The position numbers were made by a program, and so were the translations under genes. The notes under the pieces were generated by a model, which searched no databases, was not told the origin of the DNA, and was given only the letters and a program-made list of their open reading frames with translations. From Actinocatenispora rupis (lineage in GTDB: Bacteria; Actinomycetota; Actinomycetes; Mycobacteriales; Micromonosporaceae), in assembly GCF_016861975.1 (NCBI RefSeq), contig NZ_BOMB01000032.1, positions 62,001-126,000 on the forward strand: a DNA stretch of 64,000 nt, in the 5' to 3' direction. Each line of letters starts with the position of its first letter. Within the stretch, counting starts at the first letter, position 1. Below, one piece after another: positions 1-64,000 of the stretch.

Positions 1-27
1 GTGCGGCCCGATGGGTAGGCACGTCGC

Positions 28-780
28 ATGCTGACCGAACACCACGACGGCCCGTACGGGCGGATGCGCAGCCGCGCCGTCGGCGACCGCGTCCCAGGCG
101 TGCCGCAGGTCGTACTGGTCCAGGGCCTCGGTGTGTCGGACTACCTGCTGCCCGCGCTGCGGGCGCTCGCCGGCTGGACCCGCGCGTACCTGGTGGAGTT
201 GCCGGGGCTGTGCGGCAGCGGCGAGCCGCCCCACGAACTCGACCTGCCCGGGTACGCCGCGGCCGTCGCCGACTGGGTGACCGCGCGCGGCGAACCGGTC
301 GTACTGGCGGGGCATTCGGCCGGCTGTCAGGTCGCGGCACGGGCCGCGGTGGGCCACCCGCTGGTGGCGGGTGTCGTCCTCGCCAGCCCCACCGTCGATC
401 CGGACGCGCGGAGCCTGCTGCGGCTGGCGCGGCGCTGGCGGCGTGACGGCTCCCGCGAACCGGGCGGACTCACCCGCTCGCATCTGCCCGAATGGTGGCG
501 TGCCGGCCCGCACCGGCTGCTGCGCCTGGTCCAGCTGTGCATCGCCGACGACATCGCCGAGTCCGTCCGGGCGATCGACGTCCCGCTGCTCGGCCTGTAC
601 GGGCGCGATGACGCGATCAGCGACGAGCAGTGGGTACGCGACCTGGTCCAGCTCGCGCCACACTCGCGGCTGGTACTCGTACCCGGGGCGCACACGTTCG
701 TCTGGTCGCATCCGGACGCCTGGTGCGCGCCGGTCCGCGACTTCGCGACCGGCCTGGCGGCGCAACCGACGGCGCCGTAG
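28..780 (+). CDS. alpha/beta hydrolase
   Basis: A 250-residue single-domain alpha/beta hydrolase fold protein. The nucleophile elbow GHSAG places the catalytic serine at residue 97; an aspartate in the GRDDAISDE stretch (about 194-195) and the histidine of PGAHTF (222) complete the usual triad, and VQGLG near residue 31 is the oxyanion-hole region. No signal peptide, so probably cytoplasmic. The substrate cannot be told from sequence; esterase, lactonase and haloalkane-type hydrolases all share this layout. The ATG at 28 lacks a strong ribosome binding site, and the gene starts only 27 bases into the window, so an upstream start or operon partner could lie outside it. Confidence 0.85.
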   Translation: MLTEHHDGPYGRMRSRAVGDRVPGVPQVVLVQGLGVSDYLLPALRALAGWTRAYLVELPGLCGSGEPPHELDLPGYAAAVADWVTARGEPVVLAGHSAGCQVAARAAVGHPLVAGVVLASPTVDPDARSLLRLARRWRRDGSREPGGLTRSHLPEWWRAGPHRLLRLVQLCIADDIAESVRAIDVPLLGLYGRDDAISDEQWVRDLVQLAPHSRLVLVPGAHTFVWSHPDAWCAPVRDFATGLAAQPTAP

Positions 781-796
781 CGCGCGCCGCGCCCGG

Positions 797-1366
797 TCAC
801 GCGATCTCGTACCGGGTGCCCAGGTCGTCGGCGCCGTCCGGTACGGCCCGCACCACGTTGGCCCGGGTCAGCGCCGCGAGGATCCGGCGGGTCCGGTCCT
901 CCGACCGGTCGGCGGCCGCGGCCACCCGCGCCAGGAACGTGTCCTCGTCGTGCACCAGCAGGTCGGCGACCGACTGGTACACGCGGGTCTGCTCGGCGTC
1001 GAGTGCCACCCCCGCCTCGGTGTGGCGTACCTCGGGAGCCGGCACCGCGGGCGAACCGACCGGCTCGCCGGCTCCGGTGTCGTGTTCGGTGTGCTGCAAC
1101 GGTCGTGGCCGCTCACCCAGCTGCCGCTTGCCGCGGTGCACGGCGTCGAGCTTCTCGTCGTGCCGCGCCGAGGCCGACACGTGGTGGCGTTGCTTGGACG
1201 ACCCGGTCGTCGCCTGCGTACCGCCCGGCTCCCGCCCGACCGCGCGGGCCCGGCGCGCACGGCCCCGGCGTTCCTGTTCGTCACCCTCGATCTTCTTGCG
1301 TACCACCGTGCTCCTCCTCCCGTGCAACGGCTGTTCGTCGGGCATACCCGCGGACGGCGCCGACAT
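797..1366 (-). CDS. hypothetical protein with C-terminal winged-helix-like segment
   Basis: A 189-residue protein I do not recognise as a named family. The N-terminal two thirds are very rich in Arg, Lys and Gln and look disordered or nucleic-acid binding. The last 65 residues form a predicted helical, winged-helix-like unit (TRVYQSVADLLVHDED, then DRTRRILAALTRANVVR). The start is uncertain: ATG at 1366 and ATG at 1345 are both possible, neither with a clear ribosome binding site. It converges on the hydrolase at 28-780, with 16 bases between the stops. A DNA-binding role is inference only. Confidence 0.55.
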   Translation of the reverse strand: MSAPSAGMPDEQPLHGRRSTVVRKKIEGDEQERRGRARRARAVGREPGGTQATTGSSKQRHHVSASARHDEKLDAVHRGKRQLGERPRPLQHTEHDTGAGEPVGSPAVPAPEVRHTEAGVALDAEQTRVYQSVADLLVHDEDTFLARVAAAADRSEDRTRRILAALTRANVVRAVPDGADDLGTRYEIA

Positions 1367-1471
1367 GCGCCCGGATCCGTACGGCCGCGGCCGTTTGGCC
1401 GCGCCCTCCCGCGGAACAGCACGGCGAACGGCCCGCCGCGGTCCACGACGGGCGACGCCGAGGGAGGTCCG

Positions 1472-1920
1472 ATGGTCCCGGTACGGCAGCGCCTGCGATC
1501 CGTCGCCGACACGTACCGCGCCGGCAGCCGGTCGCCGGCTACGCCACCGTGATCGGCACGTACGGCGGGATCGTCGGCGCGGCGAGTCTGCTGGCGCGGC
1601 TGCTGAAGCGGCGGCCACCGCGGGCGATCGATCGGGCGCGCGCACAGTTCCGCTGGTTCGCCGGCGGCTGGAAGGTCAACGCCGAACTGCCCGGCACCGC
1701 CGCGTTCGCCGCCGCGACCCGGTTCGTACGGCGCGAGGACGTCGCCGACAACATCCCGTGCGGCCCGCGGGTGCGGCCGATCGTCGACGCGGTCCGGGAG
1801 TACCGCGGGGCGGGGTTCACCGACGTCGCCGTCTGCCAGATCGGCGACCGTACGCAGCGCGAGTTCCTGCGGTTCGCCGACGACACGCTGCTGCCGGCGC
1901 TCAAGGAGTCCATGGCCTGA
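1472..1920 (+). pseudogene. chimeric pseudogene: frameshifted 5' piece joined to the 3' end of an F420/LLM-class oxidoreductase gene
   Basis: The ATG at 1472 follows a near-perfect AGGGAGG ribosome binding site, but this frame stops at 1552. Shifting frame near 1530 continues as VAGYATVIGTYGGIVG, resembling a membrane-anchored start (a DUF1360-like N-terminus is possible). From about 1630 the reading frame becomes the C-terminal third of a luciferase-like, F420-dependent oxidoreductase (FRWFAGGWKVNAELPG, then ADNIPCGP and a REFLRFADDTLLPAL end), with its TIM-barrel N-terminus missing. The simplest explanation is a deletion that fused two genes, plus a frameshift. The DUF1360 suggestion is weak; the LLM C-terminal match is stronger. 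Not expected to make a working enzyme. Confidence 0.65.
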
Positions 1921-1927
1921 CGCGAGG

Positions 1928-2386
1928 TCACCAGGCGGGGCGGGGGTCGCGGAGGTGTTCGGGGGTCTGCTCGGGCAGCTGGCGCCCCCGGTCGGTACGC
2001 AGCAGCAGGCCCGGGTCCGGCGGGTACCGCTCGTCGGGCGGTGCCGGCCGGTGGAACCGCCGCGTGCCCGGCAGTTCGACCTCGACGAGTTTCCCGTCGT
2101 GCAGCATCCACAGCCCGAAGCAGTCGTCCTCCTCGTCGTGGATGAGCACCTGCACGCTCTCCGGGTACGGCCACGGCAACGACTCCAGGAACCGCAGCAG
2201 CCCGGTCCGCGGCCGCATCCGTTCGAACTGTGTCGCCCAGCCGCAGCCGAACGACCCGGCGCCCCACTGGCCGGCGATGGGCTCGAACCGGCCCCGCCAC
2301 GCGCGCGTGTCGTCCTCCCTGGTGAGCGGCTCCATCACCTCCTCGGCGTAGTGCGCCAGCACGACGACCTCCGCGAATCTGCTCAT
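1928..2386 (-). CDS. hypothetical protein
   Basis: A 152-residue protein with no domain that I recognise. It begins MSRFAEVVVLAHYAEEVMEP and is mixed alpha/beta in character, with aromatic and acidic residues (ATQFERMRPRTG, LIHDEEDDCFGLWMLHDG), and a proline-rich tail. The ATG at 2386 is preferred over upstream starts because the residues before it read as low-complexity non-coding sequence. No signal peptide or membrane segment. It converges on the pseudogene ending at 1920. Cytoplasmic and of unknown function. Confidence 0.6.
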   Translation of the reverse strand: MSRFAEVVVLAHYAEEVMEPLTREDDTRAWRGRFEPIAGQWGAGSFGCGWATQFERMRPRTGLLRFLESLPWPYPESVQVLIHDEEDDCFGLWMLHDGKLVEVELPGTRRFHRPAPPDERYPPDPGLLLRTDRGRQLPEQTPEHLRDPRPAW

Positions 2387-2569
2387 TGCGCAGGTGTTAC
2401 CGGTCGCACCGGGTTCCGGCAACCCCGCCACGCCGTGGTTGTCGTAGCGCTTCTGTACCTCCAGCCTTTGCGGGGTGCAGCTCGCCGAGCCCCGTGCCGG
2501 CGACCGGATGCCGCGAGCCGCCCAGGCCACCGCCGCGGCCCCGACCCGCTGCGCCGACCGCGTCGACGG

Positions 2570-3562
2570 TCACGGCACCACGACCACCTTGCCGACCGCC
2601 CCGTCGTCCTCCATGTACCGGTGGGCGGCGGCGATGTCGTCGAGCGCGAAGACCCGGTCGAGGTTGGGCCGGCACACCCCGGACTCGACGAGGCGGACGA
2701 CCCGCCGCAACGCGTCCACGGCGCCCGCCAGGTCACCGCTGTGGAACGCGGTCAGCCGGGTACCGGACGGGATCATCGCCACCGGTTGGAAGTCCGCGAT
2801 CGACCAGCCGCTCAGCGATCCGGCCACGCACACCGTCCCGCCGCGCCGGACCAGGCCCAGCGAGTCCACCGCCGTCCGCGCCCCGACCAGGTCCAGGACG
2901 TGGTCGGGGCCCCCGGGCCACACCTCGCGTACCGGGCCGGCGAGCGGACCGCCGTCGTCGACGAGTACGTGGTCGACACCGACGGCGGTCAGCGCGTCGG
3001 CGCGGGCCGGCCGCCGGGTCGTGGCCGCGGTCTCCACGCCGTACGCGGCGGCGAGCGACGCGGCGGCCATCCCGACCGAGGACGTACCGCCGCGGATGAG
3101 CAGCCGCCCCGGACCGGGCCCGACACCCAGCGCGTCGAGTGCGCCCTGCGCGGTCAGGTAGCTCTCCGGCAGCGCGGCGAACACCTCCCACGACAGCGCG
3201 GTACGGACCGGCATCAGCACCGCGTTCGGCAGCAGCGCGTACTCCGCGTACCCGCCGTCGTACTCGCGGCCCATATCGCCCATCACCGCCGCAACGGTCG
3301 CGCCCTCCGGTACCGCGGGGTCGGTGGAGGCCACGACGACGCCGACGCACTCGATGCCGAGTACCCGGGGGAACCGGACGTTCGGCGAGTGGCCCTGGCG
3401 GGTGCGCAGTTCGGACCGGTTCAGGCCGGCGGCATGTATCCGGACGAGGCTCCAGCCCGCCCGTACCGGGGGCACCGGGACCTCGCGGATCTCCAGTACT
3501 TCCGGGCCGCCCGGCCCGGTGCACACCGCCGCCCGCATCGTTCGCGTGTCGTTCGTGCTCAT
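2570..3562 (-). CDS. quinone oxidoreductase-like (zinc-independent MDR family) dehydrogenase
   Basis: A 330-residue medium-chain dehydrogenase/reductase. The GroES-like N-domain (VPVPPVRAGWSLVRIHAAG, then NRSELRTRQG) is followed by a Rossmann nucleotide-binding domain with GGTSSVGMAA at about 150-160. The catalytic and structural zinc cysteines of true alcohol dehydrogenases are absent, so it belongs with the zinc-independent NADPH:quinone or enone reductases. Substrate unknown. It is divergent from the AraC regulator starting 54 bases away at 3617, so it is a likely target of that regulator. The ATG at 3562 fits the family N-terminus MRAAVCTGPGGPEVLEIREV, preceded here by eight extra residues. 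Confidence 0.85.
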   Translation of the reverse strand: MSTNDTRTMRAAVCTGPGGPEVLEIREVPVPPVRAGWSLVRIHAAGLNRSELRTRQGHSPNVRFPRVLGIECVGVVVASTDPAVPEGATVAAVMGDMGREYDGGYAEYALLPNAVLMPVRTALSWEVFAALPESYLTAQGALDALGVGPGPGRLLIRGGTSSVGMAAASLAAAYGVETAATTRRPARADALTAVGVDHVLVDDGGPLAGPVREVWPGGPDHVLDLVGARTAVDSLGLVRRGGTVCVAGSLSGWSIADFQPVAMIPSGTRLTAFHSGDLAGAVDALRRVVRLVESGVCRPNLDRVFALDDIAAAHRYMEDDGAVGKVVVVP

Positions 3563-3616
3563 GCGGCCACGATCACCGGCCCGGGGCGCGGCCGGCCACC
3601 GGTAGAATGCCAGGTC

Positions 3617-4411
3617 ATGCCCATCGGCCGCCAACCTGCCGCGTCCCGCCTGTGGCCGTCCGGCGGCGTGCACGTGTGGCCGTCCGGCCAGGCCAGCGCC
3701 CTGCACTCGCACCGCCGCGGCCACCTCGTGTACGCGGCACGCGGCGTCCTGTCGCTGCGTACCGAGCGGGGCACGTCGATCGTGCCGGCCAACCGCGTCG
3801 CGTGGATCCCGGCGGGTTTCGGCCACCGGCACCGCGCGTACGGCCACACCGACATGCGGATCGTCTTCCTCGCGGCGCCGGCGGCCCGGCTGCTGCCGGC
3901 GCGTCCCGTCGTGTTCACCGCCTCGGACCTGGCCCGCGAACTGCTGCTCACGCTCACCGGCGCGCCGCACGACGACCCCGACGCGCCCGGCCACGACAGC
4001 GCCGCGAGCGCCCGCCTCCGCCGCGTCCTCGTCGACCAGCTCCGCGAGGCGTCCGAGCAGCCCCTGCACCTGCCGGAACCGCGCGACGACCGGCTCCGCG
4101 CCCTCGCCCGCCTCCTCTACGCCGACCCCGGCGACACCCGCCCGCTCGCCGACCTCGGCCGTACGGTCGGCAGCAGTTCCCGTACGCTCAGCCGGCTGCT
4201 GCGCGACGAGCTCGGCATGACCTTCTACGAGTGGCGTACCCAGGTGCGCATCCACCACGCGCTCGTCCTGCTCGCCGAGGGCCACGACACCACCCGGGTC
4301 GCGCACGCCTGCGGCTGGGCCAACCCGAGCGGCTTCATCACCGCCTTCACCGGCGTCGTCGGCACCACCCCGGGCCGGTACCGCACCGCCGGCCGCACGG
4401 CTCGGCCGTAG
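3617..4411 (+). CDS. AraC family transcriptional regulator
   Basis: A 264-residue regulator. Residues 1-120 form a cupin-like sensor domain (HSHRRGHLVYAARGVLSL), and about 165-260 carry the two helix-turn-helix units of the AraC family, ending with the typical HACGWANPSGFITAF and PGRYR signature. It probably controls the oxidoreductase divergently encoded at 2570-3562 and perhaps itself. A TAGAAT box at 3603-3608 ends eight bases before the ATG, so the transcript may have almost no leader. The ligand is unknown; cupin AraC proteins commonly sense small aromatic or quinone-like compounds. Confidence 0.85.
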   Translation: MPIGRQPAASRLWPSGGVHVWPSGQASALHSHRRGHLVYAARGVLSLRTERGTSIVPANRVAWIPAGFGHRHRAYGHTDMRIVFLAAPAARLLPARPVVFTASDLARELLLTLTGAPHDDPDAPGHDSAASARLRRVLVDQLREASEQPLHLPEPRDDRLRALARLLYADPGDTRPLADLGRTVGSSSRTLSRLLRDELGMTFYEWRTQVRIHHALVLLAEGHDTTRVAHACGWANPSGFITAFTGVVGTTPGRYRTAGRTARP

Positions 4412-4593
4412 CAGTACCGGTGGAGGTCGGCGACGGAGCCGGGGCGGGTCGGGAACGCCTCCGCTGCGCGATCTCCGCTTCCCGTGGCGGCCGGCTGCCG
4501 GAGTTGCCGTCCTGTCGACCGCCGCGTCCCACCAGGTCCGTCCGCCGTCGAGCCCGGGCCGTGTCCGGCGCCCGGGCTGCCGGGCCCACCGGC

Positions 4594-5055
4594 TCAGCGC
4601 GGCGCGTACGCCACGCGGTCGAACGGCCAGGCGCGGGCCAGCCAGTCGCTGACCACCCGGTACACCTCGGCGTCGAGGGCGGCGCGGTCGGCGCGGACCC
4701 AGGACCGTACGTCGATCACGCCGGGGTCGCGGCGCGAGCCGTAGATGTAGACGCAGCCGACGACGTCGCCGTCCGGCACCGACAGCACCGTGTACGTGAA
4801 GCCGATGCGCCGGGCGAAGTCCGCCGCGTGCCGTTCCAGGTCGTCGCGGTTGGCGGCCAGGCTCATGCCGTCCGGCGGCGGCCAGGACCCGCCGAATCCG
4901 GGCGTGGCGCGGATGTGGTCGATGCTGCCGGTCCACGCGGCATGGTCGGCCGCGTTGTGCTGCGGGCCGAGCGGTTCCAGCCGGAACGTCGCGGCCACCG
5001 GCGGCTCCGGTACGACGAAGTCGGGCGCCACCAGGGGCTGCTCGGGTGAGGTCAC
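4594..5055 (-). CDS. GNAT-like acetyltransferase
   Basis: A 153-residue protein with features of the GCN5-related N-acetyltransferase fold: an N-terminal strand-helix unit (RLEPLGPQHNAADHAAW), a central strand TYTVLSVPDGDVVGCVYIYG that occupies the beta4 position, and a C-terminal helix that ends in a DRVAYAPR strand. The canonical acetyl-CoA pyrophosphate loop is degenerate, so catalytic activity is less certain than fold. The substrate is unknown. It stands alone, with 182 bases of apparently non-coding sequence separating it from the AraC gene. Confidence 0.6.
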   Translation of the reverse strand: MTSPEQPLVAPDFVVPEPPVAATFRLEPLGPQHNAADHAAWTGSIDHIRATPGFGGSWPPPDGMSLAANRDDLERHAADFARRIGFTYTVLSVPDGDVVGCVYIYGSRRDPGVIDVRSWVRADRAALDAEVYRVVSDWLARAWPFDRVAYAPR

Positions 5056-5160
5056 GGCCGGAGACTATCCGCGGCCGGCCGCGCCCGCGCGCGGGCAACC
5101 GCCTGCACGGGGTGCGTTGTTGCTGGTCGGTGGCATCTGCGGCGTTGTCGCATCCGTGGT

Positions 5161-5181
5161 CGCACCCCTACGGTGGGTGCG
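5161..5181 (+). promoter_or_regulatory. hairpin in the leader of the cation exporter
   Basis: CGCACCC and GGGTGCG form a perfect 7-base inverted repeat around a 7-base loop, ending 26 bases before the start codon of the CDF transporter. It could be a leader hairpin or a repressor operator; nothing in the sequence decides between them, and no metal-regulator box is recognisable. Confidence 0.3.
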
Positions 5182-5207
5182 TTCGCGCCCCGTCGGATCG
5201 GAGCCGT

Positions 5208-6281
5208 ATGTCCAGCGAGCACCACCATCCGCACGACCACGACCATCCGCACGAGCAGCACCATCCGCACGAGCACGCGCACCGGCACGGCCACGGGTGG
5301 TGGCACCGGCTGCGCCACCTGGTCACGCCGCACTCGCACGACTCGGCCGACAAGGTCGACGACGCGATGCGGGCCAGCCGCGCCGGGATGCGCGCGCTAT
5401 GGATCTCGCTGGCCGGGCTCGGCGCCACCGCCGTACTCCAGGCCGTCGTGGTGGTCGCCTCCGGTTCGGTGGCGCTGCTGGGCGACACGCTGCACAACCT
5501 GGCCGACGCGCTGACCGCGGTACCGCTCGGTCTGGCGTTCGTGGTCGGCCGCCGCGCCGCGAACCGCCGCTACACCTACGGGTACGGCCGGGCCGAGGAC
5601 CTGGCGGGCGTCGTCATCGTCGTGGTGATCGCCGCTTCCGCCGTGCTCGCCGCGTACGAGGCGGTGGAGCGGCTGCTGCACCCCGCGCCGGTACGCAACG
5701 TGTGGGCGGTGGCGGTCGCCGCGCTGATCGGCTTCGCCGGCAACGAACTCGTGGCCCGCTACCGCATCGCCGTCGGCCGCCGGATCGGATCCGCCGCGCT
5801 GGTCGCCGACGGCCTGCACGCCCGCACCGACGGCTACACCTCGCTCGCCGTACTGCTCGGTGCCGGTGGCGTCGCGATCGGTTGGGGCTGGGCGGATCCG
5901 GTCGTCGGCCTGGCCATCACGGTCGCGATCGCGTTCGTGCTGAAGGACGCCGCGCGCGAGATCTGGCGGCGCCTGATGGACGCGGTCGACCCCGCGCTGG
6001 TCGACACCGCCGAGCACGCCCTGGCCACGACCCCGGGCGTACGCCGGGTCGGGATGCTGCGGTTGCGCTGGATCGGCCACACCCTGCACGCCGAGACCGA
6101 CCTGTCCGTCGACGCCACCCTGTCCGTACTCGACGCGCACGCGATCGCGGTGGACGCCGAACACCGGCTGCTGCACGCCGTACCGCGGCTGGCCGGGGCG
6201 ACCGTCCACACCGACCCGGCGACCGGCGACGACCCGCACCGTCCGCTGGCCCACCACCACGCCGCCGCCCACCCCGGCTGA
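5208..6281 (+). CDS. cation diffusion facilitator (CDF) metal efflux transporter
   Basis: A 357-residue inner-membrane transporter that would export Zn2+, Co2+ or a related divalent metal in exchange for protons. The N-terminus is exceptionally His-rich (repeats of HPHEH type over residues 4-30), a likely metal-binding tail. Six transmembrane helices follow from about residue 65; GDTLHNLADA in TM2 and ADGLHARTDGYTSL in TM5 contain the paired His/Asp metal site (HxxxD). A cytoplasmic ferredoxin-like domain occupies about 265-340, and the C-terminus is again His-rich. The ATG at 5208 is preceded by CGGAG. It stands alone, with a hairpin in its leader. Metal specificity is not predictable from this alone. 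Confidence 0.92.
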   Translation: MSSEHHHPHDHDHPHEQHHPHEHAHRHGHGWWHRLRHLVTPHSHDSADKVDDAMRASRAGMRALWISLAGLGATAVLQAVVVVASGSVALLGDTLHNLADALTAVPLGLAFVVGRRAANRRYTYGYGRAEDLAGVVIVVVIAASAVLAAYEAVERLLHPAPVRNVWAVAVAALIGFAGNELVARYRIAVGRRIGSAALVADGLHARTDGYTSLAVLLGAGGVAIGWGWADPVVGLAITVAIAFVLKDAAREIWRRLMDAVDPALVDTAEHALATTPGVRRVGMLRLRWIGHTLHAETDLSVDATLSVLDAHAIAVDAEHRLLHAVPRLAGATVHTDPATGDDPHRPLAHHHAAAHPG

Positions 6282-6315
6282 CCGCCGGCCTTCGTACGGG
6301 CCGGAAACGCCGCGC

Positions 6316-7089
6316 CTATCGGGGGGCGACGCGCCGGAGCCTGGTCCACCCGGACCAGCCCCTCTCGGCCAGCAGCTCGATCAGCCGGCGCCCCGGCGGC
6401 ACCGTCTCGTACGCCAGCGCATCCATCAGGGCGGCCATCGTGGACCCCACGTCCACGTCGTCGACGTACTCGTCGCCCTTCTCGGCGGCGAGGCGGGTGA
6501 GGTAGCCGGCGAGCTCGTCGGCCAGCTCCACCAGCCGGGTGTCGTCCGGCGCCGCGTCGAGGGCGTGCCCCAGGGTGCGGAAGAACGCGACGAGCTGCCG
6601 GTCCGCCAGCTGCTCCCGCTTGCGCGACAACCACTCCGGTACCCGGTGCGGCGAGTGCGCGGCGAGCAGGATCCAGCCGTCGCGTTCGGCCCGGACGATG
6701 CGTTCGTCGATGCCGAGCGCGCGCAGCCGGTCGAGGTGGTCGACCACGTCCGGCGGCAGTACCAGGCGGTCACCGGCGGCGAGCCGGGCGATCCGCTCCC
6801 GGTGCCGTTGCAGCCGGCCGATCTCGGCGCGCAGCCGGTCGTCGATGTCGGCGACCGCCGCGGCGAACTCCGCCCCGTCGGACCGCAGCAGCTCCCGTAC
6901 CCGCGCGAGCGGCACCCCGGCGTCGGCGAGCGTACGGATCCGGACCAGCTCGATCACCGCGCCCGCGTCGTACCGGCGGTATCCGGAGCTGTCGCGTTCC
7001 GGCTCCGGCAGCAGCCCCCGGGCGTGGTAGTGCCGCACCGCGCGCACCGTCACCCCCGCGTACGACGCCAGCTCGCCGATGGTCAGCAC
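6316..7089 (-). CDS. MerR family transcriptional regulator
   Basis: A 257-residue regulator. The N-terminal winged helix (LTIGELASYAGVTVRAVRHY, then GLLPEPERDSSGYRRYDAGA) is a textbook MerR DNA-binding domain; a coiled-coil dimerisation helix follows at about 75-115. The C-terminal 140 residues are an all-helical effector domain that I cannot name. No metal-binding cysteines, so it is probably a sensor of an organic compound. The GTG at 7089 has GGAG nine bases upstream and lies 14 bases after the hydrolase stop, so the two genes are co-transcribed. It likely acts on the operator at 7935-7953 in front of the hydrolase, controlling itself as well. Confidence 0.9.
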   Translation of the reverse strand: MLTIGELASYAGVTVRAVRHYHARGLLPEPERDSSGYRRYDAGAVIELVRIRTLADAGVPLARVRELLRSDGAEFAAAVADIDDRLRAEIGRLQRHRERIARLAAGDRLVLPPDVVDHLDRLRALGIDERIVRAERDGWILLAAHSPHRVPEWLSRKREQLADRQLVAFFRTLGHALDAAPDDTRLVELADELAGYLTRLAAEKGDEYVDDVDVGSTMAALMDALAYETVPPGRRLIELLAERGWSGWTRLRRVAPR

Positions 7090-7103
7090 GACACCAGTCT
7101 CCG

Positions 7104-7916
7104 CTACCGGCCCCCCGGCACGGTCGGCGTACGACGGACGATCCGTGCGATCGCCGCCGCATGGCTGGTGACCAGGCCGTGGTCCGCGTCGAGCCGGTGG
7201 ACGGCGATTCGCGGCTGCGCGCGGGCGAGCCGGTCGACGCCGGCGCGCCAGTTCCGGTTGAAGCGCGCCACGTGCCCGTCCGTACCGCGACCGGCCATCG
7301 ACGTCGACGCGATCATGGTGACCGGCACGTCGATCCGCCGGTACCGGTCGAGGATCCCGGCGCGCACCTCGTCGATCTCGACGTTCACCGCCAGGATCTG
7401 CCCGGCCGTGAGCAGTACCTGCCGTGCGGTGCCGCGCGCCGCCCGCTGCCGTTCCACCATGTCCGCCCACATCGCCCGGAACTCGGGCAGTACGTCCGGC
7501 GTGACGAACGGCTCCGGTACGGGGACCGCCCCGTCGATCAGGACGAGCCCGGCGACGCTGCCCGGATGCTCGGAAGCGTGGTGTACGGCCAGGTCCGCGC
7601 CCAGCGAGTACCCGACGAGGACGGGCACCGTACCGTCGCGCCGGAGCTCGGCGAGTACCGCGGCGAGATCGCCGAGGAACGCGGCGAAGGAGTACCGGTC
7701 CGAGGCGGAGGCGAGGCCGTGACCGCGCAGGTCGAAGGTCACCACGTCGTGGTCGCGGCGCAGCAGCGCGGCCAGCTCGGCCAGGTCCGCCTGCGTCGAG
7801 TTCAGCCCCGGGCACAGCACCAGCGGCCGGCCCCGACCGCCCCGCGTCAGCGGGATCGTGCCGCCCTCGTACCGGATGGTCCAGCGGCGCGTCGGCCCGC
7901 CGTCGTCGTTCGTCAT
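7104..7916 (-). CDS. alpha/beta hydrolase co-transcribed with a MerR regulator
   Basis: A 270-residue alpha/beta hydrolase. The nucleophile motif GYSLGA (about 105) has Tyr in place of the commoner His before the serine; the acid and histidine are near the C-terminus, with DADHGLVTSH providing His. The N-terminus lacks a signal peptide. It is the first gene of a two-gene unit with the MerR regulator at 6316-7089, suggesting that its substrate or product is the MerR ligand. No Shine-Dalgarno precedes the ATG at 7916, which lies six bases from a possible -10 box, consistent with a leaderless message. Confidence 0.85.
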   Translation of the reverse strand: MTNDDGGPTRRWTIRYEGGTIPLTRGGRGRPLVLCPGLNSTQADLAELAALLRRDHDVVTFDLRGHGLASASDRYSFAAFLGDLAAVLAELRRDGTVPVLVGYSLGADLAVHHASEHPGSVAGLVLIDGAVPVPEPFVTPDVLPEFRAMWADMVERQRAARGTARQVLLTAGQILAVNVEIDEVRAGILDRYRRIDVPVTMIASTSMAGRGTDGHVARFNRNWRAGVDRLARAQPRIAVHRLDADHGLVTSHAAAIARIVRRTPTVPGGR

Positions 7917-7922
7917 GCCGTC

Positions 7923-7954
7923 ATGGTCGGGGCCTGACCCTGCGTCAGGGTCAA
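7923..7954 (-). promoter_or_regulatory. MerR-type promoter with 19-base palindromic operator
   Basis: On the minus strand a TTGACC -35 box (7954-7949) overlaps a perfect palindrome, TGACCCTG-ACG-CAGGGTCA (7935-7953). A weak GACCAT -10 box lies at 7928-7923, giving a 20-base spacer. Over-long 19-20 base spacers with the dyad between the boxes are the hallmark of MerR-activated promoters. The predicted transcription start falls at or beside the ATG at 7916. The palindrome is seen directly; binding by the adjacent MerR protein is inference. Confidence 0.7.
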
Positions 7955-8075
7955 GCCCGGCCGCCAGTCGCCGCTGCTGCCACCCACCGACCGCGAGCGG
8001 CAATACGGGCGGTCCCGCCGGGGGGCGGTCGATGTGCCCCGCACGGCGACGGCGAACAGGACTCCGCACCGCACA

Positions 8076-8125
8076 CGCACGGCACCGGGGCGGCCGCCGT
8101 ACGGCCACCCCGGTGCTGTCGTGCG
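8076..8125 (-). terminator. intrinsic-type hairpin after the CsbD gene
   Basis: Long GC-rich stem: CGCACG plus GCACCGGGG on one side pair with CCCCGGTGC plus CGTGCG on the other, with a three-base bulge and a GGCCG inner extension. It directly abuts the CsbD stop codon. No U-run follows, as is common for actinomycete terminators. Confidence 0.7.
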
Positions 8126-8299
8126 TCAGTCGGTGAAGACGTCCTTGACCTTCTCCTTGGCCTGGCCCAGCCGCCCCTTGTCCTTCTGGGCGGCGCCCTC
8201 GACCTCCTGCCGCGGGTTGTCCGTGGCCTCGCCGACCTTCTGCTTCGCCTTGCCGGCGACCTCGTCCATCTTGTCCTTCGCCTTGTCCGACATGCTCAT
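8126..8299 (-). CDS. CsbD family stress protein
   Basis: A 57-residue, highly charged protein of the CsbD family: DKAKDKMDEVAGKAKQKVGE at the start, then a second Lys/Ala/Gly-rich helix ending in KEKVKDVFTD. CsbD proteins are general-stress proteins of unknown biochemistry, four-helix or intrinsically flexible, and cytoplasmic. The ATG at 8299 has GGGAG five bases upstream; a second in-frame ATG at 8293 is possible but is too far from it. A strong hairpin terminator follows. About 270 bases separate it from the divergent gene at 8568, with no sigma-B-like promoter that I could identify confidently. Confidence 0.9.
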   Translation of the reverse strand: MSMSDKAKDKMDEVAGKAKQKVGEATDNPRQEVEGAAQKDKGRLGQAKEKVKDVFTD

Positions 8300-8567
8300 T
8301 CCGGCTCCCGTCGGTGTCGTTTCCCGGGTCTGCCACGAACGCCGCGTACGGCGCTCCACCGGGTACGCCGCCCGTACTGGCGCCACGCCCCGGTACGTCC
8401 GGCCACGGCCGGACCGACCCTTCGACTACCCGCCCTCCGACGGGCTACACCGCGAACGGGCGACACGCGCGGGCGTACCACTGAATCGGGCAGTTGGTTC
8501 TTAGCGACCCGGCAGGGACAATCCATGTGGTATCGATCCGCCAACCGCGGCAGAAAGCGATCACCGC

Positions 8568-8690
8568 ATGACAGACCAGCAGCAGCCGGCCGTGCGCCCG
8601 ACCCCCCGCGCCGGCGACTACCAGCCCCCGGGCCCGGACGACGCGGACCAGGGCGACGTGCCCGCCGACGAGGAGGCCGACGAGTCATGA
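8568..8690 (+). CDS. 40-residue acidic, proline-rich ORF upstream of a GH25 muramidase
   Basis: A short ORF, MTDQQQPAVRPTPRAG onwards, rich in Pro, Gln and Asp/Glu with an acidic tail ending DEEADES. Its stop overlaps the next start (ATGA at 8687-8690), the classic sign of translational coupling, and the GGAGG that serves the next gene lies inside it. It has no recognisable fold and is probably disordered. It may be a real small protein or simply a leader peptide that feeds ribosomes to the muramidase. The overlap supports it being translated; the function is unknown. Confidence 0.55.
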   Translation: MTDQQQPAVRPTPRAGDYQPPGPDDADQGDVPADEEADES

Positions 8691-9727
8691 CGCTGTACGG
8701 CTTGGACTGCTCGAACCACCAGGGCAACATGTCGTCGCTCGGCGGCGTCGCGGCGTCGTTCTTCGTCCACAAGCTCACCGAGGGCACCACGTACGTCGAC
8801 CCGAACGCGGCGCACAACCTGTCCTTCGCCCGCAGCCGCAGGATCCCCGTACTCGGCGGCTACCACTTCATCCGCGCCGGGAACGGCGCCGGCCAGGCAG
8901 ACCAGTTCGCCGCACGGGCCCGGCAGTTGTTCGGGCACGACCTGCACGGGCACCTGTGGCAGCTGGACTGCGAGTCCGACGCCACGTGGGCCGACGTGCG
9001 GGCGTTCAAGCAGCGGTGGGACGCCGGGACCGACCACGCGCCGATCCTCTTCTACACCGGCGACTGGTGGCTGCAACCCCGTGGCTGGAACGTCGCGAGC
9101 CTCGGGTTCGCCGGACTCTGGGCCGCACCCAACCGCGGGTACGTCGGCGCCGCGCAGAACGTGCGCGCCAGCGACTGGGTCGCCGGGTACGGCGGCTTCA
9201 GCCGCATCACCGTGCTGCAGTACGACGCCCGGCCGTCGGTCGGCGACACCAACCAGTACCAGGGCGGGCTCGCCCAGCTCAAGGCGCTCGTCGCCGGACG
9301 AAAGGACCCCGAGGTGTACTACACCAGCGTTGGCCGCGGCTCGCTCTCCCTGAAGGCCGGGCAGACCACCAGCGTCCACTTCACCAGCGCCGCCGCCAAC
9401 ACCGGGAACTTCTGGGGCGGCGGCGGGTACAGCGTCGGGGCCGGCAGCCGGCTGTTCATGGGCGACGTGACCGTCACGTTCAACGCGGCGCTGCCCGGCG
9501 GGATCGAGGTCGCGACCCGGTTCGCCGAGACCGACCCGGACAAGGACTACGCGGTCGCCAAGGCGCACCCGTGGGCCGTGCTCGCGCCCGCCGCCGGCAT
9601 CCACGAGGCCCACGCGTCGACCGTCTCCTGGGTCGACCGCGGCCACCACCTCTGGGTACAGTTGCGCGCCAGTGCGGATCTCACGGTCGCCGGGGTGTGG
9701 GCCAAGGTCGGGCTCCTCAACGGCTGA
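8687..9727 (+). CDS. GH25 lysozyme-like protein with C-terminal beta-sandwich domain
   Basis: A 346-residue protein. Residues 1-200 match glycoside hydrolase family 25 (muramidase, cleaving MurNAc-GlcNAc bonds): YGLDCSNHQG carries the conserved Asp near strand 1, LDCESDA the acidic pair near residue 100, and TVLQYD the strand-8 end. About 215-346 form a separate beta-rich domain (SLSLKAGQTTSVHFTSA, then WVDRGHHLWVQLRA) resembling tail-fibre or carbohydrate-binding sandwiches. There is no signal peptide, which is unusual for a host wall enzyme and more like a phage endolysin or tail-associated lysin. The ATG at 8687 overlaps the stop of the 40-residue ORF and has GGAGG ten bases upstream. Confidence 0.8.
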   Translation: MTLYGLDCSNHQGNMSSLGGVAASFFVHKLTEGTTYVDPNAAHNLSFARSRRIPVLGGYHFIRAGNGAGQADQFAARARQLFGHDLHGHLWQLDCESDATWADVRAFKQRWDAGTDHAPILFYTGDWWLQPRGWNVASLGFAGLWAAPNRGYVGAAQNVRASDWVAGYGGFSRITVLQYDARPSVGDTNQYQGGLAQLKALVAGRKDPEVYYTSVGRGSLSLKAGQTTSVHFTSAAANTGNFWGGGGYSVGAGSRLFMGDVTVTFNAALPGGIEVATRFAETDPDKDYAVAKAHPWAVLAPAAGIHEAHASTVSWVDRGHHLWVQLRASADLTVAGVWAKVGLLNG

Positions 9728-9765
9728 CGGTCACCGGTCCGGGCGGCACGACGAACGGGGGTGCC

Positions 9766-10137
9766 GTGGTCACGCTCGGAGTCATCGCGATCGGAGTGGT
9801 CGACAAGCCGCGGGCGGTCGAGTTCTGGCGCCGCGCACTCGGGTACGAGGAGCGGCGCGACGGGTTCGGCGGGTGGGAGACCGTCCTCGTACCGCCGGAC
9901 GGGGTCGGCACTCCCCTCGCGCTGCAGACCAGCGACCGCCCGGCCGACGAGTACCCGCGGATCCACCTGGACCTGCACGTCCGGGACGCCGCCGAGCAGG
10001 ACGCCGAGGTGGCGCGGCTGCTGTCGCTGGGCGCGGCGCGCGTCGACTGGGACCGGTACCCGGCGGACCCGGACTTCGTGGTCCTCGCCGACCCGGACGG
10101 CAACCGGTTCTGCGTGGTCGACCTCAGCCACGGCTGA
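9766..10137 (+). CDS. VOC family protein (glyoxalase/bleomycin-resistance fold)
   Basis: A 123-residue single VOC module made of two beta-alpha-beta-beta-beta units: GVIAIGVVDKPRAVEFWRRA opens the first, and VLADPDGNRFCVVD closes the second with the usual metal-ligand Asp/Asn region. Such small proteins are usually metal-dependent lyases, dioxygenases or ligand-binding proteins; the substrate is unknown. The GTG at 9766 follows a GGGGG run at a spacing of four bases. It begins 38 bases after the muramidase and may be co-transcribed with it, though no functional link is evident. Confidence 0.82.
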   Translation: MVTLGVIAIGVVDKPRAVEFWRRALGYEERRDGFGGWETVLVPPDGVGTPLALQTSDRPADEYPRIHLDLHVRDAAEQDAEVARLLSLGAARVDWDRYPADPDFVVLADPDGNRFCVVDLSHG

Positions 10138-10540
10138 CCGCGGCGGCCGGCGTACGCCTCAGCTGGCGGACTCCGTACCGCCGCGGTCCCCGCCCGACCG
10201 GTCCAGCTGCCGCGGGTGGTGCACCCGCCACTCGCCTCGACCTCGCGCGGGATCCGGATCGCCCGCCGGTCGCCCGCCTCGTCGTACACCACGCCGAGGT
10301 TGTGCTGGTTCCACGCCCAGCCGCGCCGTCCCGCCGAACGGTTCCGCCGCGGCGCGATCGGCTCCTCGGACTGCGCGAGATCCCGGCCCATCCGGATCCG
10401 CGCCCGCCCGGCGGCGTTTCGGCCCGGGTGGCGGTGGCGGGCCCGTCCACGCCCTGCCGCCGGCCGGTGCCCGACGCGTGCCGCCGACACGGAACGCGCC
10501 CCGGACATCACCGCAGGGTCAGGGTCGGACCGGTGGACGA
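10138..10540. other. non-coding stretch with a possible degraded ORF
   Basis: No convincing gene. On the minus strand, roughly 10391 down to 10180, one frame shows strong G/C at third codon positions and protein-like text (MGRDLAQSEEPIAP, WAWNQHNLGVVYDEAGD), but it runs without a stop into the antisense of the VOC gene. It may be the remnant of a truncated gene. I assign no function. Confidence 0.3.
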
Positions 10541-10586
10541 ACTCATATAAAACACTCAGGTTAACGGACAGCAAAATAGGTTAACG
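10541..10586 (+). promoter_or_regulatory. AT-rich promoter region with direct repeats, upstream of the sulfotransferase
   Basis: A conspicuous A+T island in otherwise 70%+ G+C sequence. It holds ATATAAAA at about 10546-10553 and two copies of AGGTTAACG (10558-10566 and 10578-10586) exactly 20 bases apart; a related GATTAACC lies just inside the gene. Two-turn spacing of identical GTTAAC palindromes suggests a regulator that binds one face of the helix, or a nucleoid-protein (Lsr2-type) site. Confidence 0.55.
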
Positions 10587-10595
10587 TGGCCGCCA

Positions 10596-11408
10596 ATGAG
10601 CATGAAGAGATCGATTAACCAGGTACTCCGGCGGACCACCGGTTACGAGATCGTCCGGAAAGGCACCGGCGCCCGCCGCGTGGTGCAGGCGCAACGGCAG
10701 CTGCGTTCGCCGGTGTTCGTCCTGTCGTCGATCCGTAGCGGGTCGACGCTGTTGCGGGTGATGCTGGGCAGCCACTCGGAGATCTTCGCGCCGCACGAGA
10801 TGCACCTGGGCAACATCCAGGCCAACGCCGACAGCTGGTTCGCCGAGGCCGCGGTACAGGAGGCCGGGCTCGACGAGCAGGAGCTGACCCACATGATGTG
10901 GGACGCCATGCTGGCCCGGATGCTGCGCGACAGCGGCAAGTCCGTCCTGGTGGAGAAGACGCCGTACCACGTGTTCCTGTACCGGAAGATCGCGGCGACC
11001 TGGCCCGACGCGCGGTTCGTGTTCCTGCTGCGGCATCCCGGATCGATCCACCAGTCGTGGCAGGAGGCGCACCCGTCGATGAGCGCCGACGAGGTCACCG
11101 CCGACGTCCTCCGGTACGTGAAGGGGGTGGAGCAGGCGCGCACCGACCTGCCCGGCCTCGACGTGACGTACGAGGAGCTGGTGTCGGATCCGGAGGGGCA
11201 GACCCGGCGGCTGTGCGCGTTCCTCGGGGTGGCGTGGGAGCCGGAGATGGTCGAGTACGGCAAGCGCGGGCACACCCGGTTCCGTCGCGGGCTCGGCGAC
11301 TGGTCCGGCAAGATCAGGTCGGGTCGGCCGCAGGAGGGCCGGGCGCTGCCGTCCCTCGACGAGGTACCCGCCGAGCTGCGCCCGTACTGCGAGAAGTGGG
11401 GCTACTGA
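10596..11408 (+). CDS. sulfotransferase family protein
   Basis: A 270-residue PAPS-dependent sulfotransferase. The 5'-phosphosulfate loop RSGSTLL at residues 47-53 and the 3'-phosphate-binding region (RFVFLLRHPGSIHQS, about 140-155) are both clear. It would transfer sulfate from PAPS to a hydroxyl or amine on a carbohydrate, lipid or natural product. No signal peptide or membrane segment. The ATG at 10596 (or 10602) follows an AT-rich promoter unlike its neighbours, a possible sign of acquisition. It is a single-gene unit, converging on the S51 peptidase with a 7-base overlap of the 3' ends. The acceptor is unknown. Confidence 0.87.
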   Translation: MSMKRSINQVLRRTTGYEIVRKGTGARRVVQAQRQLRSPVFVLSSIRSGSTLLRVMLGSHSEIFAPHEMHLGNIQANADSWFAEAAVQEAGLDEQELTHMMWDAMLARMLRDSGKSVLVEKTPYHVFLYRKIAATWPDARFVFLLRHPGSIHQSWQEAHPSMSADEVTADVLRYVKGVEQARTDLPGLDVTYEELVSDPEGQTRRLCAFLGVAWEPEMVEYGKRGHTRFRRGLGDWSGKIRSGRPQEGRALPSLDEVPAELRPYCEKWGY

Positions 11409-12079
11409 CCGTCCAGCGGGATCCGGTCCCCCGGCAGGTACGTCACGCGTCCCGCGCCGTCGACGACGTGTACCGGGTCGGGGCCGAGCACGGTGCAGGT
11501 CGTGCCGGTGACGTGCACCCCGCCGGCCTCCGGTACGGCCAGGAGCGGGCGGCCGAGCGCCGTCGACCAGGCATGTTGACGCTCGACCCCGACGGTGTCG
11601 GCGTGCGGGAGTACGGCGAGGGTGGGCAGCAGGCCGAGACCGCGGTCGTCGGTCGTGGCGTCCGCGTCGTCGTCGGCCAGCGCCACGATCGCGATCGACT
11701 CGCCGGCCAGCACGGCCCCGGCACTGCCGCCGTAGTAGCGCCCGCCCGCGGCCACGTGATCCCGTACCGCCCGGTCGAACCCGTGCCGGTGTACGTGCCG
11801 GGCCAGCTTCGACGTGGTGCCGCCGCTGACGAACAGCAGGTCGGTGCCGGCCAGTTCGGCGGGCCGGTGCCCGTCCAGGCTGAACCACACGTCCACGCGT
11901 ACCTCGATGTCCAGCTCGGCAAGGCTCGTACGCAGCCACTGCGGGGCGCCGCCGATCCGGTCGTCGGGCAGCGCGAACGGCCAGTGCACCACCCGTTGCA
12001 CGCCACGGAACGCCGCGCGCCACACCCGCTGCTCCTGGCGCGCCGATCCACCGCCGGCGAGGTACAGGCTGCCGTTCAT
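11402..12079 (-). CDS. S51 family (peptidase E-like) protein
   Basis: A 225-residue protein of the S51 dipeptidase E / cyanophycinase-type fold. GGRYYGGSAGAVLAG contains the nucleophilic serine elbow G-x-S-A-G-A at about residue 118, and LLFVSGGTTSKL at about 80-91 the oxyanion-side glycine-rich loop. Peptidase E cleaves Asp-X dipeptides; whether that activity is kept here is inference, since many actinomycete members are uncharacterised. Cytoplasmic. The ATG at 12079 gives the family N-terminus MNGSLYLAGGGS. Its 3' end overlaps that of the sulfotransferase by seven bases. Confidence 0.85.
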   Translation of the reverse strand: MNGSLYLAGGGSARQEQRVWRAAFRGVQRVVHWPFALPDDRIGGAPQWLRTSLAELDIEVRVDVWFSLDGHRPAELAGTDLLFVSGGTTSKLARHVHRHGFDRAVRDHVAAGGRYYGGSAGAVLAGESIAIVALADDDADATTDDRGLGLLPTLAVLPHADTVGVERQHAWSTALGRPLLAVPEAGGVHVTGTTCTVLGPDPVHVVDGAGRVTYLPGDRIPLDGQ

Positions 12080-12127
12080 GGCCGGACCGTACCGGGGCGG
12101 AGTGCCTGGCGCAGCGGGGTTTCGCGG

Positions 12128-12322
12128 TCAGCGCGGGTCGGTGCGGCGGAACAGCGGCAGGACGCGCGGCGTCCCGTCGGCGCCGACCGTCGTGACGCGG
12201 GCGAGCGTCCAGCCTTCCGGCGCGACGGCGTCGTACACCTCGCGCCAGCGGGCGTCCAGGACGCGCTCGGGATCGGGCTCGTCGTCGGTGTGGTGGTCCT
12301 CGGCGAACGGTTCACGTACCAC
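12128..12322 (-). CDS. small hypothetical protein
   Basis: A 64-residue acidic-then-basic protein (REPFAEDHHTDDEPDPERVL, then ARWREVYDAVAPEGW) that I do not recognise. Third-position G/C bias supports coding. The GTG at 12322 lacks a clear ribosome binding site. It sits 48 bases upstream of, and on the same strand as, the S51 peptidase gene, so the two may form an operon. Function unknown. Confidence 0.5.
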   Translation of the reverse strand: MVREPFAEDHHTDDEPDPERVLDARWREVYDAVAPEGWTLARVTTVGADGTPRVLPLFRRTDPR

Positions 12323-12700
12323 GGGCGGAACGTAACACCGGCCACGCACGGCGCGACGACGCATCGGTGAAGACGGGCTGCACGGCGGGCGGACATCGCC
12401 GGGCCGGCGACGGAACCCGGCCGTACCCACCGACACCGCCGGGGCCGCGTCGAGCTGCGGAAACGCTGACGGCGCGCGGCCCGTACCGGCGGGGCGGCAG
12501 CCGGGCGGGCCGGGACGATCGGCATCCCCAACTCGGGTACCGCGTTGCCGGCGGGACCGCCACGAGCCGGATCGCCGCCGTTCAGTCGCCGGCCATCTGG
12601 ACGTGGTTCGCTGCCGCGAGCGCCGGCCGTCCGCTCGAACCGGGCCGGTGTCGCCGAACCGTCCGGCCCCGTGCCGCGCGTGACGACCGGGAGGTACCGG
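12323..12700. other. intergenic region without a gene
   Basis: 378 bases between the small ORF and uppP. Reading frames are open only because of high G+C and none has protein-like composition. It must hold the uppP promoter; I could not place convincing -35/-10 boxes. The GGGAGGT at 12690-12696 is the uppP ribosome binding site. Confidence 0.5.
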
Positions 12701-13534
12701 GTGGGCTGGGTCGAGGCTGTCGTACTGGGCCTGGTGCAGGGACTGACGGAGTTCCTGCCGGTCTCGTCCAGCGCCCACGTACGGATCGTGGCGGCGCTGG
12801 CGGGGTGGGCGGATCCCGGCGCGGCGTTCACCGCGGTGACGCAGCTGGGCACCGAGTCCGCCGTCCTGCTGTACTTCCGCCGGGACATCGGCCGGGTCGT
12901 ACGGATGTGGACGCTGTCGCTGTTCCGGGCCGAGTACCGGAAGGATCCGGACGCGCGGCTCGGCTGGTACGTCATCCTCGGCACGATCCCGATCGCGGTG
13001 CTCGGGGTGCTGTTGCAGGACACCATCGAGACGGTGTTCCGGGACCTGCGGCTGACCGCGGCGATGCTGGTCGGGTTCGGGCTGGTGCTGGCGTTCGCCG
13101 ACCATGCGGCGACCAACCAGCGGTCGCTCGCGGAGCTGCGCCCGCGTACCGCGGTGGTGTTCGGGTTCGCGCAGTCGCTGGCGCTGATCCCGGGCGTCTC
13201 GCGGTCCGGCGGCACGATCGCGGCCGGGCTGCTGATGGACTTCCGCCGCGAGGCCGCCACCCGGTACTCGTTCCTGCTGGCGATCCCGGCGGTGCTCGCC
13301 TCCGGCCTGCTGGAACTGACCAAGATCGGCGAGGGTCACGCCGCGCCGGTCGCGCCGACGGCGATCGCGACGGTGGTGGCGTTCGGCGTGGGGTACGCGG
13401 TGATCGCCTGGCTGATGCGCTACGTCACGACGCACCGGTTCACGGTCTTCGTCGTCTACCGGGTACTCGCCGGGCTCGTCCTGTTCGGCCTGGTGACCGC
13501 CGGCGTCCTCGATCCGACCGCCGGGGCGGCCTGA
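12701..13534 (+). CDS. uppP: undecaprenyl-diphosphatase
   Basis: A 277-residue integral membrane phosphatase (UppP/BacA) that recycles undecaprenyl pyrophosphate to the monophosphate carrier used in peptidoglycan and wall-polymer export; overexpression of the family gives bacitracin resistance. Both signature motifs are intact: [10 protein letters not shown] (with the catalytic Glu, residue 17) and PGVSRSGGT (about 163). Eight membrane helices are visible. The GTG at 12701 follows a strong GGGAGGT ribosome binding site and gives the family N-terminus. Monocistronic; its 3' end meets that of the TetR gene four bases away. No odd features. Confidence 0.95.
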
Positions 13535-13538
13535 GCGG

Positions 13539-14144
13539 TCAGGACGCCGGGCGCGCGCCGCGCAGGAACTGTTCGACGGCGGTCTCGACGAGGCCGTCGA
13601 GCCGGTCCGGCGGTACGAAGTTGCCGTTGACCAGCGACGCGATGCCCTGCAGGGTCGCGAACAGGATGATCCCGATCCGCTCGGGGTCGCCGGGTTCGAG
13701 CGCGCCCTGCGCCTGGCCCTCGGTGATCACCTCCGCCAGCAGCCGCATCGGCGCCTCGGCGGCGGCCACGATGCGCGTCGCCCCGGCCCGGTGCTTGCTC
13801 GTGTACATCAGCTCCAGCAGGGCGGCGTTCTCCGTGGCGAAGCGCGCGTACACCACGGCGGCGGCTCGTACGCGGGCGGCGAAGTCGTCGTCGGCGCCGG
13901 CCAGCGCGGACCGCAGCACCGCGTCCAGCCGGGCGAACCCGGCCTCGGCGAGCGCGTCGAGCAGCGCCTGCCGGTCGGGGAAGTGCCGGCGGGGCGCGGC
14001 GTGGCTGACGCCGATCTCGCGGGCCAGGTCGCGGAGGGCGAGCCGGTCCGCGCCGTGCTCCCGGAGGCTGCGTTCGGCGGCGTCGAGCAGCGCGGTACGC
14101 AGGTTGCCGTGGTGGTAGGGCCGCTCGGTGGTCGCGTCGGGCAC
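13539..14144 (-). CDS. TetR family regulator, probable repressor of the adjacent SDR gene
   Basis: A 201-residue TetR regulator. The N-terminal HTH is clear (YHHGNLRTALLDAAERSL, then REIGVSHAAPRRHF with the Ser-His-Ala-Ala turn), followed by a helical ligand-binding domain of the WHG-type subgroup (FATLQGIASLVNGNFV). The GTG at 14144 has AGGA eight bases upstream. It is divergent from the short-chain dehydrogenase at 14209; the 64-base gap contains two GTTG-N7-CAAC sites, one over the -35 box and one over the dehydrogenase start codon, so repression of that gene is likely. Confidence 0.9.
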   Translation of the reverse strand: MPDATTERPYHHGNLRTALLDAAERSLREHGADRLALRDLAREIGVSHAAPRRHFPDRQALLDALAEAGFARLDAVLRSALAGADDDFAARVRAAAVVYARFATENAALLELMYTSKHRAGATRIVAAAEAPMRLLAEVITEGQAQGALEPGDPERIGIILFATLQGIASLVNGNFVPPDRLDGLVETAVEQFLRGARPAS

Positions 14145-14165
14145 GGTACCGATCCTAGCAGTAGA

Positions 14166-14216
14166 GTTGTCGTTGACAACATTGTGGCCGCTGCCTACTA
14201 TGTTGCTCATGACAAC
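14166..14216 (+). promoter_or_regulatory. strong promoter with two TetR-type operators; leaderless SDR mRNA predicted
   Basis: A TTGACA -35 (14173-14178) and TACTAT -10 (14196-14201) with an ideal 17-base spacer; seven bases later is the ATG at 14209, so the predicted transcript begins at the start codon. Operator 1, GTTGTC-GTT-GACAAC (14166-14180), covers the -35; operator 2, GTTG-N7-CAAC (14202-14216), covers the start codon. The two sites are 36 bases apart and share the ending TGACAAC. Confidence 0.8.
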
Positions 14217-15105
14217 ATTTGCCGTCTCGGACATCCCGCCCATGGCGGGCCGTACCGTCGTCGTGACCGGCGGGAACAGCGGGATCGGCCGCGGCGCCGC
14301 CCGCGCGTTCGCCGCCAGCGGAGCCCGCGTCGTGCTCGCCGTGCGCAGCACCGAGAAGGGCCGGGAGGCCGCCGCCGCGATGACCGGCGACGTACAGGTC
14401 CGGCGGCTCGACCTCGCCGACCTGGCCGCCATCCGCGCGTTCGCCGACGACCTGACCGAGCCCGTCGACGTACTCGTCAACAACGCCGGCGTGATGATCC
14501 CGCCGCTGTCGCGGACGGCCGACGGGTTCGAGCTGCAGTTCGGCACCAACCATCTCGGGCACTTCGCGCTGACGAACCTGCTGCTGCCCCGCATCCGCGA
14601 GCGGGTCGTCACCGTCGCGTCCGCAGCGCACCGCAGCGGCTCGATCGACTTCGACGACCTGAACTGGGAGCGCCGGCGGTACCGCGCGATGCGCGCGTAC
14701 GGGCAGTCCAAGCTCGCCAACCTGCTGTTCACCTCGGAACTGCAGCGGCGGCTCACCGAGGCCGGGTCGCCGGTGATCGCCACCGCCGCGCACCCCGGCA
14801 TCGCGGCCACGAGCCTGATGCGCCCCACCGGCCGCTGGACGCTGCGCGGGATCGGCGAGGCCGCCGTCGGGCTCGTCGCGCAGGACGAGGACGGCGGCGC
14901 CCTCCCCACCCTGTACGCGGCGGTCGCGGACGTACCCGGCGACAGCTACGCCGGTCCCGGCGGGATGTTCGAGCGGGGCGGGCCGCCCCGGCTGGTCGGC
15001 CGCTCGGCGAAGGCCCGGGACGCGGAGGTCGCGCGCCGGCTGTGGACCGTCTCCGAACAGCTCACCGGCGTCACGTTCCCGCGCGCCGCCCTGCAGACCG
15101 CCTGA
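14209..15105 (+). CDS. short-chain dehydrogenase/reductase (SDR)
   Basis: A 298-residue NAD(P)-dependent oxidoreductase of the WWOX/retinol-dehydrogenase-like SDR group. TGGNSGIG (20-27) is the cofactor-binding glycine motif, NNAG (91-94) the structural motif, and Ser138, Tyr164 and Lys168 (YGQSK) the catalytic residues. It would oxidise or reduce a hydroxyl/carbonyl group; the substrate is unknown. Expression is likely tightly repressed by the divergent TetR through the two operators upstream, and released by an inducer that may be its substrate. No ribosome binding site is present, in line with a leaderless message. Confidence 0.92.
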   Translation: MTTFAVSDIPPMAGRTVVVTGGNSGIGRGAARAFAASGARVVLAVRSTEKGREAAAAMTGDVQVRRLDLADLAAIRAFADDLTEPVDVLVNNAGVMIPPLSRTADGFELQFGTNHLGHFALTNLLLPRIRERVVTVASAAHRSGSIDFDDLNWERRRYRAMRAYGQSKLANLLFTSELQRRLTEAGSPVIATAAHPGIAATSLMRPTGRWTLRGIGEAAVGLVAQDEDGGALPTLYAAVADVPGDSYAGPGGMFERGGPPRLVGRSAKARDAEVARRLWTVSEQLTGVTFPRAALQTA

Positions 15106-15111
15106 GCCGGC

Positions 15112-15654
15112 TCACTGACCGGTACGGCCGTCGATGCGTTCGCGGAGCAGGTCGGCGTGCCCCGCGTGCCGCGCGTACTCCTCGACCATGTGGACCAGGA
15201 TGTCGCGGATGCTCGCCGGCTCGCCGTCGGCGACCAGGACCTCGCGGCCGAGATCGGCCTCGTCCAGCTCGTCCAGCCACGCGTCCGCGGCGGCGATCTG
15301 CCGCTTCCACATCGCGAACGCCTCCTCGACCACGGCCGGGTCGGCGACCGCGCCGTCGAAGTCGGCGTCCCGGTTGTCCGGCGAGACCAGCAGCCGTGGC
15401 TCGTCCCGGTGGTCCTGCAACACCCGGTGGAACCAGTTGTGCTCGACACTGCCCAGGTGCCGTACCAGGCCCAGCAGGCTCATCGTGCTCGGCGGGACGG
15501 ACCGTCGCGCGAGCTGCTCGGCGTCGAGCCCCCGGCACTTCATCTCCACCGTCAGCCGGTAGTTCGAGAGGTACTCCCGCAGGGTCGCCTTCTCCCCCAC
15601 CGGATTGCCGTACGTGCGGAGGTCCTCCGCGCCGTCGTCCCACATGTCGCTCAT
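15112..15654 (-). CDS. DinB/DUF664 family protein
   Basis: A 180-residue four-helix DinB-like protein. The first helix has LREYLSNYRLTVEMKCRGLD, the second LLGLVRHLGSVEHNWFHRVL with a putative metal-ligand His, and the last EEYARHAGHADLLRERIDG supplies the remaining histidines. DUF664 members in actinomycetes include mycothiol-dependent enzymes, so a thiol S-transferase role is plausible but not shown. Cytoplasmic. The ATG at 15654 is preferred to one six codons upstream. Its 3' end is seven bases from that of the SDR gene. Confidence 0.85.
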   Translation of the reverse strand: MSDMWDDGAEDLRTYGNPVGEKATLREYLSNYRLTVEMKCRGLDAEQLARRSVPPSTMSLLGLVRHLGSVEHNWFHRVLQDHRDEPRLLVSPDNRDADFDGAVADPAVVEEAFAMWKRQIAAADAWLDELDEADLGREVLVADGEPASIRDILVHMVEEYARHAGHADLLRERIDGRTGQ

Positions 15655-15702
15655 GCGGCCAGTCTGCCGCACGACGGTCCGCCCACTCGCGCGCGTACCC
15701 GG

Positions 15703-16116
15703 TCAGCGGCGGGCCGGCCGGATCCGCCCGTACCAGCCGCCGACGCGGCACGCCGTCCGTCCACAGAGGACACCCGCGGCCGCGGTCAACAGAGCCAGAC
15801 CCACCGCGCCCCGGGAGGCAGGGAACGCGGTCGCGAGCAGTGCCGACGACACCACCGCGAGCACCGCCACGATACCCGTCACGACCCGCCGGAACTCGCC
15901 GCGAACGGGCTGCCGCGTCCGGTACGCCCCGCACACGGCGAGGACGGTGACCCAGACGAGCGGCAGGAGTACGAGCGCCGCGGTGGCCACGATCCAGCCG
16001 GCGAGACGGGTCGTTGGTCGGCCGATCCGGGTCCGGCAGAGTCCGCATGCCGCTTTATCTACATAAGCAGAACGGTTCCGGAAGCCCGCCGACGGTGGCC
16101 GGGCACCCCGTGCCAT
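15703..16116 (-). CDS. small membrane protein of unknown function
   Basis: About 137 residues with three predicted transmembrane helices: WIVATAALVLLPLVWVTVLA, VVTGIVAVLAVVSSALLATA and AVGLALLTAAAGVLCG, and a basic C-terminus. I do not recognise a family. The start is uncertain: the ATG at 16116 overlaps the promoter of the divergent gene at 16148, and a shorter start at a GTG inside the first helix is possible. A cysteine pair (CGLC) precedes the first helix if the long form is right. Function unknown. Confidence 0.5.
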   Translation of the reverse strand: MARGARPPSAGFRNRSAYVDKAACGLCRTRIGRPTTRLAGWIVATAALVLLPLVWVTVLAVCGAYRTRQPVRGEFRRVVTGIVAVLAVVSSALLATAFPASRGAVGLALLTAAAGVLCGRTACRVGGWYGRIRPARR

Positions 16117-16147
16117 GCTCGTCCTGGGCCGGTACGAGGGAGCAGCG

Positions 16148-16816
16148 ATGGATGCGGCGGTGCGGCCGGTGACCCGCGAGGACCTGGCCGCGGCGGAGAT
16201 CCTGTGGGAGTACCACCGGCTCGGCGAGCCGCGGCGGCACGCGGACGCCGGGATCGTCCTGGGCTGCCACGATCTGGGCGTCGCCGACGTCGCCGCCGAC
16301 CTCCACCACGAAGGCCGGGTGCCGGTACTGGTGTGTTCCGGCGGCACGAACCCGTTGCGCCCCAACCTTTTCCCGTACGGAGAGGCGGCGGCGTTCGCCG
16401 GGCGGCTCCGGGACCGCGGCGTACCGGACGGGGCGGTGTTGACGGAGCCGGCGGCGACCAACACCGGCGCGAACATCGCATTGTCGCGCGCCGTGCTCGC
16501 CGCCGCCGGGGTACGACCGGCGACGGTCGTGCTGGTGTGCATGCCGTACATGCAGCGGCGCGCGTGGAGTACCTGCGGGCGGCTGTGGCCGGAGGTGGAC
16601 GCCTGGTGCGCGTCGACCGCCGCACCGTTCGCCGCGTACGTGGCGGGGATCGGTGACGCGCGGCTGGTGATCGACCACATGGTCGGCGACCTGGAGCGCG
16701 TCCTCGCCTACCCGGCCCGCGGGTACGCGCTCCCCCAGCCCGTCCCGCGGCCCGTCCTCGACGCGTACCGGCAGCTGGTCGCGGCCGGGTACACGCGGCG
16801 GATGCTGCCCGTGTGA
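16148..16816 (+). CDS. YdcF/ElyC (DUF218) family protein
   Basis: A 222-residue protein of the DUF218 superfamily: LGCHDLGVADVAADLHHEG, then LVCSGG (nucleotide- or phosphate-binding loop) and EPAATNTGANI, the family signature. Unlike SanA/ElyC there is no membrane anchor, matching cytosolic YdcF, which binds S-adenosylmethionine; the cellular role is unknown. The ATG at 16148 has GAGGGAG five bases upstream, which rules out the upstream ATG at 16115. The stop is six bases from the convergent GH31 stop. Confidence 0.85.
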   Translation: MDAAVRPVTREDLAAAEILWEYHRLGEPRRHADAGIVLGCHDLGVADVAADLHHEGRVPVLVCSGGTNPLRPNLFPYGEAAAFAGRLRDRGVPDGAVLTEPAATNTGANIALSRAVLAAAGVRPATVVLVCMPYMQRRAWSTCGRLWPEVDAWCASTAAPFAAYVAGIGDARLVIDHMVGDLERVLAYPARGYALPQPVPRPVLDAYRQLVAAGYTRRMLPV

Positions 16817-16822
16817 CCGGGG

Positions 16823-19159
16823 TCAGGTCTCGCGGGCGGTGAGCTGTTCGGCGACGGCGCCGTACAGCGCGGGCGGCAGGTGCAGGGCGTGCAGCTCGGC
16901 GAGCCGGGCGGCGACCGACCGGCCGGAGCCGACGACCTCCCACGCCGCCAGCTTGACCGCGTACTCGCACTGCGCGTCGCCGAGGATCCGCTCGACGGCC
17001 GCGGCGGTGCGGTCCGCGGGCTCCGCCGGGCGTACCTGGACGGTCGCGGCGGCGCCGGCGACCCGCACGCTGAAGCGCCCGTCCCCCGCGACCACCTCCA
17101 CCGGTACGCCGTCGACCAGCGGCGCCTCGGTCGGCGCGTCGGCGAGGAACGTGACCGTCCACGTCCGCGTGGCCGGTACGACACCGTCCGCGCCCTCGGC
17201 GGGCCCGATCCGCAGGACGCCGGCCGTGGCGTCCCAGGACAGCGTGGTGGTGGCGGTGACCAGCGCGGTGCCGTCGCCCTTCCCGTCGTCCTCGACGAGG
17301 GTGAACGTGCCGTCCGCCCACGGGCTGACGAGCAGTTCGAGGTGGTCCGGGTTGCGGGTGGCGTCGAGGTCGTCCGGACCGGCGAGCGGCAGGATGCCAC
17401 CGGCGCGCAGCAGTACGGGGATGGTGTCGAGGCCGCGGTGCAGCTCCAGCCAGCGGTCCCCGTCGTACACGGTGCCGGTGAACAGGTCGGTCCAGGTGCC
17501 CGGCGGCAGCCAGGCCCGGGTGGCGGACCGCAGCGTGGTCGGGTCGCGCCGGCTGGTGGCGGGGGCGACGACCAGCTCGCTGCCGAACGCGAACTGGTTG
17601 GGCACCTCGTACGCCTCGGCCCGGTCGGGCAGCACGTGGTACATCGGGCGTACCAGCGGGGTACCGGCGGCGGCCCGGTGGTTCATCGTGTGCAGGTACG
17701 GCACGAGCCGGTGCCGCAGCCGCAGCGCCTCGCCCATCGCCTGCCGCGCCTCGCCCGGGAACAGCCACGGTTCCTTGCGGATGAACGGGTTGTTCGACGA
17801 GTGCAGGCGCAGGATCGGGGAGAACACGCCGAGCTGCACCCACCGGGTCGCGAGTTCGTCGTCGCGCCGCCCGCGCAGGTGCCCGCCGATGTCGTGGCTC
17901 CACCAGCCGTACCCGATGTTGGCGGCGGTGGCGGTGAACTCCGGCTGGAAGTCCAGCGAGTCCCACGTGACGACGGTGTCGCCGGAGAAGCCCACGCCGT
18001 ACCGGTGGCTGCCGGGGCCGGCGTAGCGGGAGAACGCCATGGGGCGGCGCCCGTCGCGGCCGGAGTCGAGGAAGTGGTAGTGGTTCAGCAGCCACAGCGG
18101 GTCGACGCCGGCCATCCGGGACGTGGTGCCCTGCTGCCAGTCGATCCACCAGAAGTCGACGCCCTCGTCCTCCAGCGGGTGGTGCAGGTGGCGGAAGTAC
18201 GCGTCGCGGAACGTCTCGTCGGTCAGGTCGAACTCGACCGTCCGGCCGCTGTCCGGGTCGATCCCGACCGCCCGGGCCACCTCCGGGTACGCGTCCTCGA
18301 ACGCGCGCACGCCGTCCGCGGGGTGCAGGTTCAGCGTGGTGCGGAGGTTGCGCCGGTGCAGTTCGGCGAGGAACGCCGGCGGGTCGGGCACCAGGCTGCG
18401 CTCCCAGGAGTACCCGGTCCAGCCGGTGCCGTACCGGGCGGGGACGGAGCCGACGCGGTGCCAGTCCATGTCGATGACCGCGACGGAGAACGGCAGCCCC
18501 TCGGCGTCGAACCGGTCGAACAGCTCCAGGTACTCCCCCGCGGTGTACGGGTGGTAGCGGCTCCACCAGTTGCCGAGCGCCCAGCGCGGCAGGACGGGCG
18601 GGTGTCCGGACAGCTCGTACAGGGCGCGGACGGCGGCGGCGTGGTCGGATCCGTACGCGAAGACGTAGAGGTCGCGGCGGCCGGGGCGGCGCGCGGCGAT
18701 CCCACCGGCGTCGTCGAACAGGAACGACGCCGAGTCGTCGACGACCGCGACGCCGGTACGGGCGACGACGCCACCGCCGAGCTCGGTGCGGCCGTCGACC
18801 TCGTCGAGGGTGCGCGCGGTGCCGCCGAGCCCGCCGCCGGGCTGCCCGAACCGCCAGCGACCACCGGACGGCGTCGTGACGGTGAGACCGGACGCGCTGA
18901 ACGGCGCCCCGTCGTACCGGAGGGTGCAGCGGTCGGTGCGCACCTCCAGTACGCCGTCGTCGGTCGTGGCGGCGAACGGCGGCGGGTCGAGGTCGCGGTG
19001 CACCGCGAACGTCGACGGCCGGTCCTCGAACTCCCCGTCGTCGGACCACTCCAGCCGGAGCAGCCCGTCGGCCAGTACGCTGACCCGCCACCGGTCGCCG
19101 CGCAGCACCGCCTCGTCGCGGGCACGGGGTGTCGAGGCGCTCGTCCGTACTGCTGTCAC
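16823..19159 (-). CDS. GH31 family alpha-glycosidase
   Basis: About 778 residues (longer with an alternative ATG at 19231). A galactose-mutarotase-like N-domain is followed by a (beta/alpha)8 barrel with FWWIDWQQG (nucleophile Asp near 340) and YGVGFSGDTVVTWDS (acid/base Asp near 396), then the GH31 signature WWSHDIGG. C-terminal beta-sandwich domains complete the usual layout, and a short helical tail follows. It would hydrolyse terminal alpha-glucosides or alpha-xylosides; there is no signal peptide, so action is on imported oligosaccharides. GTG at 19159 is chosen because GGGAGTGG precedes it. No sugar transporter is adjacent, so the substrate is open. Confidence 0.9.
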   Translation of the reverse strand: MTAVRTSASTPRARDEAVLRGDRWRVSVLADGLLRLEWSDDGEFEDRPSTFAVHRDLDPPPFAATTDDGVLEVRTDRCTLRYDGAPFSASGLTVTTPSGGRWRFGQPGGGLGGTARTLDEVDGRTELGGGVVARTGVAVVDDSASFLFDDAGGIAARRPGRRDLYVFAYGSDHAAAVRALYELSGHPPVLPRWALGNWWSRYHPYTAGEYLELFDRFDAEGLPFSVAVIDMDWHRVGSVPARYGTGWTGYSWERSLVPDPPAFLAELHRRNLRTTLNLHPADGVRAFEDAYPEVARAVGIDPDSGRTVEFDLTDETFRDAYFRHLHHPLEDEGVDFWWIDWQQGTTSRMAGVDPLWLLNHYHFLDSGRDGRRPMAFSRYAGPGSHRYGVGFSGDTVVTWDSLDFQPEFTATAANIGYGWWSHDIGGHLRGRRDDELATRWVQLGVFSPILRLHSSNNPFIRKEPWLFPGEARQAMGEALRLRHRLVPYLHTMNHRAAAGTPLVRPMYHVLPDRAEAYEVPNQFAFGSELVVAPATSRRDPTTLRSATRAWLPPGTWTDLFTGTVYDGDRWLELHRGLDTIPVLLRAGGILPLAGPDDLDATRNPDHLELLVSPWADGTFTLVEDDGKGDGTALVTATTTLSWDATAGVLRIGPAEGADGVVPATRTWTVTFLADAPTEAPLVDGVPVEVVAGDGRFSVRVAGAAATVQVRPAEPADRTAAAVERILGDAQCEYAVKLAAWEVVGSGRSVAARLAELHALHLPPALYGAVAEQLTARET

Positions 19160-19329
19160 GGTTCTACCACTCCCACGGGTCGTATCGGCTGCCTCCTTGG
19201 TACCGAACGCGGCGCGGGCGGCGGCGGGCACCCCGGCCCCGTCCGGCGGTACGGGACGCTCCAGCGGCGGAGTCGGCGTGCGCCGTACGGTGGGAGGCGC
19301 AGCGTGCGGTGCCGGCAGAGGAGGCCACG

Positions 19330-20052
19330 GTGTCCGACGACCACGTCGTTGTCGCCGAGTTCGCCGACCTGTTCCGGGCGGCCGGCCCGCCGGACCGGTT
19401 GCTCGACGCCCTGCCCGGCGTGCTGGCCGCGCTCGACGTCCGCGGAACGGTCGTGGACCTCGGTGCCGGCACCGGACACGGTGTGCTCGCGCTCGCCGAG
19501 GCGTTTCCCGACAGCGCGGTCGTCGCCGTCGAACGCTCCGCCGCGATGCGCACGGTACTGACCTCGCGGCTCGCGTACCGGCCGGATCTTCGGGGACGCG
19601 TCACCGTGCTGCGCGGCGACGTGTTCGACGTCGAGCAGCCCGGCCCGTGGGGCGCCGCGCTGGCGATCCACCTCGTCTGCCAACTCGACCACGACCACCG
19701 GCGCCGGCTGTGGCGGCTGCTGGCCGACCACCTCACCGACGACGCCGTGGCCGTACTGGACCGCCACTACGGCGTCGACCGACCCCGGACCGTACCGCTC
19801 CGGTTGAGCGCCACGGTGCGGCTGGGCGACTGCGAGTACCAGCGGTGGTACGCGAGCGACGTCGCCGGACCCGACCGGATGCGCTGGCACAACGTCTACC
19901 GCGTCCTGCGCGGCGGCGTCGTGCTCGCCGAGCACGACGTCCACGGACAGGTGTGGGCGGCCGACGAACCGACCATCCTGGCCGAGACCGCCGACGCCGG
20001 GCTGCGGCACGAGTTCCGCGACGACTTCGTACTGCTGCGCAGAGCCGGGTGA
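19330..20052 (+). CDS. SAM-dependent methyltransferase
   Basis: A 240-residue class I methyltransferase. Motif I is VVDLGAGTGHGVLAL (about 40-55), with an acidic VVAVERS loop for the ribose hydroxyls and a VTVLRGDVFDV adenine-side motif. The C-terminal third has an unusual long aromatic/basic stretch (CEYQRWYASDVAGPDRMRWH). Substrate unknown, small molecule likely. The GTG at 19330 follows GAGGAGG at an ideal spacing. Divergent from the GH31 gene; the gap holds no recognisable operator. Confidence 0.85.
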   Translation: MSDDHVVVAEFADLFRAAGPPDRLLDALPGVLAALDVRGTVVDLGAGTGHGVLALAEAFPDSAVVAVERSAAMRTVLTSRLAYRPDLRGRVTVLRGDVFDVEQPGPWGAALAIHLVCQLDHDHRRRLWRLLADHLTDDAVAVLDRHYGVDRPRTVPLRLSATVRLGDCEYQRWYASDVAGPDRMRWHNVYRVLRGGVVLAEHDVHGQVWAADEPTILAETADAGLRHEFRDDFVLLRRAG

Positions 20053-20134
20053 GCGACGCCGCTCGGCACCGGTCGGCGCGCACCGTGCGCGGGAGTACCG
20101 GCGGAGTGTCGGACCCCGGGGTTACGGTCGCGGG

Positions 20135-20923
20135 ATGGCTGACTTCATCGGCACGGAGCTGCGGGGCGCCCGGTTCGAGCGGGCGACGCTCGCGGACGCC
20201 GAGTTCCGCGCCTGCGACCTGACCGGGGCCCGCTTCCGCGGGGTGGCGATGAGCGGCGTCGTGATGCACGGCGTCGAGCTGGGCAACGTCGAGATCAACG
20301 GCGAGCTGGAGAACGTCACGATCAACGGGGTGGACGTCGGCCCGCTGATCGAGGCCGAGCTGGACCGGCGGTACCCGGAGCGGGCCGCGATGCGGCCGAC
20401 CACGCCGGACGGGTTCCGCGCCGCCTGGGACGTCGTCGAGCGGTTGTGGGACGGCACCGTCGCGCGCGCCCGGCGGCTGGATCCCGTGCTGCTGCACGCA
20501 TCCGTGGACGGCGAGTGGTCGTTCGTGGAGACCCTGCGGCACCTGGCGTTCGCCACCGACTCCTGGGTACGGCGGGCCGTCCTCGGCGACCCGTCGCCGT
20601 GGGATCCGCTGGACCTGCCGTGGGACGAGATGCCCGACACCCCCGGCGTACCGCGGGACCGGGCGGTGCGGCCGTCGTTGGACGAGGTGCTGGCGCTGCG
20701 CCGGGACCGGATGGCCGGCGTACGGGAGGTGCTCGACGGGTTGACCGAGGCGTCGCTGGACGCCGACACCGAGCCGGTCGACGGGCCGGGATGGCCGCCG
20801 CCGCAACGGTTCCCGGTCCGCGAGTGCCTGCTCGTCGTGCTCAACGAGGAGTGGCAGCACCGGCTGTACGCGGAGCGCGACCTGGACCGGCTCACCGCCG
20901 ACGACCGCGACGCCGGGGCCTGA
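20135..20923 (+). CDS. pentapeptide-repeat / DinB fusion protein
   Basis: A 262-residue fusion. Residues 5-65 are pentapeptide repeats (A-[DN]-[LF]-x-x pattern: LRGARFERATLADAEFRACD, LTGARFRGVAMSGVVM), ending in a strand-rich VTINGVDVGPL. From about 85 a DinB-like helical bundle follows (WDGTVARARRLDPVLLHA, then ETLRHLAFATDSWVRRAVLG with its His, and NEEWQHRLYAERDL at the end). The combination occurs in actinomycetes without a known function; a thiol- or metal-dependent enzyme with a protein-binding platform is inference. The stop is four bases before the SET gene start, so the two are co-transcribed. Confidence 0.85.
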   Translation: MADFIGTELRGARFERATLADAEFRACDLTGARFRGVAMSGVVMHGVELGNVEINGELENVTINGVDVGPLIEAELDRRYPERAAMRPTTPDGFRAAWDVVERLWDGTVARARRLDPVLLHASVDGEWSFVETLRHLAFATDSWVRRAVLGDPSPWDPLDLPWDEMPDTPGVPRDRAVRPSLDEVLALRRDRMAGVREVLDGLTEASLDADTEPVDGPGWPPPQRFPVRECLLVVLNEEWQHRLYAERDLDRLTADDRDAGA

Positions 20924-20927
20924 CCGC

Positions 20928-21578
20928 GTGCCCGGACCGAGCAACGACGTGACGGTCGGCACCGGAAACCTTGCCGGACGCGGGGTGTACGCGCGGCGCA
21001 ACTTCGCCCCGGGCGAGATCGTCGTCGGCTACCGGCTCCGTCCGCTCACCGCGGCGGAGTACGAGGGGCTGCCGGCGGGCGAGGAGCTGTTCGTGCACAG
21101 CTTCGGTGGCCGCCGCTTCCTGTACCCGCCGCCCGCCAGGTACGTGAACCACTCCGACGACCCCTCCTGCCACCAGGACTTCGAGCGGTGCTGCGACGTC
21201 GCGGCGCGCCCGATCGCCGCCGGCGAGGCGATCACGATCGACGCCACCCGGGAGACCGACCGCGAACTCGCCACGTTCGTCACCGCGTACGAGGAGGCGC
21301 TGGCCGGCGGGCGCGCGGCCGATCTCGCCGCCCTGGTCGACCCGGGCGCGGTGGCGTGGCTGCCGGACGGACCGCGCCGCGGCCGGGACGCCGTCGTACC
21401 GGGGCTGCTCGCCGGTGCGCGGATCACCTCGGACGTGGACTGGCTCGTCGGTACGGGTCGGTGGGAGGCGGTCGGCTCGGCCACCGTACGGTCCGCGGAC
21501 GGCACCGACCGCCACCTGACGCTGCTGCTGAAGGTCGTCCGCGGAAACTGGCAGATCGTGTACCAGCACGTCGGTTGA
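20928..21578 (+). CDS. SET-domain protein fused to an NTF2/SnoaL-like domain
   Basis: A 216-residue protein. Residues 1-105 are a compact SET domain: GRGVYARRNFAPGEIV at the start, YVNHSDDPSCHQDF carrying the NHS motif of the SAM/lysine channel, and AGEAITIDA in place of the usual GEELTxDY. The final Tyr is missing, so methyltransferase activity may be weakened. Residues 110-216 form a cone-like SnoaL/NTF2 fold (ELATFVTAYEEALAGGRAAD, VVRGNWQIVYQHVG). SET proteins methylate lysines; bacterial targets are mostly unknown. The GTG at 20928 lies four bases after the pentapeptide-DinB gene, giving a two-gene operon. Confidence 0.82.
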   Translation: MPGPSNDVTVGTGNLAGRGVYARRNFAPGEIVVGYRLRPLTAAEYEGLPAGEELFVHSFGGRRFLYPPPARYVNHSDDPSCHQDFERCCDVAARPIAAGEAITIDATRETDRELATFVTAYEEALAGGRAADLAALVDPGAVAWLPDGPRRGRDAVVPGLLAGARITSDVDWLVGTGRWEAVGSATVRSADGTDRHLTLLLKVVRGNWQIVYQHVG

Positions 21579-21822
21579 CCCGGCAGCGGCCGGTATGTAC
21601 TGCGCGCCAAGGGTTTCACCCGGGTCGACCGTTGTCGGACACCACGGCCGCCGGCCGAACGGTCCGGGTGGCCGCCCGGACGGTCCGTTCCCCGCGCGCA
21701 CCGGTTGACCGTGGTCTCCCGGCGGAGCCAGCGTGGACGGCAGGAACCGGCGGCCCGGTCCGCTGCCGCCGACGGCGGGCCGGGGCCGGCCGGTGTGCCG
21801 CTGTCGCCGAACGGGAGGCGTG

Positions 21823-22917
21823 ATGACCGACCAGAAGACGGCCGAACCGCAGGCCGCGGCCGAGGAACTGAGTGGCCGGATCTTCACCGCGGGGGTCGCC
21901 GCCGCCGAACTGTACGGCGTGTACCTCGGGCTGTCGCTGGGGCTGTACCGCGCCCTCGCCGACACGCCGGACATCACCGCCGCCGACCTCGCCGACAGTA
22001 CGGGGCTGGACCGGCGGTACACGAGGGAGTGGTTGCAGGGGCAGGCGGTCTCGGGGTTCGTGCGCGCCTCCGGCCCGGACATGGCGACGGCCACGTTCGA
22101 CCTGCCGGAGGGCGGCCGGGAGGTACTCGTCGACGAGGTGTCGCCGTACTACCTGGCCGCGCTGTCCCGGCTGCCCGCCGCTCTGGGCCGGGCGCTGCCG
22201 CAGCTCGTGTCGGCGTTCCGGACGGGCGCGGGCGTGCCGCTGCCCGAGTACGGGCCGGACGCGGTCGCGGGGCAGGCCGCGCTCAACCGGCCCGCGTACC
22301 ACAACGAGCTGGCCGACTGGATCGCGACGATGCCGGACGTGGCGGCGCGCCTGACCGACACCGCGCGGCCGGCCCGGATCGCCGACCTGGGCTGCGGTAC
22401 GGGCTGGGCGGCGATCGCGCTCGCCACGCACTTCCCGGTGACCGTCGACGGCTTCGATGTCGACAGCGCGACCGTCGGCGAGGCCCGGCTCAACGTCGCG
22501 TCCCACGGCCTGACCGACCGCATCACGATCGCCGTCCAGGACCTGACCGAACCACCGCCCGCCGCCGGGTACGACCTGGTCATGTTCCTGGAATGCCTGC
22601 ACGACATGGCATTCCCGGACCGGGCCCTGCGTACGGCGCGGTCGATGCTCGCCGACGGCGGCAGCGTGTTCGTCATGGAGGAGGCCGCCGAGGACGCGCT
22701 GACCGCGCCGAACGACGACCCCGTGCAACGGTTCCTCGCCAACGTCGGCCCGCTCTGGTGCATCCCGCAGGGGCGTACCGCACCGGACGCCGACCCGGTC
22801 GGGCCGGTCATCCGCGCGGCGCGGCTGACCGACCTCGCCACCGCGGCGGGGTTCCGCCGTACCGAGATCCTGCCGGTGGAGAACCCGGTCTTCCGCTTCT
22901 ACCGCCTGCACCCCTGA
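21823..22917 (+). CDS. SAM-dependent methyltransferase with N-terminal winged helix
   Basis: A 364-residue methyltransferase. Residues 20-90 form a helical/winged-helix dimerisation domain like that of small-molecule O-methyltransferases (LYRALADTPDITAADLADST). The Rossmann domain has IADLGCGTGWAAIAL (about 185) as motif I, DGFDVDS as the ribose-binding acid and YDLVMFLECLHDM as motif IV. ATG at 21823 has GGGAGG four bases upstream. Substrate unknown. The stop is 18 bases from the convergent MFS gene. Confidence 0.87.
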   Translation: MTDQKTAEPQAAAEELSGRIFTAGVAAAELYGVYLGLSLGLYRALADTPDITAADLADSTGLDRRYTREWLQGQAVSGFVRASGPDMATATFDLPEGGREVLVDEVSPYYLAALSRLPAALGRALPQLVSAFRTGAGVPLPEYGPDAVAGQAALNRPAYHNELADWIATMPDVAARLTDTARPARIADLGCGTGWAAIALATHFPVTVDGFDVDSATVGEARLNVASHGLTDRITIAVQDLTEPPPAAGYDLVMFLECLHDMAFPDRALRTARSMLADGGSVFVMEEAAEDALTAPNDDPVQRFLANVGPLWCIPQGRTAPDADPVGPVIRAARLTDLATAAGFRRTEILPVENPVFRFYRLHP

Positions 22918-22935
22918 TCCCGCGCACGCGCGCCG

Positions 22936-24189
22936 TCACGCCGTCGCCCCGGCGACCGGCCGGTCCTGGTCCGCGCCCGCCGCGACGTTCGCGGGCGCCG
23001 CGTCCTGCGCCGACACGACCTCCGCCGTACGGCGGGCGATGGCGGGCCCGAGCACCGCGACCCCGAGTGCCGAGGCCGTACCGGCGACGAGGCTGAACAG
23101 CCAGATCGCGGCGGGCCCGACGGTCGCGTACACGGCGGTCGCTGCGCCGAGCGCGACGAACCGGCCGACGCCGATCGACCACTGGAAGCTGCCCTGGTAG
23201 CGGCCGCGCGCGTCGGCCGGCGCGAGCCCGGCCACGATCGACGCGGCGATGCCACCCGCCATCGCCTCGCCCAGCGACCACACCACCACCGTCCCCGCGT
23301 ACTCCCACGGCCGGTGCGCCAGGCCGGTCGCGGCGACCCCGACGGCGATGACCACGCTCGACAGGACCTGCACCGGTACCTGCCGGAACCGGGCCAGGAT
23401 CCGCGCCGCGAACGGCTGCGCGACCACCACGAGGACGGCGTTGAGCGCGGCCAGCAGCCCGTACGTCGTGGTCGACAGGCCGTCGTCGCGGATCGCGAGG
23501 GGCAGGCACACCTCGGTCAGCGAGTAGATGGTCAGGCCGACGACGAACAGCGGCAGCAGCGCGCGCATCAGCCGGTCCCGCAGAACCACGCCGTACCCGG
23601 CGCCGCCGGTGCCGCTGCGCGGTCGGGCCCGGCCGGCGGGCAGCAGCGTGCCGACCACGACGGCGAACGTCAGGCAGGTCGCCGCGTCCACCGCGAACAG
23701 CAGCCAGTATCCCTGCGTGGCAAGGAATCCACCGAGTACGCCGGCGACCGCGGTGCCGATGTTGATCGCCCAGTGGATCAGCGAGAACGCGGCGCGCTGC
23801 GCGCCCGGGGCGACCGTGTCGGCGAGCAGCGCACCGGCCGCCGGGCCGACCGTCGTACCGGCGCAGCTGAGCAGCGCCGCGGCCAGCGCCAGCGTCACCA
23901 CGTTCGGCGCGGCGTACAGCAGGCCCTGCGCCGCGGCCGTACCGACGAGTCCGGCGAGCATCGTCGGGCGGCGACCGAACCGGTCGGCGAGCAGGCCGCC
24001 GACGGCGGGGCCGAGGAGGTTGCCGGCGCCGAGCGCACCCAGCACGTACGGGGTCTGCTCGGCGGGGACGCCGCGCGCGCCGAGGTAGAAGACAAGGAAC
24101 GGGGTGACGACGTAGCCGAGACGGTTCACCACGGTGCCGGCGAAGATGATCCATGCGGTGCGGGGCAGGCCGCTGAAGGTCGAGAACAC
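22936..24189 (-). CDS. MFS transporter, probable drug/metabolite exporter
   Basis: About 417 residues with 12 predicted membrane helices. The loop 2-3 signature GGLLADRFGRRPTML is the canonical MFS motif A; the C-half begins near RPRSGTGG. It resembles MdtH/YfcJ-like proton-driven exporters; the substrate is unknown. The start is inferred as GTG 24189; the frame is open further upstream but the next ATG-containing frame differs. It is divergent from the ArsR-DUF5937 regulator at 24263, a pairing often seen for such exporters, and shares an AT-rich promoter segment with it. Confidence 0.87.
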   Translation of the reverse strand: MFSTFSGLPRTAWIIFAGTVVNRLGYVVTPFLVFYLGARGVPAEQTPYVLGALGAGNLLGPAVGGLLADRFGRRPTMLAGLVGTAAAQGLLYAAPNVVTLALAAALLSCAGTTVGPAAGALLADTVAPGAQRAAFSLIHWAINIGTAVAGVLGGFLATQGYWLLFAVDAATCLTFAVVVGTLLPAGRARPRSGTGGAGYGVVLRDRLMRALLPLFVVGLTIYSLTEVCLPLAIRDDGLSTTTYGLLAALNAVLVVVAQPFAARILARFRQVPVQVLSSVVIAVGVAATGLAHRPWEYAGTVVVWSLGEAMAGGIAASIVAGLAPADARGRYQGSFQWSIGVGRFVALGAATAVYATVGPAAIWLFSLVAGTASALGVAVLGPAIARRTAEVVSAQDAAPANVAAGADQDRPVAGATA

Positions 24190-24224
24190 GTCGAGCAGCT
24201 TGCGGCCCGACGTACCATCGCACC

Positions 24225-24237
24225 TACTGATTAAGTA
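24225..24237. promoter_or_regulatory. candidate operator between the MFS and ArsR genes
   Basis: TACTGATTAAGTA is an imperfect palindrome with five of six pairs, in an A+T-rich patch that is rare here, between the divergent starts at 24189 and 24263. Binding by the adjacent ArsR-type protein is inference. Confidence 0.4.
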
Positions 24238-24262
24238 CCGACCGAATCCATGGGGGCGACAC

Positions 24263-25237
24263 GTGCGCACGGAGCTGGCGTTCTCGGCCGACGACCTGGC
24301 CCCGACACGGTTCTCCGTGTCGCCGCTGTGGGAGGTCGTGACCAGTTTCCGCGTGCTCGCCTCGACCGCGCGCAACCCGATCCACCACACCTGGGCCGAC
24401 CAGGTGCGCCCCCGGATCGCCGCCGCCGGGCTCGACTCCGGCTGGCTCGCCGAGCTCGTCCCCGTCTCCGGGTACATTCCCGACTTCCTCACGCCGATCC
24501 CGCACGGCCTCGCCTCCACCCTCGAATCCGAGCTGTCCGTCGTCCGCGACACCCCCACCGACGACGTCCGCGCCGACCTCGACCGGCTCGGCACCTTCCT
24601 CGGTACGCGCGGCGCCACGCTGCGCGCCGACCCGCGCGCCCGGCTGTGCCGCCTCACCGACGAGATCGAGACCTACTGGGAACTCGCACTCGCCCCGTAC
24701 TGGGCGCGGATCCGCGCCCTGCTCGACGCCGACGTGTACCACCGGACGCGGCAGGTCGCCGAACACGGCGCCGGCCACCTGTTCAACGACCTGCACGCCA
24801 CGCTCAGCTGGGACGACAACACCCTCCAGCTGGTACGCCGGCACTGCCTCATCACCCGCGAGTCCACCGGCCCGGGGCTCGTGCTCGTCCCGTCCGCCTT
24901 CGCCTCCCACGTACTGACCTGGACCAGGTCGCCGCACCCGCCGCAGCTCACGTACCCGGCGCGCGGCGCCGCCACGCTGTGGGAACGCCGCCCCGTGGTC
25001 CGCGCCGACGCGATCGCCGCCGTACTCGGCCGTACCCGGGCGGGCATCCTCGCCGAACTGGAGTCCCCGACCTCCACCACCACGCTCGCCGCCCGCATCG
25101 GGCTGTCCGCCGCCGGCGTCTCCCAGCACCTCACCGCGCTCCGCGACGCCGGCATGGTCAGTACGCACCGCGCCGGCCGCTCCGTCCTGTACGCCCGCAC
25201 CTCCATCGCCGACTCCCTCCTCTGCGACTCCGCCTAA
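24263..25237 (+). CDS. ArsR-type winged-helix regulator with N-terminal DUF5937-like domain
   Basis: A 324-residue regulator. The N-terminal 220 residues resemble DUF5937 (LAFSADDLAPTRFSVSPLWE), an all-helical domain found in actinomycete ArsR-like proteins. The C-terminal 75 residues are an ArsR winged helix (RAGILAELESPTSTTTLAAR, then LSAAGVSQHLTALRDAGMV). No metal-ligand cysteines are seen, so an organic ligand is likely. GTG at 24263 is preceded by a GGGGG run; the ATG at 24250 is out of frame. Probable repressor of the divergent MFS gene. Confidence 0.85.
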   Translation: MRTELAFSADDLAPTRFSVSPLWEVVTSFRVLASTARNPIHHTWADQVRPRIAAAGLDSGWLAELVPVSGYIPDFLTPIPHGLASTLESELSVVRDTPTDDVRADLDRLGTFLGTRGATLRADPRARLCRLTDEIETYWELALAPYWARIRALLDADVYHRTRQVAEHGAGHLFNDLHATLSWDDNTLQLVRRHCLITRESTGPGLVLVPSAFASHVLTWTRSPHPPQLTYPARGAATLWERRPVVRADAIAAVLGRTRAGILAELESPTSTTTLAARIGLSAAGVSQHLTALRDAGMVSTHRAGRSVLYARTSIADSLLCDSA

Positions 25238-25307
25238 CCGCATTTCAGCGGGCGGACGGCCAGCGTGGTCGGCATGCTCAGGCCCGGCGGTGACTTACCG
25301 TCGTCGC

Positions 25308-25856
25308 GTGACCGAGAGCCAGCCGACCTGTCCCTGCGTCATCTGCCACGACTACGGCGACCGGGACCGGCTCGACGCGATCGACCGCACCACCATCGGC
25401 CATGTCCAGGAGCACGGCTGGAGCGTCGTACAGATACCCGAAGACGACCTCGGGCCCGGCTGGGCGTTCACCGTCGGCATCTGGCACAGCCACCGCCAAC
25501 CCGAACTGGCGATCTTCGGCCTCGACGTCGACACCATGAAAGGGTGCCTCAACGTGGTCGGCGGACAGACCGCGAGCGGTCGGCCACCCGAACTCGGCCA
25601 CGAGCGCAGCAACGTCGTCGACTGCCACCCCGTACTGTTCACGGCGATCGACCCGCGCTGGTACAAGGCGTTCTTCGGTAGCGCGATCTCGTTCTACCGA
25701 CGTCCGCCGATTCCCTTCGTCCAGGTCCTCTGGACCGACAGACACGGGCGGTTCCCCACCGATGCGGACTGCGAGCCGGTGGTACGTGAGCGGCAACCGC
25801 GTCTCTGGCTCCGACCCGAGCAGCATCCCCGGGGCGTCTGGACCCAGGACCTCTGA
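25308..25856 (+). CDS. DUF4262 domain protein
   Basis: A 182-residue DUF4262 protein. The N-terminus holds a CPCVICHDYGDRD cysteine/histidine cluster (Cys at about 8, 10 and 13), followed by the conserved HVQEHGWSVVQIPED and WAFTVGIWHSHRQPELAIFG segments and YRRPPIPFVQVLWTDRHG near the end. The family is widespread in actinomycetes with no known function; the Cys cluster hints at metal binding but that is inference. Cytoplasmic. The GTG at 25308 matches the family start. Confidence 0.85.
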   Translation: MTESQPTCPCVICHDYGDRDRLDAIDRTTIGHVQEHGWSVVQIPEDDLGPGWAFTVGIWHSHRQPELAIFGLDVDTMKGCLNVVGGQTASGRPPELGHERSNVVDCHPVLFTAIDPRWYKAFFGSAISFYRRPPIPFVQVLWTDRHGRFPTDADCEPVVRERQPRLWLRPEQHPRGVWTQDL

Positions 25857-25889
25857 CGACGTACGCGACCACGGCCTAGCATCGGCGGC

Positions 25890-26627
25890 ATGGCGACGCG
25901 GCTGGTACAGGTCAACATGAAGGCCCGGGACGACGCCGCGCTGGGTGGCTTCTGGGCGGAGGCGCTCGGGTGGGCCGTCTCCAGCGAGGGCCCCGGCGTG
26001 ACGAACCTCGAACCGGAGGGCTTCGACTACCCCGATCCGGTCGCTGTCGTCGTCGACCTCGTCGCCTCGACCGAGCCCAAGACGGTCAAGAACCGCGTGC
26101 ATCTCGACCTCGCCACCACCTCCCTGGACCACCAGGCGGAACTGGTCGCGCGCCTGCGGGATCTCGGCGCGACGCCGGTCGACATCGGCCAGGGTGCGGT
26201 CCCGTGGACGGTCCTGGCCGACCCGGAGGGCAACGAGTTCTGCGTACTGGAGCCGCGGGAGATGTACCGGGACACCGGGCCGATCGCCGCTGTCGTGGTG
26301 GACTGCGCGGATCCGCGGCGGATGACCGACTTCTGGAGCCGGGCGACCGACTGGACGGTGCACGAGGTGTCCGACCGCGACGCGGCGCTGCGCTCGTCCG
26401 CGGGCGTCGGCCCGTACCTGGAGTTCCTGCGTACGCCGGAGGTGAAGTCGGGATGGAACCGGGTGCATCTCGACGTCCGGCCGTACCCGGGTGACGACAT
26501 GGGCGCCGAGACGGCGCGGCTGCGGGCGCTCGGCGCGACGGTGATCGACCTGGGGCCGGTCGAGGTTCCCTGGACGGTGCTCGCCGATCCGGAGGGCAAC
26601 GAGTTCTGCCTGCTCACTCCGCGCTGA
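25890..26627 (+). CDS. two-module VOC family protein
   Basis: A 245-residue tandem VOC protein. Each half ends with the same motif, VPWTVLADPEGNEFC (about residues 107-121 and again at 228-242), showing an internal duplication; the halves begin MATRLVQVNMKARD and IAAVVVDCADPRRMTDFW. Such tandem glyoxalase-fold proteins are usually antibiotic-binding or metal-dependent enzymes; no ligand is evident. Its 3' end overlaps the convergent Gfo/Idh gene by 14 bases. Starts 33 bases after the DUF4262 gene. Confidence 0.87.
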   Translation: MATRLVQVNMKARDDAALGGFWAEALGWAVSSEGPGVTNLEPEGFDYPDPVAVVVDLVASTEPKTVKNRVHLDLATTSLDHQAELVARLRDLGATPVDIGQGAVPWTVLADPEGNEFCVLEPREMYRDTGPIAAVVVDCADPRRMTDFWSRATDWTVHEVSDRDAALRSSAGVGPYLEFLRTPEVKSGWNRVHLDVRPYPGDDMGAETARLRALGATVIDLGPVEVPWTVLADPEGNEFCLLTPR

Positions 26628-27672
26628 CCGACGCGGCCGCGCGTACGGCGTCGAGCAGGTGGTGCACGGCAAGCCCGGTACGAAAGTCCGGTACGGTCCG
26701 CGCTCCGGTCCGCAGGTCGTCGGCGAGCGCCGCGTACTGCCGGGCCACGTTGCGGCCCTCCCCCGGTTCCGGGTCGCCGGCCAGTTCGCGCCACGGACCG
26801 CCCTGCGAGCCGAGCAGCCGCAGCGCCCCGATCTGTACTCCCGCGGGCGCCTCCGGCCCGGTGGACACGAGCGCGAGATCGCCGTCGGTGCCGGCGATCT
26901 CGATGCGGGTGCCGGCGTTGGTGACCCGGCCGTCGTGGATCAGCGCGGTCAGCGGCGCGCCGCCGGCGGTACCGGTGAGGGACAGCAGGTCGGGTCCGGT
27001 GGCGGTGACGGTCCGGCCGGTCCCGGCGACCGTGTGGGTGGTCTGGCGCGTCGTCAGCGTCGCCGCGGCCGGGACGACGTCACCGACCACGTGCCGTACG
27101 ACGTCGAGGGTGTGGCCGCCGGCGACCTCCAGCGTGCCCGCGCCGCTGCCGACATCCAGCGTGTACGCGGCCCAGTCCGGCACCGTACCGCCGGCGCCCT
27201 TGGCGCGCGTGGCGTGCACCGCGACGGAAAGGACGCGCCCGACGTACCCGGTGTCGATCGCGGCACGGGCGGCGACGACGGCCGGCGCGTACCGGGACTG
27301 GAGGCCGATGGCGGTGTGCACGGTGCCGGCGAGCGTGACGAGTTCGGCGGCCTCGGCGGTGGTGCGCGCGAGCGGCCACTCGCAGTACACGTGTTTGCCG
27401 GCGGCGAGCGCGGTGCCGGCGAGTTCGCGGTGGGTGGCGGTCCGGACGGTGACTGCGACCAGGTCGACGTCCGGATGCTCGGCGAGCCGGCGCGGGTCGG
27501 TGAACGCGTGCTCGGCGCCGAACCGTTGCGCGGCAACGGATGCGGTCTCCGCGCGGCTGGTGCCGACCGCGGTGATCCGGTAGTCCGGCAGCGACCGCAG
27601 CGCCGGTACGTGCGCGCGCAGTGCCCAGCCGCGTTCGGGGTTCGCGCCGACGATGCCGACCCGGATGACCAT
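26614..27672 (-). CDS. Gfo/Idh/MocA family oxidoreductase
   Basis: A 352-residue NAD(P)-dependent dehydrogenase. The N-terminal Rossmann fold starts IRVGIVGANPERGWALRAHV (GxxGxxG-like GANPERG), EWPLARTTAEAAEL holds the EKP-like motif (here EWP, with the usual catalytic Lys of EKP replaced by Trp), and the C-terminal domain has GAGTLEVAGGHTLDVVRHVV with the conserved GGHxxD. Typical substrates are sugars or inositols; plants and actinomycetes also have galactose-dehydrogenase-like members with EWP. Divergent from the TetR gene at 27760, with two operator-like sites between, so it is probably TetR-controlled. Confidence 0.88.
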   Translation of the reverse strand: MVIRVGIVGANPERGWALRAHVPALRSLPDYRITAVGTSRAETASVAAQRFGAEHAFTDPRRLAEHPDVDLVAVTVRTATHRELAGTALAAGKHVYCEWPLARTTAEAAELVTLAGTVHTAIGLQSRYAPAVVAARAAIDTGYVGRVLSVAVHATRAKGAGGTVPDWAAYTLDVGSGAGTLEVAGGHTLDVVRHVVGDVVPAAATLTTRQTTHTVAGTGRTVTATGPDLLSLTGTAGGAPLTALIHDGRVTNAGTRIEIAGTDGDLALVSTGPEAPAGVQIGALRLLGSQGGPWRELAGDPEPGEGRNVARQYAALADDLRTGARTVPDFRTGLAVHHLLDAVRAAASVSAE

Positions 27673-27687
27673 GTCGCCCTCCTATCC

Positions 27688-27753
27688 GGACTCGACGAGT
27701 CCGCTTGGCCACCGTAGCCAACCGGACGGCACGAGTCCACTTCCTGCTACCCT
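27688..27753. promoter_or_regulatory. divergent promoter with two 15-base operators
   Basis: Site 1, GGACTCG-A-CGAGTCC (27688-27702), is a perfect palindrome; site 2, GGACGGCACGAGTCC (27724-27738), keeps the same ends with a degenerate left half. Their centres are 36 bases apart. A TACCCT -10 with a TG extension (27748-27753) ends six bases before the tetR ATG at 27760, predicting a leaderless tetR mRNA. Site 1 is placed to block the Gfo/Idh promoter. Confidence 0.7.
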
Positions 27754-27759
27754 CGCCAC

Positions 27760-28350
27760 ATGGGCGAGGCGGTGGAACGACTGCTCGGCGACGCGGCACC
27801 GCGGGCCGACGCGCGGCGCAACGTCACGCGACTGGTGGAGGCGGCGCGCGACGCGGTCGCCGAGGTCGGCGTCACCGTCACCGCGCACGAGATCGCCCGC
27901 CGCGCCGGTGTCGGCATCGGCACCTTCTACCGGCGGGTGCCGTCCCGCGAGGCGCTGCTGTCCGCCGTGCTCGGCGAGGTGCTCGACGAGATCGCGGCCG
28001 TCGCCGACGAGGCGCTGGCCGACACCGATCCGTGGCGCGGCTTCCGCACCTTCGCCGACCGGTACGTCGCGCTGCGCGCCGAGAGCTGCGGCATCACCGA
28101 GGCGCTCGGCGGAGCCTGCGGCGACGACCTCGACCAGCCGCTCACCGCCCTGCGCCGCCGGATCCGTACGCTCGTGACCCGCGCGCAGCGGGCCGGCGCG
28201 ATGCGTACCGACGTGGGGTGGAGGGACGTGGCGTTCCTGCTGGCGTCCACCGCCACCGCCGACCGTACGCTCGGGGTGCGCGCCGCACCGCGGCAGTGGC
28301 AGCGCAACCTCACCGTCGTCCTCGACGGACTCCGCGCGCCCGCCACCTGA
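27760..28350 (+). CDS. TetR family regulator
   Basis: A 196-residue TetR regulator. HTH: ADARRNVTRLVEAARDAVAE, then HEIARRAGVGIGTFYRRVPS. The C-terminal domain is of the SbtR-like group (FADRYVALRAESCGITEALG). Likely represses the divergent Gfo/Idh oxidoreductase and itself through the two GGAC-N7-GTCC sites upstream. The ligand is unknown. The gene ends 73 bases before a strong terminator shared with the convergent methyltransferase gene. Confidence 0.9.
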   Translation: MGEAVERLLGDAAPRADARRNVTRLVEAARDAVAEVGVTVTAHEIARRAGVGIGTFYRRVPSREALLSAVLGEVLDEIAAVADEALADTDPWRGFRTFADRYVALRAESCGITEALGGACGDDLDQPLTALRRRIRTLVTRAQRAGAMRTDVGWRDVAFLLASTATADRTLGVRAAPRQWQRNLTVVLDGLRAPAT

Positions 28351-28422
28351 CCACACCACCGGAAACCCCGTGGTACCAAGGAGTCTGGCGCGGTCGGGTC
28401 GTGCCGAGACCCACCGACACCC

Positions 28423-28451
28423 CCGGATCCCTTGGTACGGAAGGGATCCGG
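28423..28451. terminator. bidirectional terminator hairpin
   Basis: A perfect 11-base stem, CCGGATCCCTT / AAGGGATCCGG, with a GGTACGG loop, between the convergent tetR (stop 28350) and methyltransferase (stop 28452) genes. It touches the methyltransferase stop codon. Confidence 0.85.
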
Positions 28452-29255
28452 TCAGCGGGCGGTACCGCGGGCGAGGAGGGCCGCGTGCGGCAGGGCGAGC
28501 CCGCCGTCCGGGGTGGCGAACTCGGCGCTGAGCCGGTCGAACTGTCGCCGGATCTCGGCCCGGACCGCGGGCGGTTGGGTGGCGACGAGGTGGCCGTTGA
28601 AGCCGACGCCGGCGGCGGCGCCGGACCACCACCGCTGCGCGGACGTCCGGTGCTGCCAGGAGATGGTGCGGCAGCAGGGATCCGCGAGCCCGGCGGCGGT
28701 CAGCAGGTCGACGAGTCCGGGCTCGCTGCGCGGGAAGTCGGTCTCGGGCGGCAGGACGGGCCGGTGGGCGGGGCGTTCGACCCCGGCCGCCTCGGTCGCC
28801 CGCGGCAGCAGGGACTGCCCGCGCGCGGCCGGCACCGACCACACGGTCACCGCGACCCGGCCGCCCGGCCGAGTCACCCGCGCCAGCTCGACCAGCGCGC
28901 GGCGCGGCCAGCCGACATGGTCGAGGACGAAGTTGGCGGTCACCGCGTCGAAGGCGCCGTCGGCGAACGGCAGGGCGGGAAGCGCGGCGACCGCGGCCCG
29001 CGGTACGGCGCCCGCGGCGATCCGTACCATGCCCGGTTCGGCGTCGACGGCGGTCACCCGGGCACCCTTCGCGTACGCCGCGGCGGCGACGGTGCCCGAG
29101 CCGGTGCCGACGTCCAGCAACCGTACGCCGGGGCCGGCCGCGGCGGCGTCGAGCAGGTCGCCGACCGGGTCGGCGCACACCGCGGCGAACGTCTCCGCGT
29201 ACGCGGCGGCCCGCCCCGACCAGATCGACCGCGCGTCCGCGTCGAACCCGCTCAC
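28452..29255 (-). CDS. SAM-dependent methyltransferase
   Basis: A 267-residue class I methyltransferase of the UbiE/COQ5-like small-molecule type. VRLLDVGTGSGTVAAAAYAK (about 44-63) is motif I, VTAVDAEPGMV the ribose-binding acid, LPFADGAFDAVTANFVLDHV motif IV and RVTRPGGRVAVTVW the post-III strand. Substrate unknown. The GTG start overlaps the stop of the upstream isochorismatase-like gene (29252-29255), so the two are translationally coupled. Confidence 0.88.
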   Translation of the reverse strand: MSGFDADARSIWSGRAAAYAETFAAVCADPVGDLLDAAAAGPGVRLLDVGTGSGTVAAAAYAKGARVTAVDAEPGMVRIAAGAVPRAAVAALPALPFADGAFDAVTANFVLDHVGWPRRALVELARVTRPGGRVAVTVWSVPAARGQSLLPRATEAAGVERPAHRPVLPPETDFPRSEPGLVDLLTAAGLADPCCRTISWQHRTSAQRWWSGAAAGVGFNGHLVATQPPAVRAEIRRQFDRLSAEFATPDGGLALPHAALLARGTAR

Positions 29256-29833
29256 CCGCCACTCTCCTTGCGCCCCAACGCATCCCCGGCCGCAGCGGGC
29301 CAGTCAGCGCAGGACACGACCGCGAAGCCGCGGCTGGGGAAGACGGCGTCCATGAAGAAGTCGTGCATGGCGGCGTCACCGTCGGCGCAGCCGTCCCGCA
29401 GCACCGTGACCTGGTAGCCGCGGTCGGCCGCGTCGTAGCACGTCGCCGCGACCATCGCGCTGGTGGCGACGCCGGCGACGGCGATCGTGTCGACACCACG
29501 GGCCCGGAGTACGAGGTCGAGGTCGGTGCCGGCGAACGCACTGGCGCGACGCTTGAGCACCACCACGTCCTCGGCCTCGACCGGCAGGTCGACCGTCGGC
29601 CCGTCCGACCCCTCGTGGAACGCGTCGCCCGCGTCGAAGAACGACCGGTACAGCGCGCCGGCCGGCAGGTCCGCGCCGTTGGCACGGAACGCGAAGTGCA
29701 CGAACACCACGAGCGCCCCCGCCCTACGGGCGCGCGGAAGCAGGTCGGTCACCGCCGGCACGACGCCCGCGGCGAACGGGTAACTGCCCGTGATGCCGCG
29801 CTGGAGGTCGCCGACGATCAGTGCGGTGGTCAA
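29252..29833 (-). CDS. isochorismatase-like cysteine hydrolase
   Basis: A 193-residue isochorismatase-fold hydrolase with the full cysteine-type triad: Asp9 (VGDLQRG), Lys94 (VVVLKRRASAF) and Cys132 (VAATCYDAADRGYQV), plus the cis-peptide GVATSAMV before it. Members hydrolyse nicotinamide, N-carbamoyl compounds or similar amides; the presence of Cys points away from true isochorismatases. TTG at 29833 is the start, with GGGAG six bases upstream. It is the first gene of a two-gene operon with the methyltransferase. Confidence 0.88.
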   Translation of the reverse strand: MTTALIVGDLQRGITGSYPFAAGVVPAVTDLLPRARRAGALVVFVHFAFRANGADLPAGALYRSFFDAGDAFHEGSDGPTVDLPVEAEDVVVLKRRASAFAGTDLDLVLRARGVDTIAVAGVATSAMVAATCYDAADRGYQVTVLRDGCADGDAAMHDFFMDAVFPSRGFAVVSCADWPAAAGDALGRKESGG

Positions 29834-30136
29834 GGCGGGCTCCCGTCCGGCGGCGTGGTCACCATGCCCCGCGGGGTGCGGAGCGCGGCCCGCCGCTTGC
29901 GACCGTACCGAAGGCGCAGGTCACGGCGGGCCGCCACGATCCTAGACAACACCGCCGACCGCCGGCCGCGCCGGGCGCCGCACCGTCCGGGACCGTACCG
30001 GCACGGCTGAGCGGTTCGTACCCGGCGGACGGGTCGCGCGAAGAAATGTCAGGGGCGCCCAATATGGTGCTGCGCATTGTGACGGCCCGCCGGTACGGCG
30101 CGGCCGGGCATCTGCTGCGATCTCGGAGGTCTACGG
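29834..30136. other. divergent intergenic region before the MoxR-VWA operon
   Basis: 303 bases between the isochorismatase-like gene and the DUF4132 gene, with no ORF of protein-like composition. An A+T-richer patch (about 30040-30082, around CCCAATATGG) is the likeliest promoter for the five-gene operon, but I could not assign -35/-10 boxes with confidence. GGAGG at 30125-30129 is the ribosome binding site of the first gene. Confidence 0.5.
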
Positions 30137-31009
30137 GTGGGTTGGTTGTCGGCGGGCGACGGGTACGAGGTCGCTCTGGTGGAGGGCAGGGTGGCGGCGC
30201 GGGCGACCGCCGGTCGTGCCGCGGGGCGGCAGCTGAAGTCGCTGCCGCGGGCGTTGCGGGACCATCCCGAGGTCGACCGGCTGCGCCGGTTCGCCGCCTG
30301 GCTGGACCGGCACACCACCGCGTGCGTCGCGCAGGTCGACACCTGGATGGTGTCCTCGCTGCCGGTGCCGACGCTGCTGCTGGCTCGGTTGTGGCGGGAC
30401 GAGGCGTGGCAGTGCGCGCTGCGCGACCTGGTGGTCGTCGGCGACGAGCCGGACGAGGTCGGGTTCCTGCGCGACGCCACCGACTCCGGCGCGCTGCGCG
30501 TGGTGACCCTGGACGGCGAGACGGTCCGCATCGCCCCGCGTACGGTGACGCTGCCGCATCCGGTGCTGCTGGCCGACCTGGACGAGCTGCGCGAGTTCGC
30601 GGCCGAGCTGGGTGTCACCCAACGCGTCGAGCAGATCCACCGGGCGACCTGGCGCCGGGCGGAGGACACCCCCGACAAGGTGTGGTCGGTGAGCGAGTTC
30701 GCCGGCGGCAAGTTCCCCTCCCGGTACGTGCTGGCCGCTCGCGCCGCGTCGCTGGGATACCGCGTGTCGGGCGGGTACGCGACCTGCCGGGTCCGCGACG
30801 GCGCCCGGGTGGTCGAGGCGTCGACCTGGATCGGCGAGCCGTACTACTGGGACGACAGCGACGCCGAGACCGGCGACCTGACCTGGAACGACGAGGACGG
30901 CCGGTCGTTGCCGCTGCGTTCGGTGGGTCCGGTGGCGTGGTCGGAGGGCATGCGGATGGCCGCCGCGCTGTACGCGGGACGTCAGGTCGAGGAAGGGAAG
31001 GGCGCGTGA
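30137..31009 (+). CDS. stand-alone DUF4132 protein, first gene of the MoxR-VWA operon
   Basis: A 290-residue protein. Its core (about 150-250: ELGVTQRVEQIHRATWRRAE, KVWSVSEFAGGKFPSRYVLA) matches DUF4132, the domain that in E. coli YehI/MolR sits behind an N-terminal WGR domain. Here no WGR is present and the domain is a separate protein. The N-terminal 140 residues are helical and unique. Cytoplasmic, function unknown. The GTG at 30137 has GGAGG at good spacing; the stop overlaps the next start as GTGA. Co-expression with the AAA+ ATPase implies a partner or substrate-recognition role. Confidence 0.8.
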   Translation: MGWLSAGDGYEVALVEGRVAARATAGRAAGRQLKSLPRALRDHPEVDRLRRFAAWLDRHTTACVAQVDTWMVSSLPVPTLLLARLWRDEAWQCALRDLVVVGDEPDEVGFLRDATDSGALRVVTLDGETVRIAPRTVTLPHPVLLADLDELREFAAELGVTQRVEQIHRATWRRAEDTPDKVWSVSEFAGGKFPSRYVLAARAASLGYRVSGGYATCRVRDGARVVEASTWIGEPYYWDDSDAETGDLTWNDEDGRSLPLRSVGPVAWSEGMRMAAALYAGRQVEEGKGA

Positions 31010-34000
31010 GCGGCGCGGATCTGTTGGCGGCGGGCGCGGTCCTGCCGCTGGGCACCACGGACGGCGGCGAGCAGGCGGTGCCGCTGACCGTGCGCAGCTA
31101 CCGGCATCCCGCCCTCGACGACCGGATCGTCGTACGGCTGGTCGCCGAGGAGCTGGGCGCGGCCGAGGACCAGGCCGTCGGGTTCCTGGGGCTCACGCCC
31201 GACGCCGAACCCGAGGTGGTCGGGCTGGGCCAGCGGCAGGCGCTCGGCTTCCCGGAGTGGGTGCTGGTGCACCACCCGGCCGACGGGCACCACGCGCTGG
31301 CCGTCGTACCGGAGCTGGAGCGGATCGCGCGGCAGGCCAGGTCCAAGCCGGGCAACGCGCTGGACGCGTACCAGGCGCTGGCGGCGGAGCTGGCGGTGGC
31401 GGTGCCGCACTTCCTGCCGACGTTCTTCGAGCAGGCCGGCCGGGTGTTCCTCGGCGTGGAGAACGCGACGTACGCGGCGCGCATGTTCACCCGGGCCCGC
31501 ACCGTCGAGGCCGAGTTCGGGCTGCCGCTGGACGCCGACCGGCTCGACGCGGTGTTCCTGGAGTTCGCGCTCGCCGGTGCGCTGCCCGTCAAGACCCTCT
31601 CCGCGTACGCGAAGGATCTGGCGCGGCGGCTGCCCGCCGCGGAGGCGTTCCAGCGGTTCCGGCGACTCTGCGTGCGGCGTACCGCGGGCGGGTTGGCGCC
31701 GTCCACGCAGACCGCGGCCGACCTGCGCCGGATGGCGCGCGCCGCGGGCGCCGACGTCGAGGCGGAGGAGCGCGCCTACCTGCGCGACCTGCTCGCGCTG
31801 CCGGGCACCTTGCGCGCGCCGTACGGCTGGTGGAAGGCGCACCGCACGGCGCTCGTCGCGCTGGCCCGGCAGGACCCGGCCGTCCGCGGCACGCTGCTGA
31901 CGGTGATGCCGTCCGGCGACACGGAACTGGTGCGGCTGTGGCTGGAGATCCTGACCGACTCCGGCGCCACCGCGGGCCTCACCGACCCGACCCGGCCCGC
32001 CGAGGAACGCCCCGGCGACGGTTCCGCCGGCTGGCTGGAACGCTTCCTGTCGTTCCGCGGCTACTGGCGGGCCGAGCGGATGCCGGCGCTGCTGCACCTC
32101 GTCGAGCAGATGGCCGACGTACTGCGGGCGGAGCTGGCGGCGTCCGGCCGGACGCTGAAGTCGGTCGGCAGCGACGTCGACCTGCTGGACCTCCTGCTGA
32201 CGCACCAGGTGCCGGTCGCCGACACGGGCGGCGGGCTCGCGCTGGAGCAGTGGGCGAGGGGCGAGGGTCAGCGCGACCTGCGCGCGCTGCACGCCGACGG
32301 GCGGTTCCAGGACTCGTTCCGCAGCGCCGCCGACTCGTTCGGCGACGACGCCGACGCGCGGCGCGCCATCCGGATGCTGGCCGCCTCGCCGGGCGGTCGC
32401 CCGATGCTCGCCGACTGGGTACGCCGGGTGGCGAGCCGGTCCGCGGCCGAGGGGCTGCCGCAACTGCCGGGCATGCTGTACCGGCTGTCCTGGCTGCCGG
32501 GTGAGGCGCTGGCGCTCGCCGAGGACGAGGTGCGCGCGGTCGCCGCCACCGACCTGGCGCCCGTCCTCGCCCGTACGCTGCGGGCCGGGCTGCTGGACGA
32601 ACTGTCCTGGCCGGCGTTCGAGCAGGCGGCGACGGAACTGGTGGCGCGCAACGGCGTCACCGAGCTGGTCGTCGCCGACGCCTGGCCGTACCTGGTGGTC
32701 GCGGGGCCGACGCAGGTGCGGGTGATCGACGCCGACGGCACCGTGCTCCGCCACGACCTGCGGACCCCCGACACCGTCCGCAACCGCTGGAACCACGCCG
32801 GTTTCCACTACGTCGACGGCGCCCTCCTCGTCTACTGGAACGACGACTCCGGCCGGACCGTCGGCTACTGGCACACCGCCGCCGACCGCCCGCAGCCGCT
32901 GAACGGCGACGCCCACACCCGCGGCATCACCATGTACTACTCGGGCCCCGGCCGGCTCGCGTCGACGCTGCCGCTGCCCGGCGGCGGCCGTACCACCGGG
33001 GCGGGGGTGCTGCACCGGGGCGACGCGGCGGTGCCGGACGAGGCCGCGGTGATCGGCGACGGCACCGCGTACTGGGTGCTCGACCCCGAGCAGCACCACC
33101 AGTGGCGGGAGTACGACCCGGTCACCGGTGCGCGGGGACGGCACAGCCTGCCCGGGTTCCTCGCCGACGCACTGCGTGACGCACCGGCCGGCAGCACGTT
33201 CCAGTCCGGCTGGCAGCTGCCGGTGCGGACCGGCGACGGCGGGTCGATCGTCGGCTGGCGGGTGGTCAGGCTTCCCGACGGCGCGCTGCGCGGCGAGGAC
33301 CCGGCCGGCCACCGGATCACCCTGGCGCCGCGGCGGGGCACCCCGTGCGGCGCACTGCCGATCCCGGGCGCCGACCGCCCCCTCGGCGTGTACGAGCGCG
33401 GCCCGTGGGAGATCGGCCTGGTGGACGCCGACGGGGTGGTCGTCGCGACCGCCAAGACCGACAACCCGCCCGGCGAGTTCGCCGCGGGCACGCCGATCCT
33501 GCCGCCCGAGCGGTACTGGCACTGCCTGCGTCCGCGCGACCCGCAGGGTTCCCTGGCGCTGCGCGGCATCGACCACGCCACCACGACGGCGCTGCTGACC
33601 GCGGCCGGCAGCGTACCGGCGGAGCAGTTGCCGGCGGCGATCCGTACGCTGCTGCCGCAGGTGAGCGACGACGCCCTGCTGGCCGGCATCGCCGGGGTGG
33701 CACGGATCGCGGCCCGGCAGCAGGCGGCCCTCGACGCGACGGCCAAGCGGCTCACCGCCGCGCTGGCCGGCGAGGAACCGCACGCGCCGGCCGGCCCGCC
33801 GCGGGTCCTGCCGCTGGGCACGCTCAGCGGCCTCATCGACGACCAGTGGCGCTACAACGACGACCGGGGCATCGTCGCCCGACTGACCGTGATCGGTCAG
33901 GAAGCCGTTGCGGCACAACAGGAACGGCCACAGCTGGCTGCCGGGCGTACCCATCTCGACGGGTCGGACCTGCCGTGGGGTGCCGTCGAGCTGGCGACGA

Positions 34001-35826
34001 TCGTGGACGGGGCAGCGGCGATCGCGTACCGTGCGGCGGCGCCGACCACCGCGCAACCGGACCGGGAGACGCTGCTCGACCTGCTGCGCGACGTCGACGC
34101 GCCGGGGCTGGCGTCCACCGCGGACTCCGGCCGGTGGCGCTGGGTCTCCGCGCACCTCGACCAGTCGTACCTGGAGGACCGGCAGCACGTCGCGTGGTCC
34201 GGAGTGCTGCGACTGCCCGACGGCGCGTTCGTCGTGTTCCTCGGGCACATGCACAGCGGCACCCGGTACACGTTCGACGGGCTGTTCCACGATCCGACCG
34301 GCCGGTTCGAGCTCCCCCCGCCGTACGAGGTGGCGTCGTGCACCCCGGTCGGTGCACCGCGCGCGTCCGGCTGGCTGACGGCGCTGCGGACCGAGCTGGC
34401 CGAGCGCGGGCCGGCGCCGTGGTTCCCGGCGGCGGCGGACCAGTTCGCCGAGCTGACGGGCGTCACCCCGACCGTGGCCCGGCTCGTGGTCGCCGGCATG
34501 CCCAACGTCGGCGAGTACCGTCGCACGTTCCTGCCGACCGCGGCGCGCACCCTGCTGGAGGTCAAGCAGAACGACGCGGTCGTGGCCAAGGACCAGCTGC
34601 GCCGGCTGGAACCCGACGTGCGGCGGCAGATCGTCGGCGCGCTGCTGCCGGCGGACCCGGCCCGGCTGTGGACCGACGGTCCGGACGTGGCCGCCGCGGC
34701 GGCGGTCTGGAACGAGAAGGTCGGCCGCCGCCCCGCGATCCCGGAGGCGTTGCTGCACGACGCGACCCGGTCGGTGCACACCGGATGGGAGCTGCACCAC
34801 GCGCTGCCCGCGCTGCTCGACCCGGCCGCCGACCCGCACCTGAGCCGAGACCTCGGGTGGCGGATCCACGGCGACCGGGCCGTACCGGTGGATCCGCACG
34901 CGGCCGGGTTCACCGCGACGATCCTGGTCAGTACGGTGACGCTGCTGGCCTGGCTGGCGCACCGGTTGCCGGCCGGCGACCCGATGCGGGCGGCGCTGCC
35001 CCGGGCGCTGTCCGCCGTACGGGACCGGCTCGCCAACCCGGAGCTGCTGCTCGACCTGCGCCGCTACATCAGCCTCCCGTCGTTCCGGCAGGCGGCCGGC
35101 GCTCCCACCGAGACCGGCACGGGCTTCGAACGCTACGGCGCCGTCATCCTCGCCACCCACGACAACCAGCCCGCACCGGCCCTGCGTACGGCACTGCTCG
35201 ACGCCTCCGGCGACGACCCGTACCTGGCGGCGCTGCGCGGCGTGGCCGGCGAGTTCGAGGAGGAGATCGCGCTGCGGCTCGCCGGCGATCCGCGGTTCGC
35301 CGCGCTGCTGGCCGATCCGGGCGCACCGGCGGCCGGCGAGCCCGGCGCCGACGGCACGTGGTGGCCGCAGGACCCGACCCGCTCGGTACCGGACCTGGTC
35401 GCCGAGGTGGCGGCCGAGCACGGGATCGGCGCCGACGCCGCCGCGGTGTACCTGATGGTGTTGGCGATGCCCGACCCGGTCGACCGCAACACGGCCCGGT
35501 GGACCGGCTGGAAACCCGCCCGGCTGAAGGCGGCCCGTGCCGAGCTGGCCGGCACCGACCTGGTGGTGGAGGCGACGCGTACCCGGGCCGGCCGGTCGCT
35601 GTTCCTGCCCGGCGGCTGGACCCCGCTGCACGCCCCGCTGCTCCCGACGGAGCAGTGGAAACTCCCCCTCTACGACGGCCTCCTGCGCGGCCCGCACCCG
35701 CGGCTCGGGATCGTCGCACCCACCGAGCCGGTCGCCGACCTGTACCGGCGGGCCTGGCAACGGCTGCGCGACGGTGACGTGCCCCGGTTCGAGGAACTGC
35801 CGGCGAAACGCGCCCGGCGCCGCTGA
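31006..35826 (+). CDS. 1606-residue protein of unknown function in the MoxR-VWA operon
   Basis: The largest gene of the window. I recognise no named domain. Residues 1-550 are mostly helical repeats (SYRHPALDDRIVVRLVAEEL, AAYARMFTRARTVEAEFGLP-like text); about 555-830 is rich in Trp, Tyr, Gly and short strands (DAWPYLVVAGPTQVRVIDAD, ALLVYWNDDSGRTVGYWHTA), suggesting a beta-propeller; 890-1050 has similar strand-rich text; the last 500 are helical with a basic tail KRARRR. No signal peptide, membrane helix, Walker or protease motif. The GTG at 31006 overlaps the previous stop and follows AAGGGAAGGG. It is probably the scaffold or client protein of the MoxR ATPase. Confidence 0.8.
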   Translation: MSGADLLAAGAVLPLGTTDGGEQAVPLTVRSYRHPALDDRIVVRLVAEELGAAEDQAVGFLGLTPDAEPEVVGLGQRQALGFPEWVLVHHPADGHHALAVVPELERIARQARSKPGNALDAYQALAAELAVAVPHFLPTFFEQAGRVFLGVENATYAARMFTRARTVEAEFGLPLDADRLDAVFLEFALAGALPVKTLSAYAKDLARRLPAAEAFQRFRRLCVRRTAGGLAPSTQTAADLRRMARAAGADVEAEERAYLRDLLALPGTLRAPYGWWKAHRTALVALARQDPAVRGTLLTVMPSGDTELVRLWLEILTDSGATAGLTDPTRPAEERPGDGSAGWLERFLSFRGYWRAERMPALLHLVEQMADVLRAELAASGRTLKSVGSDVDLLDLLLTHQVPVADTGGGLALEQWARGEGQRDLRALHADGRFQDSFRSAADSFGDDADARRAIRMLAASPGGRPMLADWVRRVASRSAAEGLPQLPGMLYRLSWLPGEALALAEDEVRAVAATDLAPVLARTLRAGLLDELSWPAFEQAATELVARNGVTELVVADAWPYLVVAGPTQVRVIDADGTVLRHDLRTPDTVRNRWNHAGFHYVDGALLVYWNDDSGRTVGYWHTAADRPQPLNGDAHTRGITMYYSGPGRLASTLPLPGGGRTTGAGVLHRGDAAVPDEAAVIGDGTAYWVLDPEQHHQWREYDPVTGARGRHSLPGFLADALRDAPAGSTFQSGWQLPVRTGDGGSIVGWRVVRLPDGALRGEDPAGHRITLAPRRGTPCGALPIPGADRPLGVYERGPWEIGLVDADGVVVATAKTDNPPGEFAAGTPILPPERYWHCLRPRDPQGSLALRGIDHATTTALLTAAGSVPAEQLPAAIRTLLPQVSDDALLAGIAGVARIAARQQAALDATAKRLTAALAGEEPHAPAGPPRVLPLGTLSGLIDDQWRYNDDRGIVARLTVIGQEAVAAQQERPQLAAGRTHLDGSDLPWGAVELATIVDGAAAIAYRAAAPTTAQPDRETLLDLLRDVDAPGLASTADSGRWRWVSAHLDQSYLEDRQHVAWSGVLRLPDGAFVVFLGHMHSGTRYTFDGLFHDPTGRFELPPPYEVASCTPVGAPRASGWLTALRTELAERGPAPWFPAAADQFAELTGVTPTVARLVVAGMPNVGEYRRTFLPTAARTLLEVKQNDAVVAKDQLRRLEPDVRRQIVGALLPADPARLWTDGPDVAAAAAVWNEKVGRRPAIPEALLHDATRSVHTGWELHHALPALLDPAADPHLSRDLGWRIHGDRAVPVDPHAAGFTATILVSTVTLLAWLAHRLPAGDPMRAALPRALSAVRDRLANPELLLDLRRYISLPSFRQAAGAPTETGTGFERYGAVILATHDNQPAPALRTALLDASGDDPYLAALRGVAGEFEEEIALRLAGDPRFAALLADPGAPAAGEPGADGTWWPQDPTRSVPDLVAEVAAEHGIGADAAAVYLMVLAMPDPVDRNTARWTGWKPARLKAARAELAGTDLVVEATRTRAGRSLFLPGGWTPLHAPLLPTEQWKLPLYDGLLRGPHPRLGIVAPTEPVADLYRRAWQRLRDGDVPRFEELPAKRARRR

Positions 35827-35904
35827 CCCCGCACGCTCCCGGGCCGCGCCGTCACGACGGCGGCGCGGCCCCTCCCCCACCACCCCGACCACGAGGACCT
35901 CGCC

Positions 35905-37074
35905 ATGACCCTGACCGACCAGGCGACCGCTCCGGCCGCCGTCCAGATGCTGCCCGCCGAGCAGCGCCACGCCACCGAGCTGGCCTTCCTCGCCGCGTAC
36001 GACGAGGGGCCGCGGCCGCCCGGCTGGGCGTTGACGCCACGCGCCGTGGTGACGTTCATCTGCGGCAGCGACGGCGAACCGCTGACACTGCCCGGGAAGC
36101 GCGACGACACCGGCGGGCTGCCGGACAGCCTGCCGATCACGGCCAAGTTCATCGGCGAGCGTGCGCTGGTGGAGCGCTGCGTCGTCACCCTCGCCGGCGA
36201 GCGCGGCCTGCTGCTCGTCGGCGAGCCCGGTACCGCGAAGTCGATGCTGTCGGAGCTGTTGTCCGCCGCGGTCTGCGGCACCAGCGCGCTGACCGTGCAG
36301 GGCACCGCCGGCACCACCGAGGACGCCTTCCGGTACGGCTGGAACTACGCGCTGCTGCTCGCCCAGGGGCCGACCCGGCAGGCGCTGGTCGACTCGCCCG
36401 TACTGACCGCCATGCGTACCGGGCGGGTCGCGCGGGTCGAGGAGATCACCCGCTGCCTGCCGGAGGTACAGGACGCGCTCGTGTCGATCCTGTCCGACCG
36501 GCGCGTCAACGTCCCGGAGCTGGCCGGCACCGACGACGACCAGGTCGCGGCGACCGCCGGGTTCACCGTCATCGCCACCGCGAACCTGCGCGACCGCGGC
36601 GTGTCGGAGATGTCCGCCGCGCTCAAGCGACGCTTCAACTTCGAAACCGTCGAGCCGATCGCCGACGCGGACGCCGAAACCACCCTGGTACGACGCCAGG
36701 CCACCACGGCGGTGCAGCGCGCCGGCGCCGCGTACGGCGTGGACGACGCGGTCCTCGACGCGCTCGTCACCGTCTTCCGCGACCTGCGCTCCGGCCGCAC
36801 CGCCGAGGGCTGGGACGTCGAACGCCCCGGCACGGTCATGTCCACCGCGGAGGCCGTCCAGGTGGCCGCGTCGCTCGGCCTCGCCACGGCGTACCTGAGC
36901 GGCGGCGACGCGCTGGACCTCGTACCGGGGCACCTGCTCGGCGTGGTGCGCAAGGACGACCCCGCCGACCACGAACGCCTCCTCGGGTACTGGGACGGTG
37001 CGGTGCGCCGCCGCGCCGCGGACGGCTCGACCCTGTGGCGTCGCCTGTGGGACCTGCGGGAGCAGGTGCGGTGA
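35905..37074 (+). CDS. MoxR-type AAA+ ATPase
   Basis: A 389-residue AAA+ ATPase. Walker A is VGEPGTAKS (about 105-112), the Walker B region reads GRVARVEEITRC (EE in the place of the usual DE), sensor 1 is TVIATANLRDRG, and ALKRRF is the arginine-finger segment; a helical lid follows. It would form a hexameric, ATP-driven remodeller acting with the VWA protein encoded next, as in other MoxR-VWA pairs where the VWA domain binds clients through a metal site. 78 bases separate it from the previous gene; its stop overlaps the next start (GTGA, 37071-37074). Confidence 0.92.
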   Translation: MTLTDQATAPAAVQMLPAEQRHATELAFLAAYDEGPRPPGWALTPRAVVTFICGSDGEPLTLPGKRDDTGGLPDSLPITAKFIGERALVERCVVTLAGERGLLLVGEPGTAKSMLSELLSAAVCGTSALTVQGTAGTTEDAFRYGWNYALLLAQGPTRQALVDSPVLTAMRTGRVARVEEITRCLPEVQDALVSILSDRRVNVPELAGTDDDQVAATAGFTVIATANLRDRGVSEMSAALKRRFNFETVEPIADADAETTLVRRQATTAVQRAGAAYGVDDAVLDALVTVFRDLRSGRTAEGWDVERPGTVMSTAEAVQVAASLGLATAYLSGGDALDLVPGHLLGVVRKDDPADHERLLGYWDGAVRRRAADGSTLWRRLWDLREQVR

Positions 37075-40000
37075 GCGTCGACCAGACCGCACCGACCGCC
37101 CTCGCCGCGCCGCCCGACACCGATCCGCGGGACGCCGTCGCAGCGCTGGGCGACAGGACCGGGCCGTACCTGCTGGGGGTGCGGCACCACAGCCCGGCGC
37201 TGGCCGTCGTACTGCCGGCGCTGCTCGACGCGGCCGGCGTCGACGTGGTGTGCGTCGAGCTGCCCACCGACTTCCAGCGGTGGCTGCCGCACCTGGCCGA
37301 TCCGGAGCTGCACGCGCCGGTCGCGCTGGCCGGCGCCCGCCCGGACGGGCCGCTCGGCTTCTACCCGTTCGCCGACTTCTCCCCGGAACTCGCGGCGATC
37401 CGCTGGGCGCGGCAGCGCGACGTCCCGGTGGTCTGCTGCGACCTGCCGATGGCCGATCCCGGCTGGGCGGCCGGCGACGACGCGCCGCGGTCCGGCGCCG
37501 AGACAGGCCGCGGGTTCGCCGACGCGCTCACCGCCGCCGGTACCGGCCGGGACGGCGACGACATGTGGGACCGCGCGGTCGAGGTGCTCGCCCCCGGCTG
37601 CCCGCCCGACGCCGTACGCCGGGCCGCGCTCGGGGTCGGCTGGGCGCTGCGCCAGGACGCCCTCGCCCGGGGCGGCATCTCGCGTACGGACCTGGCCCGG
37701 GAAGCGCACATGCGTACGGTGATCGGCAATGCGGGCGCCGGCGGGCGGCGGGTCGCCGCGGTGGTCGGCGCGTTCCACGCGCCGGCCCTGGCCGAGCCGG
37801 GACCTGCCACCGAAGCCGGGAGCGCGCCGGACACCGTGGTGACCTCGCTCGTGCCGTACGGGTTCGACCTGTTGGACTCCCGGTCCGGGTACCCGGCCGG
37901 GATCCGCGATCCGCGCTGGCAGCAGGCCGTGCACGCCGCCGGCGGCGACCCCGACCTGCTGCGGCAGGCGGCCGCGCGCGCCGTCACCGAACTCTGCCGC
38001 GAACTGCGCGCCGCCGGGCACCCGGCCGGCACCGGAGAGGCCGTCGAGACGGTACGGCTGGCCGACGATCTCGCCCGGCTGCGCGGCCTGCCCGCGCCCG
38101 GCCGCGGCGAACTGCTGGAGGCGGTGACGACCGTCCTCGGCCAGGGCGAGCTGCTCGGCCGCGGCCGGGCCGTGGCCCGCGCGCTCGGCACCGTACTGGT
38201 CGGCGCCGAGCGTGGCCGCATCGCCCCCGGTACGCCCCGGTCCGGGCTCGGTCCCGCGGTGGAGGCCGAGCTGGCCGCGCTGCGGTTGCCGGGCCCCGGC
38301 GACACGGACGCCAAGGACCTGCGGCTCGACCCGTTCCGGTCGGATCTGGACCGGCGGCGGGAGATCCTGCTGCGGCGCCTGCGGGTCTGCGGCGTCGGCT
38401 ACGGCGAACCGGTCGAGGTGGCCGGCGTCGGCGACGGGTCCGCGGTCGGCACCCGGTGGCGGCTCACCTGGACCCCGGCCGTACCGGCGCTGCTGGACCT
38501 GGCGGGCGTGCGGGGCGTGACCGCCGCGCAGGCGGCCGCGGGCACGCTGCGCGAGACGTTTCGGCGGGAGACCGCCGACGGCGGCGCGACCTGCGCCCAG
38601 ATCCTCGACGAGCTGCGGTCCGCGGCCGAGTGCGACCTGCCCGAGCTGGTCGCCACCCGGCTGTCCGACGCGGCCGAGGTACTGCCGTCCGCCGCCACCC
38701 TGCCCGAACTCGTACAGGCGCTGGACCTGCTGGACACGCTGAGCCGCGGGCACCTGCCCGGCGCCGGACCGGACGAACGCGCCCGCGCCACCGACCTGTC
38801 GCACCTCCTGCTGGAGACCGCGGTCCGCGCCCTTCCCGGCCTCGCCGGTACGGACCGGGCCGAGGACGCGCGGGCGCTCGTCGCCCTCGCCGTACGGGCC
38901 GGGGACCAGCACCGCGGGCTGCGCATCGACCAGGCGCTCGGCCACCTCACGACGGCGGGATCGCCGCTGGCGCAGGGCGCCGCGCTGGCCGCGCGTACGC
39001 TGCTCGACCTGGACCCCACCGACACCCTCGGTACCCGGTGCGCGGGGTGGGTCGACGCGGCCGGCGGGCCCGACGGGCGGCGCCGGCTCACCGGCCTCCT
39101 GTCGGGTGTACTCACCGCCGCCGCCCCGCTGCTCGAAACGGCACCCGCCGCCCTCGACCCGCTGCTCGACCGGATCGACGCGCTGAGCGACCGGGCGTTC
39201 CTCGACCGGCTCCCGGCTCTGCGCGGCGGGTTCGACACGCTCGACCCGGCCGGCCGGCGCCGGATGCTTGACGTCGTCACCGGTCGTACGGGGGACCGCC
39301 TCGACCTCGCCCTGTCCGTACCGCCGGCGGTGCTGGCCCGGTGGACCGCGGCGGACGCGGCCGGATCCGCCGCGCTGCACCGACTCGGGCCGGTGCCACC
39401 CGCCGGATCCGGCGCCGCGGACGGCGGTGCCGGCGGCGCGCCCGACGCGGACCGCGACGCGACCCGTACCCGGGAGACGAGGGGCGGGCTCGGTGCACCG
39501 GACCGGTGGCGGCTGATCCTGGGCCAGGAGAAGGAGAAGCTCCCCGTCGACGCCCGCGGCTACGCGCACGCCCTCGACGAGCTGTACGGCGCGGGCCGCG
39601 GCGAGGGCAGCCTCGACCTGCGGGCCGACGGCGACCGGGGCGGGCAGGACACGGCGTTCCCCACCGCCCGCGACTGGGCCGACCAGCTCGACGCGCTGTT
39701 CGGGGCCGACGTCCGCGAGGAGGTGCTGGGCCGCGCTGCCGACGCCGGCCGGCACGACGTCCTCACCGAGCTGGATCCCGGGTCGGTCCGGCCGTCGATC
39801 GAGCTGCTCACCTCCGTACTGTCGCTCGCCGGCGGCATGCCCGAGGAGCGGCTCGCCAAGCTCCGCCCGCTGGTACGACGGCTGGTCGAGGAGCTGACCC
39901 GGCAGTTGGCGACCCGGCTGCGGCCGGCGCTGTCCGGGCTCGCCACCCCGCGGCCCACCCGGCGTCCCGGCGGCCGCCTCGACCTCCCGCGTACGGTGCG

Positions 40001-40595
40001 CGCCAACCTGATGCACACCCGGCGCATCGACGGCCGTACGGTGGTCGTCCCGGAGCGTCCGGTGTTCACCACCCGCGCACACCGCGCGTCGGACTGGCGA
40101 CTGGTCCTGGTGGTCGACGTGTCCGGGTCGATGGAGGCGTCCGTCATCTGGTCCGCCCTGACCGCCGCCGTACTCGGTGGCGTGCCCAGCCTGTCGACGC
40201 ACTTCCTCGCCTTCTCCACCCGGGTGATCGACCTGACCGACCAGGTCAGCGACCCGCTGTCACTGCTGCTGGAGGTACGCGTCGGCGGCGGCACCCATAT
40301 CGCCGCGGGGCTCGCGCACGCGCGGTCGCTGGTGACCGTGCCGAGCCGTACCCTCGTCGTGGTCGTCAGCGACTTCGAGGAGGGCTACCCGCTGGGCGGC
40401 CTGCTCAACGAGGTCCGTGCACTGGCGTCGTCCGGGGTCCGGCTGATGGGCTGCGCGGCCCTCGACGACACCGGCACCCCGCGCTACTCGGTACCCGTCG
40501 CGCAGCAGCTCGTCGCCGCCGGCATGCCGGTGGCCGCCCTCAGCCCGCTCGCCCTGGCCCAGTGGGTCGGCGACTGCCTCCGCGGAGAACGATGA
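37071..40595 (+). CDS. DUF5682-VWA fusion protein
   Basis: 1174 residues that join two proteins usually encoded apart. About 1-775 is DUF5682 (GPYLLGVRHHSPALAVVLPA, VCVELPTDFQRWLPHL; a VGAFHAPAL strand near 230). A Gly/Ala/Asp-rich linker (775-803) leads to a CoxE-like region starting DRWRLILGQEKEKL. The VWA domain proper spans about 1000-1174 with an intact MIDAS: VVDVSGSMEAS (Asp near 1016), GGGTHIAAG and VVSDFEEG. It should bind Mg2+ and a client or the MoxR ring. Both the start (GTGA) and end (ATGA) overlap neighbours. In E. coli the equivalents YehM and YehP are separate; the fusion implies a direct 1:1 complex. Confidence 0.88.
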   Translation: MSVDQTAPTALAAPPDTDPRDAVAALGDRTGPYLLGVRHHSPALAVVLPALLDAAGVDVVCVELPTDFQRWLPHLADPELHAPVALAGARPDGPLGFYPFADFSPELAAIRWARQRDVPVVCCDLPMADPGWAAGDDAPRSGAETGRGFADALTAAGTGRDGDDMWDRAVEVLAPGCPPDAVRRAALGVGWALRQDALARGGISRTDLAREAHMRTVIGNAGAGGRRVAAVVGAFHAPALAEPGPATEAGSAPDTVVTSLVPYGFDLLDSRSGYPAGIRDPRWQQAVHAAGGDPDLLRQAAARAVTELCRELRAAGHPAGTGEAVETVRLADDLARLRGLPAPGRGELLEAVTTVLGQGELLGRGRAVARALGTVLVGAERGRIAPGTPRSGLGPAVEAELAALRLPGPGDTDAKDLRLDPFRSDLDRRREILLRRLRVCGVGYGEPVEVAGVGDGSAVGTRWRLTWTPAVPALLDLAGVRGVTAAQAAAGTLRETFRRETADGGATCAQILDELRSAAECDLPELVATRLSDAAEVLPSAATLPELVQALDLLDTLSRGHLPGAGPDERARATDLSHLLLETAVRALPGLAGTDRAEDARALVALAVRAGDQHRGLRIDQALGHLTTAGSPLAQGAALAARTLLDLDPTDTLGTRCAGWVDAAGGPDGRRRLTGLLSGVLTAAAPLLETAPAALDPLLDRIDALSDRAFLDRLPALRGGFDTLDPAGRRRMLDVVTGRTGDRLDLALSVPPAVLARWTAADAAGSAALHRLGPVPPAGSGAADGGAGGAPDADRDATRTRETRGGLGAPDRWRLILGQEKEKLPVDARGYAHALDELYGAGRGEGSLDLRADGDRGGQDTAFPTARDWADQLDALFGADVREEVLGRAADAGRHDVLTELDPGSVRPSIELLTSVLSLAGGMPEERLAKLRPLVRRLVEELTRQLATRLRPALSGLATPRPTRRPGGRLDLPRTVRANLMHTRRIDGRTVVVPERPVFTTRAHRASDWRLVLVVDVSGSMEASVIWSALTAAVLGGVPSLSTHFLAFSTRVIDLTDQVSDPLSLLLEVRVGGGTHIAAGLAHARSLVTVPSRTLVVVVSDFEEGYPLGGLLNEVRALASSGVRLMGCAALDDTGTPRYSVPVAQQLVAAGMPVAALSPLALAQWVGDCLRGER

Positions 40596-42454
40596 TGACC
40601 CTCCCGACCCTGCCGCCGGTGGCGCCCGACGTCCTGGCCGAGGCCGTGGAGGGCCTCAGCCCGCGGCTGCGCAAGAAACTCGACACCACCATCGAGCGGT
40701 ACGCCACCGCACCGGTCCTCGCCGACGGCGACACCGTCCGCATCGAGTGCGGCGAGGACACCGTGGTCACGCTGACGCCCGGCGCGTCCGGCGCGGTCAC
40801 CACCGCCGACCAGGCCACGTGTACGTGCCTGCTGGCGCCGCGCTGCCTGCACCGCACTGCCGTACTGGGCGCCTGCCCGGTCGCCGACCCCGACACGACG
40901 GCACCCGCCGCCGGCGACGCGCCGCGGCCAGACACGATGGCACCCGCCGCCGGCGAGGCGCCGCGGCCGGACACCACGGCCGACCACGTCGAGGCCGGCG
41001 ACGCACCGACCGCAACGGTCGGGCCCACCGCGGCGCAGGTGGCCGCGGCGGAGAGCCTGTGGTCGGCGGCCGCCGCGGTGCTCGCCGCGGGCGTACCCTC
41101 CGCCGGCGCGGTACCGCAGGCGGAGCTGCTGCGCGCCGCGCACACCGCACGGTTGGCCGGCCTGCACCGGGCGGAGGCGGCGGCGCTGCGGGTGGTACGC
41201 GGCCTGCGCGCGGCCCGCGGCCGGGACGACACCCACCGGCTCGCCGACCTGGTCGCCGCGCTGCGCGAGCTGCTGTTCACCGCCACCCTGCTGGCCCGGT
41301 CCGACCCGGACCCCGCGCTGATCGGCACCGCGCGCCGGGCGTACCGGCAGGGAAGCAGTCTGCGGGTGCACGGTGTCTGCCGCGAACCGGTCCTCACCGC
41401 CACCGGGTACGCCGGGGTCGTCACGCACGTCGTCACCGACGACGGCGAGTGGTACTCCGTGGCGGACGTCAAGCCGGGTGGACCGGGACGTGCCCGGGGC
41501 GCCGCGACCGCGCCCGTCGCCATCGGCGCGCCGGCGCTGACGCACGCGCAACTCGCCCGCGGCGGCCTGCTGATCACCGGGGCGACCATCTCACCCGAGG
41601 GTCGGCTGGGCGCGGGCCGGGGCGTCAGAGCGACGCCGCTCGCGGCGAGTGCCTGGTCGGCCGGACCGCTGGCGGCGCTGTTCGCCCGGCCGGTCGCCGA
41701 CGTGGTCGCCGACCGGCTCGGCGCCGACACCGGTGGCGACCCGGAGCAGGCGGACCGCGCCGCCGCCGAGCTGGTCGGCTGCGAGGTGGAGATCCTCGGC
41801 GCCGGACGCGACCACCTCCTCGCCCGGCCGGCCGACGGGTCGCCGGGCCCGCTGATCCGGTTGGTGCCGGCCAACGACAACGCGGATCTGGCCCACCTGA
41901 CCAACTTCCGCCAACTGGCCGCCAGACCGGGCCTGCACCTGCGGGTGGTCGGCCGGCTGGATCCCGAGCGCGCGGCTACGATTCGACCGCTCGCCGTGGC
42001 ACCGGTCCCCGGCAGCGACACGACCGTCCGGCTGCCCGACGAGTGGCAGGGCCACGCCGACCTCGGCTACGACCAGCTCCAGGGCGCGCACCTGCCACCA
42101 CCGACCGACAGCACACCCCTCCCCGGGTACGCCGAGGTCGACGCGCTCGCCGACTCCCCGCTGTGGCAGGTACGTCACCTGGTCGAGTTGGCCGTGACCG
42201 GCGGCCGGCGCGCCGTGGCGGAGTCCGGACGACGCGGCCGGGAGACGTACGGGCCGCTCCGGCGGGCCGGGTTCGCCGGTGCCGCGGACCTCGCGGCCGG
42301 GCTGACCGCCGAGGCGGACCGGCGCGGCCGCGACGTGTTCGGCGTCCTCACCGACCCCGGCCCCGACCGGTACGCGGCGGCGTGGCTGGCCGCGGCCGTC
42401 CACCTCACCTGGACCGAACGCGCCCTGATCCGCTCCGCCTGGCAACCCGAGTAG
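40592..42454 (+). CDS. SWIM zinc-finger protein
   Basis: A 620-residue protein. A SWIM zinc finger, CTCLLAPRCLH (C-x-C-x5-C-x-H), sits at about residues 77-87, preceded by VVTLTPGASGAVTTADQATC. A low-complexity linker follows, with a 13-residue tandem repeat (DTxAPAAGxAPRP), then helical and strand-rich regions that I cannot name, ending in a Trp-containing helix. SWIM fingers bind DNA or protein. Equivalent to E. coli YehQ in domain content and operon position. The ATG at 40592 overlaps the previous stop (ATGA). Last gene of the operon; 167 bases follow before the next gene. Confidence 0.88.
   Translation: MMTLPTLPPVAPDVLAEAVEGLSPRLRKKLDTTIERYATAPVLADGDTVRIECGEDTVVTLTPGASGAVTTADQATCTCLLAPRCLHRTAVLGACPVADPDTTAPAAGDAPRPDTMAPAAGEAPRPDTTADHVEAGDAPTATVGPTAAQVAAAESLWSAAAAVLAAGVPSAGAVPQAELLRAAHTARLAGLHRAEAAALRVVRGLRAARGRDDTHRLADLVAALRELLFTATLLARSDPDPALIGTARRAYRQGSSLRVHGVCREPVLTATGYAGVVTHVVTDDGEWYSVADVKPGGPGRARGAATAPVAIGAPALTHAQLARGGLLITGATISPEGRLGAGRGVRATPLAASAWSAGPLAALFARPVADVVADRLGADTGGDPEQADRAAAELVGCEVEILGAGRDHLLARPADGSPGPLIRLVPANDNADLAHLTNFRQLAARPGLHLRVVGRLDPERAATIRPLAVAPVPGSDTTVRLPDEWQGHADLGYDQLQGAHLPPPTDSTPLPGYAEVDALADSPLWQVRHLVELAVTGGRRAVAESGRRGRETYGPLRRAGFAGAADLAAGLTAEADRRGRDVFGVLTDPGPDRYAAAWLAAAVHLTWTERALIRSAWQPE
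40892..40969 (+). repeat. two 39-base tandem repeats inside the SWIM gene
   Basis: Two near-identical 39-base units (40892-40930 and 40931-40969), in frame, encode DTTAPAAGDAPRP and DTMAPAAGEAPRP; a third unit starts and decays. This is a disordered Pro/Ala linker that can change length by slippage. Confidence 0.8.
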
Positions 42455-42621
42455 CGGTCAGGCCGGCGTCGGCGACGACCAACTCGACACGAGAGTTGTG
42501 CCGGTCCGCCCCGTCGATGCGTCGAGCTGACCCGTGTCCCGTCGTCGTGAGTCGGTCGGCCCGCATCGGCTGGCGGCCTGCGCGCCGTTCCCGACCAGCA
42601 GAGCAGAGGAAGAATGCTGCG

Positions 42622-42960
42622 ATGATCACCTGCCATCTACGCTACGAGATCGATCCCGCCCAGGTGGCCGCCTTCGAGGAGTACGTCACGGGCTGGATCC
42701 CGATCGTCGCCCGTTTCGGCGGGGTCCACCACGGGTGCTTCCTGCCGCACGAAGGGGCCAACGACATCGCGTACGCGCTGTTCTCGTTCGCCAGCCTGGC
42801 CGCGTACGAGCAGTATCGTGCCGGCATCCGCCAGGATCCCCGCGCCCAGGAACTCTGGGAGCTCAGCGCCCGGACGCGGTGCATCCGCCGCTTCGATCGG
42901 TCGTTCCTGCGCCCGGTACTCGGCGATCCCGGTGCCGGAGAAGCCCCCGGACCGGGCTGA
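42622..42960 (+). CDS. NIPSNAP family protein
   Basis: A 112-residue ferredoxin-like (dimeric alpha+beta barrel) protein: YEIDPAQVAAFEEYVTGWIP, then HGCFLPHEGANDIAYALFSF and YRAGIRQDPRAQEL match the NIPSNAP pattern. Function in bacteria is unknown; homologues bind small ligands. The ATG at 42622 is downstream of GAGGA at long spacing. It stands after, but not clearly within, the SWIM operon (167 bases away). Confidence 0.78.
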   Translation: MITCHLRYEIDPAQVAAFEEYVTGWIPIVARFGGVHHGCFLPHEGANDIAYALFSFASLAAYEQYRAGIRQDPRAQELWELSARTRCIRRFDRSFLRPVLGDPGAGEAPGPG

Positions 42961-43450
42961 CGGCGCTGCTGCACAGGCTCGGCCGCTGGCTGCCGTGCGG
43001 GCGCTGCCGCGTGATGCTGCGGCGCGGTATGCGCGTGGCCCCGTGTGATGCGCGATCTGCGGCGAACCCGGTGCCGCGCGGCCGGTCCGTGTTGCCGTCC
43101 GCCGAAAGGGCCGTCACCACCGATCCGAGGCGCCCGCGGCGCTCCGCCGACGTGGGACCGGGCGAGTGGCCACGCGCTTTCGTCGAGTGGCGGCGCTGCG
43201 TTCCCGCTTCGGTGCGACGACAGCCACGCGTGGCCAAGGGAAATGCTGTTGTCTGCGTCGGCATGACGGATAGGTTGAACCCATGTTCGGACACGCACGC
43301 ATCACCGCACCGCCGCGCGCCTAGCGAGGCGGTGAACCGGCGCGCCGACCACGGGTCGACGCGCCGGCTGTGTGTGCGCAGATCCGTGCGTCTATCTCGG
43401 TGCCGCCTCGCTTCCGCGACCCATTACTTCGTCGCAGGAAGTGGACTTCG
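42961..43450. other. 490-base region without a gene
   Basis: No convincing coding frame on either strand. G+C is visibly lower in the right half (AAGGGAAATGCTGTTG around 43240, GGTTGAACCC around 43271), the likely promoter zone of the EamA gene. I see no repeats or RNA fold that I can name. Confidence 0.5.
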
Positions 43451-44533
43451 ATGTCACCTCTTCGCCCGTCGCGGCTCTGGCGCCATGGCACGGCCGGCCT
43501 GACTCGACTGACAGCCGCCGGGATGTTGTTCGGCACCGGTGGGATTCTTGCCCGGCTGCTCGGATCAACCGCGCACCTGCCCCCGCTCGCGGTCGCCTGC
43601 TATCGGCTGGTGGGCGGCGGCGCGCTGCTCCTCGCCGTACTCACCGTGACGAAGGCACGGTGGCCGCGAGGCTCCGATGCCTGGCGCCGCATCGTGGCGG
43701 TGTCGGCGTTGACCGCAACGTACCAGGCCTGCTACCACCTCTCGGCGGCGATCATTCCGGTGGGGCTGGCCACCCTGACCACGGTGGGCACCATCCCGGT
43801 ACTGGTGTCCATTGTGGAGCATGTCACCGGACGGCGTCGGCTGACCGGCTGCGTCCTCGCCTCCATCGGGCTCGCGTTCGTGGGCCTCGCCCTGATGTTC
43901 GGCGTTCCCCCCGTTGGCGTCTCGCTCCCGACCCTGCTCGTCGGTGTAGGTCTTGCCGCCTGTTCCGCGTTGGGCTTCGCCGTGGTCAACGTGATGATGT
44001 CGCGGCCCGTCCACGGGCTCACCGACCTTGCGGCGACAGGGATCACCTTCTCCCTGGGCGGGCTGCTGCTGGTACCGCTTGCGGCGGCTGCCGGCCGACT
44101 CGTCATGCAGCCCAGTCCCGGATCGGTCACGGCCGTTGCCGCACTGGCCACGATCCCCACAGCCGTCGCCTACCCGCTGTACTACGCGGGCCTCCGGCGT
44201 ACCAGCGCGACGACGGCCGCCATCCTCACGTTGCTGGAACCGTTGACAGGCTTGGCATTGAGCGTTGCCGTCCTCGGCGAGCGTCTCGGACCGACGACGG
44301 TTGCCGGGACCTGCCTGCTGTCGGTCGCGCTGGTACTCGCAGCGTCATCGTCATCCCGCGCCGGAACCCCAGCCCCCACTACGAACCACGATGCCCGCGT
44401 GGGCACCGCAGCGCGACGCCAGGCGACCGGTACCTCCGGCGCGTCGCGGCAGGTGCGGTCGTCGACCGTGCCGCGTCGAAGGTTGGTTCGGCGTCAGCGG
44501 GACTCGGCCACCGCGCAACCACCGCCACCATGA
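43451..44533 (+). CDS. EamA/RhaT-like (DMT superfamily) transporter
   Basis: A 360-residue drug/metabolite transporter with ten predicted helices in two five-helix EamA repeats; the second repeat ends with the typical LRRTSATTAAILTLLEPLTG and LGERLGPTTVAG. About 60 basic, disordered residues follow the last helix, which is unusual and may mean the natural stop was lost. Third codon positions have more A/T (ttg, gca, gtt) than neighbours, suggesting horizontal gain. Substrate unknown, efflux of amino acids or small metabolites likely. The ATG at 43451 fits the first helix. Confidence 0.85.
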   Translation: MSPLRPSRLWRHGTAGLTRLTAAGMLFGTGGILARLLGSTAHLPPLAVACYRLVGGGALLLAVLTVTKARWPRGSDAWRRIVAVSALTATYQACYHLSAAIIPVGLATLTTVGTIPVLVSIVEHVTGRRRLTGCVLASIGLAFVGLALMFGVPPVGVSLPTLLVGVGLAACSALGFAVVNVMMSRPVHGLTDLAATGITFSLGGLLLVPLAAAAGRLVMQPSPGSVTAVAALATIPTAVAYPLYYAGLRRTSATTAAILTLLEPLTGLALSVAVLGERLGPTTVAGTCLLSVALVLAASSSSRAGTPAPTTNHDARVGTAARRQATGTSGASRQVRSSTVPRRRLVRRQRDSATAQPPPP

Positions 44534-44700
44534 GCGGGGAAGCCGGCAAGGGCCCCGATCCCCGGCCCACGCCATGCCTCCGGCAGGCTGACACACACCG
44601 CACCTGTCAACGCGACGAATGCGATCGCGATGCCGCGTTTCGCACGGTATCGTCCTGTCGTTACGTGACAGCCTGTCCCCCTTGGTAGGGAGATGGATCC

Positions 44701-45219
44701 GTGCGGGCCTTCCTGACCTGTTCCGTCATCGCCGGTTACCACATGCTGCTCGGATGGCTGTTCGTCGAGGTACTGCGCGGGTGGGGATGGCTGACGCTGC
44801 CGTTCGTCGTCGGCTGCCTGGTCTACATCGTGGGGACAGCTCGTGTGCTGGACAGCGCGCTGGCCGGGTTGGCCCTCTTCGGCTGCGGGGTGGCGGGTTT
44901 CCTGGCCGGGTACGGCCTGGTCATGCTCGCCTCTGCGCACGGCACCGGCTACCAGGTCCTGGCGGGCGTACTGACCGCGGCGCTGGTGCTGGGCCTGTTC
45001 TTCGCGATGAAATGGTTCGAGCTGGTCGCGTACGGGAACGATCCCGATCTGGCCGGGTACCCGCTCTTCGCTTACCTGGCCGCCGAGGCCGGTGCCTTCG
45101 TCCGCGACGAACTCGTCGACCACTGGGCGTGGTGGCGGGCGGCCCTGATCCTGATCGGTGGACTGGCCCTGATCACGTACAACATCCGGCACGACAACGA
45201 CGACAGCGTCTTCCTCTAG
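44701..45219 (+). CDS. membrane protein of unknown function
   Basis: A 172-residue protein with about five transmembrane helices (FLTCSVIAGYHMLLGWLFVE, LTLPFVVGCLVYIVGTARVL, GLALFGCGVAGFLAGYGLVM, LAGVLTAALVLGLFFAMKWF, WRAALILIGGLALITYNI). No family recognised. GTG at 44701 follows TAGGGAGATGG. Its TAG stop overlaps the first bases of the 83-base inverted-repeat element, so the element supplies the stop and the original C-terminus may have differed. Confidence 0.65.
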   Translation: MRAFLTCSVIAGYHMLLGWLFVEVLRGWGWLTLPFVVGCLVYIVGTARVLDSALAGLALFGCGVAGFLAGYGLVMLASAHGTGYQVLAGVLTAALVLGLFFAMKWFELVAYGNDPDLAGYPLFAYLAAEAGAFVRDELVDHWAWWRAALILIGGLALITYNIRHDNDDSVFL

Positions 45220-45300
45220 GGTGTGTCTGCACAGGTTGCTGGCCGGCTGCGCCGCGCCCCTTCGCCGCCTCGCTCGACCGAACCTGTGCAGACACACCCT
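45218..45300. repeat. 83-base element with perfect 20-base inverted repeats (MITE-like or terminator)
   Basis: AGGGTGTGTCTGCACAGGTT (45218-45237) is repeated exactly in inverse at 45281-45300, around 43 bases. The arm sequence has the look of an insertion-sequence terminus. No clear target-site duplication is visible. It may be a miniature inverted-repeat transposable element that now serves as a terminator for the gene at 44701-45219, whose stop codon it overlaps. Confidence 0.65.
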
Positions 45301-45367
45301 GGGCACGGCCGTCGCCCGGGACGGGCCGGGCTAGTGGTGCGGGTCGCGATGTTAGGTTGTCGGTCGA

Positions 45368-45473
45368 GGTCATGAGCGCCAGCGCGAAGCCCCGGCTCGC
45401 TGGCCGGCAACCCTCCGTGTCGTGGGTGGGGTGCCCCGGGTGATGACCCGGCCCGGCACGCGGTGTGCCGGGC
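45368..45473 (+). promoter_or_regulatory. SAM-IV riboswitch
   Basis: The aptamer is closed by GGTCAT (45368-45373) with ATGACC (45443-45448). P2 is GCCAGCG/CGCTGGC, its loop holds GCCCCGG, followed by CCGGCAACCCTCC and GGTGGGGTGCCCCGGGTG, the signature text of SAM-IV aptamers of actinomycetes. Downstream is a 9-bp hairpin (45451-45473, GCCCGGCAC/GTGCCGGGC) just before the GGAGG at 45485-45489, the likely expression platform. It should turn off translation or transcription of the GNAT gene when S-adenosylmethionine is abundant. Confidence 0.88.
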
Positions 45474-45495
45474 AAGCCGCGAACGGAGGCCCACC

Positions 45496-46197
45496 GTGTC
45501 GACCGTCCCGTACCCGGATCCGTCCACCGGGCGCGCGACCCGCAGCGCCGATCCCTTGCCCCACAAGGAGAAGCCGACCGCCGACGCCCTGACCGCACCG
45601 GTACTGACGGGCGAGCTCGTCCGGCTCGAACCGCTGGATCGACGCCACGCGGCCGATCTGGCCGCCGCCGTCGAGCAGGACCGCGGCTCGTACTCGTACA
45701 CGTGGGTGCCGACGGCGGCCGAGATCGACGGGTACCTCGACGCGCAGCTCGCCCGCGCCGCGACCGGCAAGCTCGCGCCGTACGCGCAGGTGGCGACGGC
45801 GACCGGGCGCGCCGTCGGCGTCACCGCGTACTGGGATCCGCGGCCGTGGCCGGACGGCGGTGGCCTGTGCGCCGTCGAGGTCGGTTTCACCTGGCTGGCC
45901 GCGTCCGCGCAGGGCACCGGGCTGAACACGGAGGCCAAGATGCTGCTGTTCGGCAACGCGTTCGAGGAGTGGGGTGTGGCCCGGGTCGACCTGAAGACCG
46001 ACGCCCGCAACGCCCGTTCGCGCGCCGCGATCGAGAGCGTCGGCGCCCGCTTCGAGGGCGTACTCCGGAGCTGGTCGCGGTCCTGGGCGCCGGGCGAGCA
46101 GGGCCGACTGCGCGACTCGGCGATGTACTCGATCCTCGCCGAGGAGTGGCCGGACTGCCGGGCCGCGCTGGTGGCACGCCTCGCCCGCGTGCGCTGA
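45496..46197 (+). CDS. GNAT acetyltransferase under a SAM-IV riboswitch
   Basis: A 233-residue RimJ/RimL-type GNAT protein: [20 protein letters not shown] opens the fold, [20 protein letters not shown] carries the acetyl-CoA loop (Q-G-T-G), and [20 protein letters not shown] the conserved N-x-x-S helix. A 35-residue N-terminal extension is unusual. RimJ/RimL-like enzymes acetylate N-termini or amino acids. Being under a SAM riboswitch suggests a role in methionine or sulfur metabolism, for example acetylation of a homoserine- or methionine-like compound; this is inference. GTG at 45496 has GGAGG six bases upstream. Confidence 0.88.
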
Positions 46198-46199
46198 CG

Positions 46200-46607
46200 T
46201 CACCCGCGGCGGCGCGTCAGGTCGGCCCGCAGCCTGCCGATGCTCGACCGGCGACCCCAGGCGATGACCGCCGACAGGACGAGCATCAGCAGCGCCATCA
46301 CCGGGCTGGCGCCGGTCACCAGCTGGGTCACGGTCGCCCCGACGGTGAGCGCGACGAACGCCACGCCGGCGAGCCCGACCAGCCGCGGTACGAACAGGGC
46401 GACGGCGCCGGCGAGTTCCAGCGCGGCCACCAGGTACCGGAGCCAGTCGCCGCCGCCGATCGCGCGGAACGTGGCCACCACCTCGGGCGAGCCGCTGAGC
46501 TTGGCGGCCGCCGCGGCGGCGAACCCGACCGCGGCGACCACCTGCACCACCCACAGGGTGCGGTGCCAGGCGGGGCGCAGCGGTGCGGATGACGTGATCG
46601 GTTCCAT
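46200..46607 (-). CDS. DoxX-like membrane protein
   Basis: A 135-residue protein with four predicted helices in the DoxX pattern (AAAAKLSGSPEVVATFRAIG, YLVAALELAGAVALFVPRLV, GVAFVALTVGATVTQLV, MALLMLVLSAVIAW). Family members take part in membrane redox or organic solvent tolerance; the role here is unknown. ATG at 46607 follows GAGAGGA. It lies 34 bases downstream of the membrane protein gene at 46642-47376, so the two form an operon driven by the promoter at 47383-47411. Confidence 0.8.
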   Translation of the reverse strand: MEPITSSAPLRPAWHRTLWVVQVVAAVGFAAAAAAKLSGSPEVVATFRAIGGGDWLRYLVAALELAGAVALFVPRLVGLAGVAFVALTVGATVTQLVTGASPVMALLMLVLSAVIAWGRRSSIGRLRADLTRRRG

Positions 46608-46641
46608 GACGCGGTCCTCTCGTACGGAAGGTGCGGTGTCG

Positions 46642-47376
46642 TCAGGAAGTCGGAGCCGCGGGCGCGGACCGGACATGCCGGGGCCGTCCGACGATCAGCG
46701 GCGCCAGCCGCGGAGCCCGCCGTACGGCGCGGGTCACGTACGCGATGTTCCAGCCGCCGAGCCCGACCATCGTGACGACCGGCAGGACCGCGGTGAGCCC
46801 GACGGCGACGTCCACCGGCAGCAGGTACACGACGGCCGCGCGCAGCGCCGAGTCGGCGAGCAGCCCGACACCCCAGCCGTACGCGCTGCCGCGGAACACC
46901 CGCCGGGCGGCCGGATCCCCGTGGTACAGCCGGGTCAGGGTCGCGGCCGTGGCGGGCCGCCAGGTGCGCGCGGCCGACAGGGTCAGCGGCCGGCCGGCGG
47001 CGAGGCTGACCAGGAACGCGACGCCGACGGTCGCGGTGGCCGCGGAATCCTTCCACAGCAGGAATCTCGGGTCGCCGCCGACGAACGCGAGCGCGAGCCC
47101 GACGCCGAACACGGCGAGGGTGAGCGCGGCGAACGCGGTGATCCGGCGGGACACCAGCGCGACGACGGCGACCCGCAGCCCGGCGGCGACCGTACCGGCG
47201 AGCAGCGCGATCCAGTCGGACAGGCCGAGCAGGTGCAGCAGGTAGTACCCGCCGAGGGGGAGGCCGATGTCGGCGACCAGGCCGAGGATGCGGGTGGCGC
47301 GCCGGGTCTGCGCGTCGCCGCCGTGCGGGGCGGATGACCGGGTGGGGCACTCGGCAGGTCGCGTCGAGGGTTCCAT
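46642..47376 (-). CDS. VC0807-like membrane protein
   Basis: A 244-residue integral membrane protein with six or more helices: VADIGLPLGGYYLLHLLGLS, IALLAGTVAAGLRVAVVALV, and a conserved GGDPRFLLWKDSAATATVGV loop of the VC0807 family. No function is known for the family. The ATG at 47376 is six bases after a near-consensus -10, so the message should be leaderless. Co-transcribed with the DoxX-like gene and divergent from a TetR regulator that probably represses it. Confidence 0.7.
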   Translation of the reverse strand: MEPSTRPAECPTRSSAPHGGDAQTRRATRILGLVADIGLPLGGYYLLHLLGLSDWIALLAGTVAAGLRVAVVALVSRRITAFAALTLAVFGVGLALAFVGGDPRFLLWKDSAATATVGVAFLVSLAAGRPLTLSAARTWRPATAATLTRLYHGDPAARRVFRGSAYGWGVGLLADSALRAAVVYLLPVDVAVGLTAVLPVVTMVGLGGWNIAYVTRAVRRAPRLAPLIVGRPRHVRSAPAAPTS

Positions 47377-47382
47377 ATCGCT

Positions 47383-47411
47383 GTTATATACCGACGTTAT
47401 GGTACGGTCAA
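47383..47411 (-). promoter_or_regulatory. promoter of the VC0807-DoxX operon
   Basis: On the minus strand, TTGACC (47411-47406) and TATAAC (47388-47383) are separated by 17 bases; the start codon at 47376 follows after six. An imperfect TACC-N8-GGTA dyad lies in the spacer, a candidate site for the divergent TetR. Confidence 0.75.
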
Positions 47412-47414
47412 GCG

Positions 47415-48053
47415 GTGAGCCCCCGAGCTGCCGACCCGGCCGTGCGTACCGCCCTCATCGACGCGGCGGCGCGCATCCTCGCCACCGACGGACCCCGCGC
47501 GCTGAGCACCCGACGCCTCGCCGCCGAGGTCGGCGCCTCCACCATGGCCGTGTACACGCACTTCGGGAGCATGGACCAGGTGCGCCACGCGGTGCGTACC
47601 GAGGGCTTCGCCCGGCTGGACGCCGCGCTCGACCGCATCCCCCGCACCGACGACCCCGTCGCCGACCTCACCGCCGACGCCCTCGTCTACCTGGACGCCG
47701 GGCTCGCCGACCCGGAGATGTACCGGGCGATGTTCGTCGACCGGCCGCCACCCGCCGACACGGACCCCGGATCCGGGCTGTTCCAACGACTCGTCGCCTC
47801 CGTACGGCGGTGCATCGACGCGGGCCGGTTCGACGCCGCCGACGACCCGCTCCCCCTCGGCTGGGCCGCCGAGATCTGGACCATGCAGCACGGCATGGTC
47901 GTCCTGGCGCTCGGCGACGTGCTGCCCACCGACCAGATCCGGTTCCTGCTCGCGGACATGACCTACCGGCTGGCCGTCGGCTTCGGCGACGACCCGACCG
48001 CCGCACACCGGTCCGTACGGAAACGCCGGCGGCCCCGCCGTACGAAACGCTGA
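47415..48053 (+). CDS. TetR family regulator
   Basis: A 212-residue TetR regulator with a clear HTH (ALIDAAARILATDGPRALST, then LAAEVGASTMAVYTHFGSMD) and a C-terminal WHG-like domain (LGWAAEIWTMQHGMVVLALG). Very basic C-terminal tail. GTG at 47415. It is divergent from the VC0807-DoxX operon, 38 bases away, and most likely represses it; the ligand is unknown. Confidence 0.88.
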   Translation: MSPRAADPAVRTALIDAAARILATDGPRALSTRRLAAEVGASTMAVYTHFGSMDQVRHAVRTEGFARLDAALDRIPRTDDPVADLTADALVYLDAGLADPEMYRAMFVDRPPPADTDPGSGLFQRLVASVRRCIDAGRFDAADDPLPLGWAAEIWTMQHGMVVLALGDVLPTDQIRFLLADMTYRLAVGFGDDPTAAHRSVRKRRRPRRTKR

Positions 48054-48234
48054 CGACACCACGTACGGACGGCGGCGTGGCCCAGGGACCGCAACGGCGA
48101 GGTCCTGACGTTCCTCCGCGCCACCGACTTGCAGATCCCCCAAGGGAATCCCGATCCACACGGTGCCGCGCCCTTGGCTCCGTCGGGTACGAAAACCCCT
48201 ACCGCAGCAGGGCCCCGACGAATAGGTTCGCGGC

Positions 48235-49179
48235 ATGACCGACGGCGACTGGCGGGACGGCGGGTTCAGGCAGCGTCGGCCCTCCGCGGAGAGCCTCGCC
48301 TGGGTTGCGGCGTCGATGGGTCGCGGCAGTCGCGTCGTCGGCTATCGCCGGTTGACCGGTGGCGTCTGCTCCGCCGTGCATCGGGTGACCGTCGAGCGGC
48401 GTGGCGAGCGAACGTTCGTCGTACTGCGCCAGTACCCGGGCGGGCTTGGACTTCAGGAGACCGTGCAGAAGGAGATCGCCAACCTCGGCGTGGTGGCGGG
48501 AAGCGGGCTCCCGGTGCCGAGCGTACTGGCCGCGGACGCTGCCGGTGCCTCGACGGGCGGCGCGCCGTCGTTGCTGATGACCCGGCTGCCGGGGCACGTT
48601 CACCTCGATCCGGCGGATCCGCGGTCGTGGCTGACGAGGATCGCGGAGATGGCTGTGCTGCTGCATTCCCTCGATCTCCCCGCTCCGACGTTCAGGCCGT
48701 GGACGGATTCGTGGATCGCCCCTCTCGGCGGGTTTCGGGTGCCGGCAGGCGCACGGCGGCCGGCGGTGTGGACGGCGGCGTTCGAGGCCATGGCCGCGCC
48801 GCCGCCCGAGGACGCCGCCGTCTTTCTGCACTGCGATTTCCTGCCCGTCAACATGCTGTGGTCGCGCGGGAGGATCACCGGACTGACCGACTGGAACGGC
48901 ATCCATCGAGGCTCGCGCGCGATCGATGTCGGGCAGTGTCGGCGGTACCTGGCGGCGCTCCACTCGCCCGAGTGGTCGGAGCAGCTCCGGTCGCGCTACG
49001 AGTCCATCGCCGGAGTGACCCTCGATCCGTGGTGGGACCTGTACGCCCTGCTGCACCACGGCGACAGCCAGCCGAAGTGGATCCGTGGCCAGGTCGCCGG
49101 GCGCCGTGCCGTCGACACGACCGGCATGACGTCCCGGGTCGAGGTCGCCGTCGAGACCGCACTACGGCGCCTCGGATAA
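48235..49179 (+). CDS. aminoglycoside phosphotransferase (APH) family kinase
   Basis: A 314-residue APH/choline-kinase fold protein. The N-lobe has SRVVGYRRLTGGVCSAVHRV, the catalytic loop is HCDFLPVNMLW (H-x-D-x4-N, about residue 199) and the metal-binding motif DWN follows at about 219. Sufficient for phosphotransfer; the substrate may be an aminoglycoside, macrolide or cell metabolite such as homoserine. Many family members in antibiotic-producing genera have no resistance role. Codon third positions contain more A/T than nearby genes. Confidence 0.85.
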   Translation: MTDGDWRDGGFRQRRPSAESLAWVAASMGRGSRVVGYRRLTGGVCSAVHRVTVERRGERTFVVLRQYPGGLGLQETVQKEIANLGVVAGSGLPVPSVLAADAAGASTGGAPSLLMTRLPGHVHLDPADPRSWLTRIAEMAVLLHSLDLPAPTFRPWTDSWIAPLGGFRVPAGARRPAVWTAAFEAMAAPPPEDAAVFLHCDFLPVNMLWSRGRITGLTDWNGIHRGSRAIDVGQCRRYLAALHSPEWSEQLRSRYESIAGVTLDPWWDLYALLHHGDSQPKWIRGQVAGRRAVDTTGMTSRVEVAVETALRRLG

Positions 49180-49320
49180 CCGCTGGTTGCCCGTCCGCCC
49201 GTCGGACAGATCTGCACGACGACCGGTCCCACTCGCAGCCATCACCGGTGGGGGGCGAGACACCGCACTAGCGTTGGACCGGACGGCACCCGACGCGGCG
49301 CAGTGCCCCGGAGGTAGCCG

Positions 49321-50454
49321 ATGACGGCGAAGCTGACCGGTACCGGTGCGCCGCCCGGACGGGCCGCGTACCGGGGCAGGGCCATGACCTGGCTGTCGAC
49401 GGTGTTCGCGCGCAACACCTCGGCGGTCAACTGGGCGCGCGGCGTGATGTTCCTCGACATCGCGCTGGTGCCCCTGGTGGTCTTTGCCGCCATCGGGCAC
49501 GACGAGTACCTGCTCAGCGCGGTGTTCGGCGCTGTCTTCGTCGTCCTGATCGACCCGGGCGGCGCGATGCGGGGCCGTGTCGTACGGATGGCGGTCTTCG
49601 CGGTGATCGGCGCCGGACTGACCGCGCTCGCGTTCGGCCTCGCCGGGGTCGCGTGGGGCTGGCTGGTGCTGGCCGCCTTCGTCGTCGTCCTGCTCGGCGG
49701 ACTGGCGGCCGTACGCGGCATGCATGCGGTCGTCGCCGCGACGTTGCTGAATGTCTGGTTCATCGTCGCTCTCTCGCTTGCCGTCGAGATCCACCAACAG
49801 CCCCGGATCCACAACCACATCTGGGCACAGGTACTCGCCTGGGCCGGTGGCGCGGCGCTCTGGATCGCGGTGGCGGCGGTGTGGTGGCTGATCCGTGGGC
49901 GGCGGGACGCGCCGCAGCCGGTCGCGGAGATCCCCGGCGACACGTCACCCCGGAAGCTCACCCCTCCGGTACTCGTCTTCGCCGGCATCCGCGCCGTGGC
50001 CATCGCGGGCAGCGTGGCCCTGGCGTTCGGGCTGGGCCTGTCGCACGCCGACTGGCTGCCGATCGCGACGATGGTCGCGGTGAAGCCGACCCTGGCGCAG
50101 AGCACCCTGAACGCCACCCAGCGCGTCGTCGGCGCGGTACTCGGCGCCGTGGCCGCCGCGCTGCTCCTTCTGATCCCTGCCAACGAATCCGGTGCCAGGC
50201 TGCTGTCCATCAACCACGCGCTCGAAGTACTGGCGATCGTGCTGCTCGTGCACGCGGTGGCGATCCGCCTCTGGAACTACGCGTTCTACACCGCCACGGT
50301 CGCGGCCGCGGTCCTGATCCTGGAGGATCTCGTGCAGCCGTCCACCTACACGGCCGAAGGCGAACGGGTGCTCTGGACGCTGGTCGGCGCCGCGATCGGC
50401 GTACTCGTCATGCTCCTTGCCGGCCTGTTGACCAGACGTACCACCCGGTCCTGA
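49321..50454 (+). CDS. FUSC family membrane protein
   Basis: A 377-residue protein with two sets of about five helices and a cytoplasmic link (about 190-215), as in FUSC/aromatic acid exporter-like proteins. Conserved text includes LIDPGGAMRGRVVRMAVFAV in the first half and WLPIATMVAVKPTLAQSTLN (MVxKP-type motif) at the start of the second. Probable export of organic anions or fusaric-acid-like compounds, by homology only. ATG at 49321 has GGAGGT five bases upstream. Confidence 0.85.
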   Translation: MTAKLTGTGAPPGRAAYRGRAMTWLSTVFARNTSAVNWARGVMFLDIALVPLVVFAAIGHDEYLLSAVFGAVFVVLIDPGGAMRGRVVRMAVFAVIGAGLTALAFGLAGVAWGWLVLAAFVVVLLGGLAAVRGMHAVVAATLLNVWFIVALSLAVEIHQQPRIHNHIWAQVLAWAGGAALWIAVAAVWWLIRGRRDAPQPVAEIPGDTSPRKLTPPVLVFAGIRAVAIAGSVALAFGLGLSHADWLPIATMVAVKPTLAQSTLNATQRVVGAVLGAVAAALLLLIPANESGARLLSINHALEVLAIVLLVHAVAIRLWNYAFYTATVAAAVLILEDLVQPSTYTAEGERVLWTLVGAAIGVLVMLLAGLLTRRTTRS

Positions 50455-50609
50455 CCGCGGTGTCCTGTCGCCGGCGCCCGCGTACGGGCACCGCCAAGCG
50501 CCCGCATCCGCTGGGGCGGACGCCCCACGACGCCGCGGCCCGACCGACCGCGAACCGACTCCCCGGAGTACCGAAAGGGGCACGGAGGAGACGGCGACAG
50601 GAGGCCGGC

Positions 50610-50978
50610 TCAGGAGGCGACCGGCTCGATCTCCCCGGCAAAGACGATGAGCTGGTCGATGAGGCTCCGCCGCAGATGGACGACGTCGGTTCCCGACAGG
50701 CGGGTGCCGCCGTCCGGCGTGGTGAAGACCCACTGGTACCGGGCCCACTCGTCCGGCATGTCCACCGCTGAGGAGCGCACCATCGTGCCGGCCCGCCGCC
50801 GGAGGTCCAGCACGAACCGCTCGACCACCTCGAATCCTTCGCTGCGACCCAACGGCCCCCAGAAGACCACGTCCGAGGTGAGGGCCTGGGAGAGCAGCGC
50901 GGTCGCACGGCTGTCGTCCGAGGCGTTGAACGCGGAGATGAACCTGTCGATCGCGGAGCGTGCCGTCTCTTCGTGCAT
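50610..50978 (-). CDS. SnoaL/NTF2-like protein
   Basis: A 122-residue cone-shaped alpha+beta fold: ARSAIDRFISAFNASDDSRA, then LTSDVVFWGPLGRSEGFEVV and RLSGTDVVHLRRSLIDQLIV. Without a distinct active-site pattern it could be a polyketide cyclase-like enzyme, a ketosteroid isomerase relative or a ligand binder. Isolated gene, 155 bases downstream of FUSC on the opposite strand. Confidence 0.78.
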   Translation of the reverse strand: MHEETARSAIDRFISAFNASDDSRATALLSQALTSDVVFWGPLGRSEGFEVVERFVLDLRRRAGTMVRSSAVDMPDEWARYQWVFTTPDGGTRLSGTDVVHLRRSLIDQLIVFAGEIEPVAS

Positions 50979-51048
50979 GCTCCAGTAATACCAGCCGTGG
51001 CGCGTGCGCCCGTCCCGCGAGCCACCCTCCGATCATGCCGGTACGGCA

Positions 51049-51615
51049 CTAGCGGCGAGGTGGGGCGGCGCGGGCGCGCCGTTGCCGGCCGCGGGTGACG
51101 GCGCCGAGGATGATCCGGGCGCCGAGTCCGAGGATCACCAGATCGAGCAGCATCTGTACGGTGACGAGCAGCTGCGCCGTGTCCGTCTTCGCCGTGATGT
51201 CACCGAATCCGACGGTGGCGAACACGGTGACCGCGAAGTACAGGGCGTTGGTCCGGTTCAGTGGCTGGCTGAAGTTGCCCGCCGAGATCGCGGTGAGCAC
51301 CACGTACGTGCTGGCGAACATCAGCAGGAACAGCGGGACGCTGGTCGCCAGTGCCTCGACCGCCCGCAGTCCGGGGAAGCGCGCGGCGACGATCAGCCGT
51401 ACCTGGAGGGTCACCAGCGCGACCAGCAGCACCAGCCCCGCGACGAGCATGGCCACCGCGACCCACGCGGCGGACTGGGACAGCGGCAGCGCGTAGTAGA
51501 GGGCGACGAGCGCCGCGGTGGAGCCGAGCGCGCGTACCGCGGACCACGTGACCATGGTCCAGGACGGCCGTTCGTCCGGCCGGGCACCGGGCGATGGGTC
51601 CGCGCCGTCGGTCAT
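51049..51615 (-). CDS. two-helix-pore potassium channel
   Basis: A 188-residue membrane protein with two N-terminal helices (about 22-45 and 50-75) followed by a pore module: helix VPLFLLMFASTYVVLTAISA, re-entrant loop with the selectivity filter TVGFGD (134-139), and inner helix LLVTVQMLLDLVILGLGARI. The filter with Phe in place of Tyr is seen in bacterial K+ channels. No ligand-gating domain is present. Probably tetrameric. Confidence 0.9.
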   Translation of the reverse strand: MTDGADPSPGARPDERPSWTMVTWSAVRALGSTAALVALYYALPLSQSAAWVAVAMLVAGLVLLVALVTLQVRLIVAARFPGLRAVEALATSVPLFLLMFASTYVVLTAISAGNFSQPLNRTNALYFAVTVFATVGFGDITAKTDTAQLLVTVQMLLDLVILGLGARIILGAVTRGRQRRARAAPPRR

Positions 51616-51782
51616 AGGGAAATGCTAGTGAACCTTCGTCGCGTATTCCGGCGGTGCCGGGCCGGTGTCGCCGTCCGGCCGGTGCCAACGGAGCCGATCG
51701 GGCAGCGACCAATGCCGCAGTCGCGTAGCGCCGGCACAGAACGCGACACCCCGCGCAAAAACCGCCGCCGTCGCGTACGGGG

Positions 51783-52769
51783 TCAGGGATCCAGCACGTC
51801 CGGGAATCCGAACAGGGCGACCAGCCCCGGATCCTGGAACTTGACGACGCGGGAGACACCCGTCGCGGTGGCGGAGAGTACGACGACACCGTCGGCGCGG
51901 AGCGCACCCTCCGTCGCCCGGTGGTACACGACGGCGGCGGGTTGGCCGTTCGCGGTGGTTGGCAGCATCCGCCAGGCGCCGGGCGCGCCGAGCACGTACG
52001 TGTCGAGGACGTGCAGGCAGGTCGCGCGGCCGGACTGCCAGTCGCGGAACGGGGTCGCCTCCAGGGTGGCGTCGGCGCGCAGTACCCGCTCCAGCAGTCG
52101 GGCGTCGGAGTGTTCGAAGGCGGCGACGTAGCCGTCGAGCAGGGCGCGGGCCCGCGGATCGGTCGGTTCGAGCAGCGTCTCGGGCTCCGGGTCCAGCTCG
52201 TCGAGCCGGGCACGAGCGCGTTGCAGGCCGCTCTTGACCGCGGCCGTGGTGGTACCGAGGATCTCGGCGGTCTCGGCCGCGGTGAACGCGAGCACCTCGC
52301 GGAGCAGGAGGATGGCCCGCTGGCGGGCGGGCAGGTGGTGCAGGCTGGCGACGAGCGCCAGCCGCAGCGACTCCCGGCCGACCACCACCGCGACCGGATC
52401 GCTTGCGGGCGCGGCGATCCGGGCGTCCGGCAACGGTTCCAGCCAGGAGACCTCGCCGGGCGCGACGGGGGTCGGCACGCGGTCGACCCCGTCGTACGGG
52501 CCGGTCAGGCCGGACGGCAGGACCCGCACGGGGCGCGGCTTCAAGGCGGTGAGGCAGACGTTCGTGGCGATCGTGTACAGCCAGGTCCGGACCGACGAGC
52601 GGCCCTCGAACCCGGCGTACGACCGCCATGCCCGCAGGTACGTCTCCTGGACCAGGTCCTCGGCGTCGTGCGCGGAGCCGACCATGCGGTAGCAGTGCGC
52701 CACGAGTTCGCGGCGGTACCGTGCGGTCTCGGCGGTGAACCGGCCCTGGTCCGGAGAGTCCGGTGTCAC
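51783..52769 (-). CDS. ECF RNA polymerase sigma factor, SigX5-like, with C-terminal SnoaL-like domain
   Basis: A 328-residue sigma-70 family factor. Region 2 is at about 15-85 (ELVAHCYRMVGSAHDAEDLV, QETYLRAWRSYAGFEGRSSV, WLYTIATNVCLTAL), region 4 at about 150-205 (LVASLHHLPARQRAILLLRE, LAFTAAETAEILGTTTAAVK), and the last 120 residues form an NTF2-like domain that in such factors replaces a separate anti-sigma. GTG at 52769 is chosen over an ATG further upstream because the added residues are low-complexity. The quinone oxidoreductase gene lies 82 bases upstream on the same strand; it may be part of the same unit. Confidence 0.9.
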   Translation of the reverse strand: MTPDSPDQGRFTAETARYRRELVAHCYRMVGSAHDAEDLVQETYLRAWRSYAGFEGRSSVRTWLYTIATNVCLTALKPRPVRVLPSGLTGPYDGVDRVPTPVAPGEVSWLEPLPDARIAAPASDPVAVVVGRESLRLALVASLHHLPARQRAILLLREVLAFTAAETAEILGTTTAAVKSGLQRARARLDELDPEPETLLEPTDPRARALLDGYVAAFEHSDARLLERVLRADATLEATPFRDWQSGRATCLHVLDTYVLGAPGAWRMLPTTANGQPAAVVYHRATEGALRADGVVVLSATATGVSRVVKFQDPGLVALFGFPDVLDP

Positions 52770-52851
52770 GCCGCGAGCCTGGTACGGCGGCGGGCCCGGG
52801 CCGGTGGTTCCGCGCGCCGCGACCACCTCCGGCGCGACGCACCGGCGCTGT

Positions 52852-53844
52852 TCACGGCAGCAGCGCCAGCTTGCCGACGGTGGCCCGGGATTCCAGTTCC
52901 ACCAACGCTGTCGTACCGTCGGCGAGGTCGTACCCGGTGGGGTCGGTCGGGGTGAGGACGCCGGCGGCGATCAGCCCGGACAGCTCGGCCATCAGCTCGT
53001 CGAACAGCCGGGGCGCGGCCTGCATGAGCACGCCGACGTTGAGGCCGACGAGGTGGATCTGGTGCCGGTACACCAGGTCCCGGTTCGTGACCTGCGCGTC
53101 GCCGCCCGCCATGCCGTACACGACGACACGGCCGGTGACCCGCTTGGCGGCGGCCAGGCTCGCGGCGAACGTGGCGCCACCCGCCGACTCCAGTACCAGG
53201 TCGGCGCCGGCACCGCCGGTCAGCTCGCGTACCCGCGCGGCGAGATCGTCGCTGCGGGAGTCCAGGACGTGCTCGACGCCCAGCGCCCGAACGGTGTCGT
53301 GCTTGTCCGGCGCGGCGGCGGCGAGGACGGTCGCCCCGTGGTGCCTGGCGATGCGTACGGCGGCCTGACCGGTGGCGCCCGCGGCGGCGTGGATCAGCAC
53401 CACCTGCCCGGCTTCGACCCCGCCGAGCGGTCGGAGGGCGGCGAGCGCCGTCGGCCAGTTCACCAGTAACCCCAGCGTTTGCGCCTCCGTCCAGTCCGGC
53501 GGCACCGGTACGGCGCCCGCCGCCGGGAGCACCAGGTACTCGGCGAACGCGCCGTCGCCGATCCCGACGACGCGCGCGCCCGGGAGCGGCCCGGTGACCC
53601 CTTCCCCCACGGCCACCACGGTTCCGGCCGCTTCGAACCCCGCCACGTACGGCGGTACCGGGCCGTGCCGGAACGCGCCGTACGCCTTCGACACGTCGGC
53701 GAAGTTGACCCCCGCGGCGGTGACCCGGATCAGCACCTCGCCCGGGCCGGGCTGCGGTACCGGCGAGTCGGTGACCAGCCGCATGTCCCGCGGCCCGTGC
53801 CGGGACGTCTGGTGCAGTGCGCGCATGGTCGCGGGCGTACCCAT
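52852..53844 (-). CDS. NADPH:quinone oxidoreductase-like protein
   Basis: A 330-residue zinc-independent MDR family reductase: VPQPGPGEVLIRVTAAGVNF in the GroES-like domain and HAAAGATGQAAVRIARHHGA as the cofactor-binding loop (A-A-x-G-x-x-G). It would use NADPH to reduce quinones or enones. An alternative start at the seventh codon (MRALHQ) is possible. It lies upstream of the sigma factor gene on the same strand. Confidence 0.88.
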   Translation of the reverse strand: MGTPATMRALHQTSRHGPRDMRLVTDSPVPQPGPGEVLIRVTAAGVNFADVSKAYGAFRHGPVPPYVAGFEAAGTVVAVGEGVTGPLPGARVVGIGDGAFAEYLVLPAAGAVPVPPDWTEAQTLGLLVNWPTALAALRPLGGVEAGQVVLIHAAAGATGQAAVRIARHHGATVLAAAAPDKHDTVRALGVEHVLDSRSDDLAARVRELTGGAGADLVLESAGGATFAASLAAAKRVTGRVVVYGMAGGDAQVTNRDLVYRHQIHLVGLNVGVLMQAAPRLFDELMAELSGLIAAGVLTPTDPTGYDLADGTTALVELESRATVGKLALLP

Positions 53845-53942
53845 CGGCGATCAACCCCTCGTACTCGGCCGTGTCCGGAGGCCGCGTTCGCGCCTCCACC
53901 CAGGTAGACCATGGCCGCCGCGGAAAGGAATCGGTCGCGACG

Positions 53943-54416
53943 TCAGCCGTTGGTGGCGATGAGGGTCGCGGCGTCGAGTACGCGGTGCCAGTCCAGGTCG
54001 GTCGCCCGGCCGTCGGGTGCCAGGGAGCCGAGCCGGGTCATCGCGGCGAGCAGCCGCTCGCGTACCACGGGGTGGGGGTGGTGGGTGGCGTCGGCGATGC
54101 GCCGCACGGCGGCGTGGAAGGGCGCGGACTTCGCGAACCGGATCAGCGAGGGCGGCGGGTTGGCGTCGGTCGGCCCGTCCCGCTGGTCGTCGGCGTCGGC
54201 CAGGTCGACGACGAGGCGGGCGCCGAGCGCGGCGGCGAGCCGGTCGAGGGCGGCGAGCGTCGGGTTGCCGCGCCCGTTCTCCAGGTTCGCGATGTACGGC
54301 ACGGACAGGCCGGCCCGCTCGGCGGTCGAGGCGAGCGTGTCCTGCCGGACCGTACGCCGGGCGCGCAGTCGGCGGCCGAGCGCGACGACGACGTCTTCTG
54401 TCTCCACAGAACACAT
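53943..54416 (-). CDS. XRE-family HTH regulator
   Basis: A 157-residue protein. Residues 10-70 are a Cro/C1-type HTH (LGRRLRARRTVRQDTLASTA, GLSVPYIANLENGRGNPTLA), with DRLAAALGARLVVDLADAD behind it. The C-terminal 80 residues are helical and of unknown function. It is divergent from the MFS exporter at 54455, 38 bases away, and probably regulates it. Starts at GTG 54414-type codons nearby are also possible; ATG at 54416 is taken. Confidence 0.85.
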   Translation of the reverse strand: MCSVETEDVVVALGRRLRARRTVRQDTLASTAERAGLSVPYIANLENGRGNPTLAALDRLAAALGARLVVDLADADDQRDGPTDANPPPSLIRFAKSAPFHAAVRRIADATHHPHPVVRERLLAAMTRLGSLAPDGRATDLDWHRVLDAATLIATNG

Positions 54417-54417
54417 C

Positions 54418-54447
54418 TTGCCATGAACTGTTCCGTGAGAATAGCCT
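54418..54447 (+). promoter_or_regulatory. promoter of the MFS exporter
   Basis: TTGCCA (54418-54423) and TAGCCT (54442-54447), 18 bases apart, with the ATG at 54455 seven bases after the -10, so a leaderless message is predicted. A GAACA-N15-TGTTC dyad overlaps the spacer and may be the XRE site. Confidence 0.55.
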
Positions 54448-54454
54448 GCGGCGC

Positions 54455-55651
54455 ATGAGAGTTGCCCTCGGACTCCGGAACCGCGACGTACGCCTGCTGC
54501 TCCTCGGCGGTACGGTGTCGCAGCTGGGCTCGATGCTGCTCGTGGTGGCCGTTCCGTACCAGGTGTTCCGGGTGACCGGCTCCACGGTGGCGACCAGCCT
54601 GGCGCTCGCGCTGGAGGCCGTACCGGCGATCCTGGTCGGGCCGTGGGCCGGCGCGCTCATCGACCGCTGGCACCGCCGCACGGTGTTGATCCTGGCGAAC
54701 CTCGGCGCCGCCGCCGGTGTCGCCCTGATGCTGTGCGGCACCACCCCCGACCGGCTTCCCCTGCTGTACCTGGGACTCGTGGCCGAACAGGTCGCGGCGG
54801 CGTTTCTGCGGCCCGCGTCCACCGCGCTGCTGCCGGCCGTCGCGGGTACCGGGCCGAACCTCGCCGCCGCGAACTCGGCCTTCGCGTTCGCCGTCGGCGT
54901 CGTACGACTCGCCGGTCCCCCGCTCGGCACCCTGCTGCTGTCGGTCGGCGGGTTCGGCGCGGCCGTCGCCGCCGACGTCGCCAGCTACCTCGTCCCGGCC
55001 GCGCTGACCGTTGCGCTGCAACGGATCCCCGCACCGCGACGGACCGGTACCGGGGCCTGGCAGGTGGCGCGCGAGCTGCGCGACGGCGTCCGGCTGCTCG
55101 CGGGTTCCCGGCTGCTGCGCGGCATGCTCGCCACCACCTGGGCGTACTGGACGGCCAACGCGGCGCTCACCGCCCTGCTCGTCCCCTTCGTCGTACGGCG
55201 CCTGCACAGCCCCGGGCAGGACGTCGGGTACCTCGTCAGCGCCCTCGGCGTCGGGTACCTGGTCGGCTCGGCCGCGAGCAGGCTGGTCGTCGGCCGGCAC
55301 CCCACCCGTACCGTGCTGGCCGGCGCCTACCTCGCCGTCGGCGCGGCGTTTCTCGGCATGTTCCACGCGCCGAACATGCCGGTCGCCGCCGCGTTCACCG
55401 CGCTGGCCGGCGTTCCCGGCGCGATCGCGATGGTCGCCACGCAGCACCGGATCCAGGCCGACGTCGACGGTACGGTCCTCGGCCGGGTCAGCGCCGGCTT
55501 CGCCACCAGCGACGCCCTCGCCGCCGTCACCGGCGCCGCGCTCGCGCCGGCGTGCGTCGCGCTCGTCGGGCTCGGCGGCACGCTCACCGTGTTCAGCGTG
55601 GTCGTGGTCGTCACCGCCGCGGCGGTCCCGCTCCTCCTCCCCCGCCCGTGA
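54455..55651 (+). CDS. MFS transporter (MFS_3/enterobactin-exporter-like)
   Basis: A 398-residue, 12-helix exporter of the group that includes enterobactin exporter EntS and macrolide exporters: LGLRNRDVRLLLLGGTVSQL start, GPWAGALIDRWHRRTVLILA as loop 2-3 motif, and a QADVDGTVLGRVSAGFATSD segment in the second half. Substrate unknown. Preceded by a promoter with the -10 almost at the start codon and divergent from the XRE regulator. A short CCCTT/AAGGG hairpin follows. Confidence 0.88.
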   Translation: MRVALGLRNRDVRLLLLGGTVSQLGSMLLVVAVPYQVFRVTGSTVATSLALALEAVPAILVGPWAGALIDRWHRRTVLILANLGAAAGVALMLCGTTPDRLPLLYLGLVAEQVAAAFLRPASTALLPAVAGTGPNLAAANSAFAFAVGVVRLAGPPLGTLLLSVGGFGAAVAADVASYLVPAALTVALQRIPAPRRTGTGAWQVARELRDGVRLLAGSRLLRGMLATTWAYWTANAALTALLVPFVVRRLHSPGQDVGYLVSALGVGYLVGSAASRLVVGRHPTRTVLAGAYLAVGAAFLGMFHAPNMPVAAAFTALAGVPGAIAMVATQHRIQADVDGTVLGRVSAGFATSDALAAVTGAALAPACVALVGLGGTLTVFSVVVVVTAAAVPLLLPRP

Positions 55652-55658
55652 GCCGGAA

Positions 55659-55675
55659 CCCTTTCGTACCAAGGG
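55659..55675. terminator. short hairpin with GTAC loop after the MFS gene
   Basis: CCCTT-N7-AAGGG (loop TCGTACC), seven bases after the MFS stop. It belongs to the same CCTT/AAGG, GTAC-loop group as the hairpins at 28423 and 58601. Confidence 0.5.
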
Positions 55676-55797
55676 AAACGGGGTCGGTCCGCGCGCACGT
55701 CCGGCGCTGCTCCGCCCCGGACCCACCGTCGTACGCGACTGCGCCACGCGGGACGCCCCGCACGACCCGCGGTACGACAGCGGGCGGTACCGCGGGG

Positions 55798-57234
55798 TCA
55801 GCTACGGCTTGGTGTGGTTGCCGGATCGGGGATGCGCGTGCGGGCCGCGGAGCGGAGGCGCAGGGCGACGACGACGGCGAGCACGGCCACGCCGGCGAGT
55901 ACGAGGAAGGCGTCGGAGTAGGCGGGTGCGGCCAGGACGTACCAGGGGTTGAGGGCGGTGCCGGCATGTTGCCGGGCGGCGACGAGCGCGCCGACGATGG
56001 CCGGTCCGGCGCCGGCGCCGAGGAACTGGGCGCCCTGGAAGAGTCCGAGCCCGACGCCGACCTGCGTGGGTGGCAGGGCGCCGGCGGCGAGGTCGGTGAG
56101 GCTGGTGGCCACGAAGGCGAACCCGAGGTCGAGGACCAGTACGACGACGGCGGTGGCGGCCGGTGGGGCGCCGGCGAGGAACGACAGCGCGAGCATGGAC
56201 AGGGCCATGGCGGCGAGTCCGGCGACGGTGAGGTTCCGCGCCCCGGCGCGTGGGACGAGGCGCCCGACGAGCGGTGACACGACCGCGAACGCGACGCCGC
56301 CGGGGATCATCACGAGCGCGCCGCCGCCGGGCGTGAGGCCGTTGGCGTCGACCAGCATGACGGGGACGAACACCAGTGCGGTGAGGTTGACGAGCATCGC
56401 GAGCAGTACGGTGCCGGTGGCGGCGGAGTACACGCGGTTGGCGAACATGGCCGGGTCGACGAACGGGTGCCTGGCGCGCCGGGTGCGCCGGACGAACAGT
56501 GCGCCGGCGGCGACCGCGCCGAGCAGGCTGCCGAGCGCCGACGGCGCGGTGAACCCGGCGCCCTGGCCGAGGGTGACACCCAACAGCAGCAACCCGGCCG
56601 CGAGCCCGAGCAGTACGCCGCCGGCGATGTCGAAGGGGCGGTCGTCGCCGGGCGCGTCGGCCGGCAGGAGCCGTACGGCGGCGGGGATCAGCAGGACGGC
56701 GCAGCCGGCCGTGACGAGGAACAGTCCGGGCCAGCCGAGCGCCTGGCCGAGACCGCCGCCGACCGCCGGGCCCGCCGCGGTGCCGACGCCGCTGGCGGCG
56801 GAGATGAACCCGATTCCGGTACCGCGCCGGCCGGGTGGCAGCAGCCGGGTCACCGCGATGACCGACAGTACGGGGATCGCGGCGGCGCCGGCGCCGGTGA
56901 CGACGCGGCCGGCGACGAGTACGAGGAGGGTGGGCGCGAACGCGGAGACGAGGCTGCCGGCGGCGTACCCGGCGAGCGCGCAGGCGAACAGGGTGCGCAT
57001 GCCGATCCGGTCGGAGATGCGGCCGTAGAAGGGGACTCCGACGGCGAACACCAGCAGGAAGCCGGTCACGACCCAGGCCAGTTCCGCCTCGCTGGCGCCG
57101 AAGTCGCGGCCGATGCGCGGCAGTACCAGGTTGACCATGTCGCTGGCCACGATCATCAGCAGCATCGCCGGTACCAGCACGCTCAGCAGCGCCGGTAGGG
57201 GGACCTGCGGGGTCCGGGTGGGTGTCTGGTGCAT
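55798..57234 (-). CDS. DHA2-like MFS drug exporter
   Basis: A 478-residue, probably 14-helix, proton-driven exporter. Motif A in loop 2-3 is GVPFYGRISDRIGMRTLFAC; ASDMVNLVLPRIGRDFGASE is the DHA2-type first-helix segment; VTGAGAAAIPVLSVIAVTRL is motif C-like. Multidrug or tetracycline-type export is likely; substrate unknown. The Rrf2 regulator lies 99 bases upstream on the same strand, and a matching 21-base site lies just before each of the two genes. A clear GGAG ribosome binding site precedes the ATG at 57234. Confidence 0.9.
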   Translation of the reverse strand: MHQTPTRTPQVPLPALLSVLVPAMLLMIVASDMVNLVLPRIGRDFGASEAELAWVVTGFLLVFAVGVPFYGRISDRIGMRTLFACALAGYAAGSLVSAFAPTLLVLVAGRVVTGAGAAAIPVLSVIAVTRLLPPGRRGTGIGFISAASGVGTAAGPAVGGGLGQALGWPGLFLVTAGCAVLLIPAAVRLLPADAPGDDRPFDIAGGVLLGLAAGLLLLGVTLGQGAGFTAPSALGSLLGAVAAGALFVRRTRRARHPFVDPAMFANRVYSAATGTVLLAMLVNLTALVFVPVMLVDANGLTPGGGALVMIPGGVAFAVVSPLVGRLVPRAGARNLTVAGLAAMALSMLALSFLAGAPPAATAVVVLVLDLGFAFVATSLTDLAAGALPPTQVGVGLGLFQGAQFLGAGAGPAIVGALVAARQHAGTALNPWYVLAAPAYSDAFLVLAGVAVLAVVVALRLRSAARTRIPDPATTPSRS

Positions 57235-57248
57235 CAGGCAAACTCCAT

Positions 57249-57269
57249 CTGTAACTATTGGTGTTGCAG
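57249..57269 (-). promoter_or_regulatory. Rrf2-type operator before the MFS exporter
   Basis: A 21-base site reading CTGTAACTA, six bases, TTGCAG on the plus strand, 15 bases before the exporter start codon. The same text, inverted, lies before the Rrf2 gene at 57795-57815, with 15 bases fixed at the ends (CTGTAACTA and TTGCAG). Confidence 0.7.
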
Positions 57270-57333
57270 ATTGGTCCGGAAGAAGCGGAGGGCACGTCGC
57301 CCTCCGCCAGTACGCCTCCGTCCGGCGCGCCCC

Positions 57334-57765
57334 TCAGGCGCGCTCCCGTTCCAGTACCCGGGCCAGCATGGTCGCGATCGTGGTCCGTGCCAACCGATCC
57401 AGCATGGCCCGCTCCGCCTGCTCGAACTCCTCGTCGAGCACGGCGTGCATGTTGCGCCCGACGACGCACATCTCGCTCGGCGGGTGCGCGTACCCGGGCA
57501 GCACCGGACCCTCCTCCACCGCGAGGTACGCGTCGCGCAGGCTGATCCGGCGCGCCGGCCGCGCCAGCCGCCACCCTCCCCCGTGCCCCTCGACCGAGAC
57601 GACCAGCCCGGCGTCGCGCAGCTGCCCGAGCAGTCGCCGGACCGCGACCGGGTTGCTGCTGAGGCTGTCGGCGATCTCGCCGGACGACTGCAACTGACCG
57701 TCGCCGCTGCGCGCGAGCAGCGTGAGCGCGTGGATCGCCACCGTGCACCGGCTGCTCAACCGCAC
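57334..57765 (-). CDS. Rrf2 family transcriptional regulator
   Basis: A 143-residue regulator. The winged helix starts RLSSRCTVAIHALTLLARSG and includes SSGEIADSLSSNPVAVRRLL and GLVVSVEGHGGGWRLARPAR; a dimer helix follows. Of the three Fe-S cysteines of IscR/NsrR only one (EMCVVG, about 98) is present, so it is of the YwnA/CymR-like type without a cluster. Three GTG codons in a row (57771, 57768, 57765) follow GGAGGT; 57765 gives the best spacing. Likely represses the MFS exporter and itself. Confidence 0.88.
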   Translation of the reverse strand: MRLSSRCTVAIHALTLLARSGDGQLQSSGEIADSLSSNPVAVRRLLGQLRDAGLVVSVEGHGGGWRLARPARRISLRDAYLAVEEGPVLPGYAHPPSEMCVVGRNMHAVLDEEFEQAERAMLDRLARTTIATMLARVLERERA

Positions 57766-57794
57766 CACCACGCACCTCCGACCCCACGCCGATA

Positions 57795-57815
57795 CTGCAA
57801 CCAAACTAGTTACAG
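57795..57815 (-). promoter_or_regulatory. Rrf2-type operator before the regulator gene
   Basis: On the minus strand CTGTAACTA, six bases, TTGCAG, the same pattern as at 57249-57269. It lies 30 bases upstream of the Rrf2 start codon, fitting autoregulation. Confidence 0.7.
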
Positions 57816-57944
57816 CTGACCCGACGTGTCAACCGTCCCCCGCGATACCGGAGCGCGATGCGCTGCCGCGCAACGGTTTCCGCCAGACGACGGCGTTCCG
57901 GGTACGCCGCCGGAACCGGTCCGGTGGACGCCGCCCAAACAGGA

Positions 57945-58343
57945 TCAGGTGGTGAGCAGGGCGGCGGTGAGGACGACGCCGAGGTCGCCGGCGACGTGGA
58001 TCGGCAGGTTCCAGGCGACGCCGCGGACCCGTACCATCGCCGCCGCGCACACCAGACCGAACACCACCGTGTACCCGACGCCGACGACGCCTCCCGGGTT
58101 GCCGGTGAGGTGCCCGAGCCCGAACACCACCGACCCGAGGAGTACGGCCGGGACGGTCGCGGTGACACCGCGGAGCGCCGCGGCCGTCGCGTGCCGGTAC
58201 AGGAACTCCTCGGCGGCGGCGTTGACCAGCGCGCCGAGCAGGAACACGGGCAGCCACCCGAGTACGTGCGGCAGCCGGTCCAGCGGCGGCGCGGGCGGCA
58301 GGAACGCGAACAGCGCGAGTACCGCGGCGATGGCGAGCGGGCC
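57945..58343 (-). pseudogene. 5'-truncated CPBP intramembrane protease gene
   Basis: The C-terminal part of a CPBP (Abi/CAAX-type) protease is clear: AAEEFLYRHATAAALRG holds the EExxxR motif, VFGLGHLTGN the FxxxH motif and LPIHVAGDLGVVL the last histidine-containing helix. The frame is open upstream only to about 58343, giving PLAIAAVLALFAFLPPAP, and then joins sequence of a different gene. The N-terminal helices and start codon are missing. A short translation from an ATG at 58247 would lack several helices. Likely inactive. Confidence 0.7.
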
Positions 58344-58594
58344 AGCAGGACCCGCACCTGCACCAGCGCCGGCAGCAGGTCGACGCGCTCATCCGCGACG
58401 TCGTCGACTCGGTCGTACGGCGGCTGCGCGCGCTCGGCCGGCTGGCCGCGCACCGTACGCCGAGGACGGAGGCCGCCCGGCTGCACGCGCTGCTCGACGG
58501 GCTGGTCGTGCAACTGCTCGCCGCGCCGCCGACCGTCAGCCCCGCCCAGGCCCGCCGGCTGCTGCGCCTGCACCTCGACGACCTCGCCCGCTGA
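58343..58594 (+). pseudogene. 5'-truncated TetR regulator gene (C-terminal part only)
   Basis: The plus-strand frame that ends in TGA at 58592-58594 reads VDALIRDVVDSVVRRLRALG and ALLDGLVVQLLAAPPTVSPA, ending LLRLHLDDLAR, the C-terminal ligand-domain helices of a TetR-type regulator. The helix-turn-helix and start codon are absent; the frame meets the truncated CPBP gene head to head at about 58343. Third-position G/C shows that it was a real gene. A deletion of the shared 5' region of a divergent pair explains both. Confidence 0.65.
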
Positions 58595-58600
58595 CCCGCC

Positions 58601-58623
58601 GATCCCTTGTACCGCAAGGAATC
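58601..58623. terminator. hairpin between TetR remnant and P-type ATPase
   Basis: GAT-C-CCTTG / CAAGG-A-ATC stem with one mismatch and a TACCG loop, between two convergent stops (58594 and 58638). Same CCTT/AAGG, GTAC-containing group as 28423-28451. Confidence 0.6.
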
Positions 58624-58637
58624 AGCGCACGGCAGCG

Positions 58638-61364
58638 TCAGGGCCGCGCGGTACGGGCGGTGCGGCGCGCGACGGCCTTGCCGGTCTCCCACAGCATCAG
58701 CAACGCCAGCGGCGGTACCAACGCCCACATGAACTGCATCGCGTCGAGCCGAACCGTACCGAGCAGGTGCCGGAACGCGTCGAGCTGGGTGACGAGCACG
58801 GCCAGCACGAACTCGCCGAGCAGCGCCCAGTTCATGTACCGGCTGTTGAAGGTGTCGGGCGTCAGCGCGCTGTCGGTCTCGCTGCGGCACTCGACGGCGG
58901 CCACCAGCAGGCACAGCGCGAACGCGGTGAGCGCGATGGAGCTGCCGACCTCGACGCTGCCGTACCGGAGGCGGCCGACGGTGATCATCGACAGCAGGCC
59001 GACCGTGACGGCGAGGCCGACCAGGCCCGCGGTGAGCATCACGCCGGTCGTGAGTACCGACTCGCCGCGGGGCCGGGGGCGGCGCGCCATCAGGCCGGGG
59101 CTCTCCCGGTCGAAGCCGAGCGCGAAGCCGAACGGCGCGTTGACGACGAAGTGGATCCACAGCACCTGCGCCGGGGTGAACGGTTCGCCGGCCGCGATGT
59201 TCAGCAGCGTCGCGCCCAGGAACGTCAGCACGAACACCACCAGCAGGATCAACACGAACCGGATGTACTTGGTGAGGTTGTCGTAGATCTTCCGGCCCTG
59301 CCGTACGGCGAACACGATGGTGGCGAAGTTGTCGTCGGACAGGATCATCCGGCCAGCGTTCTTCGCCACCTCCGTACCGGTGCCCATGGCGACACCGATG
59401 TCGGCGGACTTGATCGCCGGCGCGTCGTTCACGCCGTCGCCGGTCATCGCCACCACGTGTCCCTTGCGCTTCAACGTTTCCGCGAGCAGTACCTTGTGCT
59501 CCGGGGTGACGCGGCCGACGACGCCGATGCCGTCGATGTGCGCGAGTCGTTCGGTGTCGGACAGGGCGGCGAAGTCGGTGCCCAGGATCGCCTCACCGGG
59601 AATGCCGACCTGCTTGGCGATCGCGGCGCCGGTCGTGACGTCGTCGCCGGTGACCATCCGGACCCGGATGTGCGCGGCGTGCGCGTCGGCCACCGCGGCA
59701 CGCGACTCGGCGCGCGGCGGGTCCACCATGCCGACGAGGCTGGTGATCCGCAGCCCGCTGACGTAGCCGAGCAGGTCGCCGTTCGGGTCGAACCGCGACG
59801 GGTCGATGTCGCGGGTGGCGGCGGCCATGACGCGCTGCCCGGCGGCGGCCATGCGCTCCAGGTTGCGCTGGGCACGGTCGGCGAGGTCGGCGTCCCACGC
59901 GATGCTGCGGCCACCCGACAACGCCGTCGCCGTACGGGCCATCACGGCGGGCGCGGCGCCCTTCACGAAGCAGCGCACCACCCGGCGCCCGATCCCGTCG
60001 ACGGCCTCGTTGAACGTCGCCATCAGCTTGTACGCCGGGTCGAACGGCAGCACCGCGACCCGGGGCAGCGCCGTACGGGTGGCCTCGACGTCGATGCCGG
60101 CCTTGTGCCCGAGTACGAGCAGGGCCGCCTCGGTCGGGTCGCCGACCACCTGACCGTCGGCGAGCCGCGCGTCGTTGGCCACCAGGTACGGCAGGACCGC
60201 GTCCTCGATCGTCGCCGTGGACCCCGCCGCGTGCTGGACACCCCCGTCGAGCGAGTACCCCTCCCCCGAGACCGTGTACCGGTCGGTCGGGTCGAGTACC
60301 TCCACGACCGTCATCTGGTTCATGGTGAGGGTGCCGGTCTTGTCGGCGTTGATGGCGGAGGTGAAGCCGAGCGTCTCGACGGACGGCAAGTCCTTGACGA
60401 TGGCGTTCCTGCCGGCGAGTTCGACGCCGCCGAGCGACAGGATCGTCTGGGTCACCGTGGGCAGCGCCTCCGGGATGGCGGCGATCGCCAGCGCCACCGC
60501 GCTGATGAACAGCGTGTCCCACGCCTCGCCGCGGCTGCGCCCGAGTACGAACATCACGATCATCGTGAGGCCGGCGGCGGCGGCGATCCACAGCGTGAGC
60601 CGGTTGAGTTCGCGCGTCAGCGGCGTCTGTTCGGGCACGGTCGTGGACAGCATCCCGGAGATACGGCCGAGTTCGGTACTGGCGCCGGTCGCGGTGACGA
60701 TCATGACGCCGCTGCCGCGGGTGACGGGCGTGTTGATGAACGCCATGTTCGTCTGGTCCCCGGGTACCAGGCGCTCGCCGAACAGCGCGCCGACCTCCTT
60801 GGCGACCGGCGCGCTCTCGCCGGTGAGCGACGACTCGTCGATCTCCAGCGCGTGCGCCGCGACGACCCGCCCGTCGGCCGGTACCTGGTCGCCGGCGGCG
60901 ATCAGCACGACGTCGCCGACGACGAGCTGGTCCGCGGGGACCTCCCGGTCGGTACCGCCGCGGCGGACCCGGGCGGTCGTGCGGGTCATCGACCGGAGCG
61001 CGTTCATGGCGCTCTCGGCCTTGCCCTCCTGCCGCAGCCCGACCAGCGCGTTGAGTACGGTCAGCGCGAACAGCAGCGCGGCGGTGCCCCACTGGGTGAT
61101 CAGCAGCGACACGACCGCCGCGGCGAGCAGGATGACCTGCATGTAGCTGCGGTACTGGTCGAGGAACCGGCGCCAGCGCGGCGTCGGCTCCTCCTCGGGC
61201 AGCGCGTTCGGGCCGTTCGCGTCGAGCAGTTCGGCGGCACGCTCGGGCGGCAGCCCCACGTTCACGTCCACGCCGAACGCGTCGGCCACCTCGGCCGGCA
61301 GCCGCGCGTACCACTCGCCGGCCTGGGCCGGGTGACCCGGCCGTACGACGTGTTCGGCGACCAT
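58638..61364 (-). CDS. P-type cation-transporting ATPase (P2 type)
   Basis: A 908-residue P2-type ATPase. Features in order: cation ATPase N-domain (about 12-75), actuator TGES (LTGES near 180), IPEALP in TM4, the phosphorylation site DKTGTLT (Asp near 341), KGAAP nucleotide-domain motif, MVTGDD, and GDGVNDAPAIK hinge; a C-terminal four-helix domain follows. PEALP, not CPx, and the N-terminal domain point to Ca2+, Mg2+ or Na+/K+-type ions, not heavy metals; the ion is not decidable. ATG at 61364 follows GGAGGT at six bases. Confidence 0.92.
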   Translation of the reverse strand: MVAEHVVRPGHPAQAGEWYARLPAEVADAFGVDVNVGLPPERAAELLDANGPNALPEEEPTPRWRRFLDQYRSYMQVILLAAAVVSLLITQWGTAALLFALTVLNALVGLRQEGKAESAMNALRSMTRTTARVRRGGTDREVPADQLVVGDVVLIAAGDQVPADGRVVAAHALEIDESSLTGESAPVAKEVGALFGERLVPGDQTNMAFINTPVTRGSGVMIVTATGASTELGRISGMLSTTVPEQTPLTRELNRLTLWIAAAAGLTMIVMFVLGRSRGEAWDTLFISAVALAIAAIPEALPTVTQTILSLGGVELAGRNAIVKDLPSVETLGFTSAINADKTGTLTMNQMTVVEVLDPTDRYTVSGEGYSLDGGVQHAAGSTATIEDAVLPYLVANDARLADGQVVGDPTEAALLVLGHKAGIDVEATRTALPRVAVLPFDPAYKLMATFNEAVDGIGRRVVRCFVKGAAPAVMARTATALSGGRSIAWDADLADRAQRNLERMAAAGQRVMAAATRDIDPSRFDPNGDLLGYVSGLRITSLVGMVDPPRAESRAAVADAHAAHIRVRMVTGDDVTTGAAIAKQVGIPGEAILGTDFAALSDTERLAHIDGIGVVGRVTPEHKVLLAETLKRKGHVVAMTGDGVNDAPAIKSADIGVAMGTGTEVAKNAGRMILSDDNFATIVFAVRQGRKIYDNLTKYIRFVLILLVVFVLTFLGATLLNIAAGEPFTPAQVLWIHFVVNAPFGFALGFDRESPGLMARRPRPRGESVLTTGVMLTAGLVGLAVTVGLLSMITVGRLRYGSVEVGSSIALTAFALCLLVAAVECRSETDSALTPDTFNSRYMNWALLGEFVLAVLVTQLDAFRHLLGTVRLDAMQFMWALVPPLALLMLWETGKAVARRTARTARP

Positions 61365-61414
61365 CCCGCCACCTCCGATCGACCGGTACGCACCGTCGAC
61401 GGTGCGGCGCGCGG

Positions 61415-61837
61415 TCACGACGCCGGGAGCAGCCCCAGACCCTCCAGCAGGTCGGCTTCGTCCCAGTACTGCCGGAACTCGGCGATCCGGGGGCCGGTGA
61501 ACACGGCGACGGTGATGCCGCGCAACGTGATGCGCCGACCGGTCGGCTCCAGTACGTCGTCGTCGATGCGCAGCGGCCCGGTGTGCGTCAGCTCCAGCCG
61601 CCACTCGCCGAACACCCGGCCGTCGGCGCCGACGGTGGCGTCCACCGACAGCGCCACGTCCGAGAACGCGGCGACCCGGTCGGCCAGCTCGGCGACCAGC
61701 TCGGCACGCGACCGTACGGTCATCGCCGGCGACCAGCCGACGACGTCCTCGGTGAAGACGTCCGCCGCGCCCGCCGTCTCGCCGCTGACGGCCATCTCCA
61801 GTGCCCGGGTCAGGGTCTTGACCCTGTCTTCGTCCAT
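61415..61837 (-). CDS. SnoaL-like protein
   Basis: A 140-residue NTF2-like protein: VKTLTRALEMAVSGETAGAA, DVVGWSPAMTVRSRAELVAE, VFGEWRLELTHTGPLRIDDD. The family comprises ester cyclases and ligand-binding proteins; no clear catalytic residues can be picked. 50 bases upstream of the P-type ATPase on the same strand and ten bases downstream of the SHOCT gene, so the three genes probably form an operon. Confidence 0.82.
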   Translation of the reverse strand: MDEDRVKTLTRALEMAVSGETAGAADVFTEDVVGWSPAMTVRSRAELVAELADRVAAFSDVALSVDATVGADGRVFGEWRLELTHTGPLRIDDDVLEPTGRRITLRGITVAVFTGPRIAEFRQYWDEADLLEGLGLLPAS

Positions 61838-61847
61838 CGGTGCCCCC

Positions 61848-62189
61848 TCAACCGCCGAGTACCTGTGCCTTGGCCGCGGCGAACTCCTCGTCCGTGAGCG
61901 CGCCGGACTGGTGCAGGCTGACCAGCCGTTCCAGTTCGGTCGTCGGCCCGCCCGCCGCCTGCGGCGCCTGCTGGTACTGCGGCTGCTGGTACTGCTGCTC
62001 CGGCGGCGGCTGCTGGTACTGCGGCGGCGGCTGCTGGTACTGCGGCGGCGGCTGGTACTGCTGCTGCTGGTAGGCGGCGGCCTGATCCTCCGCGGCGCGG
62101 CGTTTGCCGGCGTGGTAAGCGATTCCGGCGGTGGCGGCCCCCGCCGCGACGCGCATCAGCGGACGGCGTGGCCTCATGAGCAGTCCCAT
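61848..62189 (-). CDS. SHOCT-domain protein with Gln/Pro/Tyr-rich linker
   Basis: A 113-residue protein. The first 30 residues are basic with a short hydrophobic stretch (VAAGAATAGIAYHAG); residues 38-75 are a low-complexity linker of PPPQYQQ-type repeats; the last 30 residues are a SHOCT module (ERLVSLHQSGALTDEEFAAA). SHOCT domains mediate oligomerisation. ATG at 62189 has GGGAGGT four bases upstream. The ten-base spacing to the next gene suggests co-transcription with the SnoaL and ATPase genes. Confidence 0.85.
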   Translation of the reverse strand: MGLLMRPRRPLMRVAAGAATAGIAYHAGKRRAAEDQAAAYQQQQYQPPPQYQQPPPQYQQPPPEQQYQQPQYQQAPQAAGGPTTELERLVSLHQSGALTDEEFAAAKAQVLGG

Positions 62190-62350
62190 CGGTACCTCCC
62201 GGGAGGAATCGGCTCGCCTCGCCAGAGTCCCGCATCGGCCGCCGCCGCGACTCACCCTCGGGGGGTGAGCACGCCGCCGCCGCGGGACGCCCCGACCCTC
62301 CGGAGATGTCCGACAGACCGCCCCTCCCGGTACGAACCGGCCGACGCGCG

Positions 62351-62788
62351 TCAGTCCGGATCCGCGGCGGCGACCGTACCGAGCAGGAAGCGGTGGATCG
62401 CGTCGCGTTCGGCCGGGGTGAAGGTGCGCAGCAGGTCGACGATGCGGCCGATGAGCGGACCGAACGCGGCCTCGCCCAGCGCCACCGCCCGCTCGTCCAC
62501 CACGATCCGTACCCGGCGGCGGTCGTGCGGGTCGCGTTCGCGCCGCACGTACCCGAGGCGGACGAGGCGGTCGACGACGCCGGTGGTGCCCGCGGAGTTG
62601 AGGCCGAGGCGGGCGCCGAGCCGGCCGGCGGTGGCGGGCTCGCCGGCGCGTTCGGCGTCGAGCAGGCAGATCAGTGCGCGGACGTCGGTGGGGTGCATCC
62701 CGTTGGCGGCCGCGAACTCCGCGCTGCGCAGCCCGAACTGCACGGCCACCTCGCGCAGCAGGTGGACGGTCGACATCTCCGACGGCAC
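62351..62788 (-). CDS. MarR family transcriptional regulator
   Basis: A 145-residue MarR winged-helix protein: MHPTDVRALICLLDAERAGE, ATAGRLGARLGLNSAGTTGV, VDRLVRLGYVRRERDPHDRR (wing with D-x-R), and terminal dimer helices. GTG at 62788 has GAGGGG five bases upstream. It is divergent from the hydrolase at 62835; a perfect 19-base palindrome over that gene's promoter is its likely site. Confidence 0.9.
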   Translation of the reverse strand: MPSEMSTVHLLREVAVQFGLRSAEFAAANGMHPTDVRALICLLDAERAGEPATAGRLGARLGLNSAGTTGVVDRLVRLGYVRRERDPHDRRRVRIVVDERAVALGEAAFGPLIGRIVDLLRTFTPAERDAIHRFLLGTVAAADPD

Positions 62789-62799
62789 GGCGACCCCTC

Positions 62800-62828
62800 G
62801 TCAATTATCTCGCTGAGCGAGATATTAT
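62800..62828. promoter_or_regulatory. MarR operator and leaderless hydrolase promoter
   Basis: TATCTCGCT-G-AGCGAGATA (62806-62824) is a perfect 19-base palindrome. A TATTAT -10 (62823-62828) overlaps its right end and is six bases before the ATG at 62835; GTCAAT at 62800-62805 is a possible -35 with a 17-base spacer. Bound repressor would block polymerase. Confidence 0.8.
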
Positions 62829-62834
62829 CGCGCC

Positions 62835-63677
62835 ATGTCCACGTTCCTCGACGCGTACGACACGGTCCTCGCCCGGTGGCCGGACGCCAGCACCCGCGAC
62901 GTCCGCACGCCGTACGGGACGACCCGCGTCACCAGCGTGGGCGCCACCGACGCACCCCCGCTGGTACTCCTGCCCGGCGGCGGCGCCACCTCGATGGTGT
63001 GGCAGCGCACCGCACCCGCCCTCGCCCGTACGCACCGGGTGCACGCCGTCGACCTCGTCGGCGAACCCGGCCGCAGCGTCCCCGGCGACCGCCCGGTGCG
63101 TACCGCCGGCGACGCGTGCGGGTGGCTCGACGCGCTGCTCGACGGGCTCCACGTCACCGGCACCGCCCTCGCCGGCCACTCGTACGGCGGCGGCATCGCC
63201 CTCCGGTACGCGCTGCACGCCGGCGACCGGGTGCACACGCTCGCGCTGGTCGACCCGACCGGATGCTTCGCCGGCTACCGGCCCGCGTACCTCGCGCACG
63301 CGCTTCCGTTGCTGCTACGCCCAACCCCGGCCCGCGTCGCCGCGCTGCACGACTGGGAGACCCGCGGCGCCGCCGTCGACCCCGACTGGCGCCGGCTGCG
63401 CGACCTCGCCGTCACCGAGCCGACCGCCCGACCCGTCCGGATACGCCGGCCCACGGCCGACGAGCTGCGCGGGCTGGCCGCCCGTACCCTCGTCGTGCTC
63501 GCCGCCGACAGCCGGGTGCACGACAGCCGCGCGGTCGCGGACACCGTCGCCCGGCTGCTGCCCGCGGCCCGCGTCACCGTCCTGCCGGGTGCCACCCACC
63601 ACTCCCTCCCCCAGGTACCGGCCGAGCCGCTCGTCGCCGCCCTCGCCGACTTCCTGACCACCCCGGACCCCGCCTGA
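62835..63677 (+). CDS. alpha/beta hydrolase
   Basis: A 280-residue alpha/beta hydrolase. GHSYGGG gives the nucleophilic serine near residue 117; LLPGGGATSMVW holds the oxyanion region; the acid lies in VVLAADSRVHDSRAVAD (near 217) and the histidine in LPGATHHSLPQVP. Substrate unknown. Controlled, by position, by the divergent MarR regulator through the palindrome upstream; the transcript should be leaderless. Confidence 0.88.
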   Translation: MSTFLDAYDTVLARWPDASTRDVRTPYGTTRVTSVGATDAPPLVLLPGGGATSMVWQRTAPALARTHRVHAVDLVGEPGRSVPGDRPVRTAGDACGWLDALLDGLHVTGTALAGHSYGGGIALRYALHAGDRVHTLALVDPTGCFAGYRPAYLAHALPLLLRPTPARVAALHDWETRGAAVDPDWRRLRDLAVTEPTARPVRIRRPTADELRGLAARTLVVLAADSRVHDSRAVADTVARLLPAARVTVLPGATHHSLPQVPAEPLVAALADFLTTPDPA

Positions 63678-63853
63678 CGGCGCGAACCCGCGGGCCCGTT
63701 CGTGCGTCGGCGAGCCGCAGGACGGGACCCGTCGCCGAAGTCGGTACGACGCAGTGGAGCGCAGACCGGCGGTGGACGGCGCCTGCGCGGTACCGGGCTG
63801 GCCGCGACGCACGCGGCGGAGGACGTGACAACCGTTGCGGTGAAAGGGATCCG

Positions 63854-64000
63854 TCAGGTCGTCAACCGAACGGCCCGGCCCGCGTCGTCCCACTCGATCC
63901 GGAGCACCCGGGCCACCGCCGTACGGTCGATCGGTCCGTACAGGTGCGGGAACGGCACGTCGGCGGCGACGCCGGGCGGCGGTACCGGATCGGCGCGTTC
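63854..64000 (-). CDS. DUF952 protein, C-terminal part (runs off the window)
   Basis: The last 48 residues of a gene whose start lies beyond the window. VPFPHLYGPIDRTAV is the conserved DUF952 segment, and the sequence ends AGRAVRLTT. The domain is small (about 110 residues in full) and of unknown function, related to the ART-fold. The gap of 176 bases to the hydrolase stop contains nothing that I recognise. Confidence 0.75.
   Translation of the reverse strand, partial: ERADPVPPPGVAADVPFPHLYGPIDRTAVARVLRIEWDDAGRAVRLTT

Follow-up and report, generated by a model that had tools for sequence, protein, structure and literature searches.

A predicted PafBC-type DNA-damage promoter site precedes a five-gene YehL-type MoxR-VWA operon in Actinocatenispora rupis

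What might be the role of a five-gene operon of the actinomycete Actinocatenispora rupis whose relatives in Escherichia coli, the yeh (molR) genes, have to our knowledge no settled role? The operon lies in a stretch of 64,000 nucleotides that was analysed as a whole (the window). An earlier note had read five genes on one strand there, and their coordinates, the window ORFs, and Pfam searches confirm this; neighbouring genes overlap at GTGA (genes 1/2 and 3/4) or ATGA (genes 4/5), and 78 bases separate genes 2 and 3.

30137..31009, + strand: gene 1 (P0001), 290 aa, DUF4132 protein
31006..35826, + strand: gene 2 (P0002), 1606 aa, no Pfam family above cut-off
35905..37074, + strand: gene 3 (P0003), 389 aa, MoxR AAA+ ATPase of the YehL type
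37071..40595, + strand: gene 4 (P0004), 1174 aa, DUF5682 (YehM-like)-VWA (YehP-like) fusion
40592..42454, + strand: gene 5 (P0005), 620 aa, YehQ-like SWIM zinc-finger protein
39906..40568, + strand: VWA domain of gene 4 with a full MIDAS (D1016, S1018, S1020, T1075, D1101), from Pfam and the alignment
40820..40852, + strand: SWIM motif CxCx5CxH, residues 77-87 of gene 5

The families first proposed for these genes (DUF4132, MoxR, DUF5682-VWA, and SWIM) hold up in Pfam, BLASTP, and hhalign comparisons and in the conserved SWIM motif. Gene 1 scores 94.1 bits for DUF4132 (cut-off 27) and resembles the YehI/MolR C-terminus (hhalign to YehI-like 932-1207, probability 70.6%). Gene 3 scores 127.9 bits for AAA_5 and is 44% identical to YehL over 379 columns (BLASTP), and its Walker A (36220-36243), EE, sensor N, and RR are unchanged in 81/81 rows. 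Gene 4 gives 684.6 bits for DUF5682 and 220.3 bits for VWA_CoxE in Pfam, matches E. coli YehM at 28.5% and YehP at 39.8% (BLASTP), and has its MIDAS residues present in 66/66 aligned rows. Gene 5 aligns with a YehQ-like profile, a thin one of 5 sequences, over 332 columns (hhalign probability 94.8%); its SWIM Pfam score of 12.7 bits is under the cut-off of 19.6, CxCx5CxH being nonetheless plain and kept in 60/61 aligned rows, with a gap in the remaining row. Pfam finds no WGR domain in the five proteins.

A YehL-type MoxR thus adjoins DUF5682 and VWA, with SWIM and DUF4132 companions present, and by these BLASTP and hhalign comparisons the operon is an actinomycete counterpart of the yehI/L/M/P/Q set in E. 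coli; both the link to that set and the idea of a separate actinomycete version had been put forward in the earlier note. MoxR similarity was the sole criterion for picking 80 loci, and 67 of them carry all five families in the same order, some with one gene split over frames (e.g., L053, L062, and L090). Of the other 13, 11 are truncated by a contig end, L089 has gene-2 copies in tandem and no DUF4132 in the stretch examined, and most partner genes are missing from L110. A separate count by long matches places gene 2 in 71/80 loci. Given the order shared by 67/80 loci, the five-gene arrangement is, on comparative grounds, far beyond chance. The earlier expectations that the five genes would be conserved together and would keep their ATPase and MIDAS residues were both upheld, no aligned row having lost the Walker A, EE, sensor, or MIDAS residues.

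A clue to function lies upstream of gene 1.

30046..30068, + strand: predicted PafBC/RecA-NDp type promoter site, ATGTCAGGG-N8-TATGGT, lying 91 bp upstream of the gene 1 GTG, with TTGTCAGTG as a block of the site

This sequence departs by 2 mismatches from the RecA-NDp/PafBC consensus, tTGTCRgtg-N8-TannnT (PMC5656591). In a sense-strand scan of the 300 bp upstream of gene 1 in 72 loci, which also supplied 1372 control windows, the motif was found at up to 2 mismatches in 68/72 loci (the window included; 67/71 relatives) vs 4/1372 controls, at up to 1 mismatch in 52/72 vs 0/1372, and exactly in 35/72 vs 0/1372. The genera with sites at up to 2 mismatches include Streptomyces, Nonomuraea, Kitasatospora, Wenjunlia, Rhizohabitans, Actinocorallia, Plantactinospora, Umezawaea, Saccharothrix, and Catenulispora. 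Within the window taken alone, the motif count shows no excess over chance. A predicted PafBC-type, RecA-independent DNA-damage promoter site before the operon is therefore well supported by these scans, and the operon start should be moved upstream to about 30046, taking in the site. A LexA box, CGAACnnnnGTTCG, was also sought before gene 1 and rejected: it has no clear enrichment, with 14/72 loci at up to 2 mismatches vs 8 after one shuffle of each sequence.

The genome itself has PafB- and PafC-like genes side by side (WYL-WCX and HTH_PafC-WYL-WCX), the PafC-like protein scoring 141.6 bits for HTH_PafC in Pfam. Its 7.83 Mb hold 27 near-consensus sites, that of the window among them, and the reversed pattern gives 2. 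Of 20 sites fetched, at least six precede genes for UvrB, UvrA, UvrC, a UvrD-type helicase, MgsA/RarA, or an SNF2 helicase; the downstream proteins tested by Pfam were nine, picked after viewing translations.

Related cassettes elsewhere also appear under damage control. SWIM-first sister cassettes (SWIM-DUF5691-MoxR-DUF5682-VWA) were read in Deinococcus, Rhizobium, Hymenobacter, Nocardia, and Nonomuraea; in Streptomyces, 30/30 of the loci among the matches listed have the exact PafBC motif upstream of the SWIM gene. The motif also precedes 7/9 Streptomyces YehI-like genes and, at up to 1 mismatch, 14/16 shorter DUF4132 genes. A WGR domain, which in PARPs binds DNA nicks, occurs on one Streptomyces YehI-like protein (L138) and in E. 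coli YehF, and a LexA-like site lies directly before yehF. E. coli molR is listed among LexA targets in the portions available of two reports (PMC11039860, PMC4576408), and in Deinococcus, DUF4132 and WGR genes rise upon DdrO depletion, according to an excerpt of PMC8533742. PMC9380542 calls it an open question whether Streptomyces has a PafBC-type response, and the 30/30 exact motifs bear on it.

Gene 2 and the DUF5682 domain supply the remaining structural clues.

32668..33456, + strand: beta-propeller in P0002, about residues 555-817 (AlphaFold, Foldseek)
37128..37820, + strand: N-terminal alpha/beta domain of DUF5682, TIKI/ChaN/Ere-like, with H39, H40, E63, D124, and H236

The earlier note recognised no E. 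coli counterpart of the 1606-residue protein, and this stands: BLASTP finds none, and hhalign gives 0.2% to YehI-like and 0.1% to YehQ-like profiles. Homology to YehI-like, YehQ-like, DUF5691, and SWIM-first profiles was rejected at hhalign probabilities below 1%, with thin profiles for DUF5691 (2 and 4 sequences) and YehQ (5). Searching solved structures with the two alignments as profiles turned up no convincing match (best E 1.3 and 1.5). An AlphaFold model of sequence beyond residue 406 (pLDDT 90.5) shows that the protein contains a beta-propeller, and propellers dominate the Foldseek matches listed (best E 1.5e-3).

For DUF5682, a His-Glu-Asp-His signature is kept across the four cassette layouts sampled, and the fold weakly matches TIKI-type hydrolases, the match to HopBA1 being weak. 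The TIKI site is described as a 2His/2Glu set in the part of PMC6254334 available; compared by sequence, DUF5682 matches it in the His-Glu pair and the later His, the second Glu not being located. ChaN and Ere structures are absent among the VIA matches listed, which excludes neither. The literature searched holds nothing on DUF5682 and three papers with DUF4132. We somewhat favor DUF5682 as a putative catalytic domain.

Judged by the promoter, DNA damage comes ahead of the metal-cofactor or conflict roles that had been considered, and a site of the actinobacterial DNA-damage type before the operon suggests that the operon and its E. coli relatives belong to the DNA-damage response. We suggest that the operon encodes a mobile, damage-inducible YehL-type MoxR-VWA remodelling machine with a putative hydrolase, a reading to which we give about an even chance; inducibility by damage is very probable, and action on nucleoprotein or repair proteins falls just short of an even prospect. 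As single-stranded DNA accumulates, PafBC would turn the operon on. The MoxR hexamer and the VWA arm of gene 4 would pull on protein clients, as in NorQ-NorD or RavA-ViaA, and the VWA-fused, TIKI-like DUF5682 might act on the client by cleavage or modification. Recruitment to damaged DNA, or to its proteins, could fall to the SWIM finger and the DUF4132 protein, with the large propeller protein as scaffold or client-selecting subunit. The likely task would be to dismantle or process proteins stuck on damaged DNA.

A damage-triggered conflict system, anti-phage or suicidal, is a less likely reading: attack would yield single-stranded DNA, PafBC would respond, and the MoxR-VWA-hydrolase would hit host or invader proteins, with gene 2 as a diversifying recognition part. 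It would suit the scatter of gene 2 (7/198 phylum genomes and 12/61 relatives' genomes, own genome counted in each, and 0/3 other genomes of the genus), carriage of the operon on Streptomyces plasmids, and flanking ORF families of which none is common to more than 6/57 loci. Genes 2 and 5 also diverge fastest in the operon, and in two genomes looked at, gene 2 stands in tandem copies, four in Actinocorallia and three in Actinoplanes. However, the best PADLOC match to the operon proteins reaches just 11.0 bits (E 0.054), and the VWA stops at residue 1166 of 1174 with no effector or propeller domain C-terminal to it in Pfam. The SWIM gene of the SWIM-first cassette, moreover, is near-universal, in 95/101 Streptomyces genomes sampled, so housekeeping suits better than conflict.

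Phage origin was rejected, as 0/56 pattern matches in viral contigs encode a relative; MT835988, the one match among phage-collection records, is a 14 kb faecal contig marked UNVERIFIED, and PHROG matches gave no added functional hint.

A general stress chaperone for protein quality control, co-induced with the damage response and not acting at DNA, seems improbable. The PafBC regulon does take in oxidative-stress genes (PMC8223512, in the part available), and a PAC2-family gene follows another such site in this genome, but the sister cassettes read repeatedly have SWIM, WGR, or DUF4132 companions. Slightly more doubtful still is a role in maturation, in which the operon would install or swap the metal cofactor of a repair or stress enzyme in the way that NorQ-NorD serves nitric oxide reductase: MoxR-VWA pairs of known role do so (PMC9976466 and PMC13036017, both in part), the VWA is of the CoxE type, and the old molybdate name of molR would fit, but no flanking family, whatever its kind, is widely conserved, and the fused hydrolase-like domain and the damage promoter are left unexplained.

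More broadly, and tentatively enough that we consider it unlikely as a whole, YehL-type cassettes might form an unrecognised arm of the DNA-damage response, ATP-driven unfoldase-hydrolases that clear protein from damaged DNA. Separate recruitment would have placed them under a different regulator in each lineage (LexA in E. coli, DdrO in Deinococcus, and PafBC in actinobacteria), and gene 2 would serve as an actinomycete-specific client selector. If true, such machines would be the bacterial equivalent of crosslink repair by AAA+ plus protease. The conserved damage-type site, LexA control of molR, and the DdrO-linked genes together turn "function unknown" into a testable damage hypothesis. The earlier reading of the operon as a whole is partly supported; new to it are the PafBC-type site, the putative DUF5682 hydrolase site, the beta-propeller, the motif-bearing sister cassettes, and the patchy distribution.

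Among known systems, the TIKI superfamily (Ere esterases, RRSP, HopBA1, and ChaN) appears to share with DUF5682 a His-(~24)-Glu pair near early-strand ends and a later His, although here the domain sits within a DUF5682-VWA fusion. The clients of NorQ-NorD and RavA-ViaA are metabolic enzymes, and we know of no SWIM, DUF4132, or TIKI-like part in either; the likeness, from excerpts of their literature, is a MoxR AAA+ paired with a VWA partner. The MoxR-vWA ternary conflict systems (Kaur et al., 2020, PMC7159879), from the portion of that paper available, likewise have MoxR and vWA, with a propeller-bearing partner in one subclass. In that subclass, however, the vWA protein itself always bears the propeller, which is not so here, and gene 3 scores 21.2 bits for PF20030 (bpMoxR-type), under the cut-off of 27; other subclasses carry effector domains after the vWA, whereas the VWA of the operon is C-terminal. 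The terms YehL, MolR, WGR, and SWIM are absent from the main text of PMC7159879. The SWIM-first cassettes share MoxR, DUF5682, VWA, and a SWIM protein but have DUF5691 where the operon has gene 2 and DUF4132, with DUF5682 and VWA on separate genes. The E. coli row yehF-yehH-yehI-yehK-yehL-yehM-yehP-yehQ differs in having neither the DUF5682-VWA fusion, nor a short, separate DUF4132 gene, nor gene 2, while the operon lacks WGR and its regulatory site is of the PafBC type. Yet both set a YehL-type MoxR, DUF5682, VWA, SWIM, and DUF4132 in a same-strand row, and both appear to be under damage control, by LexA there, according to the literature, and through a predicted PafBC-type site here.

Re-reading the window bore out the positions and junctions that the earlier note gave for the five genes, and placed a putative promoter site ahead of them:

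30046..30068, + strand: PafBC-type site, a candidate promoter motif of the RecA-independent DNA-damage response, upstream of gene 1
30137..42454, + strand: operon encoding a DUF4132 protein (gene 1), a 1606-residue protein (gene 2), a MoxR ATPase (gene 3), a DUF5682-VWA fusion (gene 4) and a SWIM protein (gene 5)

To survey this set, eight aligned MoxR sequences were searched against genome contigs; they matched at least 592 stretches, at least 581 of them relatives, and the best 80 were kept. The expectation that the five genes would be conserved together, with ATPase and MIDAS residues retained, held: all five families occur in the same order at 67 of these best 80 loci, some with one gene split across frames (e.g., L053, L062, and L090). 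Eleven of the remaining 13 are truncated by a contig end, as judged from contig ranges; the others are L089, with gene 2 in tandem and DUF4132 absent from the stretch, and L110. The latter, a Kitasatospora aureofaciens contig, has the MoxR gene and no recognisable gene 2, DUF5682-VWA, or SWIM gene in the stretch, and is either a remnant or another layout. Single-ORF matches at ≥80% coverage were obtained for genes 1 to 5 at 73, 71, 80, 65, and 60 of the 80 loci, respectively. In alignments of these matches, window included, the MoxR Walker A, EE pair, sensor N, and RR were invariant (81/81 rows), as were the five MIDAS residues of gene 4 (66/66), and the four SWIM ligands of gene 5 were kept in 60 of 61 rows, the exception being a gap. 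Relative to the window, genes 2 and 5 show the lowest conservation of the five.

The putative promoter site recurs with the unit. The RecA-independent damage consensus appears in a passage of PMC5656591 as tTGTCRgtg-8 nt-TannnT, and the best sense-strand site within 300 bp before gene 1 had 0, ≤1, ≤2, and ≤3 mismatches at 35, 52, 68, and 71 of 72 loci, against 0, 0, 4, and 55 of 1372 control windows of equal size from the same loci. The 72 comprise the 80 minus nine (no usable gene 1 alignment or too little upstream sequence) plus the window; they are not independent, as 53 are Streptomyces, and matches before gene 1 span ten genera. The 67 sites found in relatives agree at the consensus positions and differ within the spacer. 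Sites lie a median of 94 bp from the assumed start; that of the window lies 91 bp from it. Four relatives (L061, L077, L078, and L087) have no site at ≤2 mismatches before gene 1. The window alone contains 4 sites at ≤3 mismatches versus 5.6 expected, and there the gene 1 site would not stand out.

The window's genome (7.83 Mb) has 27 matches to TGTCRGNG-N8-TANNNT, versus 2 for the reversed control, and encodes PafB- and PafC-like proteins in neighbouring genes. Of the 27 sites, 20 were retrieved, and for each the longest ORF that opens shortly downstream was taken; a repair or helicase gene follows at least 6 of the 20. Nine ORFs, chosen after viewing the translations so that the rate among them is biased, were put to Pfam: six were UvrB, UvrA, UvrC, a UvrD-type helicase, MgsA/RarA, and an SNF2 helicase, and of the other three one was PAC2, one a DUF5937-HTH protein, and one matched no family. 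At L208, L210, L218, L223, and L226 the motif lies 28–30 nt before the starts of the uvrB, uvrC, uvrD-type helicase, rarA, and SNF2 genes, which suggests that damage-induced transcripts there are leaderless. A passage of PMC5656591 also reports the von Willebrand protein MSMEG_5511, possibly the YehP-like VWA protein, as reduced in a pafBC deletion.

Related cassettes fall into at least four actinobacterial layouts, named here:

Layout A: SWIM-DUF5691-MoxR-DUF5682-VWA
Layout B: E. coli type
Layout C: the window's operon type
Layout D: VWA-MoxR-divergent DUF5682; also in the window's genome

The layout A SWIM gene is present in 95 of 101 Streptomyces genomes, and at all 30 Streptomyces loci returned the exact motif lies 27–30 nt before its matched start. 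The same 30 loci (L148–L177) also carry a divergent site with one mismatch, a conserved deviation in which the −10 element has CA for consensus TA (30/30); in the one Streptomyces genome whose neighbours were examined (L140), the MoxR side of layout A is divergent. Streptomyces YehI-like genes (layout B where examined, L138) have the exact motif in 7 of 9 cases (absent in L179 and L186), and 14 of 16 shorter DUF4132 genes, taken alone, carry it with ≤1 mismatch close to where the ORF begins (absent in L187 and L194). The layout D locus of the window's genome (L137; G000:C21, ~328980-334660), its second YehL-type locus, has no PafBC-type site at ≤2 mismatches. According to a passage of PMC9380542, the PafBC motif was apparently not conserved in S. 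venezuelae by initial search and a Streptomyces response was still to be demonstrated.

Gene 2 was found in 7 of 198 phylum genomes (counting the window's own and a marginal fragment, G038), in 12 of 61 relatives (counting these and a partial match, G301), and in none of three other genomes of the window's genus. No flanking ORF family (≥120 aa, high third-position GC, within ~4 kb, BLASTP E ≤ 1e-20) is common to more than six of the 57 loci with both ends. Gene 4 recurs at ~66% identity on five Streptomyces plasmid records of 0.85–1.27 Mb, and two of these, on examination, hold the full set of five (the first also by BLASTP). Tandem gene 2 arrays reach four copies in Actinocorallia and three in Actinoplanes (three at L089, four at L043; G351:C26, G352:C5). 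Given this patchy distribution, the unshared flanks, the plasmid copies, and the tandem arrays, the operon behaves as a discrete accessory cassette in which gene 2 can duplicate. A stand-alone gene 2 relative (L026, 5415-9680), whose BLASTP match omits the middle part, has a PafBC-type site directly 5′. An UNVERIFIED ‘Bacteriophage sp.’ faecal contig (L019, MT835988) carries MoxR, DUF5682, and VWA genes and may be a misfiled bacterial fragment.

The operon is a conserved unit with intact motor, MIDAS, and zinc finger residues and a predicted damage-type promoter site. By analogy with MoxR-VWA systems of known function, as described in the literature, the ATPase ring would act through the VWA arm in remodelling a client, which the fused domain may also hydrolyse or modify; the SWIM and DUF4132 components, together with the WGR partners seen in sister cassettes, point to damaged DNA or its proteins as the probable place of work. 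The chief rival, a damage-triggered conflict system, would fit the patchy distribution and the duplication of gene 2, but the near-universal presence of the layout A SWIM gene among Streptomyces argues against it.

The kinship proposed with the E. coli yeh set is recovered by two routes. BLASTP against E. coli K-12 proteins (NC_000913) aligns gene 3 with YehL (44% over 379 columns) and gene 4 with YehM (28.5%) and YehP (39.8%), and profile comparison gives a probability of 94.8% for gene 5 against YehQ and of 70.6% for gene 1 against the C-terminal part of YehI; no relation emerged between gene 2 and the YehI-like, YehQ-like, SWIM-first, or DUF5691 profiles. The literature searched yielded three papers naming DUF4132 and none naming DUF5682, three that mention at least two of the yeh genes but do not deal with function (judging by titles and the starts of abstracts), and none on the five-gene set among the MoxR, vWA, and SWIM matches listed. 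A LexA-like site lies directly 5′ of E. coli yehF, which we take to be the old molR start. Passages of PMC11039860 and PMC4576408 list molR as LexA-regulated, and one of PMC3978071 places it among named SOS genes. A passage of PMC8533742 describes genes in Deinococcus that encode DUF4132 and WGR domains as strongly upregulated upon DdrO depletion, and a Deinococcus plasmid operon has a weak RDRM-like site (5/17 mismatches); no LexA-type site was found directly upstream of a Rhizobium operon. The LexA literature on molR, the actinobacterial motif, and, more loosely, the DdrO data for Deinococcus together suggest that different damage regulators control these cassettes in different lineages.
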